This document shows positions 1 through 64,000 of a DNA stretch of 64,000 bases, one piece after another; within the stretch, counting starts at the first letter, position 1; every line of letters begins with the position of its first letter. The position numbers and the translations under genes were made by a program. The stretch is taken from the NCBI RefSeq assembly GCF_001315015.1, contig NZ_CP012914.1, forward strand, positions 496,001 through 560,000, given 5' to 3'. Below the pieces are notes generated by a model. It saw only the letters and a list, made by a program, of their open reading frames with translations, searched no databases and had not been told where the DNA came from. The DNA is from Azospirillum brasilense (lineage in GTDB: Bacteria > Pseudomonadota > Alphaproteobacteria > Azospirillales > Azospirillaceae).

Positions 1-106
1 GATATTTGACTCCGATGCCCAAGTGGCCGGATAAGTGTGCTGTAATCTCAGTTTTTGCGGTGAAGTTGTGGCCGAGTATACCCAGAAGAACTCAACCGAA
101 GGTCAT

Positions 107-1237
107 ATGACTGATCGTGCGATCTGGCTTGAGGCTCTGGTCTCCGCCAACGGCGCCGCTCACGCTTTGCTTGGGCTGGACGCGCGGCTTCTCGTGGTCA
201 ACCAAGCTTTTGCCGCGGCCTTCGGCCGCCTGCCGGAGGAGGCGGATGGCAAGGAGCTGACCGAGTTGGGCGTTCCGGCGGCCATCGTGTCCCAAGTCGA
301 GGCGCAGGTCCGCCGTGTCGTCCTCACCGGGACCCCGGTGTCGGCCTTCGGCCTGCTGCCCCGTGGCGAAATGGTGCTGAGCCCGGTGCGCGACGCGGAC
401 GGGGTCGTCACCGCGGTCGCCGCCATCGCCGACACCAACGCCGCCGCTCTGGCCGCCGCCCGCGCCGAGGCCGAGCGGGCGAAGGCCGAGACCGAGCGGG
501 TCCGCCAGGAAGCCGAGACGGGACGCACCGCCATCGGGCGCTTCCTGTCGGCGGCCAGCCACGACCTGCGCCAGCCCTTCCAGGCCATGCATCTGTTCCA
601 CCATCTGCTGATGGGGCGCCTGACCGATCCCGGCGCGCGGGATCTGGGCGAGAAGCTGGAGATGTCGATCGAGGCGGCGGAGACGCTCCTGCGCGCCCTG
701 CTGGACGTGTCGAAGCTGGAGGCCGGGCTGGTCCGGATGCAGGTGCAGACCTTCCCCATCGACGAGACGCTGAGCCGCCTGCTCAACGAGTTCGCGCCGG
801 AGGCCGACGCCAAGGCCCTGCGCTTCAACGTCCGCCCTGCGGACGCGGAGGTGAGCACCGACCCGGTGCTGCTGGAGCAGCTTCTGCGCCCGATCCTGTC
901 CAACGCCCTGCGTTTCACCGAGTCGGGCGGCGTGCTGCTGGCGGCGCGGCGGCGTGGCGGCGCGTTGCGCATCGAGGTGTGGGACACCGGCCTCGGCATC
1001 GCCCCCGCGGACCAGTCGGCGATCTTCGACGACTTCCGCCAGCTCGGCAACCCGAACCGTGACCGTCGGCATGGGCTGGGGCTCGGCCTCGCCATCGTGC
1101 GGCGTCTCGCGACGCTGCTGGGCCTGCCGGTCTCGCTGCGCTCGGTGCCCGGCAAGGGGTCCGTCTTCGCGGTGGACGTCCCGCTGGCGGCGGCGAGTGC
1201 CGCGGAACTGCCGGTCGAGAGCAGCAGCGCGGCGTGA
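107..1237 (+). CDS. soluble sensor histidine kinase
   Basis: A 376-residue histidine kinase with no visible membrane segment, so probably cytoplasmic. A PAS-like region (about 10-110) is followed by a charged Ala/Glu/Arg coiled coil (about 112-142). The HisKA box 'SAASHDLRQPFQAMHLF' has its phosphoacceptor at about His152, and the HATPase domain shows 'DTGLGIAP' and 'GLGLGLAIVRRL'. The 'SHDLRQP' form of the H box is seen in a subgroup of hybrid kinases, but no receiver domain is attached and no partner regulator lies beside it. The ATG at 107 is preceded by GAAGG; a GTG 72 bases upstream opens a longer frame but has no Shine-Dalgarno sequence. The signal sensed is unknown. Confidence 0.88.
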   Translation: MTDRAIWLEALVSANGAAHALLGLDARLLVVNQAFAAAFGRLPEEADGKELTELGVPAAIVSQVEAQVRRVVLTGTPVSAFGLLPRGEMVLSPVRDADGVVTAVAAIADTNAAALAAARAEAERAKAETERVRQEAETGRTAIGRFLSAASHDLRQPFQAMHLFHHLLMGRLTDPGARDLGEKLEMSIEAAETLLRALLDVSKLEAGLVRMQVQTFPIDETLSRLLNEFAPEADAKALRFNVRPADAEVSTDPVLLEQLLRPILSNALRFTESGGVLLAARRRGGALRIEVWDTGLGIAPADQSAIFDDFRQLGNPNRDRRHGLGLGLAIVRRLATLLGLPVSLRSVPGKGSVFAVDVPLAAASAAELPVESSSAA

Positions 1238-1442
1238 CAGGGCGGGGGCGCGTTTCCTCCTTCCAACCGAACGAACAGAGAGCGCCGTCCTCGCTTGCGC
1301 TGGCCGACCCGTCCATTGGCGCCGCGCCGGACGTCGATGGAGCGCGCATACTTCCTCCGAAGGCCGGGGCCGTTCACGGCACGCCGGCCCCGGCGTCATG
1401 GTCCGGGTGCGCCATGGGCGCTGCCTGGGATCGGAGGGAAGC

Positions 1443-1835
1443 ATGCATCGCGAAGCAGGGTGCCGGCTGGCCGGTTGTCTGGCGGGGATGATGATGGCCG
1501 CCTTTGTCATCCTGCCCGCCGCCGCGCAGACGACGAGCCTGGACTGGGACCAGCGCGGCTGCGTCTTCGGTCCCCGGCCCGGCCTGGACCGGCTGGTGCC
1601 CGGCTACAACCCCGGTGCGCAGCCCTATTACTGCCCGCCGCCCGCCGCGCTGTACCCCGCGCCGCCGGTCGCGGCCCCGACGGCGTCGCACTATCTGTCG
1701 GCGCCGAGCCGGTCATACTGCCTGCTGCGCTCCTCCGGCCTGATGGGGGACAGCCTGTCGCAACTGGCCGGGTCCCTGTGCCGCGACGACGCCGCGCTGT
1801 GGGCGCTCGCCCAAACATGGCACCCCGAGAGATGA
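1443..1835 (+). CDS. small secreted protein of unknown function
   Basis: A 130-residue product that I do not recognise. It starts with a Sec-type signal peptide (positive 'MHREAGCR', hydrophobic core, 'LPAAAQ' cleavage site at about residue 29). The mature part has several Cys (about residues 40, 64, 93 and 109) and a Pro/Ala/Tyr-rich stretch (about 60-85), which suits a disulfide-bonded periplasmic or cell-surface protein. GGAGGG at 1433-1438 sets the ATG start with good spacing. It is on the same strand as the kinase upstream, separated by about 200 bases, and no operon partner is obvious. Function cannot be assigned from sequence. Confidence 0.6.
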   Translation: MHREAGCRLAGCLAGMMMAAFVILPAAAQTTSLDWDQRGCVFGPRPGLDRLVPGYNPGAQPYYCPPPAALYPAPPVAAPTASHYLSAPSRSYCLLRSSGLMGDSLSQLAGSLCRDDAALWALAQTWHPER

Positions 1836-2149
1836 CGTTATGGTGATAGTCCGTACTGATACGTACGGCTGATTGACAGCCTCCCCCTCTATCCTTAAGG
1901 CTTGCAAAAAAGAAACACGCATGCGGGGAGGAAAACCATCGATGCCGGCGCAACATCCGCCACCGACTTAAGTCCCGTTCCATGCCTTACGCAGGACCGA
2001 CGTTGCAACCGCGAGGAGCGGATGCGGCGCGCCCCTGCGCGCGTGTTCCGGACACGTCACCAAATCTTCACAAGACCGTCGCGGGACCGCAACCCGCGCC
2101 CTGCATGTCAGCACATCACGCAATCGATTGGTTCCAGGGAGAGACCACC
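1836..2149 (+). other. ugp leader and upstream intergenic region
   Basis: This 314-base gap precedes ugpB. It contains a perfect inverted repeat (1851-1856 CCGTAC, 1863-1868 GTACGG, 6-base spacer) and a TTGACA at 1873-1878 with only a weak -10 candidate about 16 bases later (1895-1900). No gene with a credible ribosome site was found in it. The ugp promoter most likely lies here. Confidence 0.4.
1851..1868. promoter_or_regulatory. candidate operator palindrome upstream of ugpB
   Basis: CCGTAC-TGATAC-GTACGG is a perfect 6+6 inverted repeat lying five bases before a TTGACA hexamer. Its position suits a repressor or activator site for the ugp operon, but the repeat is short and the regulator is unknown. 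Confidence 0.25.
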
Positions 2150-3487
2150 ATGCTGACCCGCCGCAAGCTCGCCGTCTCGACGGCCGCCTTCGCGCTCGCC
2201 GCCGGTTTCACCGGCGCCGCCTACGCCCAGCAGAAGACCGTCGTCGAATTCTGGCACGGCCTGCCCCAGCCGCTCGGCGGCCAGCTCGAGCAGGTGGTGA
2301 AGGGCTTCAACGACAGCCAGGACAAGGTCCAGGTCAACCCGACCTTCAAGGGCAGCTATCCGGAGACGATGCAGGCGGCCATCGCCGCCTTCCGCGCCGG
2401 CAACGCCCCGCACGTCGTGCAGATGTTCGAGGTCGGCACCGCCACCATGCTGTCCGCCGGCCCGGCCATCAAGCCGGTGCACCAGTTGATGAGCGAGACG
2501 GGGTCGGGCTTCGACGCCGCGGCCTACATCCCGGCGGTGCGGGGCTATTACAGCTCCAAGGACGGCAAGATGATGGCCCTGCCGTTCAACAGCTCCACCA
2601 CCATCACCTTCTACAACAAGGACGCCTTCCAGAAGGCCGGCCTCGACCCCAACAAGCCGCCGGCGACCTGGCCGGAGGTGGCCGACGCGGCGCGCAAGCT
2701 GAAGGCGGCGGGCGTGACTTGCCCGATGACCTTCTCCTGGCCGACCTGGACGCAGTTCGAGCAGGTCGGCGCGCTCCACGACAAGCCCTTCGCGTCGGAG
2801 GCCAACGGCTTCGGCGGGCTGAACGCCACGCTGAAGATCAACGACCCGTTCTTCGTGAAGCATCTCCAGACGCTGATCGATCTGCAGAAGGAAGGCGCGC
2901 TGCGCTACGGCGGCCGCGACAACGCCGCGGACTCGCTGTTCCCGTCGGGCGAATGCGCGATGATCCAGGCCTCCTCCGGCCTGCGCGGGCGCATCATCAA
3001 GGAGGCCAAGTTCAGCTGGAGCGCCGCCCCGCTGCCCTACTGGCCGGACGCCATCGCGTCGCCGAAGAACTCGATCATCGGCGGCGCCGCCTTCTGGGTG
3101 ATGACCTCGCCCAAGCGCACCGCCGACGAGTACAAGGCCGTCGCCGCCTTCTTCAGCTACCTCGCCCGTCCGGAGGTGGACGCCAAGTGGCACATGGACA
3201 CCGGCTATGTTCCGGTGACGCTGCAGGGCTTCGAGCTGGCGAAGAAGGAAGGCTTCTACGAGAAGAACCCCGGCGCCGAGGTGCCGGCTGAGCAGCTCAC
3301 CCGCACCGCCACCACGGAGAACACCATGGGGCTGCGGCTGGGCAACCTGCCGGAAATCCGCAACATCATCCAGGAGGAGATGGAGAAGGCGTTCCAGGGC
3401 CAGCAGACCGCCCAGCAGGCGCTGGACAACGCGGTGAAGCGCGGCGACACGGTCCTGCGCAACTTCGAGCGCGCCAACAAGAACTGA
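2150..3487 (+). CDS. ugpB: sn-glycerol-3-phosphate ABC transporter, substrate-binding protein UgpB
   Basis: Periplasmic solute-binding protein (445 residues) that captures glycerol-3-phosphate or its diesters for the UgpAEC importer. A signal peptide with positive 'MLTRRK', a hydrophobic core and an 'AAYAQ' cleavage site occupies about residues 1-27. The body follows the E. coli UgpB pattern closely: 'VEFWHGLP', 'AAFRAGNAPHVVQMFEVGTA', 'LPFNSSTTITFYNKDAF', 'GECAMIQASSG', 'IIGGAAFWVM', and a C-terminal 'GLRLGNLPEIR'. The start at 2150 follows 'CAGGGAGAGACCACC'; the frame stays open further upstream but that extension carries no signal-peptide character. It is the first gene of ugpBAEC. Family-level substrate assignment is known biology; actual specificity is inferred. 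Confidence 0.93.
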   Translation: MLTRRKLAVSTAAFALAAGFTGAAYAQQKTVVEFWHGLPQPLGGQLEQVVKGFNDSQDKVQVNPTFKGSYPETMQAAIAAFRAGNAPHVVQMFEVGTATMLSAGPAIKPVHQLMSETGSGFDAAAYIPAVRGYYSSKDGKMMALPFNSSTTITFYNKDAFQKAGLDPNKPPATWPEVADAARKLKAAGVTCPMTFSWPTWTQFEQVGALHDKPFASEANGFGGLNATLKINDPFFVKHLQTLIDLQKEGALRYGGRDNAADSLFPSGECAMIQASSGLRGRIIKEAKFSWSAAPLPYWPDAIASPKNSIIGGAAFWVMTSPKRTADEYKAVAAFFSYLARPEVDAKWHMDTGYVPVTLQGFELAKKEGFYEKNPGAEVPAEQLTRTATTENTMGLRLGNLPEIRNIIQEEMEKAFQGQQTAQQALDNAVKRGDTVLRNFERANKN

Positions 3488-3495
3488 GCGTAACT

Positions 3496-3655
3496 CCCTC
3501 TCCCCTCTGGGGAGAGGGCAGGGGTGAGGGGGATGCGCTTGTGCCGGACGTGCCAGAACGCGCACCCCCCTCACCGCCCGCTTCGCGGGCATCCTCTCCC
3601 CGCTTTCGGCGGACCGAAGGTCCGCCTGTCGCGTCAGCGCAAACTTCGTTTGCGC
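3496..3655. repeat. mosaic of short-loop hairpins between ugpB and ugpA
   Basis: Four perfect hairpins, all with three-base loops, are packed into 160 bases: CCCTCTCCCC-TCT-GGGGAGAGGG (3496-3518), GCCCGC-TTC-GCGGGC (3576-3590), CGGACC-GAA-GGTCCG (about 3610-3624) and GCGCAAAC-TTC-GTTTGCGC (3637-3655). This looks like a REP-like intergenic repeat. In this position it could stabilise the 3' end of ugpB mRNA and give more binding protein than permease, as in other ABC importers (inference). Confidence 0.7.
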
Positions 3656-3688
3656 GTGAGCGGAGGGTAGAGGGTTGAAAGGGGTTCC

Positions 3689-4573
3689 ATGCAACGTCGC
3701 GTGATTTTCGACAACAGGGCGCTGCCCTACCTGTTGCTGGCGCCGCAGGTGGCGGTGACGCTGATCTTCTTCATCTGGCCGGCGGCGCAGGCGCTGTGGC
3801 AGTCGGTGCATCTCCAGGACGCCTTCGGCCTGCGCAGCCAGTTCGTCGGGCTGGAGAATTTCCAGGCGGTGCTGAGCGACCCGAACTATCTGGAGACGGT
3901 CAAGACCACCATCGTCTTCAGCGCGTCGGTGACCGTCCTGTCGCTGGCCTCCGCGCTGGGGCTGGCGGTGATGGCCGATTCGAAGATCCGGGCGGCGGCG
4001 GCCTACAAGACGCTGCTGATCTGGCCCTACGCGCTGGCGCCCGCGGTGGCGGCGGTGCTGTGGATGTTCATCTTCAACCCGGACATCGGCATCCTGGGCC
4101 GCGCGCTGAACAACCTCGGCTACGCCTGGGACTACCGGCTGAACGACGGGCAGGCGCTGACCATGGTCATCCTGGCGGCGAGCTGGAAGCAGGTCTCCTA
4201 CAACTTCATCTTCTTCCTGGCCGGGCTGCAGGCCATCCCGCGCTCCGTGCTGGAGGCGGCGAGCATCGACGGGGCGGGGGCGGTGCGCCGCTTCTGGACG
4301 ATCACCTTCCCGCTGCTGTCGCCGACCACCTTCTTCCTGCTGGTGGTGAACATCGTCTACGCCTTCTTCGAGACCTTCGGCACGATCCACGCCCTGACCC
4401 ACGGCGGACCGGGCAAGGCCACGGAGACGCTGATCTTCCGCGTCTACCAGGACGGCGTGGTCAACCACGACCTGGGCGGTTCCTCGGCGCAGTCGGTGAT
4501 CCTGATGGTCATCGTCATCGCGCTGACCGCCATCCAGTTCCGCTTCGTCGAGCGCAAGGTGCATTACTCATGA
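3689..4573 (+). CDS. ugpA: sn-glycerol-3-phosphate ABC transporter permease UgpA
   Basis: Inner-membrane permease (294 residues) that pairs with UgpE to form the transport channel. About six hydrophobic segments are visible, beginning with '[18 protein letters not shown]' near residue 12. The cytoplasmic EAA loop that docks onto UgpC is present as '[22 protein letters not shown]' with the conserved Gly, followed by the last helices. The ATG at 3689 follows 'GAAAGGGGTTCC'. The stop overlaps the ugpE start (ATGA at 4570-4573), so the two permeases are translationally coupled. The 200-base gap to ugpB holds only the hairpin mosaic. Confidence 0.93.
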
Positions 4574-5442
4574 CCCGCGACCGCGACACCCCGCGCTCCG
4601 GCGGGCGCCTGATGGACATGGTCCCGCACCTGATCCTGATGCTGGGCGTCCTGATCTTCGCCTTTCCGATCTACGTGACGATCATCGGCTCGACCTGGGA
4701 CGCCGCCACCATCGGGCGCGGCAACCTGCCGCTGACGCCGGGCGGGGAGATGCTGAACAACTACGCCTCGGCCTGGAGCGAGTCGCAGGGCAACCGCGTC
4801 ATGCACACGCCCGTGCGCATCATGATGTGGAACAGCCTCGTCATGGCGCTGGTCATCGCGCTGGGCAAGATCGCCATCTCGATCATCTCGGCCTACGCGG
4901 TGGCCTTCTTCCGCTTCCCGCTGCGCATGGTCTTCTTCTGGATGATCTTCATCACGCTGATGCTGCCGGTGGAGGTGCGCATCATCCCGACCTACGAGGT
5001 GGTGGCCAACCTCGGCCTGATCGACAGTTACGCCGGGCTGACCATCCCGCTGATCGCGTCGGCCACGGCGACGCTGCTGTTCCGGCAGTTCTTCCTGACC
5101 ATCCCGGACGAGTTGGTCGAGGCCGCGAAGATCGACGGGGCGGGGGCGCTGCGCTTCTTCCTGGACGTGGTGCTGCCCCTGTCGCGCACCAACATCGCGG
5201 CGCTGTTCGTCATCCTCTTCATCTACGGCTGGAACCAGTATCTCTGGCCGCTGCTGATCACCAACAGCGCGGAGATGGAGACCGTGGTTATCGGCATCAC
5301 CAAGATGATCGGCAACGGCGAGGCCGCGACCGACTGGAACCTCATCATGGCGACGACGGTGCTGGCCATGCTGCCCCCGGTGGGGGTGGTCGTGCTGATG
5401 CAGCGCTGGTTCGTCAAAGGCCTTGTGGACAGCGAGAAATAA
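4570..5442 (+). CDS. ugpE: sn-glycerol-3-phosphate ABC transporter permease UgpE
   Basis: Second permease subunit (290 residues) of the glycerol-3-phosphate importer, six predicted membrane helices. The EAA loop reads '[22 protein letters not shown]'; '[10 protein letters not shown]' and '[14 protein letters not shown]' are typical of UgpE. The ATG overlaps the ugpA stop by four bases, and ugpC begins three bases after the UgpE stop. It works as a heterodimer with UgpA in the inner membrane. Nothing abnormal in length or motifs. Confidence 0.93.
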
Positions 5443-5445
5443 GAA

Positions 5446-6519
5446 ATGGCAACGGTCGATCTGAATCGGGTCCGCAAGTCCTACGGCGCCGTCGAGGCCA
5501 TCAAGGGCATCGACATCAGCGTCGCGGACGGGGAGTTCCTCGTGCTGCTCGGCCCCTCGGGCTGCGGCAAGTCCACGCTGCTGCGCATGGTCGCCGGGCT
5601 GGAGAGCATCACCGGCGGCGAGATCGCCATCGGCGGGCGGGTGGTCAACGGGCTGGAGCCCAAGGACCGCGACATCGCCATGGTGTTCCAGAATTACGCG
5701 CTCTACCCGCACATGAGCGTGTTCGACAACATGGCCTACGGGTTGAAGATCCGCGGCCTGCCCAAGGCGGATATCCAGGCCCGCGTCGCCAAGGCCGCGG
5801 AAATCCTGGAGCTGAACCGCTTCCTCGACCGCCGGCCCAGCCAGCTGTCGGGCGGGCAGCGGCAGCGAGTCGCCATGGGCCGCGCCATCGTGCGCGAGCC
5901 CGCCGCCTTCCTGTTCGACGAGCCGCTGTCCAACCTGGACGCCAAGCTGCGCACCCAGATGCGCGTCGAGATCAAGCGGCTCCAGGACCGGCTGGGCATC
6001 ACCAGCCTCTATGTGACGCACGACCAGGTGGAGGCGATGACGCTGGCCGACCGCATCCTGGTGATGAATCACGGAGTGGCCGAGCAGGTCGGCACGCCGC
6101 TGGAGGTCTACCAGCGTCCGGCCAGCCTGTTCGTGGCGGGCTTCATCGGGTCGCCGCCGATGAACATTCTGGATGCGCGGTTCGACGGTGCCGGGCAAGC
6201 GGTGGCGCTGCCCGGCGGCACCGCCTTCGCCCTGCCGCGCCCGCGGCCCGACATGGCCGGGCGGCCGGTCAAGCTGGGCGTACGGCCGGAGCATCTGGCC
6301 GTCACGTCCGGCGACGGACCGCTGATCGTCACGGTCGATCTGGTGGAAGCGCTGGGTGCCGACACGGTGGTCTACGGCCGCCTGCCGGACGGGGAGGGGA
6401 TGGTGGTCCGAGTCGCCGGCCTGCCGTTCTGCCGCGAGGGCGAAACCCTGCGCGTCGGCGCGCCATCCGACGCCCTGCACCTGTTCGACTCGGAGAGCGG
6501 ACGGCGCCTGTCAGATTGA
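5446..6519 (+). CDS. ugpC: sn-glycerol-3-phosphate ABC transporter ATPase UgpC
   Basis: ATP-binding subunit (357 residues) of the MalK/UgpC class that powers the UgpAE channel. Motifs in order: Walker A 'GPSGCGKST' (about 36-44), Q loop '[13 protein letters not shown]', ABC signature '[16 protein letters not shown]', Walker B '[16 protein letters not shown]' and the switch His in '[14 protein letters not shown]'. A C-terminal TOBE-type regulatory region (about 235-355, '[10 protein letters not shown]') follows. It is the last gene of ugpBAEC. An isolated ATPase of this class could energise other sugar importers too, but the operon context favours glycerol-3-phosphate. Confidence 0.94.
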
Positions 6520-6621
6520 TTGGGTGCCGGATTGAACGGGGTGGGGCGGTTGCAATCGCCCGTGGCACGTGTCCCACTGTCGATCCGTCATGTCCCGCCG
6601 AAAACAAGGATAAGAAACGTC

Positions 6622-7227
6622 ATGAAGCTCTACCTGAAGCCGGGCGCCTGCTCGCTGTCGCCGCACATCGTCCTGCGCGAAAGCGGTCTGGCCTTCGACG
6701 TCGCGGCCGTCGACCTCGCCGCCAAGAAACTGGAGGACGGCAGCGATTTCCTGGCCGTCAACCCGAAGGGCCAAGTGCCGACGCTGGCCTTCGACGACGG
6801 CGCCATCCTGACCGAGGGCGCCGCCATCGTTCAGTACGTCGCCGACCGCGTGCCGGAGACCGGTCTGCTGCCGGCCGTCGGGACGATGGAGCGCTACCGC
6901 GTTCTGGAGTGGCTGAACTTCATCGGCACGGAGTTGCACAAGACCTTCAGCCCGCTGTTCCGCCCGACCACGCCGGACGCCTACAAGGATATCGCCAAGC
7001 AGACGCTGACGGCCAAGTTCGCGGCCGTTGAGGCCGGGCTGGCCGGCAAGGACTATCTGACCGGCGACCGCTTCACGGTGGCCGACGCCTATGGATTCAC
7101 GGTGCTGCGCTGGGCGCCGCGGGTCGGCCTGCCGCTGGACGGCTACCCGAACATCACCGCCTACATGGCCCGCGTCGCCGGGCGTCCGGCTGTGGCGGCA
7201 GCGCTGGCGGCGGAAGGGATCGCCTGA
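6622..7227 (+). CDS. glutathione S-transferase
   Basis: A 201-residue cytosolic glutathione transferase resembling the bacterial beta class ('[20 protein letters not shown]', with Cys10 in the usual active-site position). The N-terminal thioredoxin-like half has the cis-Pro motif 'NPKGQVPTL' and the glutathione-binding '[14 protein letters not shown]'. The helical C-terminal half contains the N-capping motif '[15 protein letters not shown]'. It conjugates glutathione to electrophiles; the substrate is unknown. It follows ugpC by about 100 bases on the same strand but has its own start region (GGATAAGAAACGTC before the ATG at 6622) and is probably a separate unit. Confidence 0.9.
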
Positions 7228-7251
7228 CTCACCTGTTCGATCCCGGGACAG

Positions 7252-7290
7252 CTGGTGATTGCCCGAGTAGACTGCTCGGGCAATCACCAG
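7252..7290. terminator. perfect 16-bp stem-loop after the GST gene
   Basis: CTGGTGATTGCCCGAG (7252-7267), a seven-base loop, then CTCGGGCAATCACCAG (7275-7290). The stem is perfect. There is no T run after it, so it may be a Rho-independent-like terminator without U tract, an mRNA-stabilising hairpin, or an operator for the gene at 7320. Confidence 0.55.
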
Positions 7291-7297
7291 CAGGGAG

Positions 7298-7313
7298 GGG
7301 GGCTCAAGCCCCC
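7298..7313 (+). promoter_or_regulatory. hairpin between Shine-Dalgarno and start codon
   Basis: GGGGGC-TCAA-GCCCCC forms a compact six-base-pair hairpin between AGGGAGG (7292-7298) and the start codons at 7314/7320. If folded it shortens the distance from the Shine-Dalgarno sequence to the ATG to about six bases; unfolded, the distance is about 20. Confidence 0.4.
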
Positions 7314-7319
7314 GTGAGC

Positions 7320-7754
7320 ATGAGCGCAACCGACCGCAAACCCGTTCCGCCCTTCCACCTCGCCTTCCCCGTCCGCGACAAGGAAGAGGCGCGCGCCTTC
7401 TACGCCGGCCTGCTGGGCTGCGGGGTGGGACGGGAATCCGACCGTTGGATCGACTTCGACCTGTACGGCCATCAGGTGGTGGCCCATGTGACCGAGGAGG
7501 CCGGAACCCGCGCCACCAACCCGGTCGATGGCGAGGACGTGCCGGCCAGCCATTTCGGCGTGATCCTGGATTGGGGCGACTGGCACGCGCTGGCCGACAA
7601 GCTGAAGGCGGAGGGAATGAAATTCCTCATCGAGCCGCAGATCCGCTTCAAGGGCCAAGCGGGCGAACAGGCCACCATGTTTTTCCTCGACCCGAGCGGG
7701 AACGCCCTGGAGTTCAAGAGCTTCCAGGACATGGGGCAGATCTTCGCGCGGTGA
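7320..7754 (+). CDS. VOC (glyoxalase/dioxygenase) family protein
   Basis: A 144-residue protein of the vicinal-oxygen-chelate superfamily. Two betaalphabetabetabeta modules are visible: the first starts '[23 protein letters not shown]', the second '[20 protein letters not shown]'. Likely metal ligands are the His residues in 'FHLAF' and 'SHFGV' and the Glu in 'NALEFKSF'. '[14 protein letters not shown]' is the family's typical C-terminal motif. The reaction is not predictable. Start choice is uncertain: a GTG lies two codons upstream (7314). AGGGAGG (7292-7298) sits too far from either codon unless the hairpin at 7298-7313 folds, which would place it six bases from the ATG at 7320. Confidence 0.8.
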
Positions 7755-7792
7755 TGGGCGCGTAGGGACGGCTTGTCTTTCAAGGGAATATT

Positions 7793-7825
7793 GCCCCTCC
7801 TCCTCACCGGGTGGAGGGGCTTTTC
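7793..7825 (+). terminator. Rho-independent terminator after the VOC gene
   Basis: GCCCCTCC (7793-7800) pairs with GGAGGGGC (7813-7820) and is followed directly by TTTTCCT. Its position, 39 bases after the VOC stop codon, fits transcription termination of that gene. Confidence 0.8.
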
Positions 7826-8200
7826 CTGTCGATCTGCACCCTCTACCCTGTTCTGTTCGTGTGTCAATAGAAACACGGATGAAAGGCGCAGGGCCGAATG
7901 TGGTTTTCGCCGCTTCAGTTTCTGCTTTGTTTTTGACTAGATAGATAAGTAATGAAGTTAATGCTTTCGTGTGTATTTTATTGTTGTTGACTGTTTGCTT
8001 TTCCCATGACAGATCTCGCTTTGAGAGCATTTCAGATGTTGCGCTCAACCGCATGCTGTGGTGTGCATGGGCAAGCGCACCTGAAGGGCCTCTGTTCGGA
8101 AAACATGATCGGCCGATCCGGCGAAAGCAGCGCGGTCGACCAAACAAGAAAACCTTCCGAGCATTCATTCGAAGATGCATAAAATAAGTGAGGATTCGAC
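7826..8200 (+). other. AT-richer intergenic region upstream of the RTX gene
   Basis: A 375-base gap whose middle (about 7860-8030) is clearly richer in A and T than the rest of the window, with several T runs and TTGACT at 7933-7938 but no good -10 partner. I see no gene with a credible start. It presumably carries the promoter of the RTX gene and may mark transferred DNA. Confidence 0.4.
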
Positions 8201-8830
8201 ATGAGCGTCATCAATGGAACGTCCGCGTCCGAAGTGATCGATCTGCGGGGATTGGTCCCCGGGCCGTACGAGACCGGCAACGGCTCCGCGGCGGGTGCCG
8301 GCAATGACACCGTGTATGGCAGCAGCTATCCCGACGTGATCCAGGGCGGGAGCGGAAACGATCTTCTCTACGGCTTCAACGGAAACGACATTCTGGTCGG
8401 CGACGACGGCAACGACACGCTGTACGGCGGCAACGGGAACGACAGCCTCCTGGCCAGCGCGGGGAACGATCACCTGCTGGGCGAAGCCGGCGACGACACG
8501 CTGTATGGCGGGGCGGGCAACGACGTCTATTATCACTCGGCGAATGGCGGCGTCGATCTCATCAACGACGACAAGTCGGAAGCCGGGATGCCGGGCTACG
8601 GCGGCGGAACGTCCGACGTCGTGTACTTCACCGATGTGACGATGGCGAATCTTGCCTTCTTCCGTCCGACGGGAAGCAACGACCTGTGGATCTCCAGCGT
8701 GGCTGACTTCAGCGACGGCTATCTGAATGATGGCGTGATCATCCAGGACTTCTATCTCGGTGGCAACAACACCATCGAGTATCTGTACAGCTCCGACTCC
8801 TACGCGTTCAATCTGACGACGCTGCTCTGA
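8201..8830 (+). CDS. small RTX-type calcium-binding protein
   Basis: A 209-residue protein with about seven glycine-rich RTX nonapeptide repeats (about 38-110), for example 'GGSGNDLLYGF', 'DGNDTLYGG' and 'AGNDVYYHS', which fold into a Ca-binding parallel beta-roll. No N-terminal signal peptide; the aromatic and Asp/Asn-rich C-terminus ('FYLGGNNTIEYLY...') resembles type I secretion signals, so export by a TolC-type system is likely. No type I transporter gene is in the window. GTGAGGA precedes the ATG. It has no enzymatic domain, so it could be a matrix or surface protein. A strong terminator follows. Confidence 0.8.
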   Translation: MSVINGTSASEVIDLRGLVPGPYETGNGSAAGAGNDTVYGSSYPDVIQGGSGNDLLYGFNGNDILVGDDGNDTLYGGNGNDSLLASAGNDHLLGEAGDDTLYGGAGNDVYYHSANGGVDLINDDKSEAGMPGYGGGTSDVVYFTDVTMANLAFFRPTGSNDLWISSVADFSDGYLNDGVIIQDFYLGGNNTIEYLYSSDSYAFNLTTLL

Positions 8831-8853
8831 CCGGCCCATCGTCACGAAACGGC

Positions 8854-8886
8854 AAAGCCGCCGCGGCCATCGCGGCGGCTTTTCTT
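8854..8886 (+). terminator. Rho-independent terminator after the RTX gene
   Basis: AAAGCCGCCGCG (8854-8865), five-base loop, CGCGGCGGCTTT (8871-8882), then further T residues. Twelve-base-pair stem, 24 bases after the stop codon. Confidence 0.88.
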
Positions 8887-9082
8887 TGATGGGCAAGGAA
8901 ATGGTTCGACGCCATCGGCATTTCTTTCACCCTCGCTGGGAAAATTCAGCCCTGCGCATCCGGTTCAGCCGCCCACTTCCGCCGCGGCGGTTGCCTGCGA
9001 TCAGGCGCCGCCGGTGATGGCATGGAAACTGCTAAGGGGTGGGTTGCCGAAGGGAGGCGAAAGATCAACCAGGAGGTGTTTC

Positions 9083-9592
9083 ATGAGCAGCCTGTCCGTT
9101 TCCGCGCCGGGATATGGCCCGTCAGGCGCGTACGCGCTGAACGGTGGCGGGGTCACCCGCTTTTCGGCGGCGACCAAGGCCACGCCGGAGATGATGGCGC
9201 GGGTCGGGGTCGGCGATTCCGCCTTTCAGCAGCAGATGAGGATCGCCGGTGATCCCAACGCCGTGGACCCGGCGGTTGCGGCGCGCAGCCGCGCCGTGCA
9301 GGCCCACACCGTGTTCCGGCAGGGCGGTCAGGTCGTCGCCGCCGTTTGGCGGGACGGCCAGACGCAAATGAGCAACGGGCTTGCGTCGCGGCTCGACTGG
9401 ACCGCGCTGGAGCGGCAGACCGCCGCCATGTCCGAAGCGCAGCGGCGGGACGTGATCGCCGCGGCCATCGCCAAACAGCTCGGCGCAGGCATCCAGGTCC
9501 AGCGCTACGGCGACAGCGGCGCCGCGCCGACCCGTGGCGCGGTGATCGACGAGCAGGCTGCGGCAAACCAAGCGGTGCGCGGCGGGCGGTGA
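9083..9592 (+). CDS. conserved-looking protein of unknown function
   Basis: A 169-residue protein I do not recognise. It begins with a Gly/Ser/Ala/Tyr-rich segment (about 1-25), has no signal peptide or membrane helix, and is mostly polar with Ala/Gln-rich helices ('ERQTAAMSEAQRRDVIAAAIAKQLG', split here across about residues 110-135). 'AFQQQMRIAGDPNAVDPAVAARSRAVQ' suggests an extended helical region. A near-perfect AGGAGGT at 9071-9077 sets the start at 9083 and supports real, strong translation. Codon use is like the neighbours. It ends 23 bases from the convergent helicase gene. Function unknown. Confidence 0.6.
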   Translation: MSSLSVSAPGYGPSGAYALNGGGVTRFSAATKATPEMMARVGVGDSAFQQQMRIAGDPNAVDPAVAARSRAVQAHTVFRQGGQVVAAVWRDGQTQMSNGLASRLDWTALERQTAAMSEAQRRDVIAAAIAKQLGAGIQVQRYGDSGAAPTRGAVIDEQAAANQAVRGGR

Positions 9593-9615
9593 TCCCGCCG
9601 CGCATCGAACAGACC

Positions 9616-11052
9616 TTAGGCCGCGGACCGCTTGTTCCCGCCCGGCTGGCCGCCGTGCGGGGCGGGGCGGCGGTTGTGGCGGTTCTGCTGGTTGGCCGAC
9701 ACCTTGGCCTTCAGCGGCTGGTCGCCGGTGGCGCCGGCAACCCGCGCGCCCTGCGGCGCCGGCGGCTTCGCACCCTGGGCCTTCGGCGCCTGCGGCTTCT
9801 GGCCCTGCGGCTTGTTGCCGCCCGCCTGCTGCTGCGGCTGGCCGCGGCCCGGACGGGGCTGCTTGGGCGCCGGCTTCGGCGGCTTGGCCGAAGAGGCATG
9901 GATCGCCGCCACCACCGACGCGTGGTAGGGATGGTCGTGGTCGGCCGGGACCGGCTGGCGGATGGTCTTCTCGATGGCCTTCAGATAGGCCACCTCCTCC
10001 GCGTCGCAGAAGGACACCGCGCTGCCGTCGGTACCGGCGCGGGCGGTGCGGCCGATGCGGTGGACGTAGCTTTCCGGCTCGTTCGGCAGGTCGAAGTTGA
10101 TGACGTGCGTGATGCCGTCGATGTCGATGCCGCGCGCCGCGATGTCGGTCGCCACCAGCGCCTTGAGGTCACCGCTGCGGAAGGACTCCAGGGCGCGCAC
10201 GCGGGCCGACTGCGACTTGTCGCCGTGGATCGCGTCGGCCGGGACGCCGGCCTTCTTCAGATGGTCGGCGATGCGGTCGGCGCCGTGCTTGGTGCGGGCG
10301 AAGACGATCGTCCGCTCCATGGCACCCTCCTGGAGAAGGTCGGCGAGCAGGCGGCGCTTGTCGGCGCGGTCCACGAACAGCACGCGCTGGGCGATGCGCT
10401 CCACCGTGGTGGACTGGGGCGCCACCTCGATCCGCTCGGCGTCGGTCAGGATGCTGTGCGCCAGCTCGACCACGGCTTCCGGCATGGTGGCGGAGAACAG
10501 CAGGGTCTGGCGCTGCTTCGGCAGGACCGCGACCACCTTCCGCACGTCGCGGATGAAGCCCATGTCGAGCATGCGGTCGGCCTCGTCCAGGACGAAGATC
10601 TCGACTTGGTCGAGCACGCACTGCTTCTGGGCCATCAGGTCGAGCAGGCGGCCCGGCGTCGCCACCAGCACGTCGGTGCCGCGGGCCAGAGCGGCGACCT
10701 GCGGGCTCTGCCCGACGCCGCCGTGGATCACCGTGCGGCGGATCGGCAGGTGCCGGCCGTAGGTGCGGAAGCTCTCGCCGATCTGCAGCGCCAGCTCGCG
10801 CGTCGGCGTCAGGATCAGCGTGCGCGGCGCCTTGGCCTGCACGCGCTTCTTGTTCTGGAACAGCCGCTGCAGGATCGGCAGGGTGAAGGCGGCGGTCTTG
10901 CCGGTGCCGGTCTGGGCGAGGCCGAGCACGTCGCGGCCCTCCAGAAGAACGGGGATGGCGCCGGCCTGGATCGGCGTGGCGGTCTGGTAACCCTCTTCGG
11001 CGACGGCGCGCAGAAGGGGCTCGATCAGGCCGAGGCCACTGAATTCGGTCAT
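9616..11052 (-). CDS. DEAD-box ATP-dependent RNA helicase
   Basis: A 478-residue RNA helicase of the RhlE/DeaD type with all core motifs: Q motif 'TPIQAGAIP', I 'AQTGTGKT', Ia 'PTRELALQ', Ib 'TPGR', II 'DEAD', III 'SAT', IV '[14 protein letters not shown]', V '[11 protein letters not shown]' and VI '[10 protein letters not shown]'. The last 100 residues are a low-complexity Pro/Lys/Gln/Gly tail ending in basic residues, as in RhlE homologues, and probably bind RNA. Likely roles are ribosome assembly, mRNA turnover and cold adaptation. The start 'MTEFSGLGL' at 11052 matches the family; a longer frame upstream has no helicase character. Confidence 0.94.
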
Positions 11053-11517
11053 ACGGGGAGGGTCCTGGTCACGTGAACAGAGGCTGCACCTGGGCCGTGC
11101 CCGGACTCTTCCGGGGCGGCGTGGCTTGGGGCGCTCCGCCGCGGGAGTGCGCGGAGCCATCAATTCACCGTGGGAAGGCGCAAGCGGCGCCGGTACCGGG
11201 ACGACGAGGAGCCGGCAGCCCCAAAGCAAAATCGACCGGACACACATAGGGGGTGGGGCGGCTTTTGGCAAGCAAACAAGGACCTTGGCCCCGTTCCGGA
11301 CCGGAAATGTCCCTGGTCCGGGCGGCGGGTTCGGGGGACGGTTGGGGATGGCGGAGCGTGCCGCGGCGGTGGGTGAGGCATTTTGACGCGTGAATTCCCG
11401 GACAAAAAAACGGGGTATAGGATTGCGAATGAATTTCAGTATTATGATGCGCGCTGCAGCATGGCGCCCCGGATCGCGGGACACGGCGCCGCAACGGATG
11501 GCAAAGGCGGTGGGGCA
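11053..11517. other. divergent intergenic region between helicase and fur
   Basis: This 465-base region separates the leftward helicase gene from the rightward fur gene, so both promoters should lie here. The fur-proximal end (about 11390-11450) is AT-richer and has TTGACG (11383-11388) and TATTAT/TATGAT-like hexamers (11440-11448), but no pair with standard spacing. No Fur-box palindrome was recognised and no small gene is evident. Confidence 0.4.
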
Positions 11518-11988
11518 ATGACGTCGCGTCTCGAATCCTTGTGCCTGGAAAAGGGGCTGAAGATGACCGGCCAGCGCCGGGTCATTTCCCAGGTCCTGTC
11601 GGAGTCGGAGGACCATCCCGACGTGGAGGAGGTCCATCGCCGCGCCGTCCTGATCGACCCGCGCATCTCCATCGCCACCGTCTACCGCACCATGCGCCTT
11701 CTGGAAGACGCGCAGGTGATCGAGAAGGTGGACCTGGGCGACGGCCGCGCCCGCTATGAAGAGGCGTCCACCGACCACCACCACCACCTGATCGACACGC
11801 GCAGCGGGCGGATCGTCGAGTTCGCCAGCCCGGAGCTGGAGGCGCTGAAGGAGCGCATCGCGCGGGAACTGGGGTACCGCATCGTCGGTCACCGGCTGGA
11901 AATCTACGGCGTTCCGCTCGACAGCGTGTCTCTTGACGGCGGCGACGCGCTGGACGGCAACTCTGGGGAAGGCGGGGAGCGTCGATGA
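11518..11988 (+). CDS. fur: Fur-family transcriptional regulator
   Basis: A 156-residue ferric-uptake-regulator family protein. The N-terminal winged helix carries '[14 protein letters not shown]', '[11 protein letters not shown]' and the recognition region '[21 protein letters not shown]'. The regulatory metal site is seen in '[23 protein letters not shown]' (split residues about 80-103). The C-terminal Cys pairs that bind structural Zn in E. coli Fur are absent, which is common in alphaproteobacterial Fur. It probably represses iron-uptake genes with Fe(II); Irr or Zur functions cannot be fully excluded. The ATG at 11518 matches the family length. Its stop overlaps the next start by four bases. 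Confidence 0.88.
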
Positions 11989-12209
11989 AGAGCATGCGCT
12001 GGCTGACGATCGACCCCTACCCGGCGGTGAGCCTGAATTGCCGCGACGCGGTCCAGCGCTGCTACGCCGGCCTGTGCGACTGTGGCCAGCCGGAGCGCTA
12101 CGCGCTGGAGGCGGCGGTGACCGTCTTCCGCTACCACCACCCCGAAACCCCGCCCTTCCAGGCGGAAACCATCGTCAGCCAGTGGGTGGCCGGCCCAGTC
12201 CGGCACTGA
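11985..12209 (+). CDS. small Cys/His-containing protein coupled to fur
   Basis: A 74-residue protein whose ATG overlaps the fur stop (ATGA, 11985-11988), so it is translationally coupled to Fur. It contains four Cys in '[18 protein letters not shown]' (residues 19-34) and a His pair in 'FRYHHPET'. No membrane segment or signal peptide. I do not recognise a domain. The Cys/His pattern and coupling to Fur make a metal- or redox-related accessory role an attractive but unproven idea. It ends 30 bases from the convergent DUF1329 gene. Confidence 0.65.
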
Positions 12210-12239
12210 CTTCCCGCCGGCCGCCTCACCCCAGCCGCC

Positions 12240-13580
12240 TCACCAGCGCCGCCGCTTGCGCTCCAGCGTGTCGGGGGCGAAGTCCTCAGGCCGCAGGGTC
12301 TTGGCGAAGTCCGGCGGGGCGAGCTGGTTGTCGAGGCCGCTCACCATATAGCGGTCGCCCGTGAGGTCGTAGGTGATCTCCAGCGCCGGGGCAAAGACGG
12401 GCAGCTGGGGATAGGCGATCCCGTGCGCTTCCGCGTAGCGGACCAGATCGCCCTTGGCGTCGTAATGGTCGGCCATGACGATTTGCCAGGTGTCCTCGTC
12501 CAGATAATAGGTGCGCTCCGGCAGGGCGTGGCGGAAGTTGGGCTTCACCCGCGCCTCGACGATCCACACCCGGTGCATCTCGTAGCGCATGAACTGCGGG
12601 TTGGGGTGGCCCAGCCACAGGAAATCCACCGGCGCCAGATTGGGCGTGTTCATCCGGTTGGCGTTGTAGGGCACATACATTTCCCGCCGCGTCACCAGCG
12701 CGAAGTCGAAGCGGTCGAGCGGGCCGCTGAACATGTCCAGCATGTCGGCGGTGCGGATGCCGCCGCTGGCCGGGTCCGGCGTGTCGTAGACGAAGTCGGG
12801 CGCGCGGACCGGTTTGCCGGTTTCCCCCTGGCGGAACCAGGCGGCGAAGCCGGCCTGGATCGGGTTCAGCGTGCCGTGCAGCAGCAGGGTGGTCCCGGCC
12901 TCCGCCTTGGGCATCAGGGTGGTGCGGCGATAGTGGAAGGGGCGGCCGCCGTCGATCCCGGCGGCGTAGCTGGATTGCCAGTCCTCGCGGTAGACCGCCG
13001 CGGTGTGGATGCCGCCGGCTTCCGGCAGGATGGTGGCGCCGGTGCGGCTGAAGGAATTGCCGCGCCAGCGCAGGATGTGATTCCACATCGCCTGCACCCC
13101 GTTTGCCGGGATGGGGAAGGGCACGCCCACCCGCGCTCCGCTCAGCGCCAGACCGTTCTCGCCCAGCTTGGCGCGTTTGGCGTTCTCGATCGATTCGTCG
13201 TAGACGCGCTGGGGGGCGGCGGCGCTGCGGTTGCTGGGGAAGACCGGGATCTCGAAGGACGGATACTTGGTCAGCATCGCCTGCAGGCCGGCGGACAGGC
13301 GGACCTTGTAGCGGTCCAGATCCGCGGGGCCCACGGTGAACCACCGCCCATCCTCGTCGTAGGGGTCGGGCAGATGGGTGCCCGGTTTCCAGCCGTTGGG
13401 GACACGGGTCAACCCCCCTTTCCAGGCCGGAATGGCCCGCGTCCGGCTGGCGCCGCGCACCGCGCCGAAGGGAGTCAGCTCCTCCCCCAGGGCAGGAACC
13501 TTCTCCTGCGCGGCAATCGGGGCCGCATAGGGGAGCGCCGGCAGGGAGAGCAGCAGGCTGGAGAACTGGCGGCGGTTCAT
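12240..13580 (-). CDS. DUF1329 domain protein, exported
   Basis: A 446-residue exported protein of the DUF1329 family (LolA/LolB-like fold, outer-membrane-associated, roles poorly known). A twin-Arg-like or Sec signal 'MNRRQFSSLLLSLPALPYAAPIAAQ' occupies about residues 1-26. Family hallmarks are 'YDTPDPASGGIRTADMLDMF', 'DRFDFALVTRREMYVPYNANRM' and 'YYLDEDTWQIVMADHYDAKGDLVRYAE' (each a short part of a longer match), plus 'HRVWIVEA'. In many proteobacteria this gene sits beside a DUF1302 outer-membrane partner; none is present here. The start at 13580 was chosen because it gives the signal peptide. Confidence 0.85.
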   Translation of the reverse strand: MNRRQFSSLLLSLPALPYAAPIAAQEKVPALGEELTPFGAVRGASRTRAIPAWKGGLTRVPNGWKPGTHLPDPYDEDGRWFTVGPADLDRYKVRLSAGLQAMLTKYPSFEIPVFPSNRSAAAPQRVYDESIENAKRAKLGENGLALSGARVGVPFPIPANGVQAMWNHILRWRGNSFSRTGATILPEAGGIHTAAVYREDWQSSYAAGIDGGRPFHYRRTTLMPKAEAGTTLLLHGTLNPIQAGFAAWFRQGETGKPVRAPDFVYDTPDPASGGIRTADMLDMFSGPLDRFDFALVTRREMYVPYNANRMNTPNLAPVDFLWLGHPNPQFMRYEMHRVWIVEARVKPNFRHALPERTYYLDEDTWQIVMADHYDAKGDLVRYAEAHGIAYPQLPVFAPALEITYDLTGDRYMVSGLDNQLAPPDFAKTLRPEDFAPDTLERKRRRW

Positions 13581-13665
13581 GCGCGTCTCTCGGCGTGGCG
13601 GGTTGCGGGGACGATACCCCAATCGGACGCCGGGTCGAACGGACAAAGGGAGTTCGGGAGACCGT

Positions 13666-16626
13666 TCAGGAAGGTGGTGCCGCAGCGATGACGCGTTCGA
13701 CCTCCCGCATCGCCTGCTCCAGCGTTGCGGCCAGCGCGGTCACCCGTTCCCAGGGGGCGTCCTGCATCACCGCCTGCTCCAGCGCCTGCGCCGCGTCGCC
13801 GAGGGGCATCGCCCCGGCGTTGCGGGAGCAGCCCTTCAGATTGTGGGCGCCGGCGCGGATCGCCGTTCCGTTCCGCGCGGCGACGGCGGCGGCGACCTCG
13901 TCCGCGATGTGGCGGCCGACCCCGACGAAGTCGTTCAGCAGCTCATCCATCAGCGCCCGGTCGTCGCCGCAGAGCCGGCGCAGGACATCGAGGTTGATCG
14001 GGGGCAAGTCGGCCGCCGGGTCGGCCGCCGGGTCGGCCGCCGGGTCGGCCGCCGGGTCGGCCATTGTGGGCGGCAGGAAGCGGGACAGCGCGGCGTCGAG
14101 CTTCGCCAGATCCAGCGGCTTGCTCAGCGCCGCGTCCATGCCGGCCGCGCGGTAGCTCTCGATGTCCGCCGGGGCGGCGTTGGCGGTCAGGGCGACGATG
14201 GGCAGATGGGCGCCGGTGGCGCGCTCCGCCGCGCGGATGCGGCGGGTCAGCTCGAACCCGTCCACCTCGGGCATCTGGATATCGGTCAGCAGCAGGGCGT
14301 AGCGCCGCCGCCCCAGCGCGGCCAGGGCCTCCGCCCCGCCGTTGGTCAGTTCCGCCGCGTGGCCCAGCGAGGTGAGCTGCATCTGCAGGACCTTCCGGTT
14401 GATGGCGTTGTCCTCCGCCACCAGGATCAGCCGCCCGCGGGCCTCCGCCTCGGCGATGACGCGCTCCGGACTCAGCGGGGCCGGAGCGCAGGGGGCTGTG
14501 GGCGGTCGACCTTCGCAGGACGTGGCGTCGGTCAGGGCGTACCCGGCGGCCACCGCCACGGCGCGCACCAAGGCCGTGCGGCGGACCGGTCGGCTCACCG
14601 GGACCGACCCGTCGGCAGGGCGGCCGCCGATGGTGCTGGGGTCCTGCAGCAGCACCGTCGGCACCTGCGCTTCCCCAACGCGGCGGCCCAGCAATTGCGG
14701 CGCCCGAGCGGCGGCAGGGGTGTGCAGCGCCTCGTCAACCACCACGACGTTCAGGACGCCGCGTTCCGTTTGGGCCATGCGGGCCTGTTCGGCCAGCGCG
14801 TCCGGTTGACCGGCGGCCAGCACGCGCGCCCCGGCCGCTTCCAGATAGCGGGCGACGATCCGGCGCTCCTCCATGTCCGGCAGGCCGACCAGAACGGTCA
14901 GGCCGGAGATGTCCGGTTCTTCCGCCGCCATGGGCTTGGGTGGGGGCTCGGGCGGGGTCGGATCGGTTGCGGCGCTCAGCGTCAGCTCGACCCAGAAGGT
15001 GGAGCCCGCCCCCGGTGCGCTGTCCACCCCGATCGCCCCGCCCATCAGCGCAACCAGGCGGCGGCTGATCGACAGGCCGAGCCCGGTGCCGCCGAAGCGC
15101 CGGGCGGTCGAGCTTTCCGCCTGGATGAAGGGCTGGAAGAGCAGGCGGCGCGCCGTCTCGGAAATGCCGATGCCGGTGTCCGCCACCTCGATGCGCAGCC
15201 GGGTGCCGCCCTGGCTGCCGCCCCGGCTGTTGCCGTCCGTCCTGGCGGCCAGGGTGGCCCGGACGACGATGCGCCCGCGCTCGGTGAACTTGATGGCGTT
15301 GCCGCACAGGTTGAACAGGATCTGGCGCAGCCGCACCGGATCGCCGGTCAGCGCCGGCGGGATCGCCGGCTCCACGTAGGTCAGCAGCGCCAGCCCCTTG
15401 GCCCGCGCCGCCGGGGCCAGCGTGTCGGCCACCCCTTCGACCAGGGCGGGGATGGAGACGGGCACCTGCTCCAGGTCCATTTTGCCGGCCTCGATCTTCG
15501 AGAAGTCGAGGATGTCGTCGATGATCCGCAGCAGCGAAGTCGCCGATTCCCGCATGGTCGCCACGGTGTCGCGCTGCCCGCCGTCCAGCGGCGTGCGCTC
15601 CAGCAGCTCCAGCATGCCCAGAACGCCGTTCATCGGGGTGCGGATCTCGTGGCTCATCGTTGCAAGGAAGGCGGACTTCGCGGTGGTCGTCTGCTCCGCC
15701 TGCTCCTTGGCGCGTTCCATCTGGTGTTCGGCCAGCTTGCGCCGCGTGATGTCGTAGACCCAGGCGAGATGGACCGGGCGGCCGTCGAGCAGCGTGGGGT
15801 CCACCGACACCAGCGCCCAGAAGACGGAGCCGTCGGCCCGCCGCACCCGCACCTCGGCGTCGCGCAGCGAGCGGCGGAAGAAGGTCCAGTGCGTCTCGTG
15901 CGCCTCGGTGTTGTCCGGTTCGATGAACAGGTCGGCGATGGAGACGCCGACCAGCCGCTCCTTCGGCACGCCCAGCAGGTGGACCAGCCGGTCGTTGCAC
16001 ATCACGAGGACGCCGTCGTGGGTGTAGGCGCAGACACCGACCGGGCTCGACTCCAGGATGACGCGCATCTGTTCGCGGCTCTGCCGCAGCTCGTGCGTGC
16101 GTTCGGCCACCTTGGTCTCGATGAAGCGGATGTGGTCGTAGGCGCGCAGCGCCGCGATCACCGCGGTGAACAGCCCCTCCGCCGACAGGTCGGCCTTCGA
16201 CTTGTAGTCGTTGATGTCGCAGCCGACGATCACGTCGCGCTGCGGCGCCTGCCCCGGCTGGCCGGTGCGCAGGATGATGCGGACGTCGAGGTTTCCCAGC
16301 GTGCCGCGGATCCAGCGGACCAGCGTCAGCCCGGCGTCGTCCTTCTCCATCACCACATCCAGCAGGATGACGGCGATGTCCCGGCGGGCGCGCAGGGCGG
16401 CGCGCGCCTCGGCGGCGGAGCGGCAGCCGATCAGCTCCAGCCGGCGGCCCTGGAACTCCACGTCGTCCAGCAGGAGGGCGGTCATGGAATGGACGTCGTC
16501 CTCGTCGTCCACCACCAGGATGGGCCAGGGCGGGGATTCGTCTCCGTCTTCCCCCTCCTCGTCGGCGAACAGGATCTCGTCGTCTGAGTTGGGGTCGGAG
16601 TCGGGCACGATCAGCTCGTCGGTCAT
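13666..16626 (-). CDS. multi-domain hybrid histidine kinase / response regulator with HPt
   Basis: A 986-residue cytoplasmic hybrid kinase. Domains in order: receiver (about 35-160, phospho-Asp90 in 'VILLDVVME'), PAS (about 185-300), HisKA with 'LATMSHEIRTPMNG' (His326), HATPase ('GTGLGLSISRRLV'), a receiver-like segment without the acidic pocket (about 575-690, 'LTVLVGLPDMEERR'), a full receiver ('LILVAEDNAINRKV', 'LLLTDIQMPEVDG'), a DPAA-repeat linker and a C-terminal HPt ('AHNLKGCSRNAG'). It lies 10 bases after the membrane kinase gene and is probably co-transcribed, so the two may form one relay. No DNA-binding output domain. Input and output are unknown. Confidence 0.9.
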   Translation of the reverse strand: MTDELIVPDSDPNSDDEILFADEEGEDGDESPPWPILVVDDEDDVHSMTALLLDDVEFQGRRLELIGCRSAAEARAALRARRDIAVILLDVVMEKDDAGLTLVRWIRGTLGNLDVRIILRTGQPGQAPQRDVIVGCDINDYKSKADLSAEGLFTAVIAALRAYDHIRFIETKVAERTHELRQSREQMRVILESSPVGVCAYTHDGVLVMCNDRLVHLLGVPKERLVGVSIADLFIEPDNTEAHETHWTFFRRSLRDAEVRVRRADGSVFWALVSVDPTLLDGRPVHLAWVYDITRRKLAEHQMERAKEQAEQTTTAKSAFLATMSHEIRTPMNGVLGMLELLERTPLDGGQRDTVATMRESATSLLRIIDDILDFSKIEAGKMDLEQVPVSIPALVEGVADTLAPAARAKGLALLTYVEPAIPPALTGDPVRLRQILFNLCGNAIKFTERGRIVVRATLAARTDGNSRGGSQGGTRLRIEVADTGIGISETARRLLFQPFIQAESSTARRFGGTGLGLSISRRLVALMGGAIGVDSAPGAGSTFWVELTLSAATDPTPPEPPPKPMAAEEPDISGLTVLVGLPDMEERRIVARYLEAAGARVLAAGQPDALAEQARMAQTERGVLNVVVVDEALHTPAAARAPQLLGRRVGEAQVPTVLLQDPSTIGGRPADGSVPVSRPVRRTALVRAVAVAAGYALTDATSCEGRPPTAPCAPAPLSPERVIAEAEARGRLILVAEDNAINRKVLQMQLTSLGHAAELTNGGAEALAALGRRRYALLLTDIQMPEVDGFELTRRIRAAERATGAHLPIVALTANAAPADIESYRAAGMDAALSKPLDLAKLDAALSRFLPPTMADPAADPAADPAADPAADLPPINLDVLRRLCGDDRALMDELLNDFVGVGRHIADEVAAAVAARNGTAIRAGAHNLKGCSRNAGAMPLGDAAQALEQAVMQDAPWERVTALAATLEQAMREVERVIAAAPPS
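14008..14062. repeat. 12-bp tandem repeat inside the hybrid kinase gene
   Basis: GTCGGCCGCCGG is repeated four times perfectly plus a seven-base partial copy. It is in frame and encodes a flexible (Ala-Asp-Pro-Ala) linker between the last receiver and the HPt domain. Unit length is a multiple of three, so copy-number change alters linker length without a frameshift. Confidence 0.9.
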
Positions 16627-16636
16627 GCTGCGTCCG

Positions 16637-18973
16637 TCATGCCTCGTCGGTTGCCAGGTCCTTCCCGGCGGCACCGGCCATCCGGGGGGCCGTTACGGGA
16701 ATCCGCAGGAGGAAGGTGGTGCCCCCGCCCATGGGCGTGTCGGGAGCCGACTGGTTGGGGGCCGGGCTGTCCACCGAGATCCGCCCGCCCAAGGATTGCG
16801 TCACCAGGTTGAAGACGATGTGAAGGCCGAGGCCGCTGCCCCCGGTGCCGCGCTTGGTCGTGAAGAAGGGTTCGAACACCTTGGGCAGATTGTCCGGGGC
16901 GATCCCGACCCCGTCGTCGGAAAAGCGGATGTCCAGCTCGCCGTCCGGCAACTCCTCCACGCTCAGCGTCATCGCCCCCTTCCGGCCGTCGGGGAAGGCG
17001 TGGGTCAGCGCGTTGATGACCAGATTGGTGATGACCTGGCTGAGCGCGCCGGGATAGCCGTCCATGGTGATGCCGTCCGGGCAGGCGACGGTCATCTCGT
17101 GCGGGCTCTTGCGCAGGCGCGGACCCAGCGAGGTGATGATTTCGTCGAGATAGGAGCGCAGGTCGAAGCGGCGGCGCTCCTGGCTGGTCTGGTCCACGGC
17201 GACGCGCTTGAAGCTCTGGATCAGCTCCGCCGCGCGGGTCAGGTTCTGTTCGATCAGGCGGGAGGCCTCGCCCGCCGCCGTCACATAGCCGGTCAGGTCG
17301 GATTTCTTCAGGCTCCCCGTCGCGAAGGCCTCGGTCAGCGTCCGCGTCTTCGAAGCCAGATGGGTGGAGCAGCTGTAGGCGATGCCCACGGGCGTGTTGA
17401 TCTCGTGCGCGACGCCGGCCACCAGCAGGGCGAGCGAGGCCATCTTCTCCGCCTGGACGAGGCTGTCCTGGGTCTCCTTGAGGTCGGCGTAGGCGGTCTC
17501 CAGCGCCTCCATGGCGTGGAACACCTCCTCGGCGGAGCGCGCCTCCACCGTCACATCGGTGAAGGTGCGGACGAATCCGCCCTCCGGCAGGGGGTTGGAC
17601 CGCACCTCGATGATCGTGCCGTCGGGCCGCCGCCGCTTGAAGGCGAAGGGCTGGTCGGGAATCACGGCGGTCTCGTCCAGCTCCAGATCAGGGTCGATGC
17701 TGAAGTCCTCGAAGGCGCCCTGGGCGCGCTGAAGCCGGATGATTTCGGGAAACAGCGGATTGCGGGCCAGAAAGGCCGCCGGCACGTCGAGAAGCTCCGC
17801 GGCGCGGCGGTTGGACATGACGACCCGCAGGTTGCGGTCCACCATGATGATGCCCTGGTCGGTGTTGTCGAGCGTGATCTGAAGGACGTTCCGTTCGCGC
17901 GCGAGATCCCGCTCGGCCTGCATGCGCTCCGTCACGTCGGACATGGTGCCGGTCAGGCGGACCGCGGTTCCCTCGCCGTCGCGCAGGGCGGTCGCGCGAT
18001 CCTCGATCCAGCTCCAGCCGCCGTCCCGGCGCCGCATGCGGTAGACGGCGGCGTAGGCGCTGTCCTTGTCACGCACGCGGCTGCGGGACTCCGCGACGAC
18101 GCGCCGCCGCTCTTCCGGATGGATCAGCGACTCCCAGGTCCGCGCGGTCATCGCCAGCTCGGCCGGGCCGTAGCCCAGCAGGGCGGGAAACTCCTTCGAC
18201 CACCAATACTGGCCGGTCCGCAAATCGTAATCCCAGACGGAGGACCGCGTGGCGGTGATGGCCAGCCCCAGCCGCTCCTCGCTCTGGCGCAAGGCAGCCT
18301 CCTCCTCGTCGAGCCGGGTCAGCATGCCGTTGTAGGCGGCGATCACCCGCCCCAGCTCATCGGCCGACGACCAGTGCACGGGCTGGCGCAGATGCTCCTG
18401 TTCCGCGGTGCGGATCGACGCGATCAGCCGACCCAGCGGCACGCCGATGGTCAGCCGGTGGGCGGTCAGCGCGGTGACCAGCGTGCCGACCAGCATCAGC
18501 AGCAGGAGCCACAGCGTGTTGACCATCTCCTGCCGGATCTGCTCGTCGACCGGGGCGTAGCTGAAATAGAGCGTCAGCGTGCCGAGCCGCCGGTTCTGCA
18601 CCTGGATCGGACGGCGCACGGCCTCGTGCCCGGTGAAGGGACGGCAATCGGCTTCCGGCCACGCGAAGGAGCCGTCGGCCAATTCGTCGGCCACCTCGAT
18701 GCAGAGAAGCTCGCGGTTGACGGAGATCGCCTGGATGATGTTGCGGATCGCCGGAACGTCCACGGCCCACAGGCTGGAGGACAGGGCGACGGCGTTGATC
18801 TCCGCCACCGCCTCGATCCGGTCGCGCAGGGCGCCGCGCAGATCCTTGTACTTGCCGTAGAAGAAAATCGAGGAGAAGCCGAGCGTGGTCAGCATCAGGA
18901 TGGGAATCAGGATCAGCAGGAACTTCGCCGACACCGTCGGCACCGTCTTCCACGCCTGCTCGATCACCGTCAT
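16637..18973 (-). CDS. membrane-bound PAS sensor histidine kinase
   Basis: A 778-residue inner-membrane kinase. TM1 (about 16-39) and TM2 (about 152-172) enclose a periplasmic sensor region of roughly 110 residues. A HAMP-like segment (about 173-225), a PAS/PAC pair ('SVWDYDLRTGQYWWSKEFPALLGYGPAEL', about 240-355) and a second PAS (about 362-475) follow. The HisKA box is 'VAGVAHEINTPVGIAYS' (His523), and the HATPase has 'FSDDGVGIAP' and 'GSGLGLHIVFNLV'. No receiver domain is attached; the hybrid kinase starting 10 bases downstream is the obvious partner. The start at 18973 gives a short basic-poor N-terminus before TM1 and was preferred over an upstream frame extension. Confidence 0.88.
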   Translation of the reverse strand: MTVIEQAWKTVPTVSAKFLLILIPILMLTTLGFSSIFFYGKYKDLRGALRDRIEAVAEINAVALSSSLWAVDVPAIRNIIQAISVNRELLCIEVADELADGSFAWPEADCRPFTGHEAVRRPIQVQNRRLGTLTLYFSYAPVDEQIRQEMVNTLWLLLLMLVGTLVTALTAHRLTIGVPLGRLIASIRTAEQEHLRQPVHWSSADELGRVIAAYNGMLTRLDEEEAALRQSEERLGLAITATRSSVWDYDLRTGQYWWSKEFPALLGYGPAELAMTARTWESLIHPEERRRVVAESRSRVRDKDSAYAAVYRMRRRDGGWSWIEDRATALRDGEGTAVRLTGTMSDVTERMQAERDLARERNVLQITLDNTDQGIIMVDRNLRVVMSNRRAAELLDVPAAFLARNPLFPEIIRLQRAQGAFEDFSIDPDLELDETAVIPDQPFAFKRRRPDGTIIEVRSNPLPEGGFVRTFTDVTVEARSAEEVFHAMEALETAYADLKETQDSLVQAEKMASLALLVAGVAHEINTPVGIAYSCSTHLASKTRTLTEAFATGSLKKSDLTGYVTAAGEASRLIEQNLTRAAELIQSFKRVAVDQTSQERRRFDLRSYLDEIITSLGPRLRKSPHEMTVACPDGITMDGYPGALSQVITNLVINALTHAFPDGRKGAMTLSVEELPDGELDIRFSDDGVGIAPDNLPKVFEPFFTTKRGTGGSGLGLHIVFNLVTQSLGGRISVDSPAPNQSAPDTPMGGGTTFLLRIPVTAPRMAGAAGKDLATDEA

Positions 18974-19209
18974 GAAAGGTATTCCCGCAACCGGGACCGC
19001 AAGTCGGGCGGGCCGGCGGCACGGCGCCGCCCTCTCCGGTCTTGAGGTTGTACTATCAACCTGTATCATCCGTCTATGGCGTGTGAAGCGTGAAAACTCT
19101 TCCTATGGTCGATAAAAATGACGGAATGTATACTTGAGGCTTGAGGGGGGATCGGCCTTGCACTACTGTTCGCGGGAGCCGCTTGCGCGGTGCAACACAA
19201 GAGGATGTC

Positions 19210-19515
19210 ATGAATTTCCAGGTGCGCCGGTCCTCTGAAACCATCGAGGTGCTGTTGAGCGGCCGGTTGGAGTTCACCGACCATGACAGCCTTCCCGACA
19301 TCGTGGAGCTGCTCGACGGCGAGGGCACGCGCCGCTTCATCCTGGACATGGACGGGCTGACCTTCATCGATTCTGCGGGGATCGGCATGCTGCTGATCCT
19401 TCAGGACGAGGCGGAGCAGCGCAACATCAAGCTGATCCTCCGCAAGCTGCAGGGCGATGTGCTGCGCTCCATCGAGCTCGCGCGGATCGGCGAAGTCGTC
19501 GCCATCGAGCGGTGA
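19210..19515 (+). CDS. STAS-domain anti-anti-sigma-like protein (module 1)
   Basis: A 101-residue STAS protein of the SpoIIAA/RsbV type. The phosphorylatable Ser is in 'LTFIDSAGIGMLLILQD' (about residue 58). In partner switching, the unphosphorylated form binds the kinase/anti-sigma protein and frees its target. GAGGATGTC precedes the ATG at 19210. It is the first gene of a + strand operon STAS - HATPase - REC-PP2C (spacing 7 and 19 bases). A closely similar STAS gene heads the opposing module at 26853. No sigma factor is encoded in either cassette. Confidence 0.88.
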   Translation: MNFQVRRSSETIEVLLSGRLEFTDHDSLPDIVELLDGEGTRRFILDMDGLTFIDSAGIGMLLILQDEAEQRNIKLILRKLQGDVLRSIELARIGEVVAIER

Positions 19516-19522
19516 GCGGGCG

Positions 19523-20305
19523 ATGGACGGTTCCCCCGCCTGTCTTCCCCCCGGTCCGGCCGGTGCCGTGCGCCCCTTCAGCGTGGTGCGGGATCGCGTG
19601 CCGGCGGAGATCGCCGCGCGGGTCGCCGCGCGCTTCGGCGTGAGCGAGGCCGCTGCAGGCGTCGGAGACGCCCTTGATGGCCGGGCCGCCGCCGCGGTGC
19701 TGCTGGCCCAGGCCGACCGCGACATCCTGCGCGGCGCCTTCGGACTCAACCGCTTCCTGACGGTGGAACTGACGGAGCGGGAGGAGGGGACCGGCGCCAT
19801 CGACGCCGACTGGCTGGGCGCCCCTCCGGTGGAGCAGGGCTTCTACCTGTCGCTGACCACCGGCACGGCCTATGGCCTGCAATGCGCGGTTCTGGTCTGC
19901 GACGAGCTGACCCGGCGCGGCGTGCTGACGTCGGAGCGGCGCGGCAACGTCGAGCTGTGCCTGCACGAGGCCATCGCCAACGCCATCGTCCACGGCAATC
20001 TGGGCATTCCCAGCGCGACCAAGGAGCAGCCGGAGGGCTACCGGCTGTTCAGCCGGCTGCTGCGCGAACGGCTGGGCGACGGCGCCGTGCGGCAGCGGCG
20101 GATCGACATCTTCGCGCGCTGGACCGCCGACAGCCTGTCCATCGCGGTGGTCGACCAGGGCAACGGGTTCGACGCCGCGGCCCTGCCGCAGGACACCGAC
20201 AGCGGCGCCCATTCCGGCCGCGGCTTCGTGTTCATGCGGGCGCTGGCCCGGCGCATCCACGTGACCGACGGCGGGCGCTGCACCCTGCTGCAGTTCGACC
20301 TGTGA
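19523..20305 (+). CDS. HATPase (RsbW-like) switch kinase, module 1
   Basis: A 260-residue protein with a C-terminal GHKL ATPase domain of the anti-sigma type: 'VELCLHEAIANAIVHGNLGI' (N box), 'IAVVDQGNGFD' and 'SGRGFVFMRALARRI'. The first 120 residues form an extra N-terminal region ('AVLLAQADRDILRGAFGLN') not found in minimal RsbW and possibly receiver- or partner-binding. It probably phosphorylates the STAS protein encoded upstream and is reversed by the PP2C encoded downstream. With no sigma factor nearby, the protein it sequesters is unknown. Confidence 0.8.
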   Translation: MDGSPACLPPGPAGAVRPFSVVRDRVPAEIAARVAARFGVSEAAAGVGDALDGRAAAAVLLAQADRDILRGAFGLNRFLTVELTEREEGTGAIDADWLGAPPVEQGFYLSLTTGTAYGLQCAVLVCDELTRRGVLTSERRGNVELCLHEAIANAIVHGNLGIPSATKEQPEGYRLFSRLLRERLGDGAVRQRRIDIFARWTADSLSIAVVDQGNGFDAAALPQDTDSGAHSGRGFVFMRALARRIHVTDGGRCTLLQFDL

Positions 20306-20324
20306 CGGACGGGCGGGACCGCGC

Positions 20325-21482
20325 ATGCCGATTTCCCTCGCCGCCAGCCGCGTCCTGATCGTCGACGACAACGAATTCAACAGGAAGTCGCTGGCCCTGA
20401 TGATCCGCCGCGCCGGGCTGACCCAGATCGAGGTCGCCGAGAACGGGGTGGAGGGGCTGCGCAAGGTGGAGAGCTTCCGCCCCGACCTCGTCCTGCTGGA
20501 CGTCAGCATGCCGGTGATGGACGGGCTGGAGATGTGTCGGCGCCTGCGCGAGCGGCTGACCCACGAGGAATTGCCGATCCTGTTCCAGACCGCGCTGGAC
20601 AGCGACGAGGAGCAGGTCCGCTGCTTCGAGGCCGGCGGCAGCGACTTCATCTCCAAGCCGATCAAGCCCGGCGAGTGCGTCGCCCGCGTCCGCCACCAGC
20701 TCGAAAAACGCAAGCTGTTCACCGACCTCGCCAACTTCCGCGGGCGGGTGGAGCGGGAGCTGAAGCACGCCAAGGCGATGCAGTTGTCCTTGCTGCCCGA
20801 ACCCAAGGAACTGGAGGCGGTCGCCGAGCGGTACGAGCTGGTGCTGGACGCCCATTTCGAAACCTCGTCGGAGCTGGGCGGCGATTTCTGGAACGTCTAC
20901 CCGCTGGACAGCCACCGCGTCGCCTTCCTGCTGGTCGATTTCGCCGGGCACGGCATCACCGCCGCCATCAACACCTTCCGCCTGCACACGCTGATCGACC
21001 GCTTTCCCATGCAGCATGTGCCCCCCTCGGAATGGCTGGCCGGGCTGAACCGGGCGCTGAAGGAGGTGCTGCCGGTCGGGCAGTTCGCCACCGCCTTCTT
21101 CGGCATCCTGGACCTGCACACCGACACGCTGACCTACGCCTCGGCCGGGGCGCCGAATCCGGTGGTGGGGATCGCGGGGGAGCTTCGTCTGCTCGATTCG
21201 GCGGGGCTGGTGCTGGGCGCGTCGCGCCGCGCCATTTACGCCGACCGCAGCCTGCGCCTGCCGCGCGGGAGCTGCCTGTTCCTCTACAGCGACGCGCTGA
21301 TCGAATGCAGCGGTCCGGACAACGAGCCGATCGGCCAGGACGGGGTGCCCGGCCTGCTGCGCGGCGCCATGGCCGCCAACCGCGCCCGCCCACTGGGGCC
21401 GCTGCTGGAGCGCTTCTACGCCCGCACCAGCCTGCCGCTGCGCGACGACCTGACCGCCGTGTGGATCGCCCGCCGGGCGTGA
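20325..21482 (+). CDS. response-regulator PP2C phosphatase (RsbU-like), module 1
   Basis: A 385-residue fusion of a receiver domain (1-125, 'VLIVDDNEFNRKS', phospho-Asp59 in 'LVLLDVSMPVMDG', Lys in 'SKPIKP'), a coiled-coil linker (about 130-160) and a SpoIIE/PP2C phosphatase domain. The catalytic metal-binding Asp residues appear intact: 'SSELGGDFWN', 'LVDFAGHGI', 'LYSDALIE' and 'RDDLTAVWI'. When the receiver is phosphorylated it probably dephosphorylates the STAS protein of module 1, which links a histidine kinase to the partner switch. The nearest kinases are the divergent pair ending at 18973. A convergent terminator follows. Confidence 0.9.
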   Translation: MPISLAASRVLIVDDNEFNRKSLALMIRRAGLTQIEVAENGVEGLRKVESFRPDLVLLDVSMPVMDGLEMCRRLRERLTHEELPILFQTALDSDEEQVRCFEAGGSDFISKPIKPGECVARVRHQLEKRKLFTDLANFRGRVERELKHAKAMQLSLLPEPKELEAVAERYELVLDAHFETSSELGGDFWNVYPLDSHRVAFLLVDFAGHGITAAINTFRLHTLIDRFPMQHVPPSEWLAGLNRALKEVLPVGQFATAFFGILDLHTDTLTYASAGAPNPVVGIAGELRLLDSAGLVLGASRRAIYADRSLRLPRGSCLFLYSDALIECSGPDNEPIGQDGVPGLLRGAMAANRARPLGPLLERFYARTSLPLRDDLTAVWIARRA

Positions 21483-21518
21483 GGACAGGCCCGGACACTA
21501 CTGCCTGGAAACGAAAAA

Positions 21519-21546
21519 GGCCGCCGCGGTTGTCCGCGGCGGCCCT
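21519..21546. terminator. bidirectional terminator between module 1 and the DedA gene
   Basis: GGCCGCCGCGG (21519-21529), TTGT loop, CCGCGGCGGCC (21534-21544), flanked by an A run on the left and CTTCTG on the right. It lies between two convergent genes and can serve both. Confidence 0.8.
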
Positions 21547-21576
21547 TCTGCCTGAGGCTCGGGGGGAGGGGCGCCG

Positions 21577-22152
21577 TTACGCCTGCGTCTCGGACGCGGC
21601 GTAGCGGCGGCGGACCCACATCACGCTCTTCACCGCGAAGATGGTGACGCCGATGCCCAGCGCGATGAGCAGGAGGATTTTCGGACCGTTCTCGCCGATG
21701 GCGGCGGCGGCCTCGCCGAACAGGTAGCCGGCCCCGGCGAAGCTCCAGGCCCAGATGCCGGCGGCGATGAAGTTCCAGAACAGGAACTTGCGCCAGGGCA
21801 TGCGGGATGTGCCGACGGCGACCGACGCGATGTTGCGCACCCCGTAGAGGAAGCGGAAGGCCAGGATGAAGCCGACGCCGTAGGTTTCCAGCCAGTACAG
21901 CACGCGGGACGCGCGGGCTTCCGCCGCCGGGAAGCGGGCCAGAGCCTTGCCGCCCCATTTGCGGCCGATCCAGAAATAGCACTGGTCGCCCATGAAGCTG
22001 CCGATCCACACGGCGGCAACCAACCAGTATAGGTTGATGATCCCCAGATGCGCGCCCATCCCGCCGAAAATGACGAAGGTCTCGCCTTCGAAGAAGGCCC
22101 ATATGAAGGCCAGGGGATAGAAGGCATCGCCCCAATCCTGGAGCCAGGTCAT
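21577..22152 (-). CDS. DedA/VTT-family membrane protein
   Basis: An approximately 191-residue DedA-family (SNARE-associated, VTT domain) inner-membrane protein. Family features are 'WAFFEGETFVIFGG' with the conserved acidic residues, 'GSFMGDQCYFWIGRKWG', 'FRFLYGVRNIASVAVG' and several hydrophobic helices, the last at about 155-180. DedA proteins are linked to lipid carrier or phospholipid flipping, proton-motive-force homeostasis and resistance to cationic peptides; the substrate here is unknown. The ATG at 22152 lies 14 bases after GGAGGG; a TTG three codons upstream (22161) has better spacing and may be the true start. Confidence 0.85.
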   Translation of the reverse strand: MTWLQDWGDAFYPLAFIWAFFEGETFVIFGGMGAHLGIINLYWLVAAVWIGSFMGDQCYFWIGRKWGGKALARFPAAEARASRVLYWLETYGVGFILAFRFLYGVRNIASVAVGTSRMPWRKFLFWNFIAAGIWAWSFAGAGYLFGEAAAAIGENGPKILLLIALGIGVTIFAVKSVMWVRRRYAASETQA

Positions 22153-22407
22153 CCAGTCCAAATCACCCTCCCCGCGGGTCGTTCCTTTTCGGCTCGGACC
22201 GCCGGCGATGCGCCAGGGAAACGCAGGCGCGGCCATCGGTCAGGCTACGGACACATCATTGCACATAAGTGCGTGTCTTGTCGCGCAATCATTCCCGAAT
22301 CGGGGGGAGGGAACCGTACAAAGTTGGGGTACGAAACGATCTATTGCGGTGGGATTATTTTGTTTCCGGGCACGTATTCTGTGAATCGGTCAGTGTTCGT
22401 GACTTGG

Positions 22408-22833
22408 TCAGCCATCCTCGCCCGACAATTCGCCGACCGCCTGCCGGGCGGCGCGCAGCAGCAGGGGATTCGGTTCGGACGGGCCATCCTCTCCCTCTTC
22501 CTCCTCCCAGGCCCCCGGCGCGGCGCGGCGCTTCAGCTCACGCGCGGCTTCGATCAGCAGGTGGGCCAGCTTCTGGTCGGGCAGGGCCTGCGCCAGCGCC
22601 CGCAATTCGGCGTTGGTCAGGGCCGCCGGGTCGAAGTCGCCGCGCGGCGCCATCGGGACGGGCGGCGGCGGAACGAGCGCGAGGGTCATCGGCGGCGGCG
22701 CCGACGGAACGTCCTCCCGCAGCACGTCGACGGCCACCGGCGCCGCCACGGTGGAGGCGCGGGACCGTCGCACCGGCTTGCGCGCCCGCTCCGTCTCGGG
22801 CAGGCTGTCGAACAGAAGAGGTTGCGTGCTCAT
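22408..22833 (-). CDS. Pro/Ala/Glu-rich protein of unknown function
   Basis: A 141-residue protein that I do not recognise. The first 65 residues are disordered and rich in Pro, Arg and Ala. The conserved-looking core is a short helical segment 'LTNAELRALAQALPDQKLAHLL' with 'EAARELKRRAA' (about 72-110), followed by an acidic 'EEEEGEDG' run. It lies 114 bases after the PIN-domain gene on the same strand, with an inverted repeat in that gap. It does not look like a standard antitoxin (no ribbon-helix-helix or AbrB/Phd pattern). Confidence 0.5.
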   Translation of the reverse strand: MSTQPLLFDSLPETERARKPVRRSRASTVAAPVAVDVLREDVPSAPPPMTLALVPPPPVPMAPRGDFDPAALTNAELRALAQALPDQKLAHLLIEAARELKRRAAPGAWEEEEGEDGPSEPNPLLLRAARQAVGELSGEDG

Positions 22834-22872
22834 CCGGTCACCCGCGATCCGTTCACCGCTAGTTTGCGAAGT

Positions 22873-22895
22873 GTTCTCTTTTCATTCTAGAGAAC
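22873..22895. promoter_or_regulatory. inverted repeat upstream of the unknown gene
   Basis: GTTCTC-N11-GAGAAC is perfect over six bases on each side and lies in a locally AT-rich stretch about 40 bases upstream of the gene starting at 22833. It could be an operator. It has GTTC/GAAC ends but not the direct-repeat spacing of the alphaproteobacterial LexA box. Confidence 0.3.
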
Positions 22896-22947
22896 GAAGG
22901 CCGGAAGTCGAGTGGAAACTTTTTGGGCGGAAACGCGAAACGCGGAG

Positions 22948-23418
22948 TCAGGCGATCGCGTCCAGGAACCGTTCGGGGCGCAGGATGCGGGTGCGGCCCA
23001 CCTGACGCACCGACAGAAGCTGCCGATCCACCGTCACCAGCCAGTCGGCGTCGGCGGCCAGCGCCACGGCCAGGAACATGTCGTCGTCGGGATCGCGGCA
23101 CAGCCGCTCCACCGGGGCGGGCTCGACCCTGTGAGCCTCCGCGGCGAAGGCGGCCAGGAAGGCGGCACGCTCCTCCGCCGGACGGTAGCGGTCGAAGTCC
23201 GGGCGCATCAGCACCTCGCGCAGCTCCGCCAGCGTGGCGTCGGAGACGAAAGCGGTTCCCCGCGCCCGCACCGCCTCGACGCTGTGCTGGATGGCCAGGC
23301 TGCGGCGGGGCACCTCGGCGCCCAGAAGGGCGTAGCCGACGAGGATGTTGGTGTCCAGAACGGTCCGGAAGGGGACGCCCTGGAAAGACCGGGCGGCGTG
23401 GTGGGGGCTGGTGGTCAT
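22948..23418 (-). CDS. PIN-domain putative ribonuclease (VapC/COG1569-like)
   Basis: A 156-residue PIN-domain protein of the 'putative toxin component, PIN family' type. The acidic active-site residues are in 'RTVLDTNILVGYA' (first Asp), 'VSDATLAELREVL' (Glu), 'CRDPDDDMFLAVALAADADW' (Asp cluster) and 'LVTVDRQLL' (last Asp). Such proteins cleave RNA as toxins, but no antitoxin-like gene precedes it: it starts 24 bases after the stop of a REC-PP2C gene and may be the last member of that partner-switching operon. Whether it is a toxin, an RNA-processing output or a passenger is open. Confidence 0.8.
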   Translation of the reverse strand: MTTSPHHAARSFQGVPFRTVLDTNILVGYALLGAEVPRRSLAIQHSVEAVRARGTAFVSDATLAELREVLMRPDFDRYRPAEERAAFLAAFAAEAHRVEPAPVERLCRDPDDDMFLAVALAADADWLVTVDRQLLSVRQVGRTRILRPERFLDAIA

Positions 23419-23442
23419 GAGCCCGTCGGTTCCATGGCCCGC

Positions 23443-24627
23443 TCAGCCCTTGCGGGTCAGCAGCAGCGCGGTCAGGTCATCGTCGATCGGGCCGACGGCG
23501 CGCAGGCGGTCCAGCAACCCGTCCAGGAAACCGCCGCCGTCCGTCTCGCCCATCCGCTCGGCGACCAGGGCGGCGAGGCCCGGCTCGTCGAGGACGTCAT
23601 TGCCGACCGGGATCTCGATGGCGCCGTCCGAATAAAGGAACAGACGTCCGCCGGGAGGCAGGGGAAGGGAGCGCTCCTCATACTCCGCCGAGGCCAGCAG
23701 GCCGAGCGGCAGGCCGGCGCTGTCGCCCAGCAGCGGCGCGGCATCGCCCGGCGCCCAGACCATCGGGCGCGTGGACCCGGCCGAGGCGTAGACGAAGCGG
23801 TTCTCCGCCGGTTCGACCATCCCGGCCAGCATGGTGGCGAACTGCCCATTGGGAAGCAGCGCGCACAGCCGCCGGTTGACGGTGGACAGGAACTCGCCTG
23901 GGGTCAGGCCGGACACGTCCATCTGCTGGCAGATCGCGTGCAGACGGAAGGTGTTCAGCGCCGCCCCGACTCCATGGCCGGAGAAATCGACCATGTAGAG
24001 CATGGTCCGGCCCTGGCCCGGCGCAACAGTGTCGTGCCGCAGGTCCCAGAAGTCGCCGCCCAGCTCCGACGAGGGAGCGAAATGGGCGGCGATGCCCACC
24101 CCCGCCGCGGCCTCCACCTCGGCCAAACGCTCCGGCGAGGGCATCAGCCGCTCCTGCATTTTGCGGGCGAGCGACAGTTCGCTCTCCGTCCGCTCGTGAA
24201 AGCGCTGGAGATCGTGCAGGAGGGCGCGGTTCTGCAAATGGATGCGCACGCGGGCCAGCAGCTCGACCGCGTTGATCGGCTTGGTCACGTAATCGGTGGC
24301 CCCGGCGGCGAAGGCCTTGGCGCGGTCCTCCGCCCGGTTCAGGCTCGATTGCACGAGGACCGGCAGATCCTTCCATGCGGGGATCGCGCGCAAGCGCCGA
24401 CACATCTCGAACCCGTCCAGGTTCGGCATCATCAGGTCGAGCAGGATCAGGTCGGGCCGGAAGGCGTCCAGACGGGCCAGCGCGTCGTTGCCGTCCTCCG
24501 CCATGTCGATGCGGGTCACGCCGCCGCGTTCCAGCAGGGCCTGGAGCAGATGGCGGTTCACGCGGTTGTCGTCCACCACCAGAACACGGGCCGTTTCCAG
24601 CCCCGGAACACCCGGCAGGTCGTTCAT
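23443..24627 (-). CDS. response-regulator PP2C phosphatase (RsbU-like), module 2, intact
   Basis: A 394-residue receiver-PP2C fusion. The receiver (about 15-135) has 'VLVVDDNRVNRHLL', 'LILLDLMMPNLDG' and 'YVTKPINAVEL'. A helical linker ('ESELSLARKMQERLMPSPERL') precedes the SpoIIE domain, in which the metal-binding motifs are all present: 'SSELGGDFWD', 'MVDFSGHGVG', 'LYSDGAIEI' and 'DDDLTALLL'. Its ATG overlaps the upstream paralogue's stop (24624-24627), so the two phosphatases are made together. It likely reverses phosphorylation of the STAS protein encoded at the head of this operon. Confidence 0.9.
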   Translation of the reverse strand: MNDLPGVPGLETARVLVVDDNRVNRHLLQALLERGGVTRIDMAEDGNDALARLDAFRPDLILLDLMMPNLDGFEMCRRLRAIPAWKDLPVLVQSSLNRAEDRAKAFAAGATDYVTKPINAVELLARVRIHLQNRALLHDLQRFHERTESELSLARKMQERLMPSPERLAEVEAAAGVGIAAHFAPSSELGGDFWDLRHDTVAPGQGRTMLYMVDFSGHGVGAALNTFRLHAICQQMDVSGLTPGEFLSTVNRRLCALLPNGQFATMLAGMVEPAENRFVYASAGSTRPMVWAPGDAAPLLGDSAGLPLGLLASAEYEERSLPLPPGGRLFLYSDGAIEIPVGNDVLDEPGLAALVAERMGETDGGGFLDGLLDRLRAVGPIDDDLTALLLTRKG

Positions 24628-25814
24628 CGCGCGCCCCCGAGTCCGATCCAGACCAGCGTGTGGTCGTCGAGCGGCACGTCGCCCTGGGCGGCGGCGAGCG
24701 CCTTGGTGACCGCCGTGAAGGCGTCGCCGCCGCTGCCGTCGGCCATGGCGTTCCGGACGGCGGCGCTCTGCAGCAGGGCGGCGAGGCCGCCGTCGCGCCC
24801 GCCCAGCGTCTCCAGCACGGCGGTGGAGTGAAGGATCAACACGGACTTCGGCGGGAAGGGCAGGCTGCGCTCCTCGTAGCGCGTGCCGGCGGCGACGCCC
24901 ACCGGCTGGCCGACCCCCTCCCCGAAGACCAGCGGCGTGCCGTCTGGGGTGATCGGGGCAGGCGGGATCAGGACCGGTGGGGCCGCCGCCGCCGCCGCGT
25001 AGGTGAAGCGCTCCGCCGCGCCGTCCACCACGCCATAGATGACCGTGGCGTGCTGTCCAAGCTCCAGCAGGCAGACGGCCCGCTCGTTCAGTTCGGTCAG
25101 GAAGGCGCCGGGCCGCTCGCCGAGATGGGGCGCCAGCTCGTGAATCAGCGTGTGCATGCGGAAGGCGTTCAGCGCCGCCGACACGCCGCGTCCGGCCATG
25201 TCCAGCAGGAACAGCCCGAACCGCCCGCCAGCCAGCGGCAGCACCCCCCAGAGGTCGCCGCCGAGGTCGGAGGAGAGCGCCGTGTGCGACCGCAGCGTCA
25301 CCCCCGCGCTGTCCGTCAGCGAGGCGCACAGCGCCGCGGAGGGCAGGAGATGGTCGTACATGGAGCGGGCCATCGCCAGCTCTCCCTCGACGCGCGCACG
25401 GTAGGTCTGAAGGTCGCGGATCAGCACCCGGTTCTGCAGGTGGATGCGCACGCGGGCGACCAGCTCCGTCCGGTCCAGCGGCTTGGAGATCAGGTCGGTG
25501 GTGCCGGCGGCGAAGGCGCGGTTGCGATCGTCGCTGGACGACAGGGCGGTCTGCACCAGCACCGGCAGGTCGGCGTAGGCGTGGTCGGCGCGCAGGCGGC
25601 GGCACACCTCGAACCCGTCCATCCCCGGCATCATGATGTCGAGGATCAGCAGGTCCGGCGCCTCGGCGGCGATCTGGGCCAGCGCGTCGAAGCCATCCTT
25701 GGCGTAGACGACGTTCTGGAATCCGGCTTCGCCGAGCAGGGCGCCGATCAGTGTGCGGTTGAAGTCGGTGTCATCCACCACCAGGATGCGGCAGGCGGCG
25801 ATGGCGTCGTCCAT
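24624..25814 (-). CDS. receiver-PP2C-like protein with a degenerate active site, module 2
   Basis: A 396-residue paralogue of the downstream phosphatase. The receiver is complete ('ILVVDDTDFNRTL', 'LLILDIMMPGMDG', 'LISKPLDRTEL'). The PP2C-like part keeps 'SSDLGGDLWG' and 'LLDMAGRGVSAALN', but the motif that reads 'YSDG' in its relatives is 'LHSTAVLE' (Thr at about 331 for the metal-binding Asp) and the last motif is 'LDDHTLVW'. It may be inactive and act as a phosphorylation-dependent binding protein for the STAS protein. It overlaps genes on both sides by one and four bases. Confidence 0.85.
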   Translation of the reverse strand: MDDAIAACRILVVDDTDFNRTLIGALLGEAGFQNVVYAKDGFDALAQIAAEAPDLLILDIMMPGMDGFEVCRRLRADHAYADLPVLVQTALSSSDDRNRAFAAGTTDLISKPLDRTELVARVRIHLQNRVLIRDLQTYRARVEGELAMARSMYDHLLPSAALCASLTDSAGVTLRSHTALSSDLGGDLWGVLPLAGGRFGLFLLDMAGRGVSAALNAFRMHTLIHELAPHLGERPGAFLTELNERAVCLLELGQHATVIYGVVDGAAERFTYAAAAAAPPVLIPPAPITPDGTPLVFGEGVGQPVGVAAGTRYEERSLPFPPKSVLILHSTAVLETLGGRDGGLAALLQSAAVRNAMADGSGGDAFTAVTKALAAAQGDVPLDDHTLVWIGLGGAR

Positions 25815-26542
25815 CAGAGGGGGAACCTCATGCGGATGCGGCGCCCGCCGTCGAGAAGCTGAAGCTCTTCCACGATGGCGGCGATCAGGTCCAGCCCGCG
25901 GCCCGAGGCGCCGTAGTCGATGCGCTCCGGCCGGGCGAAGCCGGTTCCCTCGTCGGCAACCTCCACCACCGCGCTAGCGCTTTCCAGCCAGACGGCGACC
26001 TCGATCCGGCGGTCGGCGAAGGCGGGGTCGGCCATGCGCGCCGCCAGATCGTGGGAGAAACGCTCCAGCGCCTCCACGCTCAGCCCCTTCATGCCTTCGA
26101 CCTGAAGGTTGCCATGCACCACCGCGTTGCTGATCGCCTCGTGCAGCGCCAGCTCCATGTCGTCGCGCTGGGCCTCCGGCATCGGGTGCAGGGCGGCCAG
26201 CCCGTTCAGGATGCGCCCGGCCAGATGCAGGCGGTTGGCAGTCACCGTCGTCACGCAGGCGAACAGGTCGGAACGGGCGGCGCGGTGCGCGGCCTCGATG
26301 ATCTGGGCGTCGGACAGGCCGGCGACCTCGATCCATGCCCCAAAGGGCCGCTGCCAGAAGTCGGGCGCCTCCACGGTGCCGGCGTCGCCCACCAGAAGCA
26401 GAACGGAGGGGCCGAACGCCTCCCCCGCCGGAGAGCCGGGCCGCCGGTGCGGAAGCCGAAGCGCCGCCGACAGCCGGTCCAGCCGGTCGGCCGGCACGCC
26501 CAGTCCTTGCAGGGCGGCAACGCGGGTGGGGGAGGGGACCAA
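25814..26542 (-). CDS. HATPase (RsbW-like) switch kinase, module 2
   Basis: A 242-residue GHKL ATPase of the anti-sigma type: 'MELALHEAISNAVVHGNLQVEG', 'VVEVADEGTGFARPE' and 'ASGRGLDLIAAIVEEL'. The first 110 residues are an extra region similar in size to that of the module 1 protein, containing 'PSVLLLVGDAGTVEA', and could be a degenerate receiver-like domain. The only upstream start compatible with the preceding gene is TTG at 26542, five bases after the STAS stop; translation is therefore probably coupled. It is expected to phosphorylate the STAS protein. Confidence 0.8.
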   Translation of the reverse strand: MVPSPTRVAALQGLGVPADRLDRLSAALRLPHRRPGSPAGEAFGPSVLLLVGDAGTVEAPDFWQRPFGAWIEVAGLSDAQIIEAAHRAARSDLFACVTTVTANRLHLAGRILNGLAALHPMPEAQRDDMELALHEAISNAVVHGNLQVEGMKGLSVEALERFSHDLAARMADPAFADRRIEVAVWLESASAVVEVADEGTGFARPERIDYGASGRGLDLIAAIVEELQLLDGGRRIRMRFPL

Positions 26543-26547
26543 GAGGA

Positions 26548-26853
26548 TCAGTCCTCGATCGTGACGATCTTGTTGAGCTGGGCCACCGTCAGCACGCGCT
26601 TGACCTGCCCGGCGGCGGAGCGCAGGACCAGCTGCTTGTCCGCGTTCGCCATTTCCTCCCGCGCGATCAGCAGCATGCCGATTCCCGCCGAATCGACGAA
26701 TTCCAGCGTGGCGAGGTCGAGCACCTGTCGCTTGGCCTTGTTCTGCAGCATCTCCCGGATCAGGGCGCGCAGCTTGGCGTGGTCGTTGAAGGTCAGGCGA
26801 CCGCGCAACCGAACCAGGGTCTCCTGCTCCTTGTCCTCAATTCCGTAGTCCAT
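26548..26853 (-). CDS. STAS-domain anti-anti-sigma-like protein (module 2)
   Basis: A 101-residue STAS protein with the phospho-Ser motif 'LEFVDSAGIGMLLIAREE' (Ser at about residue 58). It has the same length and similar core sequence as the module 1 STAS protein, which suggests duplication of the cassette. It heads the - strand operon STAS - HATPase - PP2C-like - PP2C - PIN, and sits 113 bases after the last chemotaxis gene on the same strand, so read-through from the che operon is possible. Confidence 0.88.
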   Translation of the reverse strand: MDYGIEDKEQETLVRLRGRLTFNDHAKLRALIREMLQNKAKRQVLDLATLEFVDSAGIGMLLIAREEMANADKQLVLRSAAGQVKRVLTVAQLNKIVTIED

Positions 26854-26966
26854 CGGTCCGGTGTTCCTGAAGGGTGTTCTTGAAGGGGCATTGGGGCGGG
26901 TGGCCTTGTGCGGACCACGCCAGAATGGAGCAAGTCAGGCTGGGGATTCCACAGAATCCCTCGGCC

Positions 26967-28133
26967 TCAGAAAAGTTCGATGTCGCCGCCGGAACTGTCG
27001 GCTTGGCCGGCATCGACGTCAAGGACGCCATGCTCGTCCAGCGCCGTCCCTTCCAGCAGCAGACGGCGCACGAAACGCTGGCGCATCTCGCTCAGCTTGA
27101 AACGGCCCAGCAGCTCGTCGAGCCATTCCTGCGGAACCTGCGGTCCCAAGGAAGCGGGCATTTCGACGCGGGTGCGGTTTTCCAGCTCGTTCAGGCCTTC
27201 CGCCATGATGGCGAGGCTGTCGTTGATGGCCTCCAGCCGCTGCTTGGTCAGGTCCTGGAACTGCATCCCGGTGACCATGCGGCTGATGGTGGCGGACATG
27301 TCCGACGACACGTTCGCCGCCGTCTCCAGCACCGCCTGGAAGTGGTTGGTCTGGTCGACCAGGCTGTCCATGGTCTTGTCCACCCGCTCCTTGGCGAGCA
27401 TCTGGGGGGACATGTCGGTGTCGGCGATCTGGCGCAGGATGTCGTGGCCGTTGCGCACGCCCTTGACCACCGCGGTGACCTTGGAGCGCATGCGGTCGGC
27501 CAGGGCCCCGGTGGAGCGGGAGAGGTGGCGCACCTCCTGGGCGACCACCGCGAAGGTGCGGCCGGCCTCGCCGGCGCGGCTCGCCTCGATGGTGGCGTTC
27601 AGCGCCAGGAAGTTGGTCTGGCGGTTGATGGCGTCGATGTCGCCAATCGACTTCTCCAGCTCCGCCACGTCCTTCTGCACGTCGTCGAGCAGATAGACCA
27701 TGCTCATGGCGTGGCGCGACAGCAGGACGATGTTGGAGATCATGTCCGCGATCATCTGCTGCATGCCGGTGACGAGCTGGTCCATCGGCACCCGCTCCCC
27801 ATCGATGGAGACGGAGCCGGCCATGCCGACGATCTGCTCCACCCGCTCCGACTGCTGCATGGCCTTCTCGGCCAGCTCGCGGAAGCGGTGGGAAAGATCC
27901 AGCGTGGCGTCCTCGACCGTCGAGGAGGTGCGGGTCAGCTCGTTCTGCACCGCCTCCAGCGTGCGGCGCTGAATGTCGGCGTAGCCCATCCAGGTCGCCA
28001 GAAGCTCGCCGGTCACCGGAATCTTCTCGCCGATCTTGGGCAGGCTGTGCACGGGAGCGCCATCGTCGGGAAGGCCCGGCTTCTCCGGTTCCGGTCCGGC
28101 TTCCAGGCGGGGCGCGCGGCCGTAGAAAGACAT
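26967..28133 (-). CDS. soluble methyl-accepting chemotaxis protein
   Basis: A 388-residue chemoreceptor-like protein without transmembrane helices. The signalling hairpin is visible as '[45 protein letters not shown]' (read as separate parts at about 150-195), which contains the CheA/CheW-binding tip. The N-terminal 100 residues lack a recognisable sensor domain. A C-terminal extension (about 320-388) ends in 'GGDIELF', a motif also found near the end of CheD in this operon. It lies 11 bases after cheB and is the last gene of the chemotaxis operon. A cytoplasmic array or adaptation role is likely. Confidence 0.88.
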
Positions 28134-28144
28134 GGTGCTGCTCC

Positions 28145-29209
28145 TCAGTTCGCGCGCGTGCGGTGTTCGCCGATGGCGTCGAACGCGCGCAGCATCTCGG
28201 CCGGTATCTGCGCCAGCGGCAGTTCGACGGCCACCGCCCCGGCTTCCCGGGCGGCGCGCGGCATGCCGTAGACGACGCAGCTCGATTCCTGTTCGCCGAT
28301 GGTATAGGCCCCCGCGTCGTGCATCGCCAGCATGCCCGACGCCCCATCGCGGCCCATGCCGGACAGGATCACCCCCACCGCGTTCGCCCCCGCCGCCTTG
28401 GCGACGGAGGAGAACAGCACGTCCACCGACGGGCGGTGGCCGCTGACCGCCGGCCCGTCCTGGATGTGGCAGGAATAGCCCTGGGCGTCGCGGATCACCA
28501 CCAGATGACGGTCGCCGGGGGCGATGTAGACCTTGCCCTGGACCAGCGGGGCGCCCTGGGTGGCGACCTCCACCGACGGCGGCGAGATGCGGTCGAGCCG
28601 GGCGGCGAAGCTGGGGACGTAGCTGGGACCCATGTGCTGGGTGATGACGATGGGCGGGCAGTCGGCGGGCATGACCGCCAGCACGTCGCGGATGCGCTCC
28701 ACCCCGCCGGTCGAGGCGCCGATGGCGATGAGGCGGGTGCCCGACCCGGCGCGGCGCGGCGTCTGGAGGGGTGAGGTCGCGGGCTTGGGCCGCCGCATCG
28801 ACAGGCGGGCGGTGGCGGCGATGCGGATCTTGCCGACCAGCTCATGGGCCATCGCCTCGAAGCCGTGCCCCTCCGAGCCGTCGGGCTTGGCCACGCAGTC
28901 CACCGCGCCGATCTCCAGCGCGCGGATCGTCGCCTCCGACCCCTCCTGGGTCAGGGAGGAGACCATGACGACCGGCGTCGGGCGCAGCGTCATGATCTTT
29001 TCCAGGAAGGACAGCCCGTCCATCCGCGGCATCTCGACGTCCAGCGTGACGACGTCCGGGTTGGTCCGCTTCATGACGTCGCGCGCCTCGTAGGGATCGC
29101 GGGCGACGCCGACCACCTCGATGCCGGGCTCCTCGGAGATGATGGCCTTCAGCATCTCCCGCATCAGGCTGCTGTCGTCCACGATCACGACGCGGATGGA
29201 GCGTGTCAT
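28145..29209 (-). CDS. cheB: chemotaxis protein-glutamate methylesterase/deamidase CheB
   Basis: A 354-residue CheB that removes methyl groups from chemoreceptors and deamidates glutamines. The receiver domain (1-120) has '[14 protein letters not shown]' and phospho-Asp57 ('[13 protein letters not shown]'). The esterase domain has the catalytic triad: Ser166 in '[12 protein letters not shown]', His192 in '[10 protein letters not shown]' and Asp in '[11 protein letters not shown]'. The gene is three bases from cheD and 11 from the soluble MCP. It is phosphorylated by CheA in adaptation. Confidence 0.96.
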
Positions 29210-29212
29210 GGC

Positions 29213-29839
29213 TCAGTCCTCCCCGAACAGTTCCACGTCGCCCTCGATCGGCTGGTGCCGCAGGCTGGAGCGGAAATGCAGTTCTTGGTTCGCCGTCTCC
29301 GACAGGGCCTCGGGCCGCAGCATCTTGCGCATGGCCTTGCCGGTGTGGGGAAAATAGTGGATGCGCCGGGCCGAGGCGCCGCCGAGATCCTGGCCCATCA
29401 GCTTCAGCCCCTCCCGCCGCACGTAGTCGAGCGCAAAGGCGGCGTTGCGCTGGCCGACGTCGAAGCTGGAATCGATGACGCGGGCGCCGCCGAACAGCTT
29501 GACCTCCAGCCGTCCACGCTGGGCGCCGCGCGCCAGCAGGTCGTTGATCAGCCGCTCCATGGCGACCGAGCCGTAGCGCGCCGCCGCCCCGGTGCCGGCG
29601 TCCTCGGACTCCGGCACCTCTGGCAGCAGGAAATGGTTCATGCCGCCGATCGCCGTCGCCGGATCGTGGACGCAGGCGGCCACGCAGGAGCCCAGCGTCG
29701 TCACCATCATCACGTCCGAGCGGTCGCTGACCAGATGATGGCCGAGGAAGACCTTCATCGTGTGGGCGCGGAACTGCGGGTGGAAGTAGCCGCCGGTCTG
29801 CCGGGCCTCCGCCGCGCGGCGGCTTGCGAATGCGGTCAT
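29213..29839 (-). CDS. cheD: chemoreceptor glutamine deamidase CheD
   Basis: A 208-residue CheD, which converts receptor glutamines to glutamates. The catalytic Cys and His are in 'VTTLGSCVAACVHDP' and 'GGMNHFLLPE'; 'GGARVIDSSFDVGQRNAAFALDYV' covers the conserved Thr/Ser and Asn region (read in parts). About 30 residues at the N-terminus precede the core, and the C-terminus carries 'EGDVELFGED', nearly the same as the end of the soluble MCP. It is packed three bases from both cheR and cheB. Confidence 0.94.
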   Translation of the reverse strand: MTAFASRRAAEARQTGGYFHPQFRAHTMKVFLGHHLVSDRSDVMMVTTLGSCVAACVHDPATAIGGMNHFLLPEVPESEDAGTGAAARYGSVAMERLINDLLARGAQRGRLEVKLFGGARVIDSSFDVGQRNAAFALDYVRREGLKLMGQDLGGASARRIHYFPHTGKAMRKMLRPEALSETANQELHFRSSLRHQPIEGDVELFGED

Positions 29840-29842
29840 GCG

Positions 29843-30763
29843 TCACAGCCTCCGGTAGATGGTGGGGCCGGTCTGGCGGAAGCGGTCCGACACGCCGTAC
29901 AGGCTTTCCGAATGGCCGAGGAACAGATAACCGCCGGGCTCCAGCATGCGGGCGAAGTTGCCGATGACCTGGGTTCGCCCGACGCGGTCGAAATAGATCA
30001 GCACGTTGCGGCAGAAGATCGCGTCGAACGGCCCCTTCATGGGCCAACGCTCCAGCAGGTTCAGCGGCTTGAAGGTGATCAGCCGCTTCAGCTCCTCCTC
30101 CATCGCCACCATCGGCTCGCCGCCCTCGCGCTGGCGCCGGGTGAAGCGGTCGCGCAGGGGGGCCGGGATGCTGTTCGCCAGATCGGCGGGATAGACGCCG
30201 CACCGGGCGGTGTCGACCATATGGGTGTCGATGTCGGTCGCCAGGATCTTCGCGTCCCAGCGCCGCAGCTCCGGCCCGAAGCTGGAGGCCAGAACCATGG
30301 CGATGGTGTAGGGCTCCTGCCCGGAGGAGCAGCCGGCGGACCAGATGCGCAGCCGCGGGTGGGAGGATTCCCCGGTGTGGCGGGCGCGCATCTCCGGCAC
30401 CGCGGTCTTCGCCAGGAAGTCGAAATGGTGCGATTCGCGGAAGAAGCTGGTCAGGTTGGTGGTCAGGGCGTTGACCAGGAAGCCGACCTCGTTCGCTCCC
30501 TCCTCGCTCTCCAGCAGGGCGCAGTAAGTGTCGAAGTCGCTCAGGCGCAGGTCGCGCAGCCGCCGGGCGAGGCGGGAATAGACCATCTCGATCTTGTGCG
30601 GGGCCAGCGCGATCCCGGCGAGCTGGTAGAGCATGTGGGCGATGAAGTCGAAGTGCCGCCGCTCGAACGGGAACTCCCGCCGTCCCGACGTCGCCGCGGG
30701 GACGGCGCCGCGGTCGGTCGGGGCCGAGTCGGGGGCGGGGGAAGGGCTGGGGACGGTGGTCAT
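29843..30763 (-). CDS. cheR: chemotaxis protein methyltransferase CheR
   Basis: A 306-residue S-adenosylmethionine-dependent methyltransferase that methylates receptor glutamates. The N-terminal helical domain (about 30-95) is followed by the SAM-binding core '[20 protein letters not shown]', '[20 protein letters not shown]', '[14 protein letters not shown]' and '[13 protein letters not shown]'. The first 30 residues are Pro/Ser-rich and disordered. Its ATG overlaps the stop of the upstream MCP gene (ATGA at 30760-30763), so receptor and methyltransferase are co-translated. Confidence 0.95.
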
Positions 30764-33330
30764 GCCGCCCGTCCGCGGGACAGCTCGGACCCGCCGTGGG
30801 CGTGGCCGGCGTCCAGCGAGAAGAAGGCCATCTGCTGGCGCAACTGCCCGGCCTGCTCCTCCAGCGAGCGGGCGGCGGCGGTGCTCTCCTCGACCAGCGC
30901 GGCGTTCTTCTGGGTCATCTCGTCCATCTGGGCGACGGCGGTGTTGACCTCGTCCAGGCCGGACGCCTGCTCGGCGGTGGCGCGGGCGATCTCCGACACG
31001 AGGTCGGCGACCCGCGCGATGCCCGCCACGATGTCGGTCAGCGAGGAGCCGGCGGAGCGGACCAGCTCAACCCCGTCCTTGACCTGCGCCCCGCTGTCGA
31101 GGATCAGCGTCTTGATCTCCTTGGACGCCTGGGCGGAGCGCTGGGCGAGGTTGCGCACCTCCTGGGCCACCACGGCGAAGCCGCGCCCGGCGTCGCCGGC
31201 CCGCGCCGCCTCCACCGCCGCGTTCAGCGCCAGCAGGTTGGTCTGGAAGGCGATCTCGTCGATCACCCCGATGATGTCGGAAATCTTCTGCGACGAGCGC
31301 TCGATCCCACGCATCGCCTCCACGGCGCTGGCGGCGACCTGACCGCCCCTCTCGGCGGCGCGCCGGGCGTCGTTGGCGAAGGCGTTTACCTGCTGGGCGT
31401 TGTCGGCGTTGGAGCGGACGGTGGCCGCCAGCTCCTCCATGCTCGCCGCCGTCTCCTCCAGCGAGGAGGCCTGCTGCTCGGTGCGCTCGGACAGGTCGAG
31501 GCTGCCGTCGGCGATCTCGCGGCTGGCCGCGGCGATGGATTCGGCGGCGCCGTTGATTCGGCGGACGATCTCCGACAGCTTCTCCGCCGTGCCGTTGAAG
31601 TCGTCCTTCAGGCGCAGGAACACGCCCTCGTACGGCTTGTCGATGCGCCGCGACAGGTCGCCCTGGGACAGCGACTCCAGCATGGCGGCGAGATCCTCGG
31701 TCACGCCGGAGACGTTGCCGGCCAGCCGGTTCATGCCCTCGCTGACCAGCCGGAAGAAGCCGGACTTGCCGTCGAGCGCGATCCGCTGGGAGAAGTCGCC
31801 GCGCACGGCGCTGTCGACCATGCCGGCGATCTCCGCCTCGATGGACAGCTCGGCGGTGAGGTCGCGCCATTCGACGACGAGGCCCAGCTTCTCGCCATGG
31901 CGCCCGGCGACCGGGCTGGCGGTGATTTCGAAGCTGCGGCGGCCCGTCTTGACCATGCCCTTGTAAGGGCTGGCGAGGCCGCTCAGGCTGGAGCGCAGGC
32001 GCGGGGCCTCGGTGTCCAGCGCGTCGAGGGTCTGTCCAATCAGCCCGGCGGCGTCGAAAGCGGGCAGGGCTTGGCGCAGGTCGCTCTCGGCGGCCTTGAA
32101 CATCGCCAGGGCGGCGGCGTTGCAATAGGTGACGGTCCCGTCCTCGCCCACCGTCATGATGCAGGACGACACGCGGTCGAGCGCGATCCCGGCCCGCACG
32201 GCGGTCACCGCGTCCTCCTTGAAGGCGGCAACGGCGCGGGCCATCGCGCCCAGCTCGTCGCGCCCGTCCGTGTGGGGGACGGTGACCGACAGATGGCCGT
32301 CGCTGAGGTCGGTCATCACCTTGCGGATGCCCTGGACCGGGCCGGTGATCGAACGGGCGATGACCTGGGCGGCGCCGATGCCCAGCAGCAGCGACAGGCC
32401 GCCCAGCAGCAGGGCCAGCAGGACGCTGTTCTCCACCTCCGCCTCGGCGCGGGTCTCGATTCCCTTCTGCTCGGCCTGGATGGCGATGGCGATGGAGTCG
32501 ATCGTCGCGGTCAGGGCGGTGACGATCTTGGCGACGATCTCGGCGCGCAGGCGGTCGATCTCCTTGTCGGCGGCGACGGCGTCGCGGAAGGCGGCGCGGT
32601 AGCCCGGCGCCCGTTCCGCCACCTCGCGCAGCAGCGCCGCCACGCGGGGTTCGGTCAGCAGGGCCTGCGCCTCGCGCACATGCTCCAGCATCTCGTCCAG
32701 GTTCTTTTCCATCGGCGCCGCGGCGGCGGCGTCGCGCATGCCGAGCGCGCGGTTGGCGAAGAGACGGCTCAGCACCCAGTGCTTCTCCATCTCCTCCCCG
32801 ACCAGGGCGGCGTCCTTGTCGCCGGTGGCCTGGGCGCCCTCGACGACGCGCTCCAGCGTCTCGGTGATCTGGGTGCCCAGCGGGTCCATCGTCTGGCGGA
32901 TGGCCGCGTCGTAGCGGTCGCGGACGACGCGGATCGTCTCGAACTGGGTATGGTACTCGCTGTGCAGCCGCGCCAGCTCGGCGAAGGCCGCCGCCTGGCT
33001 GGAGCGCTGAATGGCGCCCTCGTGGGCGGCGAGCGCCTGATCGAACTCGGTGCGCAGCGCCCGCTGGCGGTTGAGCGCGGCGGGGTCGCCGGAGACCAGA
33101 TAGTCGCGCCCGTGGATGCGCTGGTTGGCGAGGCGGGCCGAGAGGTCCTTGGCGAAGGTGGCGAGTTCACCGCCGGTGAGCACCGCGTCGACGCTGCCGT
33201 TCAGGCTGCGGATGCTCAGCAGGCTGGCGGCGACCTGGGCGGCCAGCAGGGCGAGCAGGAGCGCGAAGGCCAGCCACAGCCGCTTCGAGATGCCCATCGA
33301 CCCAACGAACGAACCGACCCCTTTCGCCAT
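30760..33330 (-). CDS. transmembrane methyl-accepting chemotaxis protein
   Basis: An 856-residue chemoreceptor. TM1 (about 17-38) and TM2 (about 302-324) flank a long helical periplasmic sensor of about 260 residues, the size of a helical bimodular (HBM)-type ligand domain. A HAMP domain ('[15 protein letters not shown]'), a PAS domain (about 390-500, '[22 protein letters not shown]'), a second HAMP-like segment and the signalling domain with tip '[48 protein letters not shown]' (quoted in parts) follow. The C-terminus is a short variable tail without a CheR-tethering pentapeptide. It is encoded between cheW and cheR. Ligand unknown. Confidence 0.9.
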
Positions 33331-33452
33331 GCCATCCCCCTTGCCCGCCGCGTCACGTCGGCGTTAGCCCTTATTTGAAACCAACCCGTGTGAAAAGCCG
33401 CGACATGACGCACCCCGTCGGCGCCTGTGTGGGCACCAACGTGGGGCGCTGT

Positions 33453-34010
33453 TCAGGACGCCCGCTCCAGCGCCGGCAGGGCCTTGGTCGCCGAGTCCAG
33501 CTCGCTGTTCTCGACCGAGAACAGCTTCTCGACGCAGAGCAGCGTGACCATGCGGTCGTCGGCGGTGTAGAGGCCGCTGAGATACTCGGCGTCGACCATG
33601 CCGCCGTCCACGTCGGGCGGCGGCTTGATGGCGTCGTGGCCGATCGCCAGGATGTCGGAGATGGCGTCCACCAGGATGCCGCGGGTGCGTTCCCCCACCT
33701 GGATCACCACCACGACGTGGCGCTTGGTGACCGACGTGGCGCCGCCGCCGAAGCGGGCGCGCAGGTCGAAGATGGGGATGATGATGCCGCGCAGGTTGAT
33801 GACGCCGCGCACGTAGTCCGGCAGGTTCGGCAGGCGGCTTTCCGGCGTCCAGCCGCGGATCTCGCGGACCGACAGGATGTTGACGCCGTACTCCTCGCTG
33901 CCGACGGTGAAGGTGACGTACTGCTCCTCGGCGGCGTTGACCGCCATGACGTCGTTTCGGGCGTCGGTGCGGCTACCGCCGACGGTGGCGAGCGCGGTGG
34001 AACTGCTCAT
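33453..34010 (-). CDS. cheW: chemotaxis adaptor CheW
   Basis: A 185-residue CheW adaptor that joins receptors to CheA. The core (about 25-165) shows 'QYVTFTVGSEEYGVNILSVREI' (in parts), 'RGVINLRGIIIPIFDLRARFG' and 'GILVDAISDILAI', the usual CheW pattern. The Shine-Dalgarno sequence TGAGGCC for the ATG at 34010 overlaps the cheA stop codon, 10 bases upstream, so the two are coupled. A gap of 122 bases to the MCP is the largest in the operon and could hold a secondary promoter. Confidence 0.94.
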   Translation of the reverse strand: MSSSTALATVGGSRTDARNDVMAVNAAEEQYVTFTVGSEEYGVNILSVREIRGWTPESRLPNLPDYVRGVINLRGIIIPIFDLRARFGGGATSVTKRHVVVVIQVGERTRGILVDAISDILAIGHDAIKPPPDVDGGMVDAEYLSGLYTADDRMVTLLCVEKLFSVENSELDSATKALPALERAS

Positions 34011-34020
34011 CGCTGTGGCC

Positions 34021-36267
34021 TCAGACCGGTTCGAGTGCGGGTGCGGGCAGCGCGGCCACCGGCGAAGACGGCGGACGCGGCGCCCTGGAATCCATGTGCC
34101 GGCTCATCTCGCGCAGGCCCGCGACGTCCAGGATCAGGGCGACGCGCCCGTCGCCCAGGATGGTCGCGGCGGCCACGCCGTCGAGGCGGCGGAAGTTCGC
34201 TTCCAGGCTCTTGATGACGACCTGCTGCTGGCCCAGCACCTCGTCCACGACGAGGCCGAGGCGGGAGCCGTCCTCTGTCTCCACCAGCACGACCAGCGCG
34301 CGGGTGGGGTCGGCGACGGCGCCGGGGATGCCGAACAGCTGGTGCAGGTAGACCAGCCGCACATACTCGCCGCGGGCCATCATCACGTCGCACTTGCCGA
34401 CCAGCCCGTGCAGGTCCGCCGCCTTGGGGCGCAGGCTCTCCACGATGTTGGTCAGCGGCAGGACGAAGCGCTCCTCGCCGACCGAGATCACCATGCCGTC
34501 GAGCACCGCCAGGGTCAGCGGCAGCGACAGCACGAAGCGCGAGCCCTCGCCCGGCGTGGAATAGACGCCGATGCGCCCGCCGAGCGAGGAGATGTTCCGC
34601 CGCACCACGTCCATGCCGACGCCGCGTCCCGACAGGTTGGACACCTGATCGGCGGTGGAAAAGCCGGGCAGGAAGATCAGGTTGTCAATCTCCTCGTCCG
34701 ACAGGGTGGCGCCCGGCTGGACGAGCCCCTTCTCGATGGCCTTGGACAGCACCTTGGGCCGGTTGATGCCGCGCCCGTCGTCGGTGATCTCGATGACGAT
34801 GCGGCCCGAGCGGTGCTGCGCCGACAGGTGTACGGTGCCGGCGCGCGGCTTGCCGACGCGCTCCCGTTCCTCCGGCCCTTCCAGCCCGTGGTCGATGGAG
34901 TTGCGGATCATGTGGGTCAGCGGATCGACGAGGTTCTCCACCACCGTCTTGTCCACCTCGGTCGTCTCGCCGCTGGTGACGAGCTGGACCTCCTTGCCCG
35001 TGGTGGCGGCGCACTCGCGGACCAGCCGCGGCATGCGGGAGAAGACGCTCGACACCGGCTGGGCGCGGATCGACATCACGCTCTCGCGCAGCTCGCGGGT
35101 GTGCTGGGCCAGCTGCTCCAGCCCTTCCAGAAGCTCCTGGAACTCGCCGGGGGGCAGCTCGCGCACATGCTCGGCGATCATCGCCTGGGTGATGACCATC
35201 TCGCCGACCATGTTGACCAGCCGGTCGATCTTGTCGAGATCGACGCGGATGGTGTGGCTGGTCAGCCCGGCATGCTCCGCACCGCCGCCGTTGGGGCGCG
35301 GGCGGGCGGTTTCGGCTTTCGGGGCGTCGGCCCCAGGCGTTTTGGGGAGTGGCTCGGGGACCGTGGCGACCACCGCCGGCGGAGCGGCGACGGGCACCGG
35401 ATCGGTGACGGGCGGCGGAGCCTCTGGGGCGGCGGGCGGCGGGGCCTCGGCGGTGATGCGGATGTCGCAGTCGTCGGCCACGAACTCGAAGACGTCGTTG
35501 ATCTTGTCCAGATCGACATCCGCGTCGGCGAGCAGCGTGACCGTCCAGGAGAGGTGGAGAAGCTCCGCCTCCAGGTTCTGGAGGTTGGGCAGGGCGTCGG
35601 TGTGGCATTCGACGGTGGCGTCGCCCAGCCGGCGCAGCGCGCGCAGCATGAAGGCCGGTTCGTTGCCCGACATCAGCAGGTCGGACCGCGGCCGGAAGAC
35701 GATGGTCCAGCGCAGCTTGCCGGGAGGAACCGGGTCCTCTTCCGCGCGGGCGGCAGCGATGGCCGCCATGGCGTCGCCGAACAGCCCGGCCTCGTCGTCC
35801 TCGTCGTCGGCGTAGATGGGGGCCGGTGCCGGTACGGCGGCCGCGGCCGCCGGAGCCTGGACCTGCGGAGCCCCACCCGACAGGTGGCGGCGCAGGGCGG
35901 CCACGGTGCCGTCGGTGGTCCCCGCCGGGGCGGGGTCGCCCTCGCGCGCGTAGGCCAGCATCTGGCCCAGCAGGTCGTTGGCGCGGATCAGTGTGTCCAC
36001 CAGCTCCGTCGTGACAGGGACGGTGTTGTTGCGCACCCCGTCCATGACCGTCTCGAACTCGTGCGCGAAGGCGACCAGCTCGGTGAAGCCGAAGGCGCCG
36101 CCGCCGCCCTTGATGGAATGGACGGCGCGGAAGATGGCGTTGACTTCGTCGGAATCGACCTCGCCCGGCGTCAGCCGCAGCAGGCCGGACTCGGCGACCT
36201 CCAGCAGCTCCGCGCTTTCGTCGAAATAGGTTTGCTTGAACCGGCTCAGGTCTTCCACGGGCGCCAC
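34021..36267 (-). CDS. cheA: chemotaxis histidine kinase CheA
   Basis: A 748-residue CheA. P1 HPt with phosphoacceptor His50 ('FRAVHSIKGGGGAFG'); a P2-like ferredoxin-fold region (about 170-285, 'LRWTIVFRPRSDLLMSG'); a Pro/Ala linker; P3 dimerisation ('IRVDLDKIDRLVNMVGEMVI', 'THMIRNSIDHGLEGPEERE'); P4 kinase ('IEITDDGRGINRPKV', 'LPGFSTADQVSNLSGRGVGMDVV' in parts); and P5 CheW-like domain. The start is GTG at 36267, 21 bases after cheY; no ATG near it fits the family N-terminus. It phosphorylates CheY and CheB of the same operon. Confidence 0.95.
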   Translation of the reverse strand: MAPVEDLSRFKQTYFDESAELLEVAESGLLRLTPGEVDSDEVNAIFRAVHSIKGGGGAFGFTELVAFAHEFETVMDGVRNNTVPVTTELVDTLIRANDLLGQMLAYAREGDPAPAGTTDGTVAALRRHLSGGAPQVQAPAAAAAVPAPAPIYADDEDDEAGLFGDAMAAIAAARAEEDPVPPGKLRWTIVFRPRSDLLMSGNEPAFMLRALRRLGDATVECHTDALPNLQNLEAELLHLSWTVTLLADADVDLDKINDVFEFVADDCDIRITAEAPPPAAPEAPPPVTDPVPVAAPPAVVATVPEPLPKTPGADAPKAETARPRPNGGGAEHAGLTSHTIRVDLDKIDRLVNMVGEMVITQAMIAEHVRELPPGEFQELLEGLEQLAQHTRELRESVMSIRAQPVSSVFSRMPRLVRECAATTGKEVQLVTSGETTEVDKTVVENLVDPLTHMIRNSIDHGLEGPEERERVGKPRAGTVHLSAQHRSGRIVIEITDDGRGINRPKVLSKAIEKGLVQPGATLSDEEIDNLIFLPGFSTADQVSNLSGRGVGMDVVRRNISSLGGRIGVYSTPGEGSRFVLSLPLTLAVLDGMVISVGEERFVLPLTNIVESLRPKAADLHGLVGKCDVMMARGEYVRLVYLHQLFGIPGAVADPTRALVVLVETEDGSRLGLVVDEVLGQQQVVIKSLEANFRRLDGVAAATILGDGRVALILDVAGLREMSRHMDSRAPRPPSSPVAALPAPALEPV

Positions 36268-36288
36268 CTCACAAGCCAGGACGCGGCG

Positions 36289-36654
36289 TCAGCCGCACAC
36301 CTTCTGCACGACGGAGATCAGCTTCTCCGGGTTGAAGGGCTTCACGATCCAGCCGGTCGCCCCCACCGCCCGGCCTTCGGACTTCTTCTTCTCGTCGGCC
36401 TCGGTGGTCAGCATCAGGATGGGGAGCGTGCGGTGCGCCGGGGTGGCGCGCAGGCGGCGGATCAGGGTCAGCCCGTCCATCACCGGCATGTTCAGGTCGG
36501 TGATGACGAGGTCCACCTTGTTGGCGCCGATGACGCCCAGCGCCTGCTGGCCGTCGGCGGCCTCGACCACGTCGTAGCCGGCGCCCTTCAGCGTGAAGGA
36601 GACCATGTCCCGCATGGTCCGCGAATCGTCGACGGTGAGTACCTTCTTCTTCAC
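36289..36654 (-). CDS. cheY: chemotaxis response regulator CheY
   Basis: A 121-residue single-domain receiver, the diffusible motor signal. Motifs: 'KVLTVDDSRTMRDM', phospho-Asp in 'VDLVITDLNMPVMDG', Thr in 'LMLTTEAD' and Lys in 'WIVKPFNPEKL'. I chose the GTG at 36654 because it overlaps the upstream STAS stop (GTGA), is preceded by GGAG at ideal spacing and gives the usual CheY N-terminus; an ATG at 36666 in the STAS gene would add four residues. It lies between STAS and cheA. Confidence 0.93.
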   Translation of the reverse strand: MKKKVLTVDDSRTMRDMVSFTLKGAGYDVVEAADGQQALGVIGANKVDLVITDLNMPVMDGLTLIRRLRATPAHRTLPILMLTTEADEKKKSEGRAVGATGWIVKPFNPEKLISVVQKVCG

Positions 36655-36962
36655 GCTTGGCTCCATTGCTTCAACCAGCCGTCCAGTCCCAAATCCTCGC
36701 AGGCTTCCGCCAGGACCTCGGACGGCTGGGCGATGGCGAACGTACGGTTCTGTTCGGCGGCGTGCCGGGAGGCGACCAGAAGCGCCTGGACGCAGGCGGT
36801 GCTGACCCGCTCCACGGCCGCGGCCTCGGCGATGACGGCTTGGGACGCGGCGAAGCCGGCGCGCAGGCTGTCCAGCAGGGGCTGCGCCATGGCGAGGTCG
36901 AGGTCGCTGGGCAGGCCCAGCCGCACCGTTCCCCCCTCGTCGCTCCACTTGATCAAAGTCAC
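36651..36962 (-). CDS. STAS-domain protein at the head of the chemotaxis operon
   Basis: A 103-residue STAS-like protein: 'TVRLGLPSDLDLAMAQPLLDSLRAGF', then 'VERVSTACVQALLVASRHAAE' (in parts), where Ser replaces the phosphorylatable position as 'VSTACVQAL'. STAS genes of this type open several alphaproteobacterial che operons but their job is unclear. The start is the GTG at 36962, eight bases after AAGGAG; an open frame extends further upstream without a ribosome site. Its stop overlaps the cheY start. Confidence 0.75.
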   Translation of the reverse strand: MTLIKWSDEGGTVRLGLPSDLDLAMAQPLLDSLRAGFAASQAVIAEAAAVERVSTACVQALLVASRHAAEQNRTFAIAQPSEVLAEACEDLGLDGWLKQWSQA

Positions 36963-37052
36963 CGCCCGTCTCCTTGCAACCCGACCGGGCAATGCCCCGT
37001 CCGGAAGACTGATCATGTCCGGCATTTGGTAAAAAACCTGCCTGAAACACGT

Positions 37053-37067
37053 ATAAGGATTCGTTAA
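37053..37067 (-). promoter_or_regulatory. CtrA-box-like sequence upstream of the chemotaxis operon
   Basis: On the - strand TTAA-N7-TTAT (37067 to 37053) matches seven of eight conserved bases of the CtrA consensus TTAA-N7-TTAA. It lies about 90 bases upstream of the first che-operon gene. CtrA controls motility and chemotaxis genes in several Rhodospirillales. A single near-match can occur by chance. Confidence 0.35.
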
Positions 37068-37087
37068 GGCAACTGGACTGACCTGTG

Positions 37088-39877
37088 TCAACCGGAGCGC
37101 GTTCCGGCGGTGTGGTCCGGTTCTTTCGCGGTTTGATCGTTTTGTGACATGGCTGTTGCCATTGTCGCCAAAGGAACGGTGAAGGCGAAGGTGGCGCCCT
37201 TGCCGGGGGCGCTGGCCACCCAGATGCGGCCGCCGAGATGCTCGACGATGCGCTTGCTGATGGCCAGCCCCAGCCCGGTGCCCTGCGGCTTGTCGGTCAT
37301 GGTGTCGCCGACCTGCCGGAAGCGGTCGAAGACGATGGCCTGATGCTCCGCGGCGATGCCCGGGCCGCTGTCGGTGACGGACACGCGTAGGGCGTCGCCC
37401 TCCGCCGCGACGGACAGCGAGGCCCGGCCGCCCGCCGGGGTGAATTTCGCGGCGTTGGACAGCAGATTCACCGCCACCTGCACCAGCCGGTCGTGGTCGC
37501 CGCGCACCGGCGGCAGGCCGTGCGGGATGGTGACGGCCAGCGCGATGCCGCGCTCATGGAACAGCCGGGCGGTGGCCGCCGCCGCCTGCTCCAACGCGGC
37601 GCCGAGGTCCATCGGGCGGACCTGCCAATCGATCTCCCCCGCCTCGATCTTCGCCATGTCGAGGACTTGGTTGATGAGGCGGGTCAGCCGCTCGCTCTCG
37701 GTGATGACGAGGCCGAGAAACTCCTGCCGCTGCTCAAGCTCGATGTCGGGGTTGTCGTGCAGCACCTCGGTCAGGGCGCGGATGGAGGTCAGCGGCGTGC
37801 GCAGCTCGTGCGTCACGGTGGACAGGAACTCGTCCTTCAGCCGGTCCAGCTCCGTCAGCCGTTCGTTGGCGGCGCGCAGCGCGGCCGACGCGCGCTGCAG
37901 CTCTGCCGTCTTGTGTTCGAGCTGGCGGCTGTACTCGATGACGTGGCTGGTCTCGTCGAGCATCCGCATCAGCTCGGGGTAGCTGACCTCGCCGCCCTCG
38001 ACCGCGGAGGCCAGCGCCACCCGCGCGGAGGCGGCGCCGATCGCCCCGGCGAGCAGCCGCTCGGCGAAGCGCACCAGCTCCGCCCCGGCCCGGCGGTCCG
38101 GCTCCAGCGGCCCGTTGCGGCGGACGTATTGGGCGAAGGCGGCCTCCGCCCGCTGCGGACCGAGGAAGCGCGCGACGATGCGCTGCAGGTCGCCGACCGT
38201 GGCGGTGCCGCGCCACGCGCCCGCGGGCAGGGGAGTGTCGCGGTGCTGGAACACCTCGACGAAGGCGGTGGCCTGCGCCCGCTCGCCCAAGCCGGGGTGG
38301 TCGAGCAGGGAGACCACGACGTAGAGGCCGATGTTGAGCAGCATGCTCCAGAACAGCGCGTGGGTCAGCGGGTCCATGCCGTCCAGCCCGAACAGGGCGT
38401 AGGGCCGCAGCAGGGCGACGCCCCACGGCCCCTGGTCGATGAAGGAGGCGGGCAGCCAGCCCGACCGCGCAAAGCTGGGCAGCAGCAGCGTGTAGGCCCA
38501 GGTCAGGATGCCGGTGCCGAGGCCAGCCAGCGCGCCGCGCCGGGTCGCCCCCGCCCAATAGACGCCGCCGATCAGCGCCGGGGCGAACTGCGCCACCGCC
38601 GTGAAGGAGATCAGGCCGATGGCGCTCAGCGCGTAGGCCGAGCCGGCGATGCGGAAATACAGGTAGCCGAGCAGCAGGATCGCCACGATGGCGGCGCGCC
38701 GGATGGTCAGCAACAGCGGCGACAGGTCGTGCAGCCGCTCCAGCCGGGCGCTGCGGGCGCGCAGCAGGAGCGGCATCACGATGTCGTTGCACACCATGGT
38801 GGACAGCGCGATGGCCTCGACCACGATCATGCCGGTGGCCGCCGACAGCCCGCCGATGAAGGCCAGCAGGGCCAGCCACTCGTTCCCGGCGGCCAGCGGC
38901 AGTGCCACCACGAACATGTCCGGGTCGACCGCCCGGTCGGGGAAGCGCATCAGCCCGGCCACCGCCACCGGCAGGACGAACAGGTTGATCAGCAGCATGT
39001 AGAGCGGGAAGAGCCAAAGGGCGCGGGTCAGGTGCCGCTCGTCCACATTCTCGATCACCGTCACCTGGAACTGGCGGGGCAGGCACAGCACCGCCGCCAT
39101 CGACAGCAGCGTCATGGTCAGCCACGAGCCGTCGGCCAGCGCCGGGGCGGAGGTGAAGAGGTCGCGGATCTCCGGATGCTCGGCGGCCGTGGCGAACAGT
39201 TCGGTCGGGCCGTCGTGCAGGCTCCAGACCACCGCCGCGCCGACCGCCAGGAAGGCCACCAGCTTGACCACGGATTCGAAGGCGATGGCCGCCACCATGC
39301 CCTCGTGATGCTCCGCCGCGTCGATGTGGCGCGTGCCGAAGATGATGGCGAAGGCCGCCATGACGACCGCCACGTAGAAGGCGTTGTCCAGCACGACGGG
39401 CAGGGACAGGCCGCCGGTGGCGCCGGACGGGTCGGTGCCCCACAGCACGTCGAAGCTGACCGCCACGGCCTTGAGCTGCAGGGCGATGTAGGGCGTCACC
39501 CCGATCACCGCGGTCAGCGCCACCAGCCCGCCCAGCCCCTGGCTGCGCCCGTAGCGGGAGGCGATGAAGTCGGCGATGGAGGTGATGCGCTGCGCCTTGG
39601 CGATGCGCAGGATCTTGCGCAGCACCAGCGGCCCCAGCAGCATCAGCAGGGTCGGGCCGAGATAGATCGGCAGGAAGCCGATGCCCAGAGACGCCGCCCG
39701 CCCCACCGAGCCGTAGAAAGTCCAGGTGGTGCAGTACACCGCTAGCGAGAGCGCGTACACGTACGGCGACGCGATGACGCTGCGCCCGCCGTCCGCCCGC
39801 CGGTCCGCCCACCAGGCGATGGCGAAGAGGAGGAGCAGGTAGGCGAAGCTGGCGGCGACGATGGTGGGCCAGGGCAT
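37088..39877 (-). CDS. sodium:solute symporter-type sensor histidine kinase (SLC5-STAC-HK)
   Basis: A 929-residue fusion. Residues about 1-520 form a 12-13 helix SLC5/PutP-like transporter domain ('YALSLAVYCTTWTFYGSVGRAASLG', 'RITSIADFIASRYG'). A STAC domain ('VGDLQRIVARFLGPQRAEAAFAQYV', about 555-625), a coiled coil, HisKA ('FLSTVTHELRTPLTSIR', His690) and HATPase ('GTGLGLAISKRIV') follow. It resembles CrbS/CbrA-type kinases that sense or transport a nutrient, but lacks the PAS and receiver domains of CrbS. It is the last gene of a four-gene operon, starting two bases after a small membrane protein. The stand-alone receiver at 42729 is the likely phosphoryl acceptor. Confidence 0.92.
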   Translation of the reverse strand: MPWPTIVAASFAYLLLLFAIAWWADRRADGGRSVIASPYVYALSLAVYCTTWTFYGSVGRAASLGIGFLPIYLGPTLLMLLGPLVLRKILRIAKAQRITSIADFIASRYGRSQGLGGLVALTAVIGVTPYIALQLKAVAVSFDVLWGTDPSGATGGLSLPVVLDNAFYVAVVMAAFAIIFGTRHIDAAEHHEGMVAAIAFESVVKLVAFLAVGAAVVWSLHDGPTELFATAAEHPEIRDLFTSAPALADGSWLTMTLLSMAAVLCLPRQFQVTVIENVDERHLTRALWLFPLYMLLINLFVLPVAVAGLMRFPDRAVDPDMFVVALPLAAGNEWLALLAFIGGLSAATGMIVVEAIALSTMVCNDIVMPLLLRARSARLERLHDLSPLLLTIRRAAIVAILLLGYLYFRIAGSAYALSAIGLISFTAVAQFAPALIGGVYWAGATRRGALAGLGTGILTWAYTLLLPSFARSGWLPASFIDQGPWGVALLRPYALFGLDGMDPLTHALFWSMLLNIGLYVVVSLLDHPGLGERAQATAFVEVFQHRDTPLPAGAWRGTATVGDLQRIVARFLGPQRAEAAFAQYVRRNGPLEPDRRAGAELVRFAERLLAGAIGAASARVALASAVEGGEVSYPELMRMLDETSHVIEYSRQLEHKTAELQRASAALRAANERLTELDRLKDEFLSTVTHELRTPLTSIRALTEVLHDNPDIELEQRQEFLGLVITESERLTRLINQVLDMAKIEAGEIDWQVRPMDLGAALEQAAAATARLFHERGIALAVTIPHGLPPVRGDHDRLVQVAVNLLSNAAKFTPAGGRASLSVAAEGDALRVSVTDSGPGIAAEHQAIVFDRFRQVGDTMTDKPQGTGLGLAISKRIVEHLGGRIWVASAPGKGATFAFTVPLATMATAMSQNDQTAKEPDHTAGTRSG

Positions 39878-39878
39878 G

Positions 39879-40112
39879 TCAGCGCCCCCTGCGTTCCAGA
39901 AGCACCGCCGACAGCGCGATCACCCCGGCCCACACCCCCAGGGCGTACACGTACAGCAGGGGCAGGCCGAACAGCGTGTCGCCGGCGCCGAAGACGCGCA
40001 GCAGCGGCGGGTTGAAGGCGACCACGCCGAACAGGAACAGCGCGATCAGGCGGTCGGCGCCCGCCTGGCGCGGTGGAGGCGTTGCGGGTTGCGGGGCGGG
40101 CCCCCCGGTCAA
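39879..40112 (-). CDS. small two-helix membrane protein coupled to the SLC5 kinase
   Basis: A 77-residue protein with a Pro/Gln-rich N-terminus and two hydrophobic helices ('LIALFLFGVVAFNPPLLRVF' and 'LPLLYVYALGVWAGVIALSAVL'), ending 'LLERRGR'. The only sensible start is TTG at 40112, which overlaps the upstream exonuclease stop (TTGA). Its stop ends one base before the SLC5-kinase ATG. Small two-helix proteins commonly accompany SLC5 symporters as accessory subunits, so it probably assembles with the transporter domain of the kinase. I do not recognise a named family with certainty. Confidence 0.65.
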   Translation of the reverse strand: MTGGPAPQPATPPPRQAGADRLIALFLFGVVAFNPPLLRVFGAGDTLFGLPLLYVYALGVWAGVIALSAVLLERRGR

Positions 40113-42316
40113 AAGGCGCGCTCCCGTGCCGCCAGCTCGACGATGATGTTGGCGCCGCGGATGGCGTCGTCGAGCGTGCGGACGTCGCGTTCCTTGAGCA
40201 TCTCGACCATGCGCAGGAAGACCGCGGCGGTGACGAGGCTGTCGCCCAGCGCCGTGTGGCGGTCCACCACCTCGATCCCCAGCCGCTCGGCGATGCCGTC
40301 CAGCGTGTGGTCGCCGCCCTCGCCGAGCAGCATCCGCGACAGCAGCATGGTGTCGAGAACCGGGCTGTCGAACCGCACGCCCGAGACCCGTTCCTTCATC
40401 TTCAGGAATTTCAGGTCGAAGGCAGCGTTGTGGGCGATCAGCACCGCGCCCGACACGAAGCCGCGGAACTGCGGCAGCACCTTGTCGATGGTCGGCTTGT
40501 CGGTGACCATGGCGTCGGTGATGCCGTGGAAGGGGATCGATTCCGCCGGGATGCTCCGCTTCGGGTTGACCAGCGTGTTGAAGGTCTCGCCGGTCAGGAT
40601 GCGCCCGCCGACGACGCGCACGGCGGCGATCTGGATGATCTCGTCGCCGGTGCTGGGCGACAGGCCCGTCGTCTCGGTGTCGAAGACCACGTAATGGAGC
40701 TGGTCGAGCGGCGTGCGGCCAAGCTCGCTGGTGGCCAGCGGCTGGTGCAGCAGGTTGAAGTCGAAGAATTCCGGCCGCGCCCCGCCGCGCGCCGCGGTGT
40801 GGGCCGACGGCGGCTTCAGCGCGGGCGGCAGCGGCACGCGCAGGCGCGACAGCAGCTCGCCCTCCGATCCCGGTCCCTTCACCGGCTCGCTCCACATCGT
40901 GCTCTTGTGGTGCTGGAGCACGTCGCCGACCGTCAGGCCGCCCAGCGCGTCGGGCAGCGGGTGGTCGAGCCAGCTGTCCACGATGCCGCTGGGCACCGAC
41001 GGGCCGCGCCAGGTGATGTCCAGATAGACCCAGCGGTCCCCCGGCTCCGCCGACAGGTCGTAGGCGGGAACCCCGGTCAGCGCGTAGACATACTCGATCA
41101 GGTAGCCGAACAGGATGACGAGGCTGTAGCTGTCACCGTGCACCCACTGCGGCAGCCCGGTCAGCGTCACGCCGTATTGCGCCTCCGGCCCCACGCGGTG
41201 GCGGATCAGGTTGATGAGGTTGGTGGAGTGGATGTCGCTCATCGGCCAGGAGCCGGTGACGACGCTGCGGTACGCGTTGGTGACGCGGGCCAGCCGCTCC
41301 GACAGGGTGTTGGACGAGTCCATCAGCGCGGCCTGGAAGGCGGCGCGCTCCTCCGGCCCCAGCTCCGGCGTGTCGTCCAGCGTCTCCAGCACGGCGCGCA
41401 GGTTGGCGATGGGGGCGCAGAAGCCCTCCGTCGCCTCGCGCAGCAGGGCGTCGCGCTGGCCGAGCGCGGCCAGCTCGCTGGTCGCGTCGGACAAGGTGAT
41501 GACGTAACCGGTGATGGTTGGCGGTTCGTCCGTGCCCTCCGGCGGCTCCTGCAGGATGGCGCTCATCCGCCCGGCCAGCAGGATGTGCCCGTCGGTGGTG
41601 GCGCCGACGAACTGGGCGGTGGTGCCATGCTCGTGGTTGACGTGCCGACCCTCGCGCACGCGGAGCGTCAGCCGCTCCAGCGTGTGGATCACCGGCTCCG
41701 CCACCACGAAATGCAGCAGCGAGCGGCCCAGCCCGAGGTCGCCGGCCAGATGCAGGATGTCGAGCGCCGTCTGGTTGTAGAGAAGGATCTGGTGCTTCAG
41801 GTTGCAGACCAGGACGCCTTCGTGCAGGTCGCGCAGGACGGCGGCCAGCCGGGTCTTCTGCTCCTCCGCCTTGGCGGTCGACTCCGCGACGGTGCGGGCG
41901 GTGTCGCGGCGGGCGGCGGCCAGCTTGTCCGACAGCTCGTTGACCGCCTTGGCCACCGGGGCAAGGTCGCCGTAGCGGGCCAGCGGGATGCGCGCGCCGG
42001 TCTTGCCGTCCGCCGCGCCATGGGCGATCAGCCCGGCCTCGCGGCTCAGCGTTTCAGAGGCGCGCAGCAGACGCCGGTCGACCAGCCCCCACAGGCCCCA
42101 GACCGCGGCGGTGACGGCGGCGGTCATGGTGACGGCGTAGGTGACGAAGGCGTTGGGGTCGTTGTCCGCGCTGAAGCCGACCGCGGCCCCCACCGACAGC
42201 AGGGGCAGGCCGACGCCGGCGGCGCGGAAGGCGAGGGGGATGATCCGGCGCGGTTCCGCCGGGGTGGTTGCCGGAGCGGCGGCTCCGGCACTTCCGGTGG
42301 TCGCCGGCGCGCTCAT
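40109..42316 (-). CDS. degenerate sensor kinase fused to a DnaQ-type 3'-5' exonuclease
   Basis: A 735-residue protein. Two membrane helices (about 30-75), a HAMP-like helix pair (about 80-140), a coiled coil and a PAS-like domain (about 155-285) lead to a HisKA/HATPase-like region (about 290-510) that has lost the phosphoacceptor His ('REATEGFCAPIANLRAVLE') and the ATP-binding N and G boxes, though the terminal 'VGDVLQHHKSTMWSEP' still resembles a kinase end. The last 190 residues are a DEDDh exonuclease with all catalytic residues: Asp546/Glu548 ('FDTETTGLSP'), Asp634 ('AHNAAFD'), His687 and Asp692 ('RHTALGDS'). It overlaps both neighbours by four bases. Confidence 0.88.
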   Translation of the reverse strand: MSAPATTGSAGAAAPATTPAEPRRIIPLAFRAAGVGLPLLSVGAAVGFSADNDPNAFVTYAVTMTAAVTAAVWGLWGLVDRRLLRASETLSREAGLIAHGAADGKTGARIPLARYGDLAPVAKAVNELSDKLAAARRDTARTVAESTAKAEEQKTRLAAVLRDLHEGVLVCNLKHQILLYNQTALDILHLAGDLGLGRSLLHFVVAEPVIHTLERLTLRVREGRHVNHEHGTTAQFVGATTDGHILLAGRMSAILQEPPEGTDEPPTITGYVITLSDATSELAALGQRDALLREATEGFCAPIANLRAVLETLDDTPELGPEERAAFQAALMDSSNTLSERLARVTNAYRSVVTGSWPMSDIHSTNLINLIRHRVGPEAQYGVTLTGLPQWVHGDSYSLVILFGYLIEYVYALTGVPAYDLSAEPGDRWVYLDITWRGPSVPSGIVDSWLDHPLPDALGGLTVGDVLQHHKSTMWSEPVKGPGSEGELLSRLRVPLPPALKPPSAHTAARGGARPEFFDFNLLHQPLATSELGRTPLDQLHYVVFDTETTGLSPSTGDEIIQIAAVRVVGGRILTGETFNTLVNPKRSIPAESIPFHGITDAMVTDKPTIDKVLPQFRGFVSGAVLIAHNAAFDLKFLKMKERVSGVRFDSPVLDTMLLSRMLLGEGGDHTLDGIAERLGIEVVDRHTALGDSLVTAAVFLRMVEMLKERDVRTLDDAIRGANIIVELAARERAF

Positions 42317-42729
42317 GGCTGAGGCTCCGCGGTTCCACCCTGGGTGCCGCCCTGGTTGCTTTCGGGGTTCAGATACTTGCGGACGGTGGTGACGAGGTCG
42401 CGGGTCGAGAAGGGTTTGGTGATGTAGTCGGTGGCACCCAGCGCCATGCCCTTCTGCCGCTCCACGTCGCGGCTCTTGGCCGTCAGCATGATGATGGGCA
42501 GCGACTGGTAGGCAGGGTTGGCGCGCAGCGACTGGCAGACGTCGAACCCGTCGCGGCGCGGCATCATGGCGTCCAGCAGGATCAGGTCGGGCGTGCTTTC
42601 CGCAACCGATTCAAGGGCTTCCTCGCCATTGCGGGCGATGCGCACGGCAAAGCCCGCCTTCTGCAAGAGGACCTGCAGGGAGAGGACGATGCTGGGCTCA
42701 TCGTCGGCGACCAGGATCGTCGGCTTCAT
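42313..42729 (-). CDS. stand-alone response regulator receiver protein
   Basis: A 138-residue receiver protein without output domain: 'TILVADDEPSIVLSLQVLL', phospho-Asp in 'DLILLDAMMPRRDG', Thr in 'IIMLTAKSRD' and Lys in 'YITKPFSTRDL'. A Gln/Gly-rich tail of about 15 residues follows. It is the first gene of the operon and its stop overlaps the pseudokinase-exonuclease start (ATGA, 42313-42316). It may accept phosphate from the SLC5 kinase at the operon's end and act through protein contacts, perhaps with the exonuclease. Confidence 0.9.
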   Translation of the reverse strand: MKPTILVADDEPSIVLSLQVLLQKAGFAVRIARNGEEALESVAESTPDLILLDAMMPRRDGFDVCQSLRANPAYQSLPIIMLTAKSRDVERQKGMALGATDYITKPFSTRDLVTTVRKYLNPESNQGGTQGGTAEPQP

Positions 42730-42847
42730 ACCAGGGTTTCCTCCGGTTCGCCGGTCTGATGCGCCGGCTTCTTGCGGCCGCGCTTGTTCTAATATGCGTG
42801 CCTGTTCAATCCCATGTTAGCGGCAAGGAGAAGGACAGATCAAGACG

Positions 42848-42885
42848 AAGCCCGCCCGCAATACCGAAATTGCGGACGGGCTTTT
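42848..42885 (-). terminator. terminator between the SPOR gene and the receiver operon
   Basis: AAGCCCGCCCGCAAT (42848-42862) pairs with ATTGCGGACGGGCTT (42869-42883) with one wobble pair. It lies downstream of the leftward SPOR gene and is followed on that strand by a T/C-rich stretch; the + strand side shows TTTT. Confidence 0.7.
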
Positions 42886-42948
42886 CCAAAGGAAAGAAGC
42901 GGAATAGAGGGGAGCGACAGTTTGTCGCGGCGCCACCGTTGCCTGCGG

Positions 42949-44061
42949 TCAGCGCGTCGAGACGACGATGGGCTGCGCTTCCACCTTGCCCTTCAGCGAT
43001 GCGGCGGCCTGACGGGCGGCGGTGGTGTCGGCATAGCCGCCGACGCGGACGACGTGCCAGGACCGCTGCTCGGCGTCGGTCCAGTCCAGCGCGTAGGCGT
43101 TGAAGCCGAGACCGCGCAGGCGGCGGACCAGCCCTTCGGCGTTGTCGGCCTGCTGGAAGGACCCGACCTGCACGGTGTAACGACCGTCCGGAACGCTGGC
43201 GGCGGACGGCGGGGGCGTCAGCACGCCCGATGACGGTGCTGTGGCGGGTGGGGTGGACGCCGTCTTTGGCGCCGGCTTGGCGGGCTGCGGCGCCGGGCGC
43301 GCCGCGGCGGCTGGGCGCTGGGCCGCGGCCGGCGGGGGCGGGGCCGACAGCATGGCCTGAAGCTCCGCCGTTTCCGTGGTCTTCGCAGGGGCTGGGGCCT
43401 TGGCGGGCTCGGGCACCGGCGCCGTCACGACCGAAGCCGGCGGATGCGCCGGAGCCTTCGCACCGTCCGCCGTTTCCACGGGGTGCGGCGCGGGGACGGG
43501 GTCGGCCGGTTTGGTGACGGCGGGGGCGGGCGAGGGCGGAGCCGGCGGTTCCGGCACCTTCAGCGCCGGTGGCGGAATCTGCGGCAGCGCCATGGGCGGC
43601 GTGGCCACCGTGGGCGGTGCAACGATGGTCTGCGTCTGCATCGGCGGCTGGGCCGGAGCGGGAGCAGGGGCCGCGCGGGTGATGAGCGCTTCCGGCTTTG
43701 CCGGATTTACGACGCCGGGCGAGGCGCCGCCGGTGGGCGGCGCGCTGGGGACGGCGGTGATGAGCGGCGCCGGGGGCGCGGATGGCGCCTCCCCACCCTG
43801 GTCCAGCATCACGACGACCGCGCCGATGCCGATGGCGGCGGCCAGCGCCGCGGCGATCTTGCCGATGGGCAGGTGCCGCTCCGCCTTCCGCCCGGCGTCC
43901 GGGGACAGGAGATCGTCGTCCTCCGCCGGGTCGGCCTTAAGGTCGTCGTTGAGGGCGCGCAGAAGGCGGGCGATGTCGTCCCGGGCCTCCCCGCCATCGT
44001 CGGCGAGGGCATCGGCCATGGGGCGCGCCTTGTGATCCGCGGTCTGACCGGCGGCCTTCAT
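42949..44061 (-). CDS. SPOR-domain protein, membrane anchored
   Basis: A 370-residue bitopic protein. A charged cytoplasmic N-terminus (about 1-60) is followed by one helix ('IGKIAAALAAAIGIGAVVVM', about 65-85), a long Pro/Ala-rich periplasmic linker, and a C-terminal SPOR domain (about 290-370: 'GRYTVQVGSFQQADNAEGLV', 'RSWHVVRVGGYADTTAARQA'). SPOR domains bind denuded septal glycan, so it probably takes part in cell division (FtsN/DedD-like role). The ATG at 44061 follows AAGGATGAG at ideal spacing; a GTG six codons upstream has no ribosome site. Confidence 0.85.
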   Translation of the reverse strand: MKAAGQTADHKARPMADALADDGGEARDDIARLLRALNDDLKADPAEDDDLLSPDAGRKAERHLPIGKIAAALAAAIGIGAVVVMLDQGGEAPSAPPAPLITAVPSAPPTGGASPGVVNPAKPEALITRAAPAPAPAQPPMQTQTIVAPPTVATPPMALPQIPPPALKVPEPPAPPSPAPAVTKPADPVPAPHPVETADGAKAPAHPPASVVTAPVPEPAKAPAPAKTTETAELQAMLSAPPPPAAAQRPAAAARPAPQPAKPAPKTASTPPATAPSSGVLTPPPSAASVPDGRYTVQVGSFQQADNAEGLVRRLRGLGFNAYALDWTDAEQRSWHVVRVGGYADTTAARQAAASLKGKVEAQPIVVSTR

Positions 44062-44261
44062 CTCATCCTTGAACGTCACGGCGGCGTGCGCACCCAGTTG
44101 AAGATCGCAAGGAATCGGCAGTCACGGGACCGCGGCCCCGAAAGGGCCGCGCCGCGATCCAAAGACCTTCTACTGTATTTCGACGTTCGTTCAAACGCCG
44201 ATGCGACGAATTGGCGTGAGAAAGTTGGGCCGGGAGCGTGTTCGAGACGCCCGCTCCGGGT

Positions 44262-45179
44262 TCAGGCCGCCGGCCGGTAGGGATGCTCGGCCATCCAATG
44301 GCGGGCGATGTCCAGCCGGGTGGCGACCCACGCCTTGTCGTGGCCCCGCACATAGTCGAGGAAGCGGGCCAGCGCCGCGGCGCGCCCCGGGCGTCCGACC
44401 AGACGGCAGTGCAGCCCGATCGACATCATCTTCGGCTGGTCTTCGCCTTCGGCGTAGAGCACGTCGAAGCTGTCCTTCAGGTAGGTGAAGAACTGCTCGC
44501 CCGTGTTGAAGCCCTGGTTGGTCGCGAAGCGCATGTCATTGGCATCGAGCGTGTAGGGCACGATCAGCTGCGGCCGGCCGAAGCGGTCGTCCCAATAGGG
44601 CAGGTCGTCGGCGTAGCTGTCGGCGTTGTAGAGGAAGCCGCCTTCCTCCGACACCAGCTTCCAGGTGTTGGGGCTGCACCGCCCGAGATACCAGCCGAGC
44701 GGGCGGGAGCCGGTCACGCGGGTGTGGATCTCGATGGCGCGCAGCATGTGCTCGCGCTCCACCTCCTCCGGCAGATGCTGGTAGTCGATCCAGCGGTAGC
44801 CGTGGGTGGCGATCTCCCACCCGGCGTCCTGCATGGCGCGGACGGCGTCCGGGTTGCGCTCCAGCGCCATGGCGACGCCGTAGACGGTCACCGGCAGGCC
44901 GCGCTCCGTGAACATCCGGTGCAGCCGCCAGAAGCCGGCGCGGGAGCCGTACTCGTAGATCGACTCCATGTTCATGTGGCGCATGCCGACGATGGGCTGG
45001 GCGCCGACGATCTCCGACAGGAAGGCCTCCGACGCGGCGTCGCCGTGCAGGACGCAGTTCTCCCCGCCCTCCTCGTAGTTGATGACGAACTGCACCGCCA
45101 CCCGCGCCCCGCCCGGCCAGTAGGGGTGCGGCGGACGGGACCCGTAGCCGATCAGGTCGCGCGGATAGTCGTGGGACAT
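44262..45179 (-). CDS. puuE: polysaccharide deacetylase-type allantoinase PuuE
   Basis: A 305-residue NodB-fold hydrolase of the PuuE type, which opens the allantoin ring in purine degradation. Family motifs are 'YPRDLIGYGSRPPHPYWPGGARVAV' (in parts), 'NYEEGGENCVLHGD', 'SIYEYGSRAGFWRL', 'GWEIATHGYRWIDYQ' (metal His) and 'GWYLGRCSPNTWKLV'. No other ureide genes are adjacent in the window. It lies 32 bases after ispZ on the same strand and may be co-transcribed. A related chitin-deacetylase function is possible but the motifs favour PuuE. Confidence 0.85.
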   Translation of the reverse strand: MSHDYPRDLIGYGSRPPHPYWPGGARVAVQFVINYEEGGENCVLHGDAASEAFLSEIVGAQPIVGMRHMNMESIYEYGSRAGFWRLHRMFTERGLPVTVYGVAMALERNPDAVRAMQDAGWEIATHGYRWIDYQHLPEEVEREHMLRAIEIHTRVTGSRPLGWYLGRCSPNTWKLVSEEGGFLYNADSYADDLPYWDDRFGRPQLIVPYTLDANDMRFATNQGFNTGEQFFTYLKDSFDVLYAEGEDQPKMMSIGLHCRLVGRPGRAAALARFLDYVRGHDKAWVATRLDIARHWMAEHPYRPAA

Positions 45180-45211
45180 GGCGGGTGCGCTCCGTGGGGA
45201 AGTGTGGGCGG

Positions 45212-45784
45212 TCAGGAGGCGGAGGAGGACTTCTCGGCCGGCGGCTCCTCCGGCACCTGATGGCGCAGGATCAGCGGAGCCTGGAGGGCGCTGAACAGCA
45301 GGGTCAGCGGCATGATGCCGAACACCTTGAAGTTCACCCAGGCGTCGGTGGTCATGGTGCGCCACACCACCTCGTTCAGCGCGGCCAGCAGCAGGAAGAA
45401 CCACGCCCAGCGGATCGCCAGCGTGCGCCAGCCTGCGTCGGACAGGTTCAGCACCGAGCCCAGGACATGCTTCAGCACGTTGCGCCGCGTCAGGTGCGCC
45501 GCGAACAGGACCGCGGCGAACAGCAGGTTGACCAGCGTCGGCTTGATCTTGATGAACAGGTCGTCCTGAAGCCACAGGGTCAGCCCGCCGAACAGCAGGA
45601 CGAAGCCCGCCCCGACCACCGGCATCACCGGGACCTTGCGTTCGAACCGCCAGGAGACCAGCACGGAAATGCTGATCGCCACCATGAAGACGGCGGTGCC
45701 GATCATGATGCCGGCCTGGGAATTGGCGATGAAGAAGGCCGCCAGCGGGCCGGCTTCGATCAGCAGTCGGGCGTATTGGTTCAT
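45212..45784 (-). CDS. ispZ: inner membrane septation protein IspZ/YciB
   Basis: A 190-residue polytopic inner-membrane protein (about five helices) of the YciB/IspZ family, involved in septation and envelope integrity. Hallmarks are 'LLIEAGPLAAFFIANSQAGI', 'FIKIKPTLVNLLFAAVLF', 'GWRTLAIRWAWFFLLLAALNEVVWR' (in parts) and 'WVNFKVFGIMPLTLLF'. The last 15 residues are Pro/Glu/Ser-rich. The start 'MNQYARLL' at 45784 is preferred to a GTG three codons upstream. In many alphaproteobacteria it directly follows ftsY; here amn and an lpxR-like gene intervene. Confidence 0.92.
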   Translation of the reverse strand: MNQYARLLIEAGPLAAFFIANSQAGIMIGTAVFMVAISISVLVSWRFERKVPVMPVVGAGFVLLFGGLTLWLQDDLFIKIKPTLVNLLFAAVLFAAHLTRRNVLKHVLGSVLNLSDAGWRTLAIRWAWFFLLLAALNEVVWRTMTTDAWVNFKVFGIMPLTLLFSALQAPLILRHQVPEEPPAEKSSSAS

Positions 45785-45850
45785 GATCCTCACATAGACC
45801 GAACCGGGCCTGGGATAAAGAGGGAAGCGAGGGGACGCCCCCGCGCCCGG

Positions 45851-46942
45851 TCAGAACCGGTAGGAGGCGCGGATCGAGCCGTAGTTGGTGTAGGATTTCT
45901 GCCCCTCGAACTCCGGCGACAGGAAGTTCTGGGCGTAGGAGATGCCGAACGCGCCGTAGCGCAGCGCCACGCCGAGCTGGAAGGCGGCGATGAAGTTGTG
46001 CTTGTCCACCGACCGGCTGTCGCGGAAGCTGTTGCCGTCGAGGAAGATGTTGCGGGCGACGGCGCGCCCCTCCGCCCCGGCGTAGACGTACCAGGAGAAG
46101 GGCGGGCGCGGTTCCCCTGCGGCCACGCTGTCCTGGTAGGGGATGCTGGCGGTCGGGCGGAGGATCAGCGCGCCGACCGGCGGCGCCATGTTGCCGCCCA
46201 GCCGCATCGTAACGCCGGCCCCGCCGAAGGTCAGGATGTTGCCGACGCTGCCGGCGACGTGAGGGCTGATGTCCGCCTCGAAGGGGCCGATGCGGGCCGG
46301 GCGCTCGGCGCGCCAGACATGCTCGTAGCTGAGGATGATGCCCGGCTCGTTCTTGAGCTGGTAGTCCCAGCCCTCCGGCCAGCGGGCGCCGGGGACGATG
46401 CGGTGCACCGCCTTCTGGGTCTGCTCCGCCAGCGAGGCCGGGCCGACCATGCCGAGATCGAGGTCGATGCGGTCCACCTGCCGCGTCTCCTCCGAGATCA
46501 CCGACAGGCGGCCGTACAGCCAGCCGGCGTAGGGGCGGTCGGTGGGGTCGGGGATCGGCTTGGTGATGTCGCTGGGGGTGTACATGTTCTGGCCGAAGGC
46601 GATGCCGTAGCGCCGCACCCCATGCTCCCCGATCCAGGGGACGAGGTTGGCCAGCCAGTCGATGTTGCCGTAGGTCGGGCGCTCGCCGGAGACGTAGTAG
46701 AACTGGACGCCGTTCGTGTAGTAACGGTCCGTCCCGCCGCCGAACAGGTCGTTGTCCACCCAGGCGCCGATGGACGGCCCGGACCGGGGAGCGGTGTCCG
46801 GCGGCGGTACGGTGTCCGTGTTCGGAATGGGGTCCGCTGGTGGAGTGGTTTCCGTTCCCGGTGCGCCTTGCGCCAGCACCGGTCCTGCCGCCAGCCCGAG
46901 AGAGAGGGTGGCGATGACGCTCCAACCTGCACGCACGGCCAT
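45851..46942 (-). CDS. LpxR-like outer-membrane lipid A deacylase (DUF2219)
   Basis: A 363-residue outer-membrane beta-barrel protein of the LpxR family, which removes the 3'-acyloxyacyl chain of lipid A. A signal peptide ('MAVRAGW...VLAQG', 1-25) and a Pro/Thr-rich segment precede the barrel. Active-site region: 'GAWVDNDLFGGGTDRYYTNG' with Asn-Asp and the Tyr-Thr-Asn-Gly motif. Later strands include 'DRPYAGWLYGRLSV' and the C-terminal 'GSIRASYRF' ending in Phe, the usual BAM insertion signal. The start at 46942 gives the signal peptide. It stands 66 bases upstream of ispZ. Confidence 0.85.
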   Translation of the reverse strand: MAVRAGWSVIATLSLGLAAGPVLAQGAPGTETTPPADPIPNTDTVPPPDTAPRSGPSIGAWVDNDLFGGGTDRYYTNGVQFYYVSGERPTYGNIDWLANLVPWIGEHGVRRYGIAFGQNMYTPSDITKPIPDPTDRPYAGWLYGRLSVISEETRQVDRIDLDLGMVGPASLAEQTQKAVHRIVPGARWPEGWDYQLKNEPGIILSYEHVWRAERPARIGPFEADISPHVAGSVGNILTFGGAGVTMRLGGNMAPPVGALILRPTASIPYQDSVAAGEPRPPFSWYVYAGAEGRAVARNIFLDGNSFRDSRSVDKHNFIAAFQLGVALRYGAFGISYAQNFLSPEFEGQKSYTNYGSIRASYRF

Positions 46943-46985
46943 AATGGTCGAATTCCCTTCGTTGCCGAGCACCCTAAGATAAGAC

Positions 46986-47007
46986 GCGGGCGCCCTTTGG
47001 CGCCTGC
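46986..47007 (-). terminator. possible terminator after amn
   Basis: GGCGCC (46989-46994), CTTT loop, GGCGCC (46999-47004), with weak outer pairing. It lies about 40 bases past the leftward amn stop and is followed on that strand by TCTTATCTT. Confidence 0.35.
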
Positions 47008-47044
47008 ACTTTTGGGTGAGGCAAAATGGGTTTCGGAGGGCGGC

Positions 47045-48574
47045 TTACTGGAAAGCTGCCTCGGCGAAGCTGCGCAGCTTGCGGGAATGCAGGGTTTCCA
47101 TGCCATGCTCGCGCAGAAGCTCCATGGCCAGCACGCCAATCTTCAAATGCTGGTCCACCCGCTCGCGGTAGAAGCGGTCGGCCATGCCCGGCAGCTTCAA
47201 TTGCCCGTGCATCGGCTTGTCGGAGACGCAGAGCAGCGTGCCGTAGGGAACGCGGAAGCGGAAGCCGTTGGCGGCGATGGTGGCGCTTTCCATGTCCAGC
47301 GCGACGGCGCGGCTCTGACTGAAGCGCATCAGCGGCTCGCGGTGGTCGCGCAGTTCCCAGTTGCGGTTGTCGATGGTCGCCACGGTGCCGGTGCGCATGA
47401 TGCTCTTCAGCGCGTAGCCGGACAGGCCGGTCACCCGCTCCACCGCCGTCTCCAGGGCGCGCTGCACCTCGGCCAGCGCCGGGACCGGCACCCAGGTCGG
47501 CAGATCGGCGTCGAGCACATGGTCGTCGCGGACATAGCCGTGGGCCAGCACATAGTCGCCCAGCCGCTGCGTGCTGCGCAGCCCGGCGCAGTGGCCCAGC
47601 ATGATCCAGGCGTGCGGGCGCAGCACGGCGATGTGGTCGGTGATCGTCTTGGCGTTGGACGGGCCGACGCCGATGTTGACCAGGGTGATGCCGTTGCCGT
47701 CCGGGCGGGTCAGGTGGTAGGCGGGCATTTGCGGCAGGCGGAGCAGCCGCGCGCCGTTCGTCGGCGCCTCGCCGGGGTTGCCCCCCAGATTGACGTTGTG
47801 GACGATGACGCCGCCGGGCTCGACGAAGCGGTCGTACTGGCTGCGGTAGGCGGCCAGCTCGGGATCGGCGGCCGGCTCCATGATCTCGCGGGCCATGCGG
47901 ATGAACTCGTCCACGTAGAACTGGTAGTTCGTGAACAGGACGAAGTTCTGAAAATCCTCCGGCGCCGTCGCCGTGTAGTGGCGCAGCCGGTGCAGCGAGA
48001 AATCCACCCGCGGCGCGGTGAACAGGGCCAGCGGCTTCACCGCGTCCAGCGACTCCTCGTAGGTGCCGTTGACGATGGTGTCGTCCATGCGGGCGAGGTC
48101 GGGCAGGTCGAACAGGTCGGGCAGGCCGGCCAGCCGCTCCGGCGTCAGGTCACCCTCGACATGCATGCCCTGGGGGAAGGCGAAATGGATGGGAATCGCC
48201 TCGTCGCTGACGCCGACCTCAAGCGGAACATGGTGGTTGCGCAGCAGGAGCGAGAGCTGTTCGTGGTAATAGCGGTCGAACAGGTCGGGGCGGGTCAGCG
48301 TCGTGGCGTAGGTGCCCGGCCCCTCGACGAAGCCGTAGGCCAGCCGCGTGTCCACCGTGGCCGCCGAGGCGGTGGACAGGCGGACGTAGGGGTAATGGGC
48401 CTGCTCCCGCCGTCCGCCGTCCTCGCCGCGGGTGAAGGCGGCGAAGCGGTCGCGCAGATAGGCGGTGTTGCGGTCGTAGAGGTCCTTGACGAGGGCCAGG
48501 GCGGCGTCCGCGTCGGTGAAGCGCTCGACAGGACCGGGGGGAACGGGGGAGGGGGAGGTCTGGGCAGCCGTCAT
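47045..48574 (-). CDS. amn: AMP nucleosidase
   Basis: A 509-residue AMP nucleosidase that hydrolyses AMP to adenine and ribose 5-phosphate. The N-terminal regulatory domain (about 1-200) contains 'IPIHFAFPQGMHVEGDL'. The C-terminal phosphorylase-fold catalytic domain has 'NITLVNIGVGPSNAKTITDH'-like sequence ('ITLVNIGVGPSNAKTITDH'), 'AWIMLGHCAGLRSTQRLGDYV' (in parts) and 'ALDMESATIAANGFRFRVPYG', with the Asp/Glu of the nucleoside site. Length and motifs match the bacterial enzyme. It is separated from ftsY by 70 bases containing a hairpin. Confidence 0.94.
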   Translation of the reverse strand: MTAAQTSPSPVPPGPVERFTDADAALALVKDLYDRNTAYLRDRFAAFTRGEDGGRREQAHYPYVRLSTASAATVDTRLAYGFVEGPGTYATTLTRPDLFDRYYHEQLSLLLRNHHVPLEVGVSDEAIPIHFAFPQGMHVEGDLTPERLAGLPDLFDLPDLARMDDTIVNGTYEESLDAVKPLALFTAPRVDFSLHRLRHYTATAPEDFQNFVLFTNYQFYVDEFIRMAREIMEPAADPELAAYRSQYDRFVEPGGVIVHNVNLGGNPGEAPTNGARLLRLPQMPAYHLTRPDGNGITLVNIGVGPSNAKTITDHIAVLRPHAWIMLGHCAGLRSTQRLGDYVLAHGYVRDDHVLDADLPTWVPVPALAEVQRALETAVERVTGLSGYALKSIMRTGTVATIDNRNWELRDHREPLMRFSQSRAVALDMESATIAANGFRFRVPYGTLLCVSDKPMHGQLKLPGMADRFYRERVDQHLKIGVLAMELLREHGMETLHSRKLRSFAEAAFQ

Positions 48575-48619
48575 AGTCTTCAGATAGGGCTTGGGCGTGG
48601 CGGCCGGAAGTCCCTTTCT

Positions 48620-48641
48620 CGCCCAAGCCCGCGGTTGGGCG
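48620..48641 (-). terminator. hairpin after ftsY
   Basis: CGCCCAA (48620-48626) and TTGGGCG (48635-48641) form a seven-base-pair stem with an eight-base loop directly after the ftsY stop codon. There is no T run, so this is a weak terminator candidate. Confidence 0.35.
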
Positions 48642-48644
48642 CCG

Positions 48645-49904
48645 TTACTGGGACGGCAGCCCCATCAGTGACTTGGCGAACTGGTCGGCGTCGAAGGGGC
48701 GCAGGTCGTAGACGCCCTCGCCGATGCCGATGGCGTGCACCGGCAGCTTGAACCGCTCGGCCAGCGAGACCAGAACGCCGCCGCGCGCCGACCCGTCCAG
48801 CTTGGTCAGGATCAGACCGGAGACGTTCACCATGTCGCGGAACACCTCCACCTGATTGTGCGCGTTCTGGCCGGTGGTGGCGTCCAGCGTCAGCAGGGTG
48901 GTGTGGGGGGCGCTCTCGTCCACCTTCTTGATGACGCGGACGATCTTGCGCAGTTCCTCCATCAGGCCGGCCTTGTTCTGCAGGCGGCCCGCGGTGTCGA
49001 TCAGCAGGATGTCCACGCCCTGGCGCCGCGCCTCCTCCAGCGCGTCGAAGGCGAGGCCGGCGGCGTCGGCGCCGGTGTCACGGGAAACCACCGGGCAGCC
49101 GGTGCGCTCGCCCCAGATCTTCAACTGGCTGACCGCGGCGGCGCGGAAGGTGTCGCCGGCGGCCAGCATCACCGTCTTGCCCTCGGCGCGGAACTGGCGG
49201 GCCAGCTTGCCGATGGTCGTCGTCTTGCCGGTGCCGTTGACGCCGACCACCAGGATGACGTGCGGCTTCAGCGTGGCGTCGATCTCCAGCGGCTTGGCCA
49301 CCGGGCCGACGATCTTCGCGACCTCGGCGGCCAGCGTGGCCTTGACCTCCTCGGGGCTGACCTCCTTGCCGAAGCGGGTGCGGGCCAGCTCCGCCGTCAC
49401 CTTGGCCGCCGTGGTCGGGCCGAGGTCGGCGGTGATGAGCAGCTCCTCCAACTCCTCCAGCGCCTCGTCGTCGAGCTTGCGCTTGGTGAAGATGCCGGAG
49501 ATGCCCTCGGTCAGCTTGGACGAAGACTTGGACAGGCCGTCCTTCAACCGGGCGAACCAGCCCTTCTTGGGCTTCTCCTCCTCGGCCGTCAGGGCTGCGG
49601 GGAGGTCGTCGCGGACGATCTCCGGCGTGTCCTTGCGCTCCTCCGGCTCGGACGGCGGGGCGATGGGCGGCGGGGGCGGAGTCTCGACCGCGGGCGGGGG
49701 CGGCAACTCGGGTTCCGGCACCGGCTCGGGGGCCGGCGGTTCCTCGGCGACCGGTTCCGGGACAGGCGGCTCCTGGACCGGCGTCTCTTGGGTCGGCTCC
49801 GCGGGTGCAGGCTCGGCGGGGACCGCTTCCGGGAGCAGGGCGGTCGTCTCGTCCTTGCGGGCTTGCTCTTCGGGCTTCTTGCGGCCGAACCAACGCAGGA
49901 TCAT
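48645..49904 (-). CDS. ftsY: signal recognition particle receptor FtsY
   Basis: A 419-residue SRP receptor GTPase that receives ribosome-SRP complexes at the inner membrane. The first 110 residues are an acidic, Pro/Glu/Ala-rich A domain with many short '[11 protein letters not shown]'-type repeats. The NG core follows: N-domain helices (about 120-190), G1 '[20 protein letters not shown]', '[14 protein letters not shown]', G3 '[17 protein letters not shown]', G4 '[12 protein letters not shown]' and the C-terminal '[20 protein letters not shown]'. It is 16 bases downstream of mtaB, a common alphaproteobacterial order. Confidence 0.96.
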
Positions 49905-49920
49905 GGCGTGTCCACTGTTC

Positions 49921-51180
49921 TCAAAGGGGGGTGCCGGTCAGCGCGCCGCCGGCCACGCCGGTGACCATGGCGCGCAGGACGGAGCCGGGGGCCTGGGGCG
50001 TGCCCAGGCGGATTTCGGCGAAATGCTGGGTGCGGCCGAGATCGTCCTTCTCGACCAGCACGGACACCTCACGACCGACCAGCGAGGCCAGGGTACGGGC
50101 CTCCGCCTCGGCGCCGCGCGCGCGCAGACGGGCCGCGCGCTCCTTGCGGACGCCGCCGTCGACCTGCGGCATGCGGGCGGCGGGGGTGCCGGGGCGCGGG
50201 CTGTAGGGGAAGACGTGCAGCCAGGTCAGGCCGCACTCCTCGACCAGCCGCAGCGTGTTCTCGAACATCGCGTCGGTTTCCGTGGGGAAACCGGCGATGA
50301 AGTCGGCGCCGAAGACCATGTCGGGACGCAGGGAGCGCACGCGCTCGCAGAAGGCGATGGCGTCGGCGCGGCTGTGCCGGCGCTTCATGCGCTTCAGGAT
50401 CATGTCGTCGCCGGCCTGGAGCGACAGGTGGAGGTGCGGCATCAGCCGCGGCTCCGTCTCGATCAGGCGCCACAGGTCGTCGTCGATCTCGATGCAGTCG
50501 AGCGAGGACAGGCGCAGCCGCGGCAGCTCCGGCACCAGCGCCAGCAGGCGGCGCACCATCTGCCCCAGCGTCGGCGTGCCCGGCAGATCGGGGCCGAAGC
50601 TGGTGATGTCCACGCCGGACAGCACGACCTCGTTGTAGCCGGCCTTCACCAGCGCCTGCACCTGCTCCACCACCGCGCCGATGGGGACGGAGCGCGACGG
50701 GCCGCGGCCATAGGGGATGATGCAGAAGGTGCAGCGGTGGTCGCAGCCCTGCTGGACCTGGACGAAGGCGCGCGCGCGGTCCTCGAACCCGCCGATCAGG
50801 TGGCCGGCGGTCTCCTTGACCGACATGATGTCGTTGACCAGCACCTTCTCCGCCGGGGCCAGACCCCAGCTTTCCGGCTGCAGCTTCTCCTGGTTGCCCA
50901 GCACCTGATCGACCTCCGGCATGGCGCCGTAGCGCTGCGGGTCGATCTGGGCGGCGCAGCCGGTCACCACGATGCGTGCGTTCGGGCGCTCGCGGCGCAG
51001 CTTGCGGATGGTCTGGCGGGCCTGCCGTTCCGCTTCCGAGGTCACCGCGCAGGTGTTGACGATGACGACGTCCCCCAGCCCAGCGTTGCGGGCGTGGGTG
51101 CGCATCACCTCGGATTCGTAGGTGTTCAGGCGGCAGCCGAAGGTGACGATCTCCGGCTCGTTGGTCACAGTGTCGCTCAT
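49921..51180 (-). CDS. mtaB: tRNA t6A37 methylthiotransferase MtaB
   Basis: A 419-residue radical-SAM enzyme that converts t6A37 to ms2t6A37 in tRNAs reading ANN codons. The N-terminal UPF0004 domain carries three Cys for the second Fe-S cluster ('VTFGCRLNTYESEVM', 'IVNTCAVTSEAE', 'VVTGCAAQID'). The radical-SAM motif is 'GCDHRCTFCIIPYGRGPSRS' (CxxxCxxC). A C-terminal TRAM-like domain (about 355-419) follows. It lies between dapF and ftsY on the same strand. The MtaB call rather than MiaB rests on the sequence after the Cys motif and on gene order. Confidence 0.93.
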   Translation of the reverse strand: MSDTVTNEPEIVTFGCRLNTYESEVMRTHARNAGLGDVVIVNTCAVTSEAERQARQTIRKLRRERPNARIVVTGCAAQIDPQRYGAMPEVDQVLGNQEKLQPESWGLAPAEKVLVNDIMSVKETAGHLIGGFEDRARAFVQVQQGCDHRCTFCIIPYGRGPSRSVPIGAVVEQVQALVKAGYNEVVLSGVDITSFGPDLPGTPTLGQMVRRLLALVPELPRLRLSSLDCIEIDDDLWRLIETEPRLMPHLHLSLQAGDDMILKRMKRRHSRADAIAFCERVRSLRPDMVFGADFIAGFPTETDAMFENTLRLVEECGLTWLHVFPYSPRPGTPAARMPQVDGGVRKERAARLRARGAEAEARTLASLVGREVSVLVEKDDLGRTQHFAEIRLGTPQAPGSVLRAMVTGVAGGALTGTPL

Positions 51181-51225
51181 GCTCTTTCAGCCTAACGGGC
51201 GGCCCTACGCTTCAATGGAAACCGC

Positions 51226-52062
51226 TCAGACGGCGACCAGCTCCGGAGACAGCCGCCCGGTGTAGCTGAGGGCGACCGGGCCGGTCATCAGGACGCGGCC
51301 GTCCTCACGCCATTCGATGGTCAGGGTGCCGCCATCCAGGATCACGTCGACCTTGCGGTTGGTCAGCCCGCGGCGGATCGCGGCGACCGCGGTGGCGCAG
51401 GCGCCGGTTCCGCAGGCCTGGGTGATGCCGGCCCCGCGCTCCCACACCCGCATGCGGACGGCGGTGGGGGACAGCACCTGGACGAACTCGACGTTGGTGC
51501 GTTGGGGGAAGGCCGGGTGGTTCTCGAACACCGGACCGACCTCGGCCAGCGGCACCGCCTCGGCGTCGTCCACGAAGAAGACGGCGTGCGGGTTGCCCAT
51601 GCTGACCGCCGTGGGGCCGGCGAAGCCGCCGTGCGACACCGCGTCGAGGCGCAACGTGTCCGCCGGTTCCGCCAGCGGGATCTGCGTCCAGTCCAGATTG
51701 GCCTGACCCATGTCCACGGTGATGCGCCCGTTGTTGGCGCGGCTGGCCCGCAGGATGCCGGCGTTGGTCTCGAAGGCGACGCGCTCCGCCCCCGCCTCCT
51801 CCATCAGCAGCCAGCCGACGCAGCGCGAGGCGTTGCCGCAGGCGGACACCTCGCCGCCGTCGGCGTTGCGGATGCGCATGAAGCCCGCCGTGCCGTCCGT
51901 TTTCGCCGGCTCGATCACGATGAACTGGTCGCAGCCCACCCCGGTCTTGCGGTCGGCGATGGCACGCACCTCGGCCTCGGCCGGCGAGTACGGCGTGTTG
52001 CGGGCGTCGATCACGACAAAGTCGTTGCCGAGCCCGTGCATCTTCAGGAATTCGCGCGTCAT
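51226..52062 (-). CDS. dapF: diaminopimelate epimerase DapF
   Basis: A 278-residue diaminopimelate epimerase that converts LL- to meso-diaminopimelate for peptidoglycan and lysine synthesis. The two catalytic Cys are in 'GGEVSACGNASRCVGWLL' and 'ITQACGTGACATAVAAI'. The N-terminus 'FLKMHGLGNDFVVIDAR' and 'AVSMGNPHAVFFVDD' are diagnostic. It is 45 bases upstream of mtaB and heads the dapF-mtaB-ftsY unit. Confidence 0.97.
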   Translation of the reverse strand: MTREFLKMHGLGNDFVVIDARNTPYSPAEAEVRAIADRKTGVGCDQFIVIEPAKTDGTAGFMRIRNADGGEVSACGNASRCVGWLLMEEAGAERVAFETNAGILRASRANNGRITVDMGQANLDWTQIPLAEPADTLRLDAVSHGGFAGPTAVSMGNPHAVFFVDDAEAVPLAEVGPVFENHPAFPQRTNVEFVQVLSPTAVRMRVWERGAGITQACGTGACATAVAAIRRGLTNRKVDVILDGGTLTIEWREDGRVLMTGPVALSYTGRLSPELVAV

Positions 52063-52137
52063 GACCGCCGTTATATGGCGACCGGGCCTGCGGAGTCCAT
52101 GGCTGCACGGGGTGGTCGTGGCAAACAGTTCATGAGG

Positions 52138-52452
52138 TCACTGGGTTTCGGCCCCGCCGGTGTCGGCCGTGTCCCCGTCGGGCAGGGTCGTGCCCGACGC
52201 CGGAGGGATGCCCTCCAGCAGGTCGAGCATCCGGGCGAGGGTGTCCTCCGACTCGGGCCGCGGCGGCGTTCCGCCGGTGCGCTCCCACGCCTCGTAATCC
52301 CAACCCGCGGCGCCCATCGCCATGTCGGGCAGCATGAAATGCCCGTCCGTGGCGTGGGTCGGCGGTCCGTGCGCGCGGGACAGCCCGATCAGCAGGGCTG
52401 CGGACACGGTGACTCCGGCCACCCAGGCCCACAGCACGTCGCTGTTGTTCAT
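52138..52452 (-). CDS. small membrane-anchored protein of unknown function
   Basis: A 104-residue protein with one N-terminal helix ('VLWAWVAGVTVSAALLIGLS', about 7-26) and a hydrophilic, acidic, Pro/Thr-rich C-terminal part ('WDYEAWERTGGTPPRPES', 'MLDLLEGIPPASG'). It is probably anchored in the inner membrane. GGGAGGGAGCC precedes the ATG at 52452. It stands alone between dapF and the gtrA-like gene. I do not recognise it. Confidence 0.6.
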   Translation of the reverse strand: MNNSDVLWAWVAGVTVSAALLIGLSRAHGPPTHATDGHFMLPDMAMGAAGWDYEAWERTGGTPPRPESEDTLARMLDLLEGIPPASGTTLPDGDTADTGGAETQ

Positions 52453-52604
52453 GGCTCCCTCCCGGCTCCTTGCCAAGGCAGGTCGGTGTCGGGGCCATTC
52501 CCGTTGGATGCGCCCCATTCCATGGACTTCGGGTGTTTGCGGCGGCGCACAATGCGACTTCCGGCGTTATCCGGAAGGAGAGGGGGGCTCAGGGCCTTAA
52601 AGGA

Positions 52605-53039
52605 TCAGGCGCCCTTGAAGACCAGATGCTTGGAGGCGGCGAAGTTCAGGACCATGCCGGACAGCGAACCGGCGGCGACGGCCAGCACCGGATGGGCTTC
52701 GGCCAGCGGCAGGGCGGCCTCCAGCCCGACCGAGACGCCGTAGTTCACCGCCCCGCCGAAGGCGTTGGCGGCCAGGAAGGTCGCCCATTGCCGGTACAGC
52801 GGCGCGTCGGCCGCACCGCGGAAGGTGAAGGCGCGGTTCAGCGCGAAGGTCGTGGTGGCAGCGGCCAGATAGGCGGGGACGCGGGCGGCGAAGAACTCCA
52901 GACCGGCGCCGAACACGAGCGCGTAGACCACCGCCGTGTCCACCACCAGACCGACCACGCCGACGAGGCCGAACTTGCCGAACTGCACGGCCAGCCGTCC
53001 CAGCCGGCTGTCGGACAGGGTGCCGATGAATTCGCCCAT
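52605..53039 (-). CDS. GtrA-family membrane protein
   Basis: A 144-residue four-helix membrane protein of the GtrA family, thought to flip undecaprenyl-phosphate-linked sugars. Family signature: 'QFGKFGLVGVVGLVVDTAVV', 'AYLAAATTTFALNRAFTFRG' and 'SLSGMVLNFAASKHLVF'. The gene starts two bases after the GT2 stop, so they form an operon with the GT-C-like gene upstream. This order parallels gtrA-gtrB-gtr(type) O-antigen modification clusters. Confidence 0.9.
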   Translation of the reverse strand: MGEFIGTLSDSRLGRLAVQFGKFGLVGVVGLVVDTAVVYALVFGAGLEFFAARVPAYLAAATTTFALNRAFTFRGAADAPLYRQWATFLAANAFGGAVNYGVSVGLEAALPLAEAHPVLAVAAGSLSGMVLNFAASKHLVFKGA

Positions 53040-53041
53040 GG

Positions 53042-54070
53042 TCAGGACCCGGCGGCCTTGCGGACCGGATGGACGCCCGGCGCGGGGATGGACAGGTAGC
53101 GCATGCGCTTGGCCTCGCGGCGGCCCAGCGTGACCGTGTCGAGGATCAGCCCGCAGGTCAGGCTGAGGAAGCCCAGCAGCATCAGCCCGGTGGACAGAAC
53201 GGCGGTGGGCAGGCGCGGCACCAGCCCGGTCTGCAGGAAGGTCGCCACCACCGGCCAGGCGAGGATCATCGACGCCGCGGCCAGCGCCACGAAGATGGCG
53301 AAGAAGAAGGGCAGGGGGCGCTCCTCCTTCACCAGATTGACGATGGTGCGCAGGATGCGGACGCCGTCGCGGATGGTGTTCAGCTTGCTGTGCGAGCCCG
53401 GCGGGCGGTCCTTGTAGGGCGCCTTGATCTCGGCGATGGGCATGTTCAGCTCCAGCGCGTGGACGGTCAGCTCCGTCTCCGTCTCGAAGCCGCTGGCCAG
53501 CGCCGGGAAGGATTTGATGAAGCGCCGCGAGAAGACGCGGTAGCCGGACAGCATGTCCTGGATGCGGTTGCCGAAGATCAGCGCGACCATGCCGGTCAGC
53601 AGCTTGTTGCCGAAGCGGTGGCCGGGCCGGTAGGCCTTGACGATCTCGGTGACGCGGGCGCCGTTGACCATGTCGAGCTGGTCCTCCCACAGCCGCTTGA
53701 CCATCAGCGGCGCGGAAGGGGCGTGGTAGGTGTCGTCGCCGTCCACCAGCACATAGACGTCCGCCTCGATGTCGGAGAACATCCGGCGCATGACGTTGCC
53801 CTTGCCCTGCAACGGTTCGTGCCGGACCACGGCGCCGGCGGCCTTCGCCACCTCGACCGTGCGGTCGGACGAGTTGTTGTCGTAGACATAGACCGTCGCG
53901 TCGGGCAGGGCCTTGCGGAAATCCTGCACGACGGCGGCGATGGCCGCCTCCTCGTTGTAACAGGGGATCAGAACCGCCACCACGGGGGTCATTGCGGGCG
54001 CCGTGTCCGGGTCCGGGTCCGTGGTCGGGGCTGCGGACGCTGCAGGGCGGTCGATGGCGGAGACGGTCAT
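53042..54070 (-). CDS. family 2 glycosyltransferase, GtrB/DPM1-like
   Basis: A 342-residue GT2 enzyme that probably transfers a sugar from a nucleotide donor to undecaprenyl phosphate. 'VVAVLIPCYNEEAAIAAVV' starts the GT-A fold; 'YVYDNNSSDRTVEVA', 'YVLVDGDDTYHA' (DxD metal site) and 'FSRRFIKSFPAL' follow. Two C-terminal helices (about 253-310) anchor it in the membrane. The first 25 residues are a disordered Pro/Asp extension. It is 55 bases after the GT-C-like gene and two before gtrA. Confidence 0.9.
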   Translation of the reverse strand: MTVSAIDRPAASAAPTTDPDPDTAPAMTPVVAVLIPCYNEEAAIAAVVQDFRKALPDATVYVYDNNSSDRTVEVAKAAGAVVRHEPLQGKGNVMRRMFSDIEADVYVLVDGDDTYHAPSAPLMVKRLWEDQLDMVNGARVTEIVKAYRPGHRFGNKLLTGMVALIFGNRIQDMLSGYRVFSRRFIKSFPALASGFETETELTVHALELNMPIAEIKAPYKDRPPGSHSKLNTIRDGVRILRTIVNLVKEERPLPFFFAIFVALAAASMILAWPVVATFLQTGLVPRLPTAVLSTGLMLLGFLSLTCGLILDTVTLGRREAKRMRYLSIPAPGVHPVRKAAGS

Positions 54071-54125
54071 GGCGATGCGCTTCGAAACGGTGCCGATGCA
54101 GGGTTAAACAGCACAATCGCCTGAT

Positions 54126-55754
54126 TTAATCCACTGACCTTTCAAGGTCCGCCATTCGTTGCACGGCGCACAGGTTCAGCGGCTCGCCCAGGTTGTTGGG
54201 GATGACGCGGCAGTTGTCCTGCGCTACCCGCAGCCCCAGAAGGGCCGCGGCCTTCGCCGCGCCGGGCGTGTCGGGGATGGTGCTGAGCATCAGGAAGCGC
54301 CCGCGATGCGTGCCCACCTTGTCCTGCATCAAGGCGAGGTAGCCGTTGCCGACCGAGTCCGGCTGGAGGAAGTTGGACTGGATGCGCACGAAGGGGATGC
54401 GCGGCGGGAAGGCCGGAATGACGTGGGAGATCGCCCAGTAGCCGGCCATCAGCACCATCGTGTCGTCCGGGTCCTCGATGGGCGGCACGGCGGCCTCCAC
54501 CCAGCGCTCGCTCCACGGCACGCGACCCCAGTCAGCGGGCCGGGCGGTGGCCTGGACCAGCAGCAGGAGCAGCGCGGCGAGGATGAGCGCCGCCCGGCGC
54601 GGCACCGGCAGCAGGCCCGCCGCCATGACGATGGCCAGCGGGGCCAGCATCTCCAGCGGCACCAGATAGCGGTAGATGCAGAACATCGCCACCCACAGCG
54701 CGTAGGTCACGGCCATGGCGGTCAGCAGGTAGCGGGTGGCGGCTGTTTCGGTCAGCCCTGCGGAGGGCCGGTGGAAGGCCCGTCCGAGCAGCGCCAGCGC
54801 CGCGGCGACGGGCACGAGAAGGAACAGCGCCAGGACGCGCAGGTCGAAGAAAGGGACCTCGCCGACCTTCAGCGGTGCGAAGGGGAAGACCAGCGGGAAG
54901 AACAGGCGCTCCAGCCGCGAGTCCGGGAAGAATCCGACGTTGACGTAGCCGGACAGCGCGGCGAAGGGCGACTTGAAGATCTGGTTCATGTGCGGAAAGA
55001 CGGGGTTCCCGTACTCCACCCACAGATGGGCCATCCAGAAGCCGCCGCACAGCGCCAGCCCGCCCAGCACCCCGACGCCGAAGAAGAAGGCTAGCCACAG
55101 CCGCCGCCAAGGCCGCGCCGGCACAGCCAGGAAGGCGAGGCAGAGCCCGACCGCGTAGATCACCGTCGGGTTCTTCATGCCCATCGCCGCCCCGGCCAGC
55201 AGCCCCGCCGCGGCCACCCGCGCGAAGGCGCCGGGCGCCGGCCCGCCGATCAGCCGCGGCAGCGATCCCGCCACCACGACCAGTGCGCCGAGCACGCCCA
55301 GGCTGACCATATTGTCGTGGAAGGTGGTGCCGAGCAGCCCCAGCGTGCCGCCCCCGAAACCGGCCATCGCCGCCAGCAGGGCGGCCAGGGCCACCCGCGC
55401 CCCCGCGCCGCCGACGCGCAACGTGGCATGGGCCAGCAGGAAGGCCAGAGCCAGATTCAGCCCGTGCAGCGTCCCCCAGACGAATCCCGCCGCGCGCGCC
55501 GGAAGATGGCTGGCGAGCAGATAGAAGGGCACGTCCAGCAGGGGGTTGTAGAAGCTGGGCATCTGCGCCGGCAGCATGTCCATGCCCAGCCGCCCGGTCA
55601 GCAGGGCGTAGGCGTTGTACCAATGATAGTTCCGCAGGTCCCAGTTGGCGTCCATGCCGAGCGCCAGCCCGAGCAGGCCATAGAGCGGCGGAGCCAGCAG
55701 CAGAAAGGCGAGCGCCATGGTGCGCGGGCGGCGGGCGGTGGGAAGCAAGGTCAT
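54126..55754 (-). CDS. polytopic membrane glycosyltransferase-like protein (GT-C fold)
   Basis: A 542-residue protein with about 11-13 hydrophobic helices and a large first periplasmic loop containing '[21 protein letters not shown]' (acidic residues at the position of the GT-C catalytic Asp; quoted in parts), then '[13 protein letters not shown]'. The C-terminal 110 residues are soluble. The architecture fits GT-C enzymes that move sugars from lipid carriers onto periplasmic acceptors. With the GT2 and GtrA genes downstream it forms a surface-glycosylation trio. Exact family not identified; an ATG 12 codons downstream is an alternative start. Confidence 0.75.
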
Positions 55755-56038
55755 CGAGGTCGCGGAACCCAGGGGAACGTCGGCCCCTTGGTAGGCGAGG
55801 GAGCGTTCCGCAGCAAGGACGGGATGCCGGGTCGGTCCTGGCAGACGACACGGCAGAGGACATGGGGAGGGAATTCGGGAGCAATTTCGTTGCGCCCAGC
55901 TGTGTTCCGGGATGCGGAATCGCGCGCCGCGAGCGCCGTTTGCGGCAAGCTTCCTCTGGCAATGGCGGGACGGGTCTGCTATTCACCGAACTCCGCATGC
56001 ACACGCTTGCGCCTCTTTTGCGCGACAGGATTCTGGCG

Positions 56039-56650
56039 ATGGAAAAGTTTACGGTTCTCACCGGTGTTGCGGCGCCGCTGCCGATGATCAACGTCGACAC
56101 CGACATGATCATTCCCAAGCAATTCCTGAAGACCATCAAGCGGACCGGGCTGGGCAAGCATCTTTTCGACGAGATGCGCTACACCCCCGACGGCGCCGAG
56201 GTCGCGGAATTCGTCCTCAACAAGCCGGCCTACCGCAGCGCCAAGATCCTCGTTTCGGGCGACAATTTCGGCTGCGGCTCCTCGCGTGAGCATGCGCCGT
56301 GGGCGCTGGCCGACTTCGGCATCCGCTGCATCATCGCGCCGAGCTTCGCGGACATCTTCTTCAACAACTGCTTCAAGAACGGCATCCTGCCGATCAAGCT
56401 GCCGAAGGAACAGGTGGACCTGCTGCTCGACGATGCGTCGCGCGGGTCGAACGCCATCGTTTCGGTGGATCTGGAAAAACAGGAGATCACCGGTCCGGAC
56501 GGCGGCAAGATCAGCTTCGAGGTCGACCCCTTCCGCAAGCATTGCTTGTTGAACGGGCTGGACGACATCGGGCTGACCATGCAGCAGGCCACCTTCATCG
56601 ACCAGTATGAAGGCAAGCAGCGCGGCGGCCAGCCCTGGCTCTGGGGCTGA
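56039..56650 (+). CDS. leuD: 3-isopropylmalate dehydratase small subunit LeuD
   Basis: A 203-residue small subunit of isopropylmalate isomerase (leucine biosynthesis). Motifs: '[19 protein letters not shown]', '[21 protein letters not shown]' (in parts) and '[17 protein letters not shown]'. The start 'MEKFTVLTG' at 56039 follows AGGATTCTGGCG; the frame is open further upstream but with no family similarity. leuC is not adjacent in the window; leuB follows after 123 bases. It is divergent from the glycosylation operon. Confidence 0.95.
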
Positions 56651-56684
56651 TCCGGTCCAACCGATCAGCGGCCATGATGGCCTT

Positions 56685-56728
56685 GCGGACCGACGGGGTG
56701 GGAACCACCTTCCGGCCTGTCGGTCCGC
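56685..56728. repeat. inverted repeat between leuD and leuB
   Basis: GCGGACCGAC (56685-56694) and GTCGGTCCGC (56719-56728) form a perfect ten-base-pair stem around 24 bases, preceded by the smaller palindrome GGCCATGATGGCC (56670-56682). It may terminate or attenuate transcription between the two leu genes. Confidence 0.5.
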
Positions 56729-56773
56729 GGATTAGACAACACTGATAAAGTCTCCAATGGGAGTGCGTGCGCC

Positions 56774-57889
56774 ATGCCCGCCAACAAGAAGCTTCTGTTT
56801 TTGCCCGGCGACGGGATCGGTCCGGAGGTCATGCGCCAGGTGCGTCGGGTCATCGATTGGCTCGACCGCAAGCGCAACGTCACCTTCGACGTCACCGAGG
56901 GGCTGGTCGGCGGCGCGGCCATCGACGCCTACGGCGTTCCCCTGAAGGACGAGACGCTGGCCGACGCGCTGGCGGTGGACGCGGTGATGCTGGGCGCCGT
57001 CGGCGGCCCGAAGTGGGACAACCCCACCGACTACACCAAGCGCCCGGAAGCCGGCCTGCTGACGCTCCGCAAGGAGCTGAACCTGTTCGCCAACCTGCGC
57101 CCGGCGGTGGTGTTCGACGCCCTGGTCGACGCCTCGACCCTGAAGGCCGACGTCATCAGGGGCCTGGACATCCTGATCGTCCGCGAGCTGACCGGCGGCG
57201 TCTATTTCGGTGAGCCGCGCGGCATCACCGACATCGGCAACGGCGAGCGCCGCGGCGTCAACACCCAAGTTTACACGACCAGCGAGATCCGCCGCGTCGC
57301 CCGCGTCGCCTTCGAGCTGGCGCGCAAGCGCGGCAACAAGCTCCACTCGATGGAGAAGGCCAACGTGATGGAATCGGGCCTCCTGTGGCGCCAGGAAGTC
57401 ACGAAGCTCCATCAGGAGGAGTTCTCCGACGTCACGCTGGAGCACATGTACGCCGACAACGGCGCCATGCAGCTGCTGAAGAACCCGAAGCAGTTCGACG
57501 TGATCGTCACCGACAACCTGTTCGGCGACATCCTGTCGGACGAAGCGGCGATGATGACCGGCTCGCTCGGCATGCTGCCGTCGGCCTCGCTCGGCGCCCC
57601 GGACGCCAACGGCCAGCGCAAGGCGCTCTACGAGCCGGTGCACGGCTCCGCCCCGGACATCGCCGGTCGCGATCTCGCCAACCCCTGCGCGACGCTGCTG
57701 TCCTTCGCCATGTGCCTGCGCTACTCGTTCAACATGGACGCGGAGGCGAAGATGCTGGAGAAGGCCGTGCAGAACGTGCTGTCGGGCGGCATGCGCACGG
57801 CGGACATCATGGCGCCGGGCATGGCCCGCTGCTCCACGACCGTCATGGGCGACTCGATCCTGCGCGAGCTGGACAAGCTGGCCTCCTGA
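56774..57889 (+). CDS. leuB: 3-isopropylmalate dehydrogenase LeuB
   Basis: A 371-residue NAD-dependent dehydrogenase that oxidises and decarboxylates 3-isopropylmalate. '[20 protein letters not shown]', '[12 protein letters not shown]', '[14 protein letters not shown]' (substrate Arg), '[15 protein letters not shown]', '[20 protein letters not shown]' (metal Asp, with the usual 'MYVDN' slightly changed) and '[17 protein letters not shown]' (NAD binding) are all present. GGGAG before the ATG at 56774. A strong terminator follows. Confidence 0.97.
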
Positions 57890-57946
57890 CCGGCCGCGCC
57901 TCCGGTCCGACGGGCTGGAGACGCTGACTGGTGGATGACGAAAAGA

Positions 57947-57979
57947 AAGCCCCTCTCCGGTTCCGGAGAGGGGCTTTTC
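57947..57979 (+). terminator. Rho-independent terminator after leuB
   Basis: AAGCCCCTCTCCGG (57947-57960), TT loop, CCGGAGAGGGGCTT (57963-57976), then TTCTCG. The 14-bp stem with A and T flanks can act on both the leuB transcript and the convergent KGG gene. Confidence 0.9.
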
Positions 57980-57991
57980 TCGTTGGTGCCG

Positions 57992-58312
57992 TCAGTCGCC
58001 TTCGCCCGGACGCAGGGCGGCCCCGCGTCCGCCATGGCTCGCCTGCCCGCCCTTCCGCCCCGCTTCGGCGGCCAGGGACGGGTTCTTGGAGAAGCTGCGG
58101 GAGGATGCCGGTACGCTTCGGCCCCCCTTCCGCCCCGCCTCCGCGGCGAGTTCCGGGTTCTTGGAGAAGCTGCGCTTGTCGGCCGGCACGCTTTCCCCGC
58201 CCTTGCTGGCGATCTGGCGCTGCCGGTCACGGTCCATCGACGCGAAGCCGCGGTTCGATGTGCGACCGCTCCCGGATTGGACTTCGTCTTGGCCGTTGTC
58301 TTTCGAGGCCAT
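57992..58312 (-). CDS. KGG-repeat general stress protein
   Basis: A 106-residue hydrophilic protein of the stress-induced KGG-repeat (GsiB/YciG-like) type. Three repeats are seen: 'FASMDRDRQRQIASKGGESV', 'RSFSKNPELAAEAGRKGGRSV' and 'RSFSKNPSLAAEAGRKGGQAS' (each given in part); the last two are near-identical at DNA level. It is expected to be disordered and protective under stress. GGAGG six bases before the ATG at 58312. An EcfG-like promoter (58344-58368) lies 32 bases upstream, which fits control by the alphaproteobacterial general stress sigma factor. Confidence 0.9.
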   Translation of the reverse strand: MASKDNGQDEVQSGSGRTSNRGFASMDRDRQRQIASKGGESVPADKRSFSKNPELAAEAGRKGGRSVPASSRSFSKNPSLAAEAGRKGGQASHGGRGAALRPGEGD

Positions 58313-58343
58313 CTTCAACCTCCACCTCTGCCACATGTCGGAA

Positions 58344-58368
58344 AACCGATGGGGGGCGACTTGGTTCC
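58344..58368 (-). promoter_or_regulatory. EcfG-type (general stress) promoter for the KGG gene
   Basis: On the - strand GGAAC - 16 bases - GGTT (58368 to 58344) matches the sigma-EcfG consensus GGAAC-N16-17-(C)GTT except for the first base of the -10. The start codon lies 32 bases downstream. Confidence 0.65.
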
Positions 58369-58435
58369 GGGGAGGTCGTGATTCCGGTTCCTTCGGCACC
58401 CCTAAGTGGCATCGGAATCCATTGGACTGCATCCG

Positions 58436-58460
58436 GGAACGCTTCGCCTCCCGATCGGTT
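58436..58460 (+). promoter_or_regulatory. EcfG-type (general stress) promoter for the gene at 58526
   Basis: GGAAC (58436-58440) - 16 bases - GGTT (58457-58460) has exactly the same elements and spacing as the divergent promoter for the KGG gene. The start codon is 65 bases downstream. Confidence 0.6.
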
Positions 58461-58525
58461 GAGCGGACGGGGGTAAGCCGAAGCGGGACCACGAAGCAGA
58501 GCGCCATAAGCAGAGAGGTTGAACG

Positions 58526-59044
58526 ATGGGAGTCGAACTCACGGCCGAACGACGGCTGTTGTCCGAAAAGGAATTCGAGCAGGTCCGCCGCAGCCATTAC
58601 CCGGAGCTGGAGGGCTTGCCCCCCGATGAAACCCTGACGCTCGCCCGCTGGCTGCGCGAGGAGCGCGACCGGGCGCGCGACATCATCGCCTCACGCCGCC
58701 GCGGACGGCGGGGCAAGGCCAGCGGCACCGGCCAGCAATCGGCCGATGCCAGCGAACGCGGCCTGTCCGCCAAGAAGCAGGTCTATGCGCGGGCCTTGAA
58801 GCGGGTGAACGGGCGGCTGGAGCGGTTCCGCGCCGAGCGGCGGCGAGAGATCATCCAGGCCAACCTTCAGGATGCCCTGAAGCGCAGGAGGGACGCGGAG
58901 CCCCGGCACCCGTCCCCCGGACGCACCCCCCGCAAGGGCATGCGCCCGATCCCCAGCGGGCGCCGGACGGTCGACACCGACCCGCGAGAGATCGGGCGGG
59001 TGTCGCAGTTCGTGAAGGACGCCCAGGCGCGCCGCGATTCCTGA
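58526..59044 (+). CDS. basic helical protein of unknown function, probable stress regulon
   Basis: A 172-residue, Arg-rich protein without membrane segment or signal peptide. 'LSEKEFEQVRRSHYPELEGL', 'PDETLTLARWLREERDRARDI' (in parts) and 'LSAKKQVYARALKRVNGRLERF' are helical and strongly charged; the C-terminal third is Pro/Arg-rich. The make-up suggests nucleic-acid binding or a protective protein. AGAGG precedes the ATG at 58526. It shares a divergent EcfG-like promoter region with the KGG stress gene. Not recognised as a known family. Confidence 0.7.
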   Translation: MGVELTAERRLLSEKEFEQVRRSHYPELEGLPPDETLTLARWLREERDRARDIIASRRRGRRGKASGTGQQSADASERGLSAKKQVYARALKRVNGRLERFRAERRREIIQANLQDALKRRRDAEPRHPSPGRTPRKGMRPIPSGRRTVDTDPREIGRVSQFVKDAQARRDS

Positions 59045-59075
59045 GCGCCCGGTCCATTGAGAGGGGCGGTGGGCG

Positions 59076-59957
59076 TCAGCCCGCCGCCTCCAGCGCCCGG
59101 ATCGCCTCGGCCATGGCGACGAGGCGCCGGGCGTTCTCGACGTGCAGGTTTTCCACCAGCCGCCCGTCCACCAGAACGACCCCCTTGCCCTGGGCAACGG
59201 CCTCGGCGTGGGCCTGGATGATGCGGTGGGCTTGGGCGACCTCCTCCTCGCTCGGGGCGAAGGCGGCGTTGCAGGCGGCGATGGTCTTGGGGTGGATCAG
59301 CGTCTTGCCGTCGAAGCCAAGCTCCCGCCCCTGGGCGCAGGAGTCGGCGAAGCCCGCGTCGTCGTTCAGGTCGAGATGCACCCCATCGAGGATGGCAAGG
59401 CCGTAGGCCCGCGCCGCCAGCAGGCAGAGGCCCAGGCTGGTCAGCATCGGCAGCCGGTCGCGCGTGTGCGCCGCGTGCAGATCCTTGGCGAGGTCTGAGG
59501 TGCCCATCACCAAGCCGCCCAGCTTCGGGCTGGCCCCGGCGATCTCCCTGGCGTTGAGCATGCCGAGCGGCGTCTCCATCATGCACCAGATGGTCTGTCC
59601 CTCGGGGGAGCCGTTGGCGCGCAGCACCGCCTCGGCTTGGCGGACCATGTCGGGGCTCTCCACCTTCGGCAGCAGCACCGCGTCGGCCCCGCTGGAGGCC
59701 GCCATCACGAGGTCGTCGTACCCCCACGGCGTGTTCAGCCCGTTGGTGCGGACCACCAGCTCCCGCCCGCCATAGCCGCCGGCGGCGATGGACGCCTTGA
59801 TGGTGGCGCGGGCCTCCGCCTTGGCGTCGGGGGCGACGGCGTCCTCCAGATCGAGGATCAGCCCGTCGGCGGGCAGGCTGCGCCCCTTCTCCAGGGCGCG
59901 GGCGTTGGAGCCGGGCATGTAGAGCACGCTGCGGCGCGGGCGGGCGGTGGCGGCCAT
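59076..59957 (-). CDS. HpcH/HpaI aldolase / CitE-like CoA lyase
   Basis: A 293-residue TIM-barrel lyase of the citrate lyase beta-subunit-like group. 'RSVLYMPGSNARALEKGRSL' (phosphate/CoA Arg), 'DGLILDLEDAVAPDAKAEAR' (metal-binding Asp/Glu), 'VLLPKVESPDMV' (Glu ligand) and 'LIHPKTIAACNAAFAPSEEE' are family motifs. Likely substrates are malyl-, methylmalyl- or citramalyl-CoA; no CitF or CitD partner is present, so true citrate lyase is unlikely. The start at 59957 gives the usual N-terminus. It is divergent from pdxY. Confidence 0.85.
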   Translation of the reverse strand: MAATARPRRSVLYMPGSNARALEKGRSLPADGLILDLEDAVAPDAKAEARATIKASIAAGGYGGRELVVRTNGLNTPWGYDDLVMAASSGADAVLLPKVESPDMVRQAEAVLRANGSPEGQTIWCMMETPLGMLNAREIAGASPKLGGLVMGTSDLAKDLHAAHTRDRLPMLTSLGLCLLAARAYGLAILDGVHLDLNDDAGFADSCAQGRELGFDGKTLIHPKTIAACNAAFAPSEEEVAQAHRIIQAHAEAVAQGKGVVLVDGRLVENLHVENARRLVAMAEAIRALEAAG

Positions 59958-60124
59958 GGCATTTCCCCCAAGCGGTCTTGTGTCGTTGCCACAGGAATTA
60001 GCTGCGTCTGATCCCACTGTCCATGCGGCGCGTAAGGCGTGAAACTCTGCTCTGCATGGAAACATCCCCAGCGTGTGGCGCGGACGGTTTAGGATGCGCG
60101 CCCAACCTTTCGGATCGTCCGCCC

Positions 60125-60985
60125 ATGAAGACCGTCATTTCGATCCAGTCCCACGTCGCTTACGGCTATGTCGGCAACCGGGCCGCGGTGTTCCCGCTGC
60201 AACGGCTGGGCTGCGACGCCATCGCGGTGAACACGGTGCAGTTCTCCAACCACACCGGCTACGGCGAATGGACCGGGCAGGTCTTCACGGCGGAGCATGT
60301 GGCCGACCTGATGGACGGAGTCGCCGCGCGCGGCGTCCTGCCCACCTGCGACGCGCTGCTGTCGGGCTACATGGGCGACGTCGGGCTTGGGCAGGTGATC
60401 GTCGAGACGGCGGCCCGGCTGAAGGCCGCCAACCCGCGCGCCGTCTACGCCTGCGACCCGGTGATGGGCGACGTCGGGCGCGGCTTCTTCGTGCGCCCCG
60501 GCCTGCCGGAGTTCATCCGCGACCACGCCGTCCCCGCCGCCGATCTGATGACCCCCAACCAGTTCGAGCTGGAGTATCTGACTGGCCGGACCGTGGAGAC
60601 TCTGGACGACGCGCTGGCCGCCACCGCCGCCCTGCGGGAGCGCGGGCCGCGGCTGGTCCTGGTGACCAGCCTGACGCGCAAGGACGCCGACCCCGGCCAC
60701 ATCGAGATGCTGGCCGACGACCGCGACGGCGCGTGGCTGGTCTCCACCCCGCGCCTGCCGCTGGACCCGTCCCCCAACGGGTCGGGCGACGCGGTGGCCG
60801 CCCTGTTCCTGGCCCATTACCTGAAGGCCTTCGACCCGGCCGACGCGCTGGAGCGGGCGGCGGCGGCCATCTACGCCATCTTCCAGACCACCCGCCGGAT
60901 GGGCACGCGGGAGCTTCAACTGATCGCGGCGCAGGACGAGTTCGTGAACCCTGGCCAGCGCTTCACGGCCACCCGCGTCCGGTAA
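60125..60985 (+). CDS. pdxY: pyridoxal kinase PdxY
   Basis: A 286-residue ribokinase-fold kinase that phosphorylates pyridoxal in vitamin B6 salvage. '[21 protein letters not shown]', '[16 protein letters not shown]' (each in part), '[17 protein letters not shown]', '[14 protein letters not shown]' and the anion-hole/catalytic '[12 protein letters not shown]' are all typical of PdxY/PdxK. The start '[10 protein letters not shown]' at 60125 matches the family; the frame continues upstream without similarity. It lies 48 bases before the LOG gene. Confidence 0.94.
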
Positions 60986-61033
60986 GCCCCTTACGACCAC
61001 GCGCCTACGAGACGGCGCGCACAGAGGAACGAC

Positions 61034-61612
61034 ATGCGGATTTGCGTCTATGCCGGGTCCAACCCCGGCACCAACCCGGCCTATGGCGAGGCCGCGGAGC
61101 AGCTTGGCCGCCACATGGCGGAGCGTGGCATCGGCCTCGTCTACGGCGGCGGGCGGACCGGCCTGATGGGGCGGATCGCCGACTCGGTCCTGGCGGCGGG
61201 CGGCACGGTCACCGGCATCATCCCGCAATTCCTGATGGACAAGGAGGTCGGCCACCAGGGACTCCAGGAACTGCGGATCGTCGCCACCATGCACGAGCGC
61301 AAGGCCCTGATGGCCGAGCTGTCGGACGGCTTCATCGCGCTGCCCGGCGGCATCGGCACGCTGGAGGAACTGTTCGAGGTGTGGACCTGGGCGCAGCTCG
61401 GCCGCCACGACAAGCCCTGCGGCCTGCTCAACGCCGCCGGCTTCTACGACGGGCTGGCCGGTTTCCTCGACCATGTGGCGGGGGAGCGTTTCATGCAGCC
61501 CAAGCACCGCGACATGCTGATCGTCCGCGACACCGCGCCGGGCATCCTGGACGCCTTCGCCGCCTACGAGCCGCCGGCGGTGCGGAAGTGGCTGGACGAG
61601 GCCCGCACCTGA
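61034..61612 (+). CDS. LOG-family protein (cytokinin riboside 5'-monophosphate phosphoribohydrolase-like)
   Basis: A 192-residue Rossmann-fold protein of the LOG family (TIGR00730). '[20 protein letters not shown]', '[20 protein letters not shown]', '[21 protein letters not shown]' and the diagnostic '[20 protein letters not shown]' with catalytic Arg/Glu are present (quoted in parts). Such enzymes split ribose 5-phosphate from AMP or from cytokinin nucleotides; in a plant-associated host the latter would release active cytokinin. GAGGAACGAC precedes the ATG. Probably co-transcribed with pdxY. Confidence 0.92.
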
Positions 61613-61624
61613 CCCGGCGGGGCC

Positions 61625-62038
61625 TTACGGCTCAAGCAGCTTCTTCATCAGGGCGTTCCAGTCCCGCTTGAACTGGGTGCCGAAATCCACCTCGGCGACC
61701 GCTCCGCTCCGGCCCGCGGGCCGGACGATGGCCGCCGCCTGGGAGTCCGGCTGCGCCTTCGCCTTGCGCTGGACGGTGACGACCCGCTTCTTCGGGGGCG
61801 GGTCGGGCTTGCGGGCGGGCAGGGGGGCCGCGGTCACCGTGACGACCGGCGCCTCCCCGGTCTGCGAATTCCGGGAAAAGGCGTCCTTGCACCAGCCGCC
61901 ATCGCGCGCCTGGGTCAGCGCGTCCCCATCAAGCAGCCAGCAATCAACGCTGCCCGCCGCGGCGGCGGGGGCGGGATGGATCGGTGCCGTCAGAAAAAGC
62001 GCCAGCGTCAGTGCACCGCACTGGGACCGCCAAGGCAT
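61625..62038 (-). CDS. small exported protein of unknown function
   Basis: A 137-residue protein with a signal peptide ('LTLALFLTAPIHPAPAAAAG', 1-28), a short Cys-containing segment ('SVDCWLLDGDALTQ', 'GGWCKDAF'; one possible disulfide) and a long Lys/Pro-rich disordered stretch ending 'FGTQFKRDWNALMKKLLEP'. Probably periplasmic. It is convergent with the LOG gene, 12 bases apart, and 133 bases after zapE on the same strand. Not recognised. Confidence 0.6.
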   Translation of the reverse strand: MPWRSQCGALTLALFLTAPIHPAPAAAAGSVDCWLLDGDALTQARDGGWCKDAFSRNSQTGEAPVVTVTAAPLPARKPDPPPKKRVVTVQRKAKAQPDSQAAAIVRPAGRSGAVAEVDFGTQFKRDWNALMKKLLEP

Positions 62039-62171
62039 GCTTTGCCCTCTCCCTCGCCATTGGACCGACGTTCAGCAATACAACGTCGGGCGCCCGCATA
62101 TCTTCGGCGCGAAACGGGAGTAGGGCGGCATCCCCGTGGTAACACGGGCGGAAGCGCGGGACCGCGGCCCC

Positions 62172-63326
62172 TCAGGTCAGGTGCTGCTGGCGCAGATAGT
62201 CCTCGGACTGCATCTCCATCAGGCGGCTGACCGTGCGTTCGAATTCGAAGGCGTGGGTGCCCTCGGGATACAGCCGCTCCGGTGGGCCTTCGGCGGCGAC
62301 CACGAGGTTGACCTTGTGCTCGTAGAGCGCGTCGATCAGCGTCATGAAGCGCTTGGCCTCGTTGCGCAGCTCGTCCTTCATCGTCGGCACGCCGTGGATC
62401 AGCACGGTGTGGAAGTGCGTCGCGATGGCGATGTAGTCGGCCGCACCCAGCGGCTTTCCGCACAGGCTCCAGAAATCCACCAGGGCGACGCATTTGGCGG
62501 CGCAGGCGATCTCCACCTTCCGGCCCTGGACCGACAGATGGGTCGGCTCGCCCCGGGCGCCGTCGGTCAGCGTCGCGAAGGTCTGGCGGATCCTGGCATC
62601 GCTCTCCGGGCCGAGCGGCCAGAAATAGACGGGCTTGCCCTGGAGCCGGTCCAGCCGGTAGTCGGTCGGCCCCTCCAGCGCCAGCACGTCGAGCTTTTCC
62701 TTGAGCAGCGCGATGAAGGGCAGGAACAGCTCGCGCTGGAGACCGTCCTTGTAGAGCATGTCCGGCGGCCAGTTGGAGGTCGCGACCACCACCACGCCCA
62801 GGTCGAACAGGCTGGTGAACAGCCGGCCCAGGATCATCGCGTCCACGACGTTGGTGACGTGGAACTCGTCGAAGCAGAGCAGCCACGCCTCGTCGGCCAG
62901 CGCGCGGGCCAGCTCGGGCAGTGCGTCGTCGGCGTCCTTGCCCTTGCTCTTGCCCGACTGGCGGTGCTGGTGGATGCGCTCGTGCACCTCCAGCATGAAT
63001 TCGTGGAAATGGACGCGGCGTTTCTTCTCCACCGGAGCGGTGTCGAAGAACAGGTCCATCAGCATCGACTTGCCGCGCCCGACGCCGCCATACATGTAGA
63101 GGCCCTGCGGCGCCTCCGCCGGTTCGGAGCGCGGGCGGCCCAGCCCGAACCGCTCCAGCCAGCCGGCCTTCGCTCCGCCGGCCTTCCCGGCCGGTTGCGG
63201 GCTGTAGCCCTTCAGTGCCTTGTACAGGCTCTGGAGCTTCTCGGCGGCCAGCTCCTGGTCGGGGTCGGGGCGCAGCGTCCCGGTGCCGCGGCGGGCCCGG
63301 TAAAGCGAAAGCGGTCCGTCAGACAT
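62172..63326 (-). CDS. zapE: cell division ATPase ZapE (AFG1-like)
   Basis: A 384-residue AFG1/ZapE AAA ATPase that acts on the Z ring under stress and, in mitochondria, on membrane-protein quality control. Walker A is 'YMYGGVGRGKSMLMDLFFD', Walker B 'WLLCFDEFHVTNVVDAMIL', and 'VVATSNWPPDMLYKDGLQR' carries the sensor. The N-terminal 'LAAEKLQSLYKALKGY' and C-terminal 'RFMTLIDALYEHKVNLVVAA' are characteristic. Single gene, 110 bases past the diguanylate cyclase. Confidence 0.94.
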   Translation of the reverse strand: MSDGPLSLYRARRGTGTLRPDPDQELAAEKLQSLYKALKGYSPQPAGKAGGAKAGWLERFGLGRPRSEPAEAPQGLYMYGGVGRGKSMLMDLFFDTAPVEKKRRVHFHEFMLEVHERIHQHRQSGKSKGKDADDALPELARALADEAWLLCFDEFHVTNVVDAMILGRLFTSLFDLGVVVVATSNWPPDMLYKDGLQRELFLPFIALLKEKLDVLALEGPTDYRLDRLQGKPVYFWPLGPESDARIRQTFATLTDGARGEPTHLSVQGRKVEIACAAKCVALVDFWSLCGKPLGAADYIAIATHFHTVLIHGVPTMKDELRNEAKRFMTLIDALYEHKVNLVVAAEGPPERLYPEGTHAFEFERTVSRLMEMQSEDYLRQQHLT

Positions 63327-63436
63327 GGAATTCGCGGGTCTCGGCAGGGATCGGCAGGGAAAGGTCTTACGTAGCCGATGCGTCCCCGCGGGGCAACGCC
63401 CGATGCCGGGATGCAGATGCGCTCAGGCGCCTACTA

Positions 63437-64000
63437 TTAGGCGACCACCACACGGTTGCGGCCCTGGCGCTTGGCCTCGTAGAGCGCGGCGTCGGCCCGG
63501 CGGACGGTGTGTTCATAATCCGGGTGCCCCTCGTGCAGGGCCGCCCCGATCGAGGCGGTGACCCGCAGCCCGTTCCCGGCCCCGTTGAAACGGTGCTCCT
63601 CGACCGTCCGGCGCAGTTGGTCGGCCTTCACGCGCAGCGACGCCTCGTCCATTTCGGTCAGCAGGATGAGGAACTCCTCCCCGCCGTAGCGGAAGACGAA
63701 ATCGCCCGCCCGGACGTGCGTGTGCAACAGTTCGGCCATGTCCGACAGAACGGAATCGCCCGCCTGATGGCCCAGCGTGTCGTTGATCGTCTTGAAATGA
63801 TCGGCGTCCATCAGCAACACCGCGAAGGGCTTGCCGTGGCGCAGGCTGATGGCCACTTCGCGCTGGAAGATCGCCGGCATGAAGCGCCGCGTCAGCAGGC
63901 GGGTCAGCGGATCGCGGCCGCTTTCGATCTCCATCGCCTTCTCGATGATGGTGCCGAGGACGTAGGCGATTTCCGTGACGTCGTTGTTCAGCTCCTTGAC
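63437..64000 (-). CDS. diguanylate cyclase (GGDEF), 5' part cut by the window edge
   Basis: The C-terminal 187 residues of a GGDEF protein that makes cyclic di-GMP. The active site is 'RYGGEEFLILL', with the substrate/metal motif 'VLLMDADHFKTINDTLGHQAGD' (in parts) and an RxxD inhibitory site ('RAGD') five residues upstream of GGEEF. The frame stays open to base 64000; the residues before the GGDEF domain ('LNNDVTEIAYVLGTIIEKAM') are a helical linker like that in globin-coupled cyclases. The sensor domain lies outside the window. Confidence 0.92.
   Translation of the reverse strand, partial: VKELNNDVTEIAYVLGTIIEKAMEIESGRDPLTRLLTRRFMPAIFQREVAISLRHGKPFAVLLMDADHFKTINDTLGHQAGDSVLSDMAELLHTHVRAGDFVFRYGGEEFLILLTEMDEASLRVKADQLRRTVEEHRFNGAGNGLRVTASIGAALHEGHPDYEHTVRRADAALYEAKRQGRNRVVVA

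Follow-up and report, generated by a model that had tools for sequence, protein, structure and literature searches.

A candidate signalling operon of Azospirillum brasilense in which an SLC5-type histidine kinase accompanies a predicted pseudokinase-exonuclease fusion

The operon and its surroundings

The window analysed here is a stretch of 64,000 nt from Azospirillum brasilense (GCF_001315015.1, NZ_CP012914.1, positions 496,001 to 560,000). The four-gene operon that an earlier note had drawn in it was confirmed in its coordinates, all four ORFs lying on the minus strand, and the genes are joined, as that note stated, by ATGA, TTGA and a one-base gap. The operon and the genes downstream of it are as follows:

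42313..42729 (-), gene of a receiver (REC), 138 aa
40109..42316 (-), fusion gene, TM-(HAMP)-PAS-predicted pseudokinase-DEDDh exonuclease, 735 aa
39879..40112 (-), small TM ORF with a TTG start in a CbrX-like position, 77 aa
37088..39877 (-), SLC5-type histidine kinase gene, 929 aa
36651..37091 (-), STAS-domain ORF (Pfam), overlapping the kinase stop codon and opening the che cluster
28145..36660 (-), genes of CheY, CheA, CheW, an MCP (HAMP-PAS-HAMP), CheR, CheD and CheB (Pfam)

The first gene encodes a single-domain REC without a DNA-binding part (Pfam Response_reg, E=1.3e-31; phospho-acceptor D53), whose residues D9, D10, D53, T83 and K105 are kept in 56-59 of the 59 aligned rows; the adjacent RECs of relatives (n=58) are about 121-140 aa long. 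The 77-aa protein has two helices, as claimed earlier. It matched no Pfam family, so its assignment to a known one was rejected, and a PDB search with its profile gave chance matches only; R21, P36, L53 and W61 are invariant in 13 aligned rows. Under permissive survey rules that accepted CTG starts, 29 of 30 loci have a similar ORF beside the start of the kinase gene, and L047, missed there, has a TM match in another search. Like CbrX, which precedes CbrA, this helix-hairpin peptide is encoded by a gene that overlaps or abuts the gene of an SLC5 kinase, a likeness of position and not of compared sequence.

The fourth product has the Pfam domains HisKA (residues 681-747) and HATPase_c (793-904), with the H-box THELRTP. 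Its identity as an SLC5-type kinase holds: the SLC5 part of the window protein found no Pfam match even at E<=10 and is recognised through the ortholog L173, whose SSF match (4.5e-10) passes the cut-off; the ortholog L122 stays just under it (8.2e-5), and a third, L168, has no SSF match. As to STAC, residues 530-652 compared with the PDB gave chance matches only, and the Pfam results contained no STAC model. The kinase has no hybrid C-terminal REC and thus falls outside the CrbS/RpuS subgroup, which is defined, in the available part of its description, by a hybrid kinase with a C-terminal REC together with a LuxR-type regulator (PMC9100948). The che cluster directly downstream of the kinase fits the published che4/Tlp4a description; the operon adjoins a che4-like locus, a type that has been studied in Azospirillum.

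The fusion protein

For the architecture of the second gene product no published description was found in the openly licensed literature. Its parts are:

42062..42244 (-), two predicted membrane helices, about residues 25-85 (full structure model and sequence)
41486..41851 (-), PAS, about residues 156-277 (Pfam E=1.5e-4 and model secondary structure)
40817..41461 (-), predicted pseudokinase, a degenerate DHp hairpin and a CA fold, residues 286-500 (AlphaFold, Foldseek)
40190..40696 (-), DEDDh 3'-5' exonuclease domain, residues 541-709 (RNase_T, PDB 2p1j)

In the full model helices run over residues 25-49 and 56-100, their membrane nature being read from the sequence. The HAMP/PAS region named in the earlier note stands in its PAS half, through a match over residues 156-229 that falls just below the Pfam cut-off, while HAMP gave no Pfam match and is placed by position. 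HisKA and HATPase likewise found no Pfam match in the fusion. Structure prediction places a kinase-like fold before residue 510 (AlphaFold, pLDDT 84, pTM 0.72), and the Foldseek matches of this part are histidine kinases and DivL (4q20, E=5.7e-11), with modest TM-scores of 0.39-0.52 of the query and a large rmsd over the two-domain core. The phospho-His position is taken by E297 in the window protein; the acceptor column contains His in none of the 72 aligned sequences and Glu or Asp in 59. The candidate view that the His is retained was rejected, as the 14 of 72 rows with a His somewhere in residues 292-302 never have it in the acceptor column. The modelled DHp and CA folds, taken with the missing His, support the earlier naming of this part as a pseudokinase.

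Searched with the pseudokinase profile, the window genome yielded only one other match at E<=10 (62 scored candidates), and this was the adjoining SLC5 kinase (1.5e-7); among 22 chosen genomes the non-fusion matches at E<=1e-5 were the SLC5 kinase in 11 of 11. With a wider PAS and pseudokinase profile other kinases of other genomes match too (1e-10 to 1e-16), so the SLC5 kinase does not stand alone in this likeness, and to say that only the neighbouring kinase resembles the pseudokinase anywhere would be too strong. The DHp likeness between the two proteins could alternatively have its source in duplication or heterodimerisation.

The C-terminal part matches RNase_T over residues 543-700 (E=3e-40), its nearest solved chain being PDB 2p1j (E=2.6e-37). 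The predicted catalytic residues D546, E548, D634, H687 and D692 are all present, so that the DEDDh site appears complete, as had been claimed; they are invariant in the 29 rows of alignment A1, and the site is intact in 68 of the 72 aligned sequences. It is degenerate in two lineages, one comprising L119 and L120 and the other 4 of the 5 genomes of genus g225. Therefore nuclease activity is not always kept, and the candidate rule that an intact nuclease is always retained was rejected. The domain shares the RNase_T family and the five catalytic residues with the DnaQ/PolC-type DEDDh exonucleases; the prediction of a membrane anchor and of a PAS-pseudokinase as fusion partner sets it apart from them.

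Distribution and co-occurrence

The pseudokinase profile was matched in 61 of the 82 genomes of the order, in open frames, and 45 related loci gave fused proteins in the alignment. The fusion is thus conserved in relatives, and an assembly or frameshift artefact, the doubt raised in the earlier note, was rejected. Within the order, the fusion is present in all 59 genomes with a kinase ortholog, and none of the 21 genomes without the fusion has that ortholog. The gene set reaches well past Azospirillum, and across the surveyed phylum, Pseudomonadota, the fusion occurs in several classes.

The trio of REC, small TM protein and SLC5 kinase is found also without the fusion, and the trio therefore looks like the core, to which the fusion was added as an output. 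In 12 of the 14 examined kinase loci that lack the pseudokinase fusion there is no exonuclease nearby, so at these loci REC has to act on something else. Since the fusion, too, is found without the kinase, the idea that the two are inseparable was rejected.

Among 69 usable loci, a full hairpin goes with REC in 58, most of them from Azospirillum kin, and a short hairpin goes with the lack of REC in 8; a full hairpin without REC was seen in 3 and a short hairpin with REC in none. In the three loci of the third kind (L124, L125 and L174) REC is missing directly upstream, that of L124 sitting in a convergent kinase operon. All 8 loci with a short hairpin fall into one clade (support 100/100, in a tree that kept the hairpin columns), because of which this part of the correlation amounts to about one event.

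Possible wiring and its alternatives

A transporter-like nutrient sensor probably signals, judging by these sequences, to a nuclease anchored in the membrane, with REC and a dead kinase as the links between them. In such a system the SLC5 kinase, partnered in CbrX-like fashion by the small helix-hairpin protein, would sense a nutrient or its flux, autophosphorylate and hand the phosphate to the single-domain REC of the operon, a step suggested by the recurrence of the REC-TM-kinase trio. Phosphorylated REC would dock on the DHp hairpin of the pseudokinase and thereby alter the activity of the anchored DEDDh 3'-5' exonuclease, which may trim a nucleotide-bearing target, RNA or other, and in this way adjust the use of short-chain carboxylates. 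Comparative support comes from the association of REC with the full-length pseudokinase, from the resemblance of the pseudokinase to the neighbouring kinase and from the persistence of the trio as a core. To this whole reading, in which a nuclease is the output of a two-component system, we give an even chance.

The docking step has its model in DivL and DivK of Caulobacter. Like DivL, the fusion contains a predicted PAS-DHp-CA pseudokinase without the phospho-His, a single-domain REC being its proposed partner, and where there is no REC the DHp is truncated or lost; unlike DivL, it has Glu or Asp and not Tyr at the His site and a fused DEDDh exonuclease as the output. According to the available part of one source, DivL reads phosphorylated DivK, and lineages without DivK are often without the DHp-CA of DivL (PMC4211667). 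The idea of a kinase turned reader would thus be extended to a metabolic system.

The pseudokinase might instead pair directly with the SLC5 kinase through their two similar DHp hairpins; the fusion would then lower or raise the activity of the kinase, as in the RetS/GacS model of kinase-kinase pairing, or be recruited to it. The profile likeness of the two proteins and their co-occurrence in the order agree with this; however, REC is the fusion's most constant neighbour (18 of 19 loci in the phylum sample, vs 14 of 19 for the kinase), L126 and L127 keep REC beside the fusion though the kinase and TM genes are gone (genomes G308 and G340 have no kinase ortholog), and in g225 kinase and fusion lie at separate places, which leaves direct pairing unlikely. 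We consider it equally improbable that the pseudokinase is a structural or dimerising linker of a constitutive exonuclease and that phosphorylated REC acts elsewhere, the flagellar motor and the che4-like cluster being two possible targets. Shorter PAS-exonuclease relatives do exist without the pseudokinase, and the link of the kinase with che genes recurs in L129, L130 and L132; yet the che genes searched for were absent from all 19 phylum-sample loci (one has an MCP match), many Azospirillum loci lack them downstream, and the full hairpin goes with REC.

As to the setting of the exonuclease, its relatives often adjoin CBS-DUF294 nucleotidyltransferases and ActP-type transporters. Of 71 fusion loci, 24 have the former next to the exonuclease, as have all 11 shorter relatives examined; the two DUF294_C matches of the window genome fall outside the window, and neither adjoins the exonuclease. 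The earlier mention of DnaQ-like genes near acetate-uptake loci is borne out by these relatives and by Pseudomonas putida, where, in the available part of the source, pp_0354/pp_0353 (a CBS protein and an RNase_T exonuclease) are a target of an SLC5-type kinase system, MxtR/ErdR, acting transcriptionally, and normal growth on pyruvate depends on the exonuclease (PMC9927547). That part describes no REC or SLC5 kinase within the pp_0354/pp_0353 operon, which is compared here by description and not by sequence. Plain co-transcription, with the exonuclease as a nutrient-regulon gene under transcriptional control beside a sensor that it never contacts, would suit this regulon and the nucleotidyltransferase-ActP association, but is very unlikely given a REC without a DNA-binding part and a pseudokinase that, having been maintained in several classes without the His, should have a function of its own.

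The operon shares a kinase with an SLC5 domain with CrbS/CrbR (MxtR/ErdR), CbrA/CbrB and RpuS/RpuR, and its relatives share with the SLC5/STAC systems of Pseudomonas the links to acetate or pyruvate, ActP, the CBS-nucleotidyltransferase and the RNase_T exonuclease. Unlike in the CrbS-type systems, the kinase is not hybrid and no DNA-binding regulator is present in the operon; here the exonuclease is encoded in the operon together with the pseudokinase, which, unlike the arrangement of the SLC5/STAC systems, suggests post-translational control. For most two-component systems the final target is a transcription factor, a second-messenger enzyme or the flagellar motor. The likely end point of the proposed kinase-REC-pseudokinase route is a nuclease, reached via a dead kinase kept across classes of Pseudomonadota, and this offers a concrete, testable wiring for the role of the nucleotidyltransferase-exonuclease pair at acetate and pyruvate loci. 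In a speculative and rather improbable elaboration, the DEDDh domain, gated by phosphorylated REC, would be the eraser to the CBS-DUF294 nucleotidyltransferase as the writer, in a nutrient-controlled nucleotidylation cycle on a protein or RNA target with the dead kinase as the phosphate-reading switch; such logic resembles that of GlnD acting on PII. In L170 the genes of DUF485, ActP, nucleotidyltransferase, REC, fusion, TM protein and SLC5 kinase follow one another in a single same-strand run.

The operon and the chemotaxis genes downstream

In the window (G000:C1:496001-560000, in a genome of 6.59 Mb), ATGA, TTGA and a one-base gap link the four minus-strand genes, and chemotaxis genes lie directly downstream of the kinase:

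42313..42729 (-): single-domain receiver (REC), 138 aa
40109..42316 (-): TM-PAS-pseudokinase-DEDDh exonuclease fusion, 735 aa
39879..40112 (-): two-helix (small TM) protein, 77 aa, TTG start
37088..39877 (-): SLC5-type kinase, 929 aa
26967-37091: putative che4-like cluster: STAS, CheY, CheA, CheW, MCP (HAMP-PAS-HAMP), CheR, CheD, CheB, second MCP

The operon proposed in the earlier note is confirmed and extends to relatives outside Azospirillum; as to the "SLC5-STAC histidine kinase" of that note, the SLC5 type was upheld and STAC was not confirmed. With the putative step of control, the interpretation given in that note is supported in part. The nearest protein to the fusion is that of the A. 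brasilense locus L005 (98% identity; 99% over the tree columns). Among the open-licence papers listed by our literature searches, none describes this fusion.

The small two-helix protein belongs to a conserved family with no Pfam match. It is likened, by position and shape, to CbrX, described as a 58-aa two-helix peptide whose gene overlaps cbrA and is translationally coupled to it (PMC6591292). A cryo-EM map places CbrX on TM3/TM8 of CbrA, and the same source reports that growth on histidine does not need it (PMC13022988).

The STAS ORF overlaps the stop codon of the kinase gene, and the kinase also adjoins che genes in the related loci L129, L130 and L132. The che4 system of A. brasilense is described as including a receptor, Tlp4a, whose first and second HAMP domains flank a PAS (PMC6759762); this agrees with the cluster being che4-like, as its architecture would indicate.

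Predicted fold and residues of the fusion protein

In the fusion the exonuclease gives a Pfam match, and a PAS falls just below the cut-off. AlphaFold, given residues 286-522 and 30 aligned sequences, modelled the pseudokinase with a mean pLDDT of 84.3 and the helix/strand order of a DHp+CA core. Nearly all of the 50 Foldseek matches listed are histidine-kinase cores, DivL (4q20) ranking third among them (E=5.7e-11); the exceptions are LvrB, a hybrid regulator, and 4fpp, a phosphotransferase that we take to be ChpT. TM-scores reach a modest 0.39-0.52 of the query with a large rmsd, the pattern expected of two domains joined by a hinge. The full-length model (mean pLDDT 76.8; pTM 0.42, so that its domain arrangement is not reliable) aligns with WalK/VicK-type chains across several hundred columns, and its exonuclease part matches PolC/DnaQ chains.

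The alignment comprised 72 fusions (71 loci and the window); L006, L007, L008, L011, L029 and L030, six Azospirillum loci that are nearly identical, had been removed first. The acceptor column has Glu in 51 rows, Asp in 8, a different residue in 11 and a gap in 2, with His in none of the 72; neither the N-box Asn nor the G-boxes are recognisable by eye in the aligned fusions. D395 is present in 71/72, and the exonuclease residues D546, E548, D634, H687 and D692 are intact except in L119, L120, L128 and L131.

Distribution and the likely partner of the pseudokinase

The pseudokinase profile is present in 61 of the 82 genomes of the order, and a kinase ortholog (over 700 bits, or split as a gene in the case of G317; SLC5 kinases that scored lower, about 1,170-1,290 aa long, were classed as paralogs) in 59, all within the 61, while the 21 genomes without the profile contain no ortholog and, in ten cases, a paralog; these counts are not independent events, since genomes of one order are related. 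G308 and G340 carry the fusion and lack the kinase ortholog. The two genes adjoin in 54 of the 59 genomes with both. They are separated in the five genomes of the genus g225: in G336 a single contig holds both, 36 kb apart, and the other four genomes, all drafts, have them on separate contigs; catalytic D634 is lost in four of the five (L128, L131, L097, L099), and STAS-CheY-CheA-CheW-CheR-CheD stand beside the kinase in the two inspected closely (L128-L131). Records titled Magnetospirillum MAG (L007) and Roseomonas genomospecies 6 (L010), names that may be wrong, contain fusions that share 97% and 93% identity with the one in Azospirillum.

Of 398 phylum genomes searched with the PAS+pseudokinase profile, 43 match at 90 bits or more; at E<=1e-10 there are 82, those below 90 bits being weaker matches that include other kinases. 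In the 19 phylum loci fetched (the window genome's own not counted) the exonuclease is always present, REC adjoins the fusion in 18 (being just 35-43% identical in L179, L180 and L187) and the kinase in 14, L185 stopping at a contig edge. The gene order varies between REC-fusion-TM-kinase and TM-kinase-REC-fusion (L172, L177, L181). In the class sample, the pseudokinase profile matches 7/289 genomes and the kinase family 65/289 (E<=1e-100, paralogs included). Fourteen kinase loci, mostly the best-scoring, were inspected in genomes without a pseudokinase match: REC is next to the kinase in all 14, a small TM gene is found in 13, and the exonuclease is absent from the 13 kb fetched in 12. REC-TM-kinase therefore looks like the core, with the fusion as an addition. 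In A. lipoferum (L014 13546-17443) REC-PAS-HATPase, PAS-HisKA-HATPase and a further REC come after the kinase, a possible second phosphate branch.

The likely partner of the pseudokinase is REC. Scoring REC as present at >=60 bits within 1.5 kb upstream, we could use 69 of 71 loci, two having too little upstream sequence: 58 combine a full hairpin with REC, eight a short hairpin with no REC, three (L124, L125, L174) a full hairpin with no REC, and none a short hairpin with REC. The eight short-hairpin proteins form one clade (support 100/100) and hence count as about one event. L125 (4375-6510, in G367) encodes a deeper fusion paralog of 711 aa with an intact exonuclease; the 10 kb retrieved for this locus contain neither REC nor kinase. 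The shorter relative L189, which L191 matches over its whole length, is a TM-PAS-exonuclease without the pseudokinase, and in neither locus does the exonuclease gene directly follow a REC. Nine other shorter relatives (L231-L239), which from their protein length should also lack the pseudokinase, show no REC at >=75 bits. The pseudokinase also resembles the neighbouring kinase: in its own genome (62 candidates scored, E<=10) the pseudokinase profile matches nothing beyond the fusion and the kinase next to it (1.5e-7), and in 22 chosen genomes (E<=1e-5) the neighbour kinase accounts for 11/11 non-fusion matches; the wider PAS+pseudokinase profile also matches other kinases in other genomes. A common REC-binding face, or duplication from the kinase, would explain this likeness. 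The 58 RECs adjoining a fusion are about 121-140 aa long and keep the phosphorylation residues. A precedent is DivL, whose DHp-CA is reported to read DivK~P and to be frequently missing in lineages without DivK (PMC4211667).

The support for the proposed mechanism, in which the kinase would act through REC and the pseudokinase on the exonuclease, is indirect, and we give it about even odds. One main rival pairs the pseudokinase with the kinase itself. The other main rival has REC directed at the che system.

Exonuclease context and split copies

A CBS-DUF294 nucleotidyltransferase occurs in the fetched stretch of 24/71 fusion loci, all from outside Azospirillum. It also occurs in that of 11/11 shorter relatives examined (L189, L191, L231-L239; eleven further, lower-scoring genomes lie outside these). 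An ActP-type symporter occurs in 13/71 and 6/11, the stretches being of unequal length. In L170 the order DUF485-ActP-nucleotidyltransferase-REC-fusion-TM-kinase runs on a single strand, the TM match being weak. The TM-PAS-exonuclease gene of L189 (8702-10183), and likewise that of L191, lies beside a divergent CBS-DUF294 nucleotidyltransferase and the REC-TM-kinase trio. The window genome has two DUF294 genes, both away from the operon, one of them in a DUF485-SSF-cNMP-CBS-DUF294 cluster. In P. putida, pp_0354 (CBS) and pp_0353 (RNase_T) are described as an operon of the SLC5-kinase system MxtR/ErdR, growth on pyruvate being impaired by deletion of pp_0353 and not of pp_0354 (PMC9927547); CrbS/CrbR of P. 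fluorescens is reported to control a CBS/nucleotidyltransferase protein whose mutant had no phenotype (PMC5715377).

Two genomes, G368 and G376, hold two copies of the fusion. The copy beside the small TM and kinase genes (L119, L120; both are long branches, which makes their position in the tree uncertain) has a full hairpin and a degenerate exonuclease; REC precedes it in L119, and L120 begins too near a contig edge to tell. In the second, unlinked copy (L039, L049) the exonuclease is intact, whereas the hairpin is short or missing. This split suggests that the nuclease and signal reading are separable.
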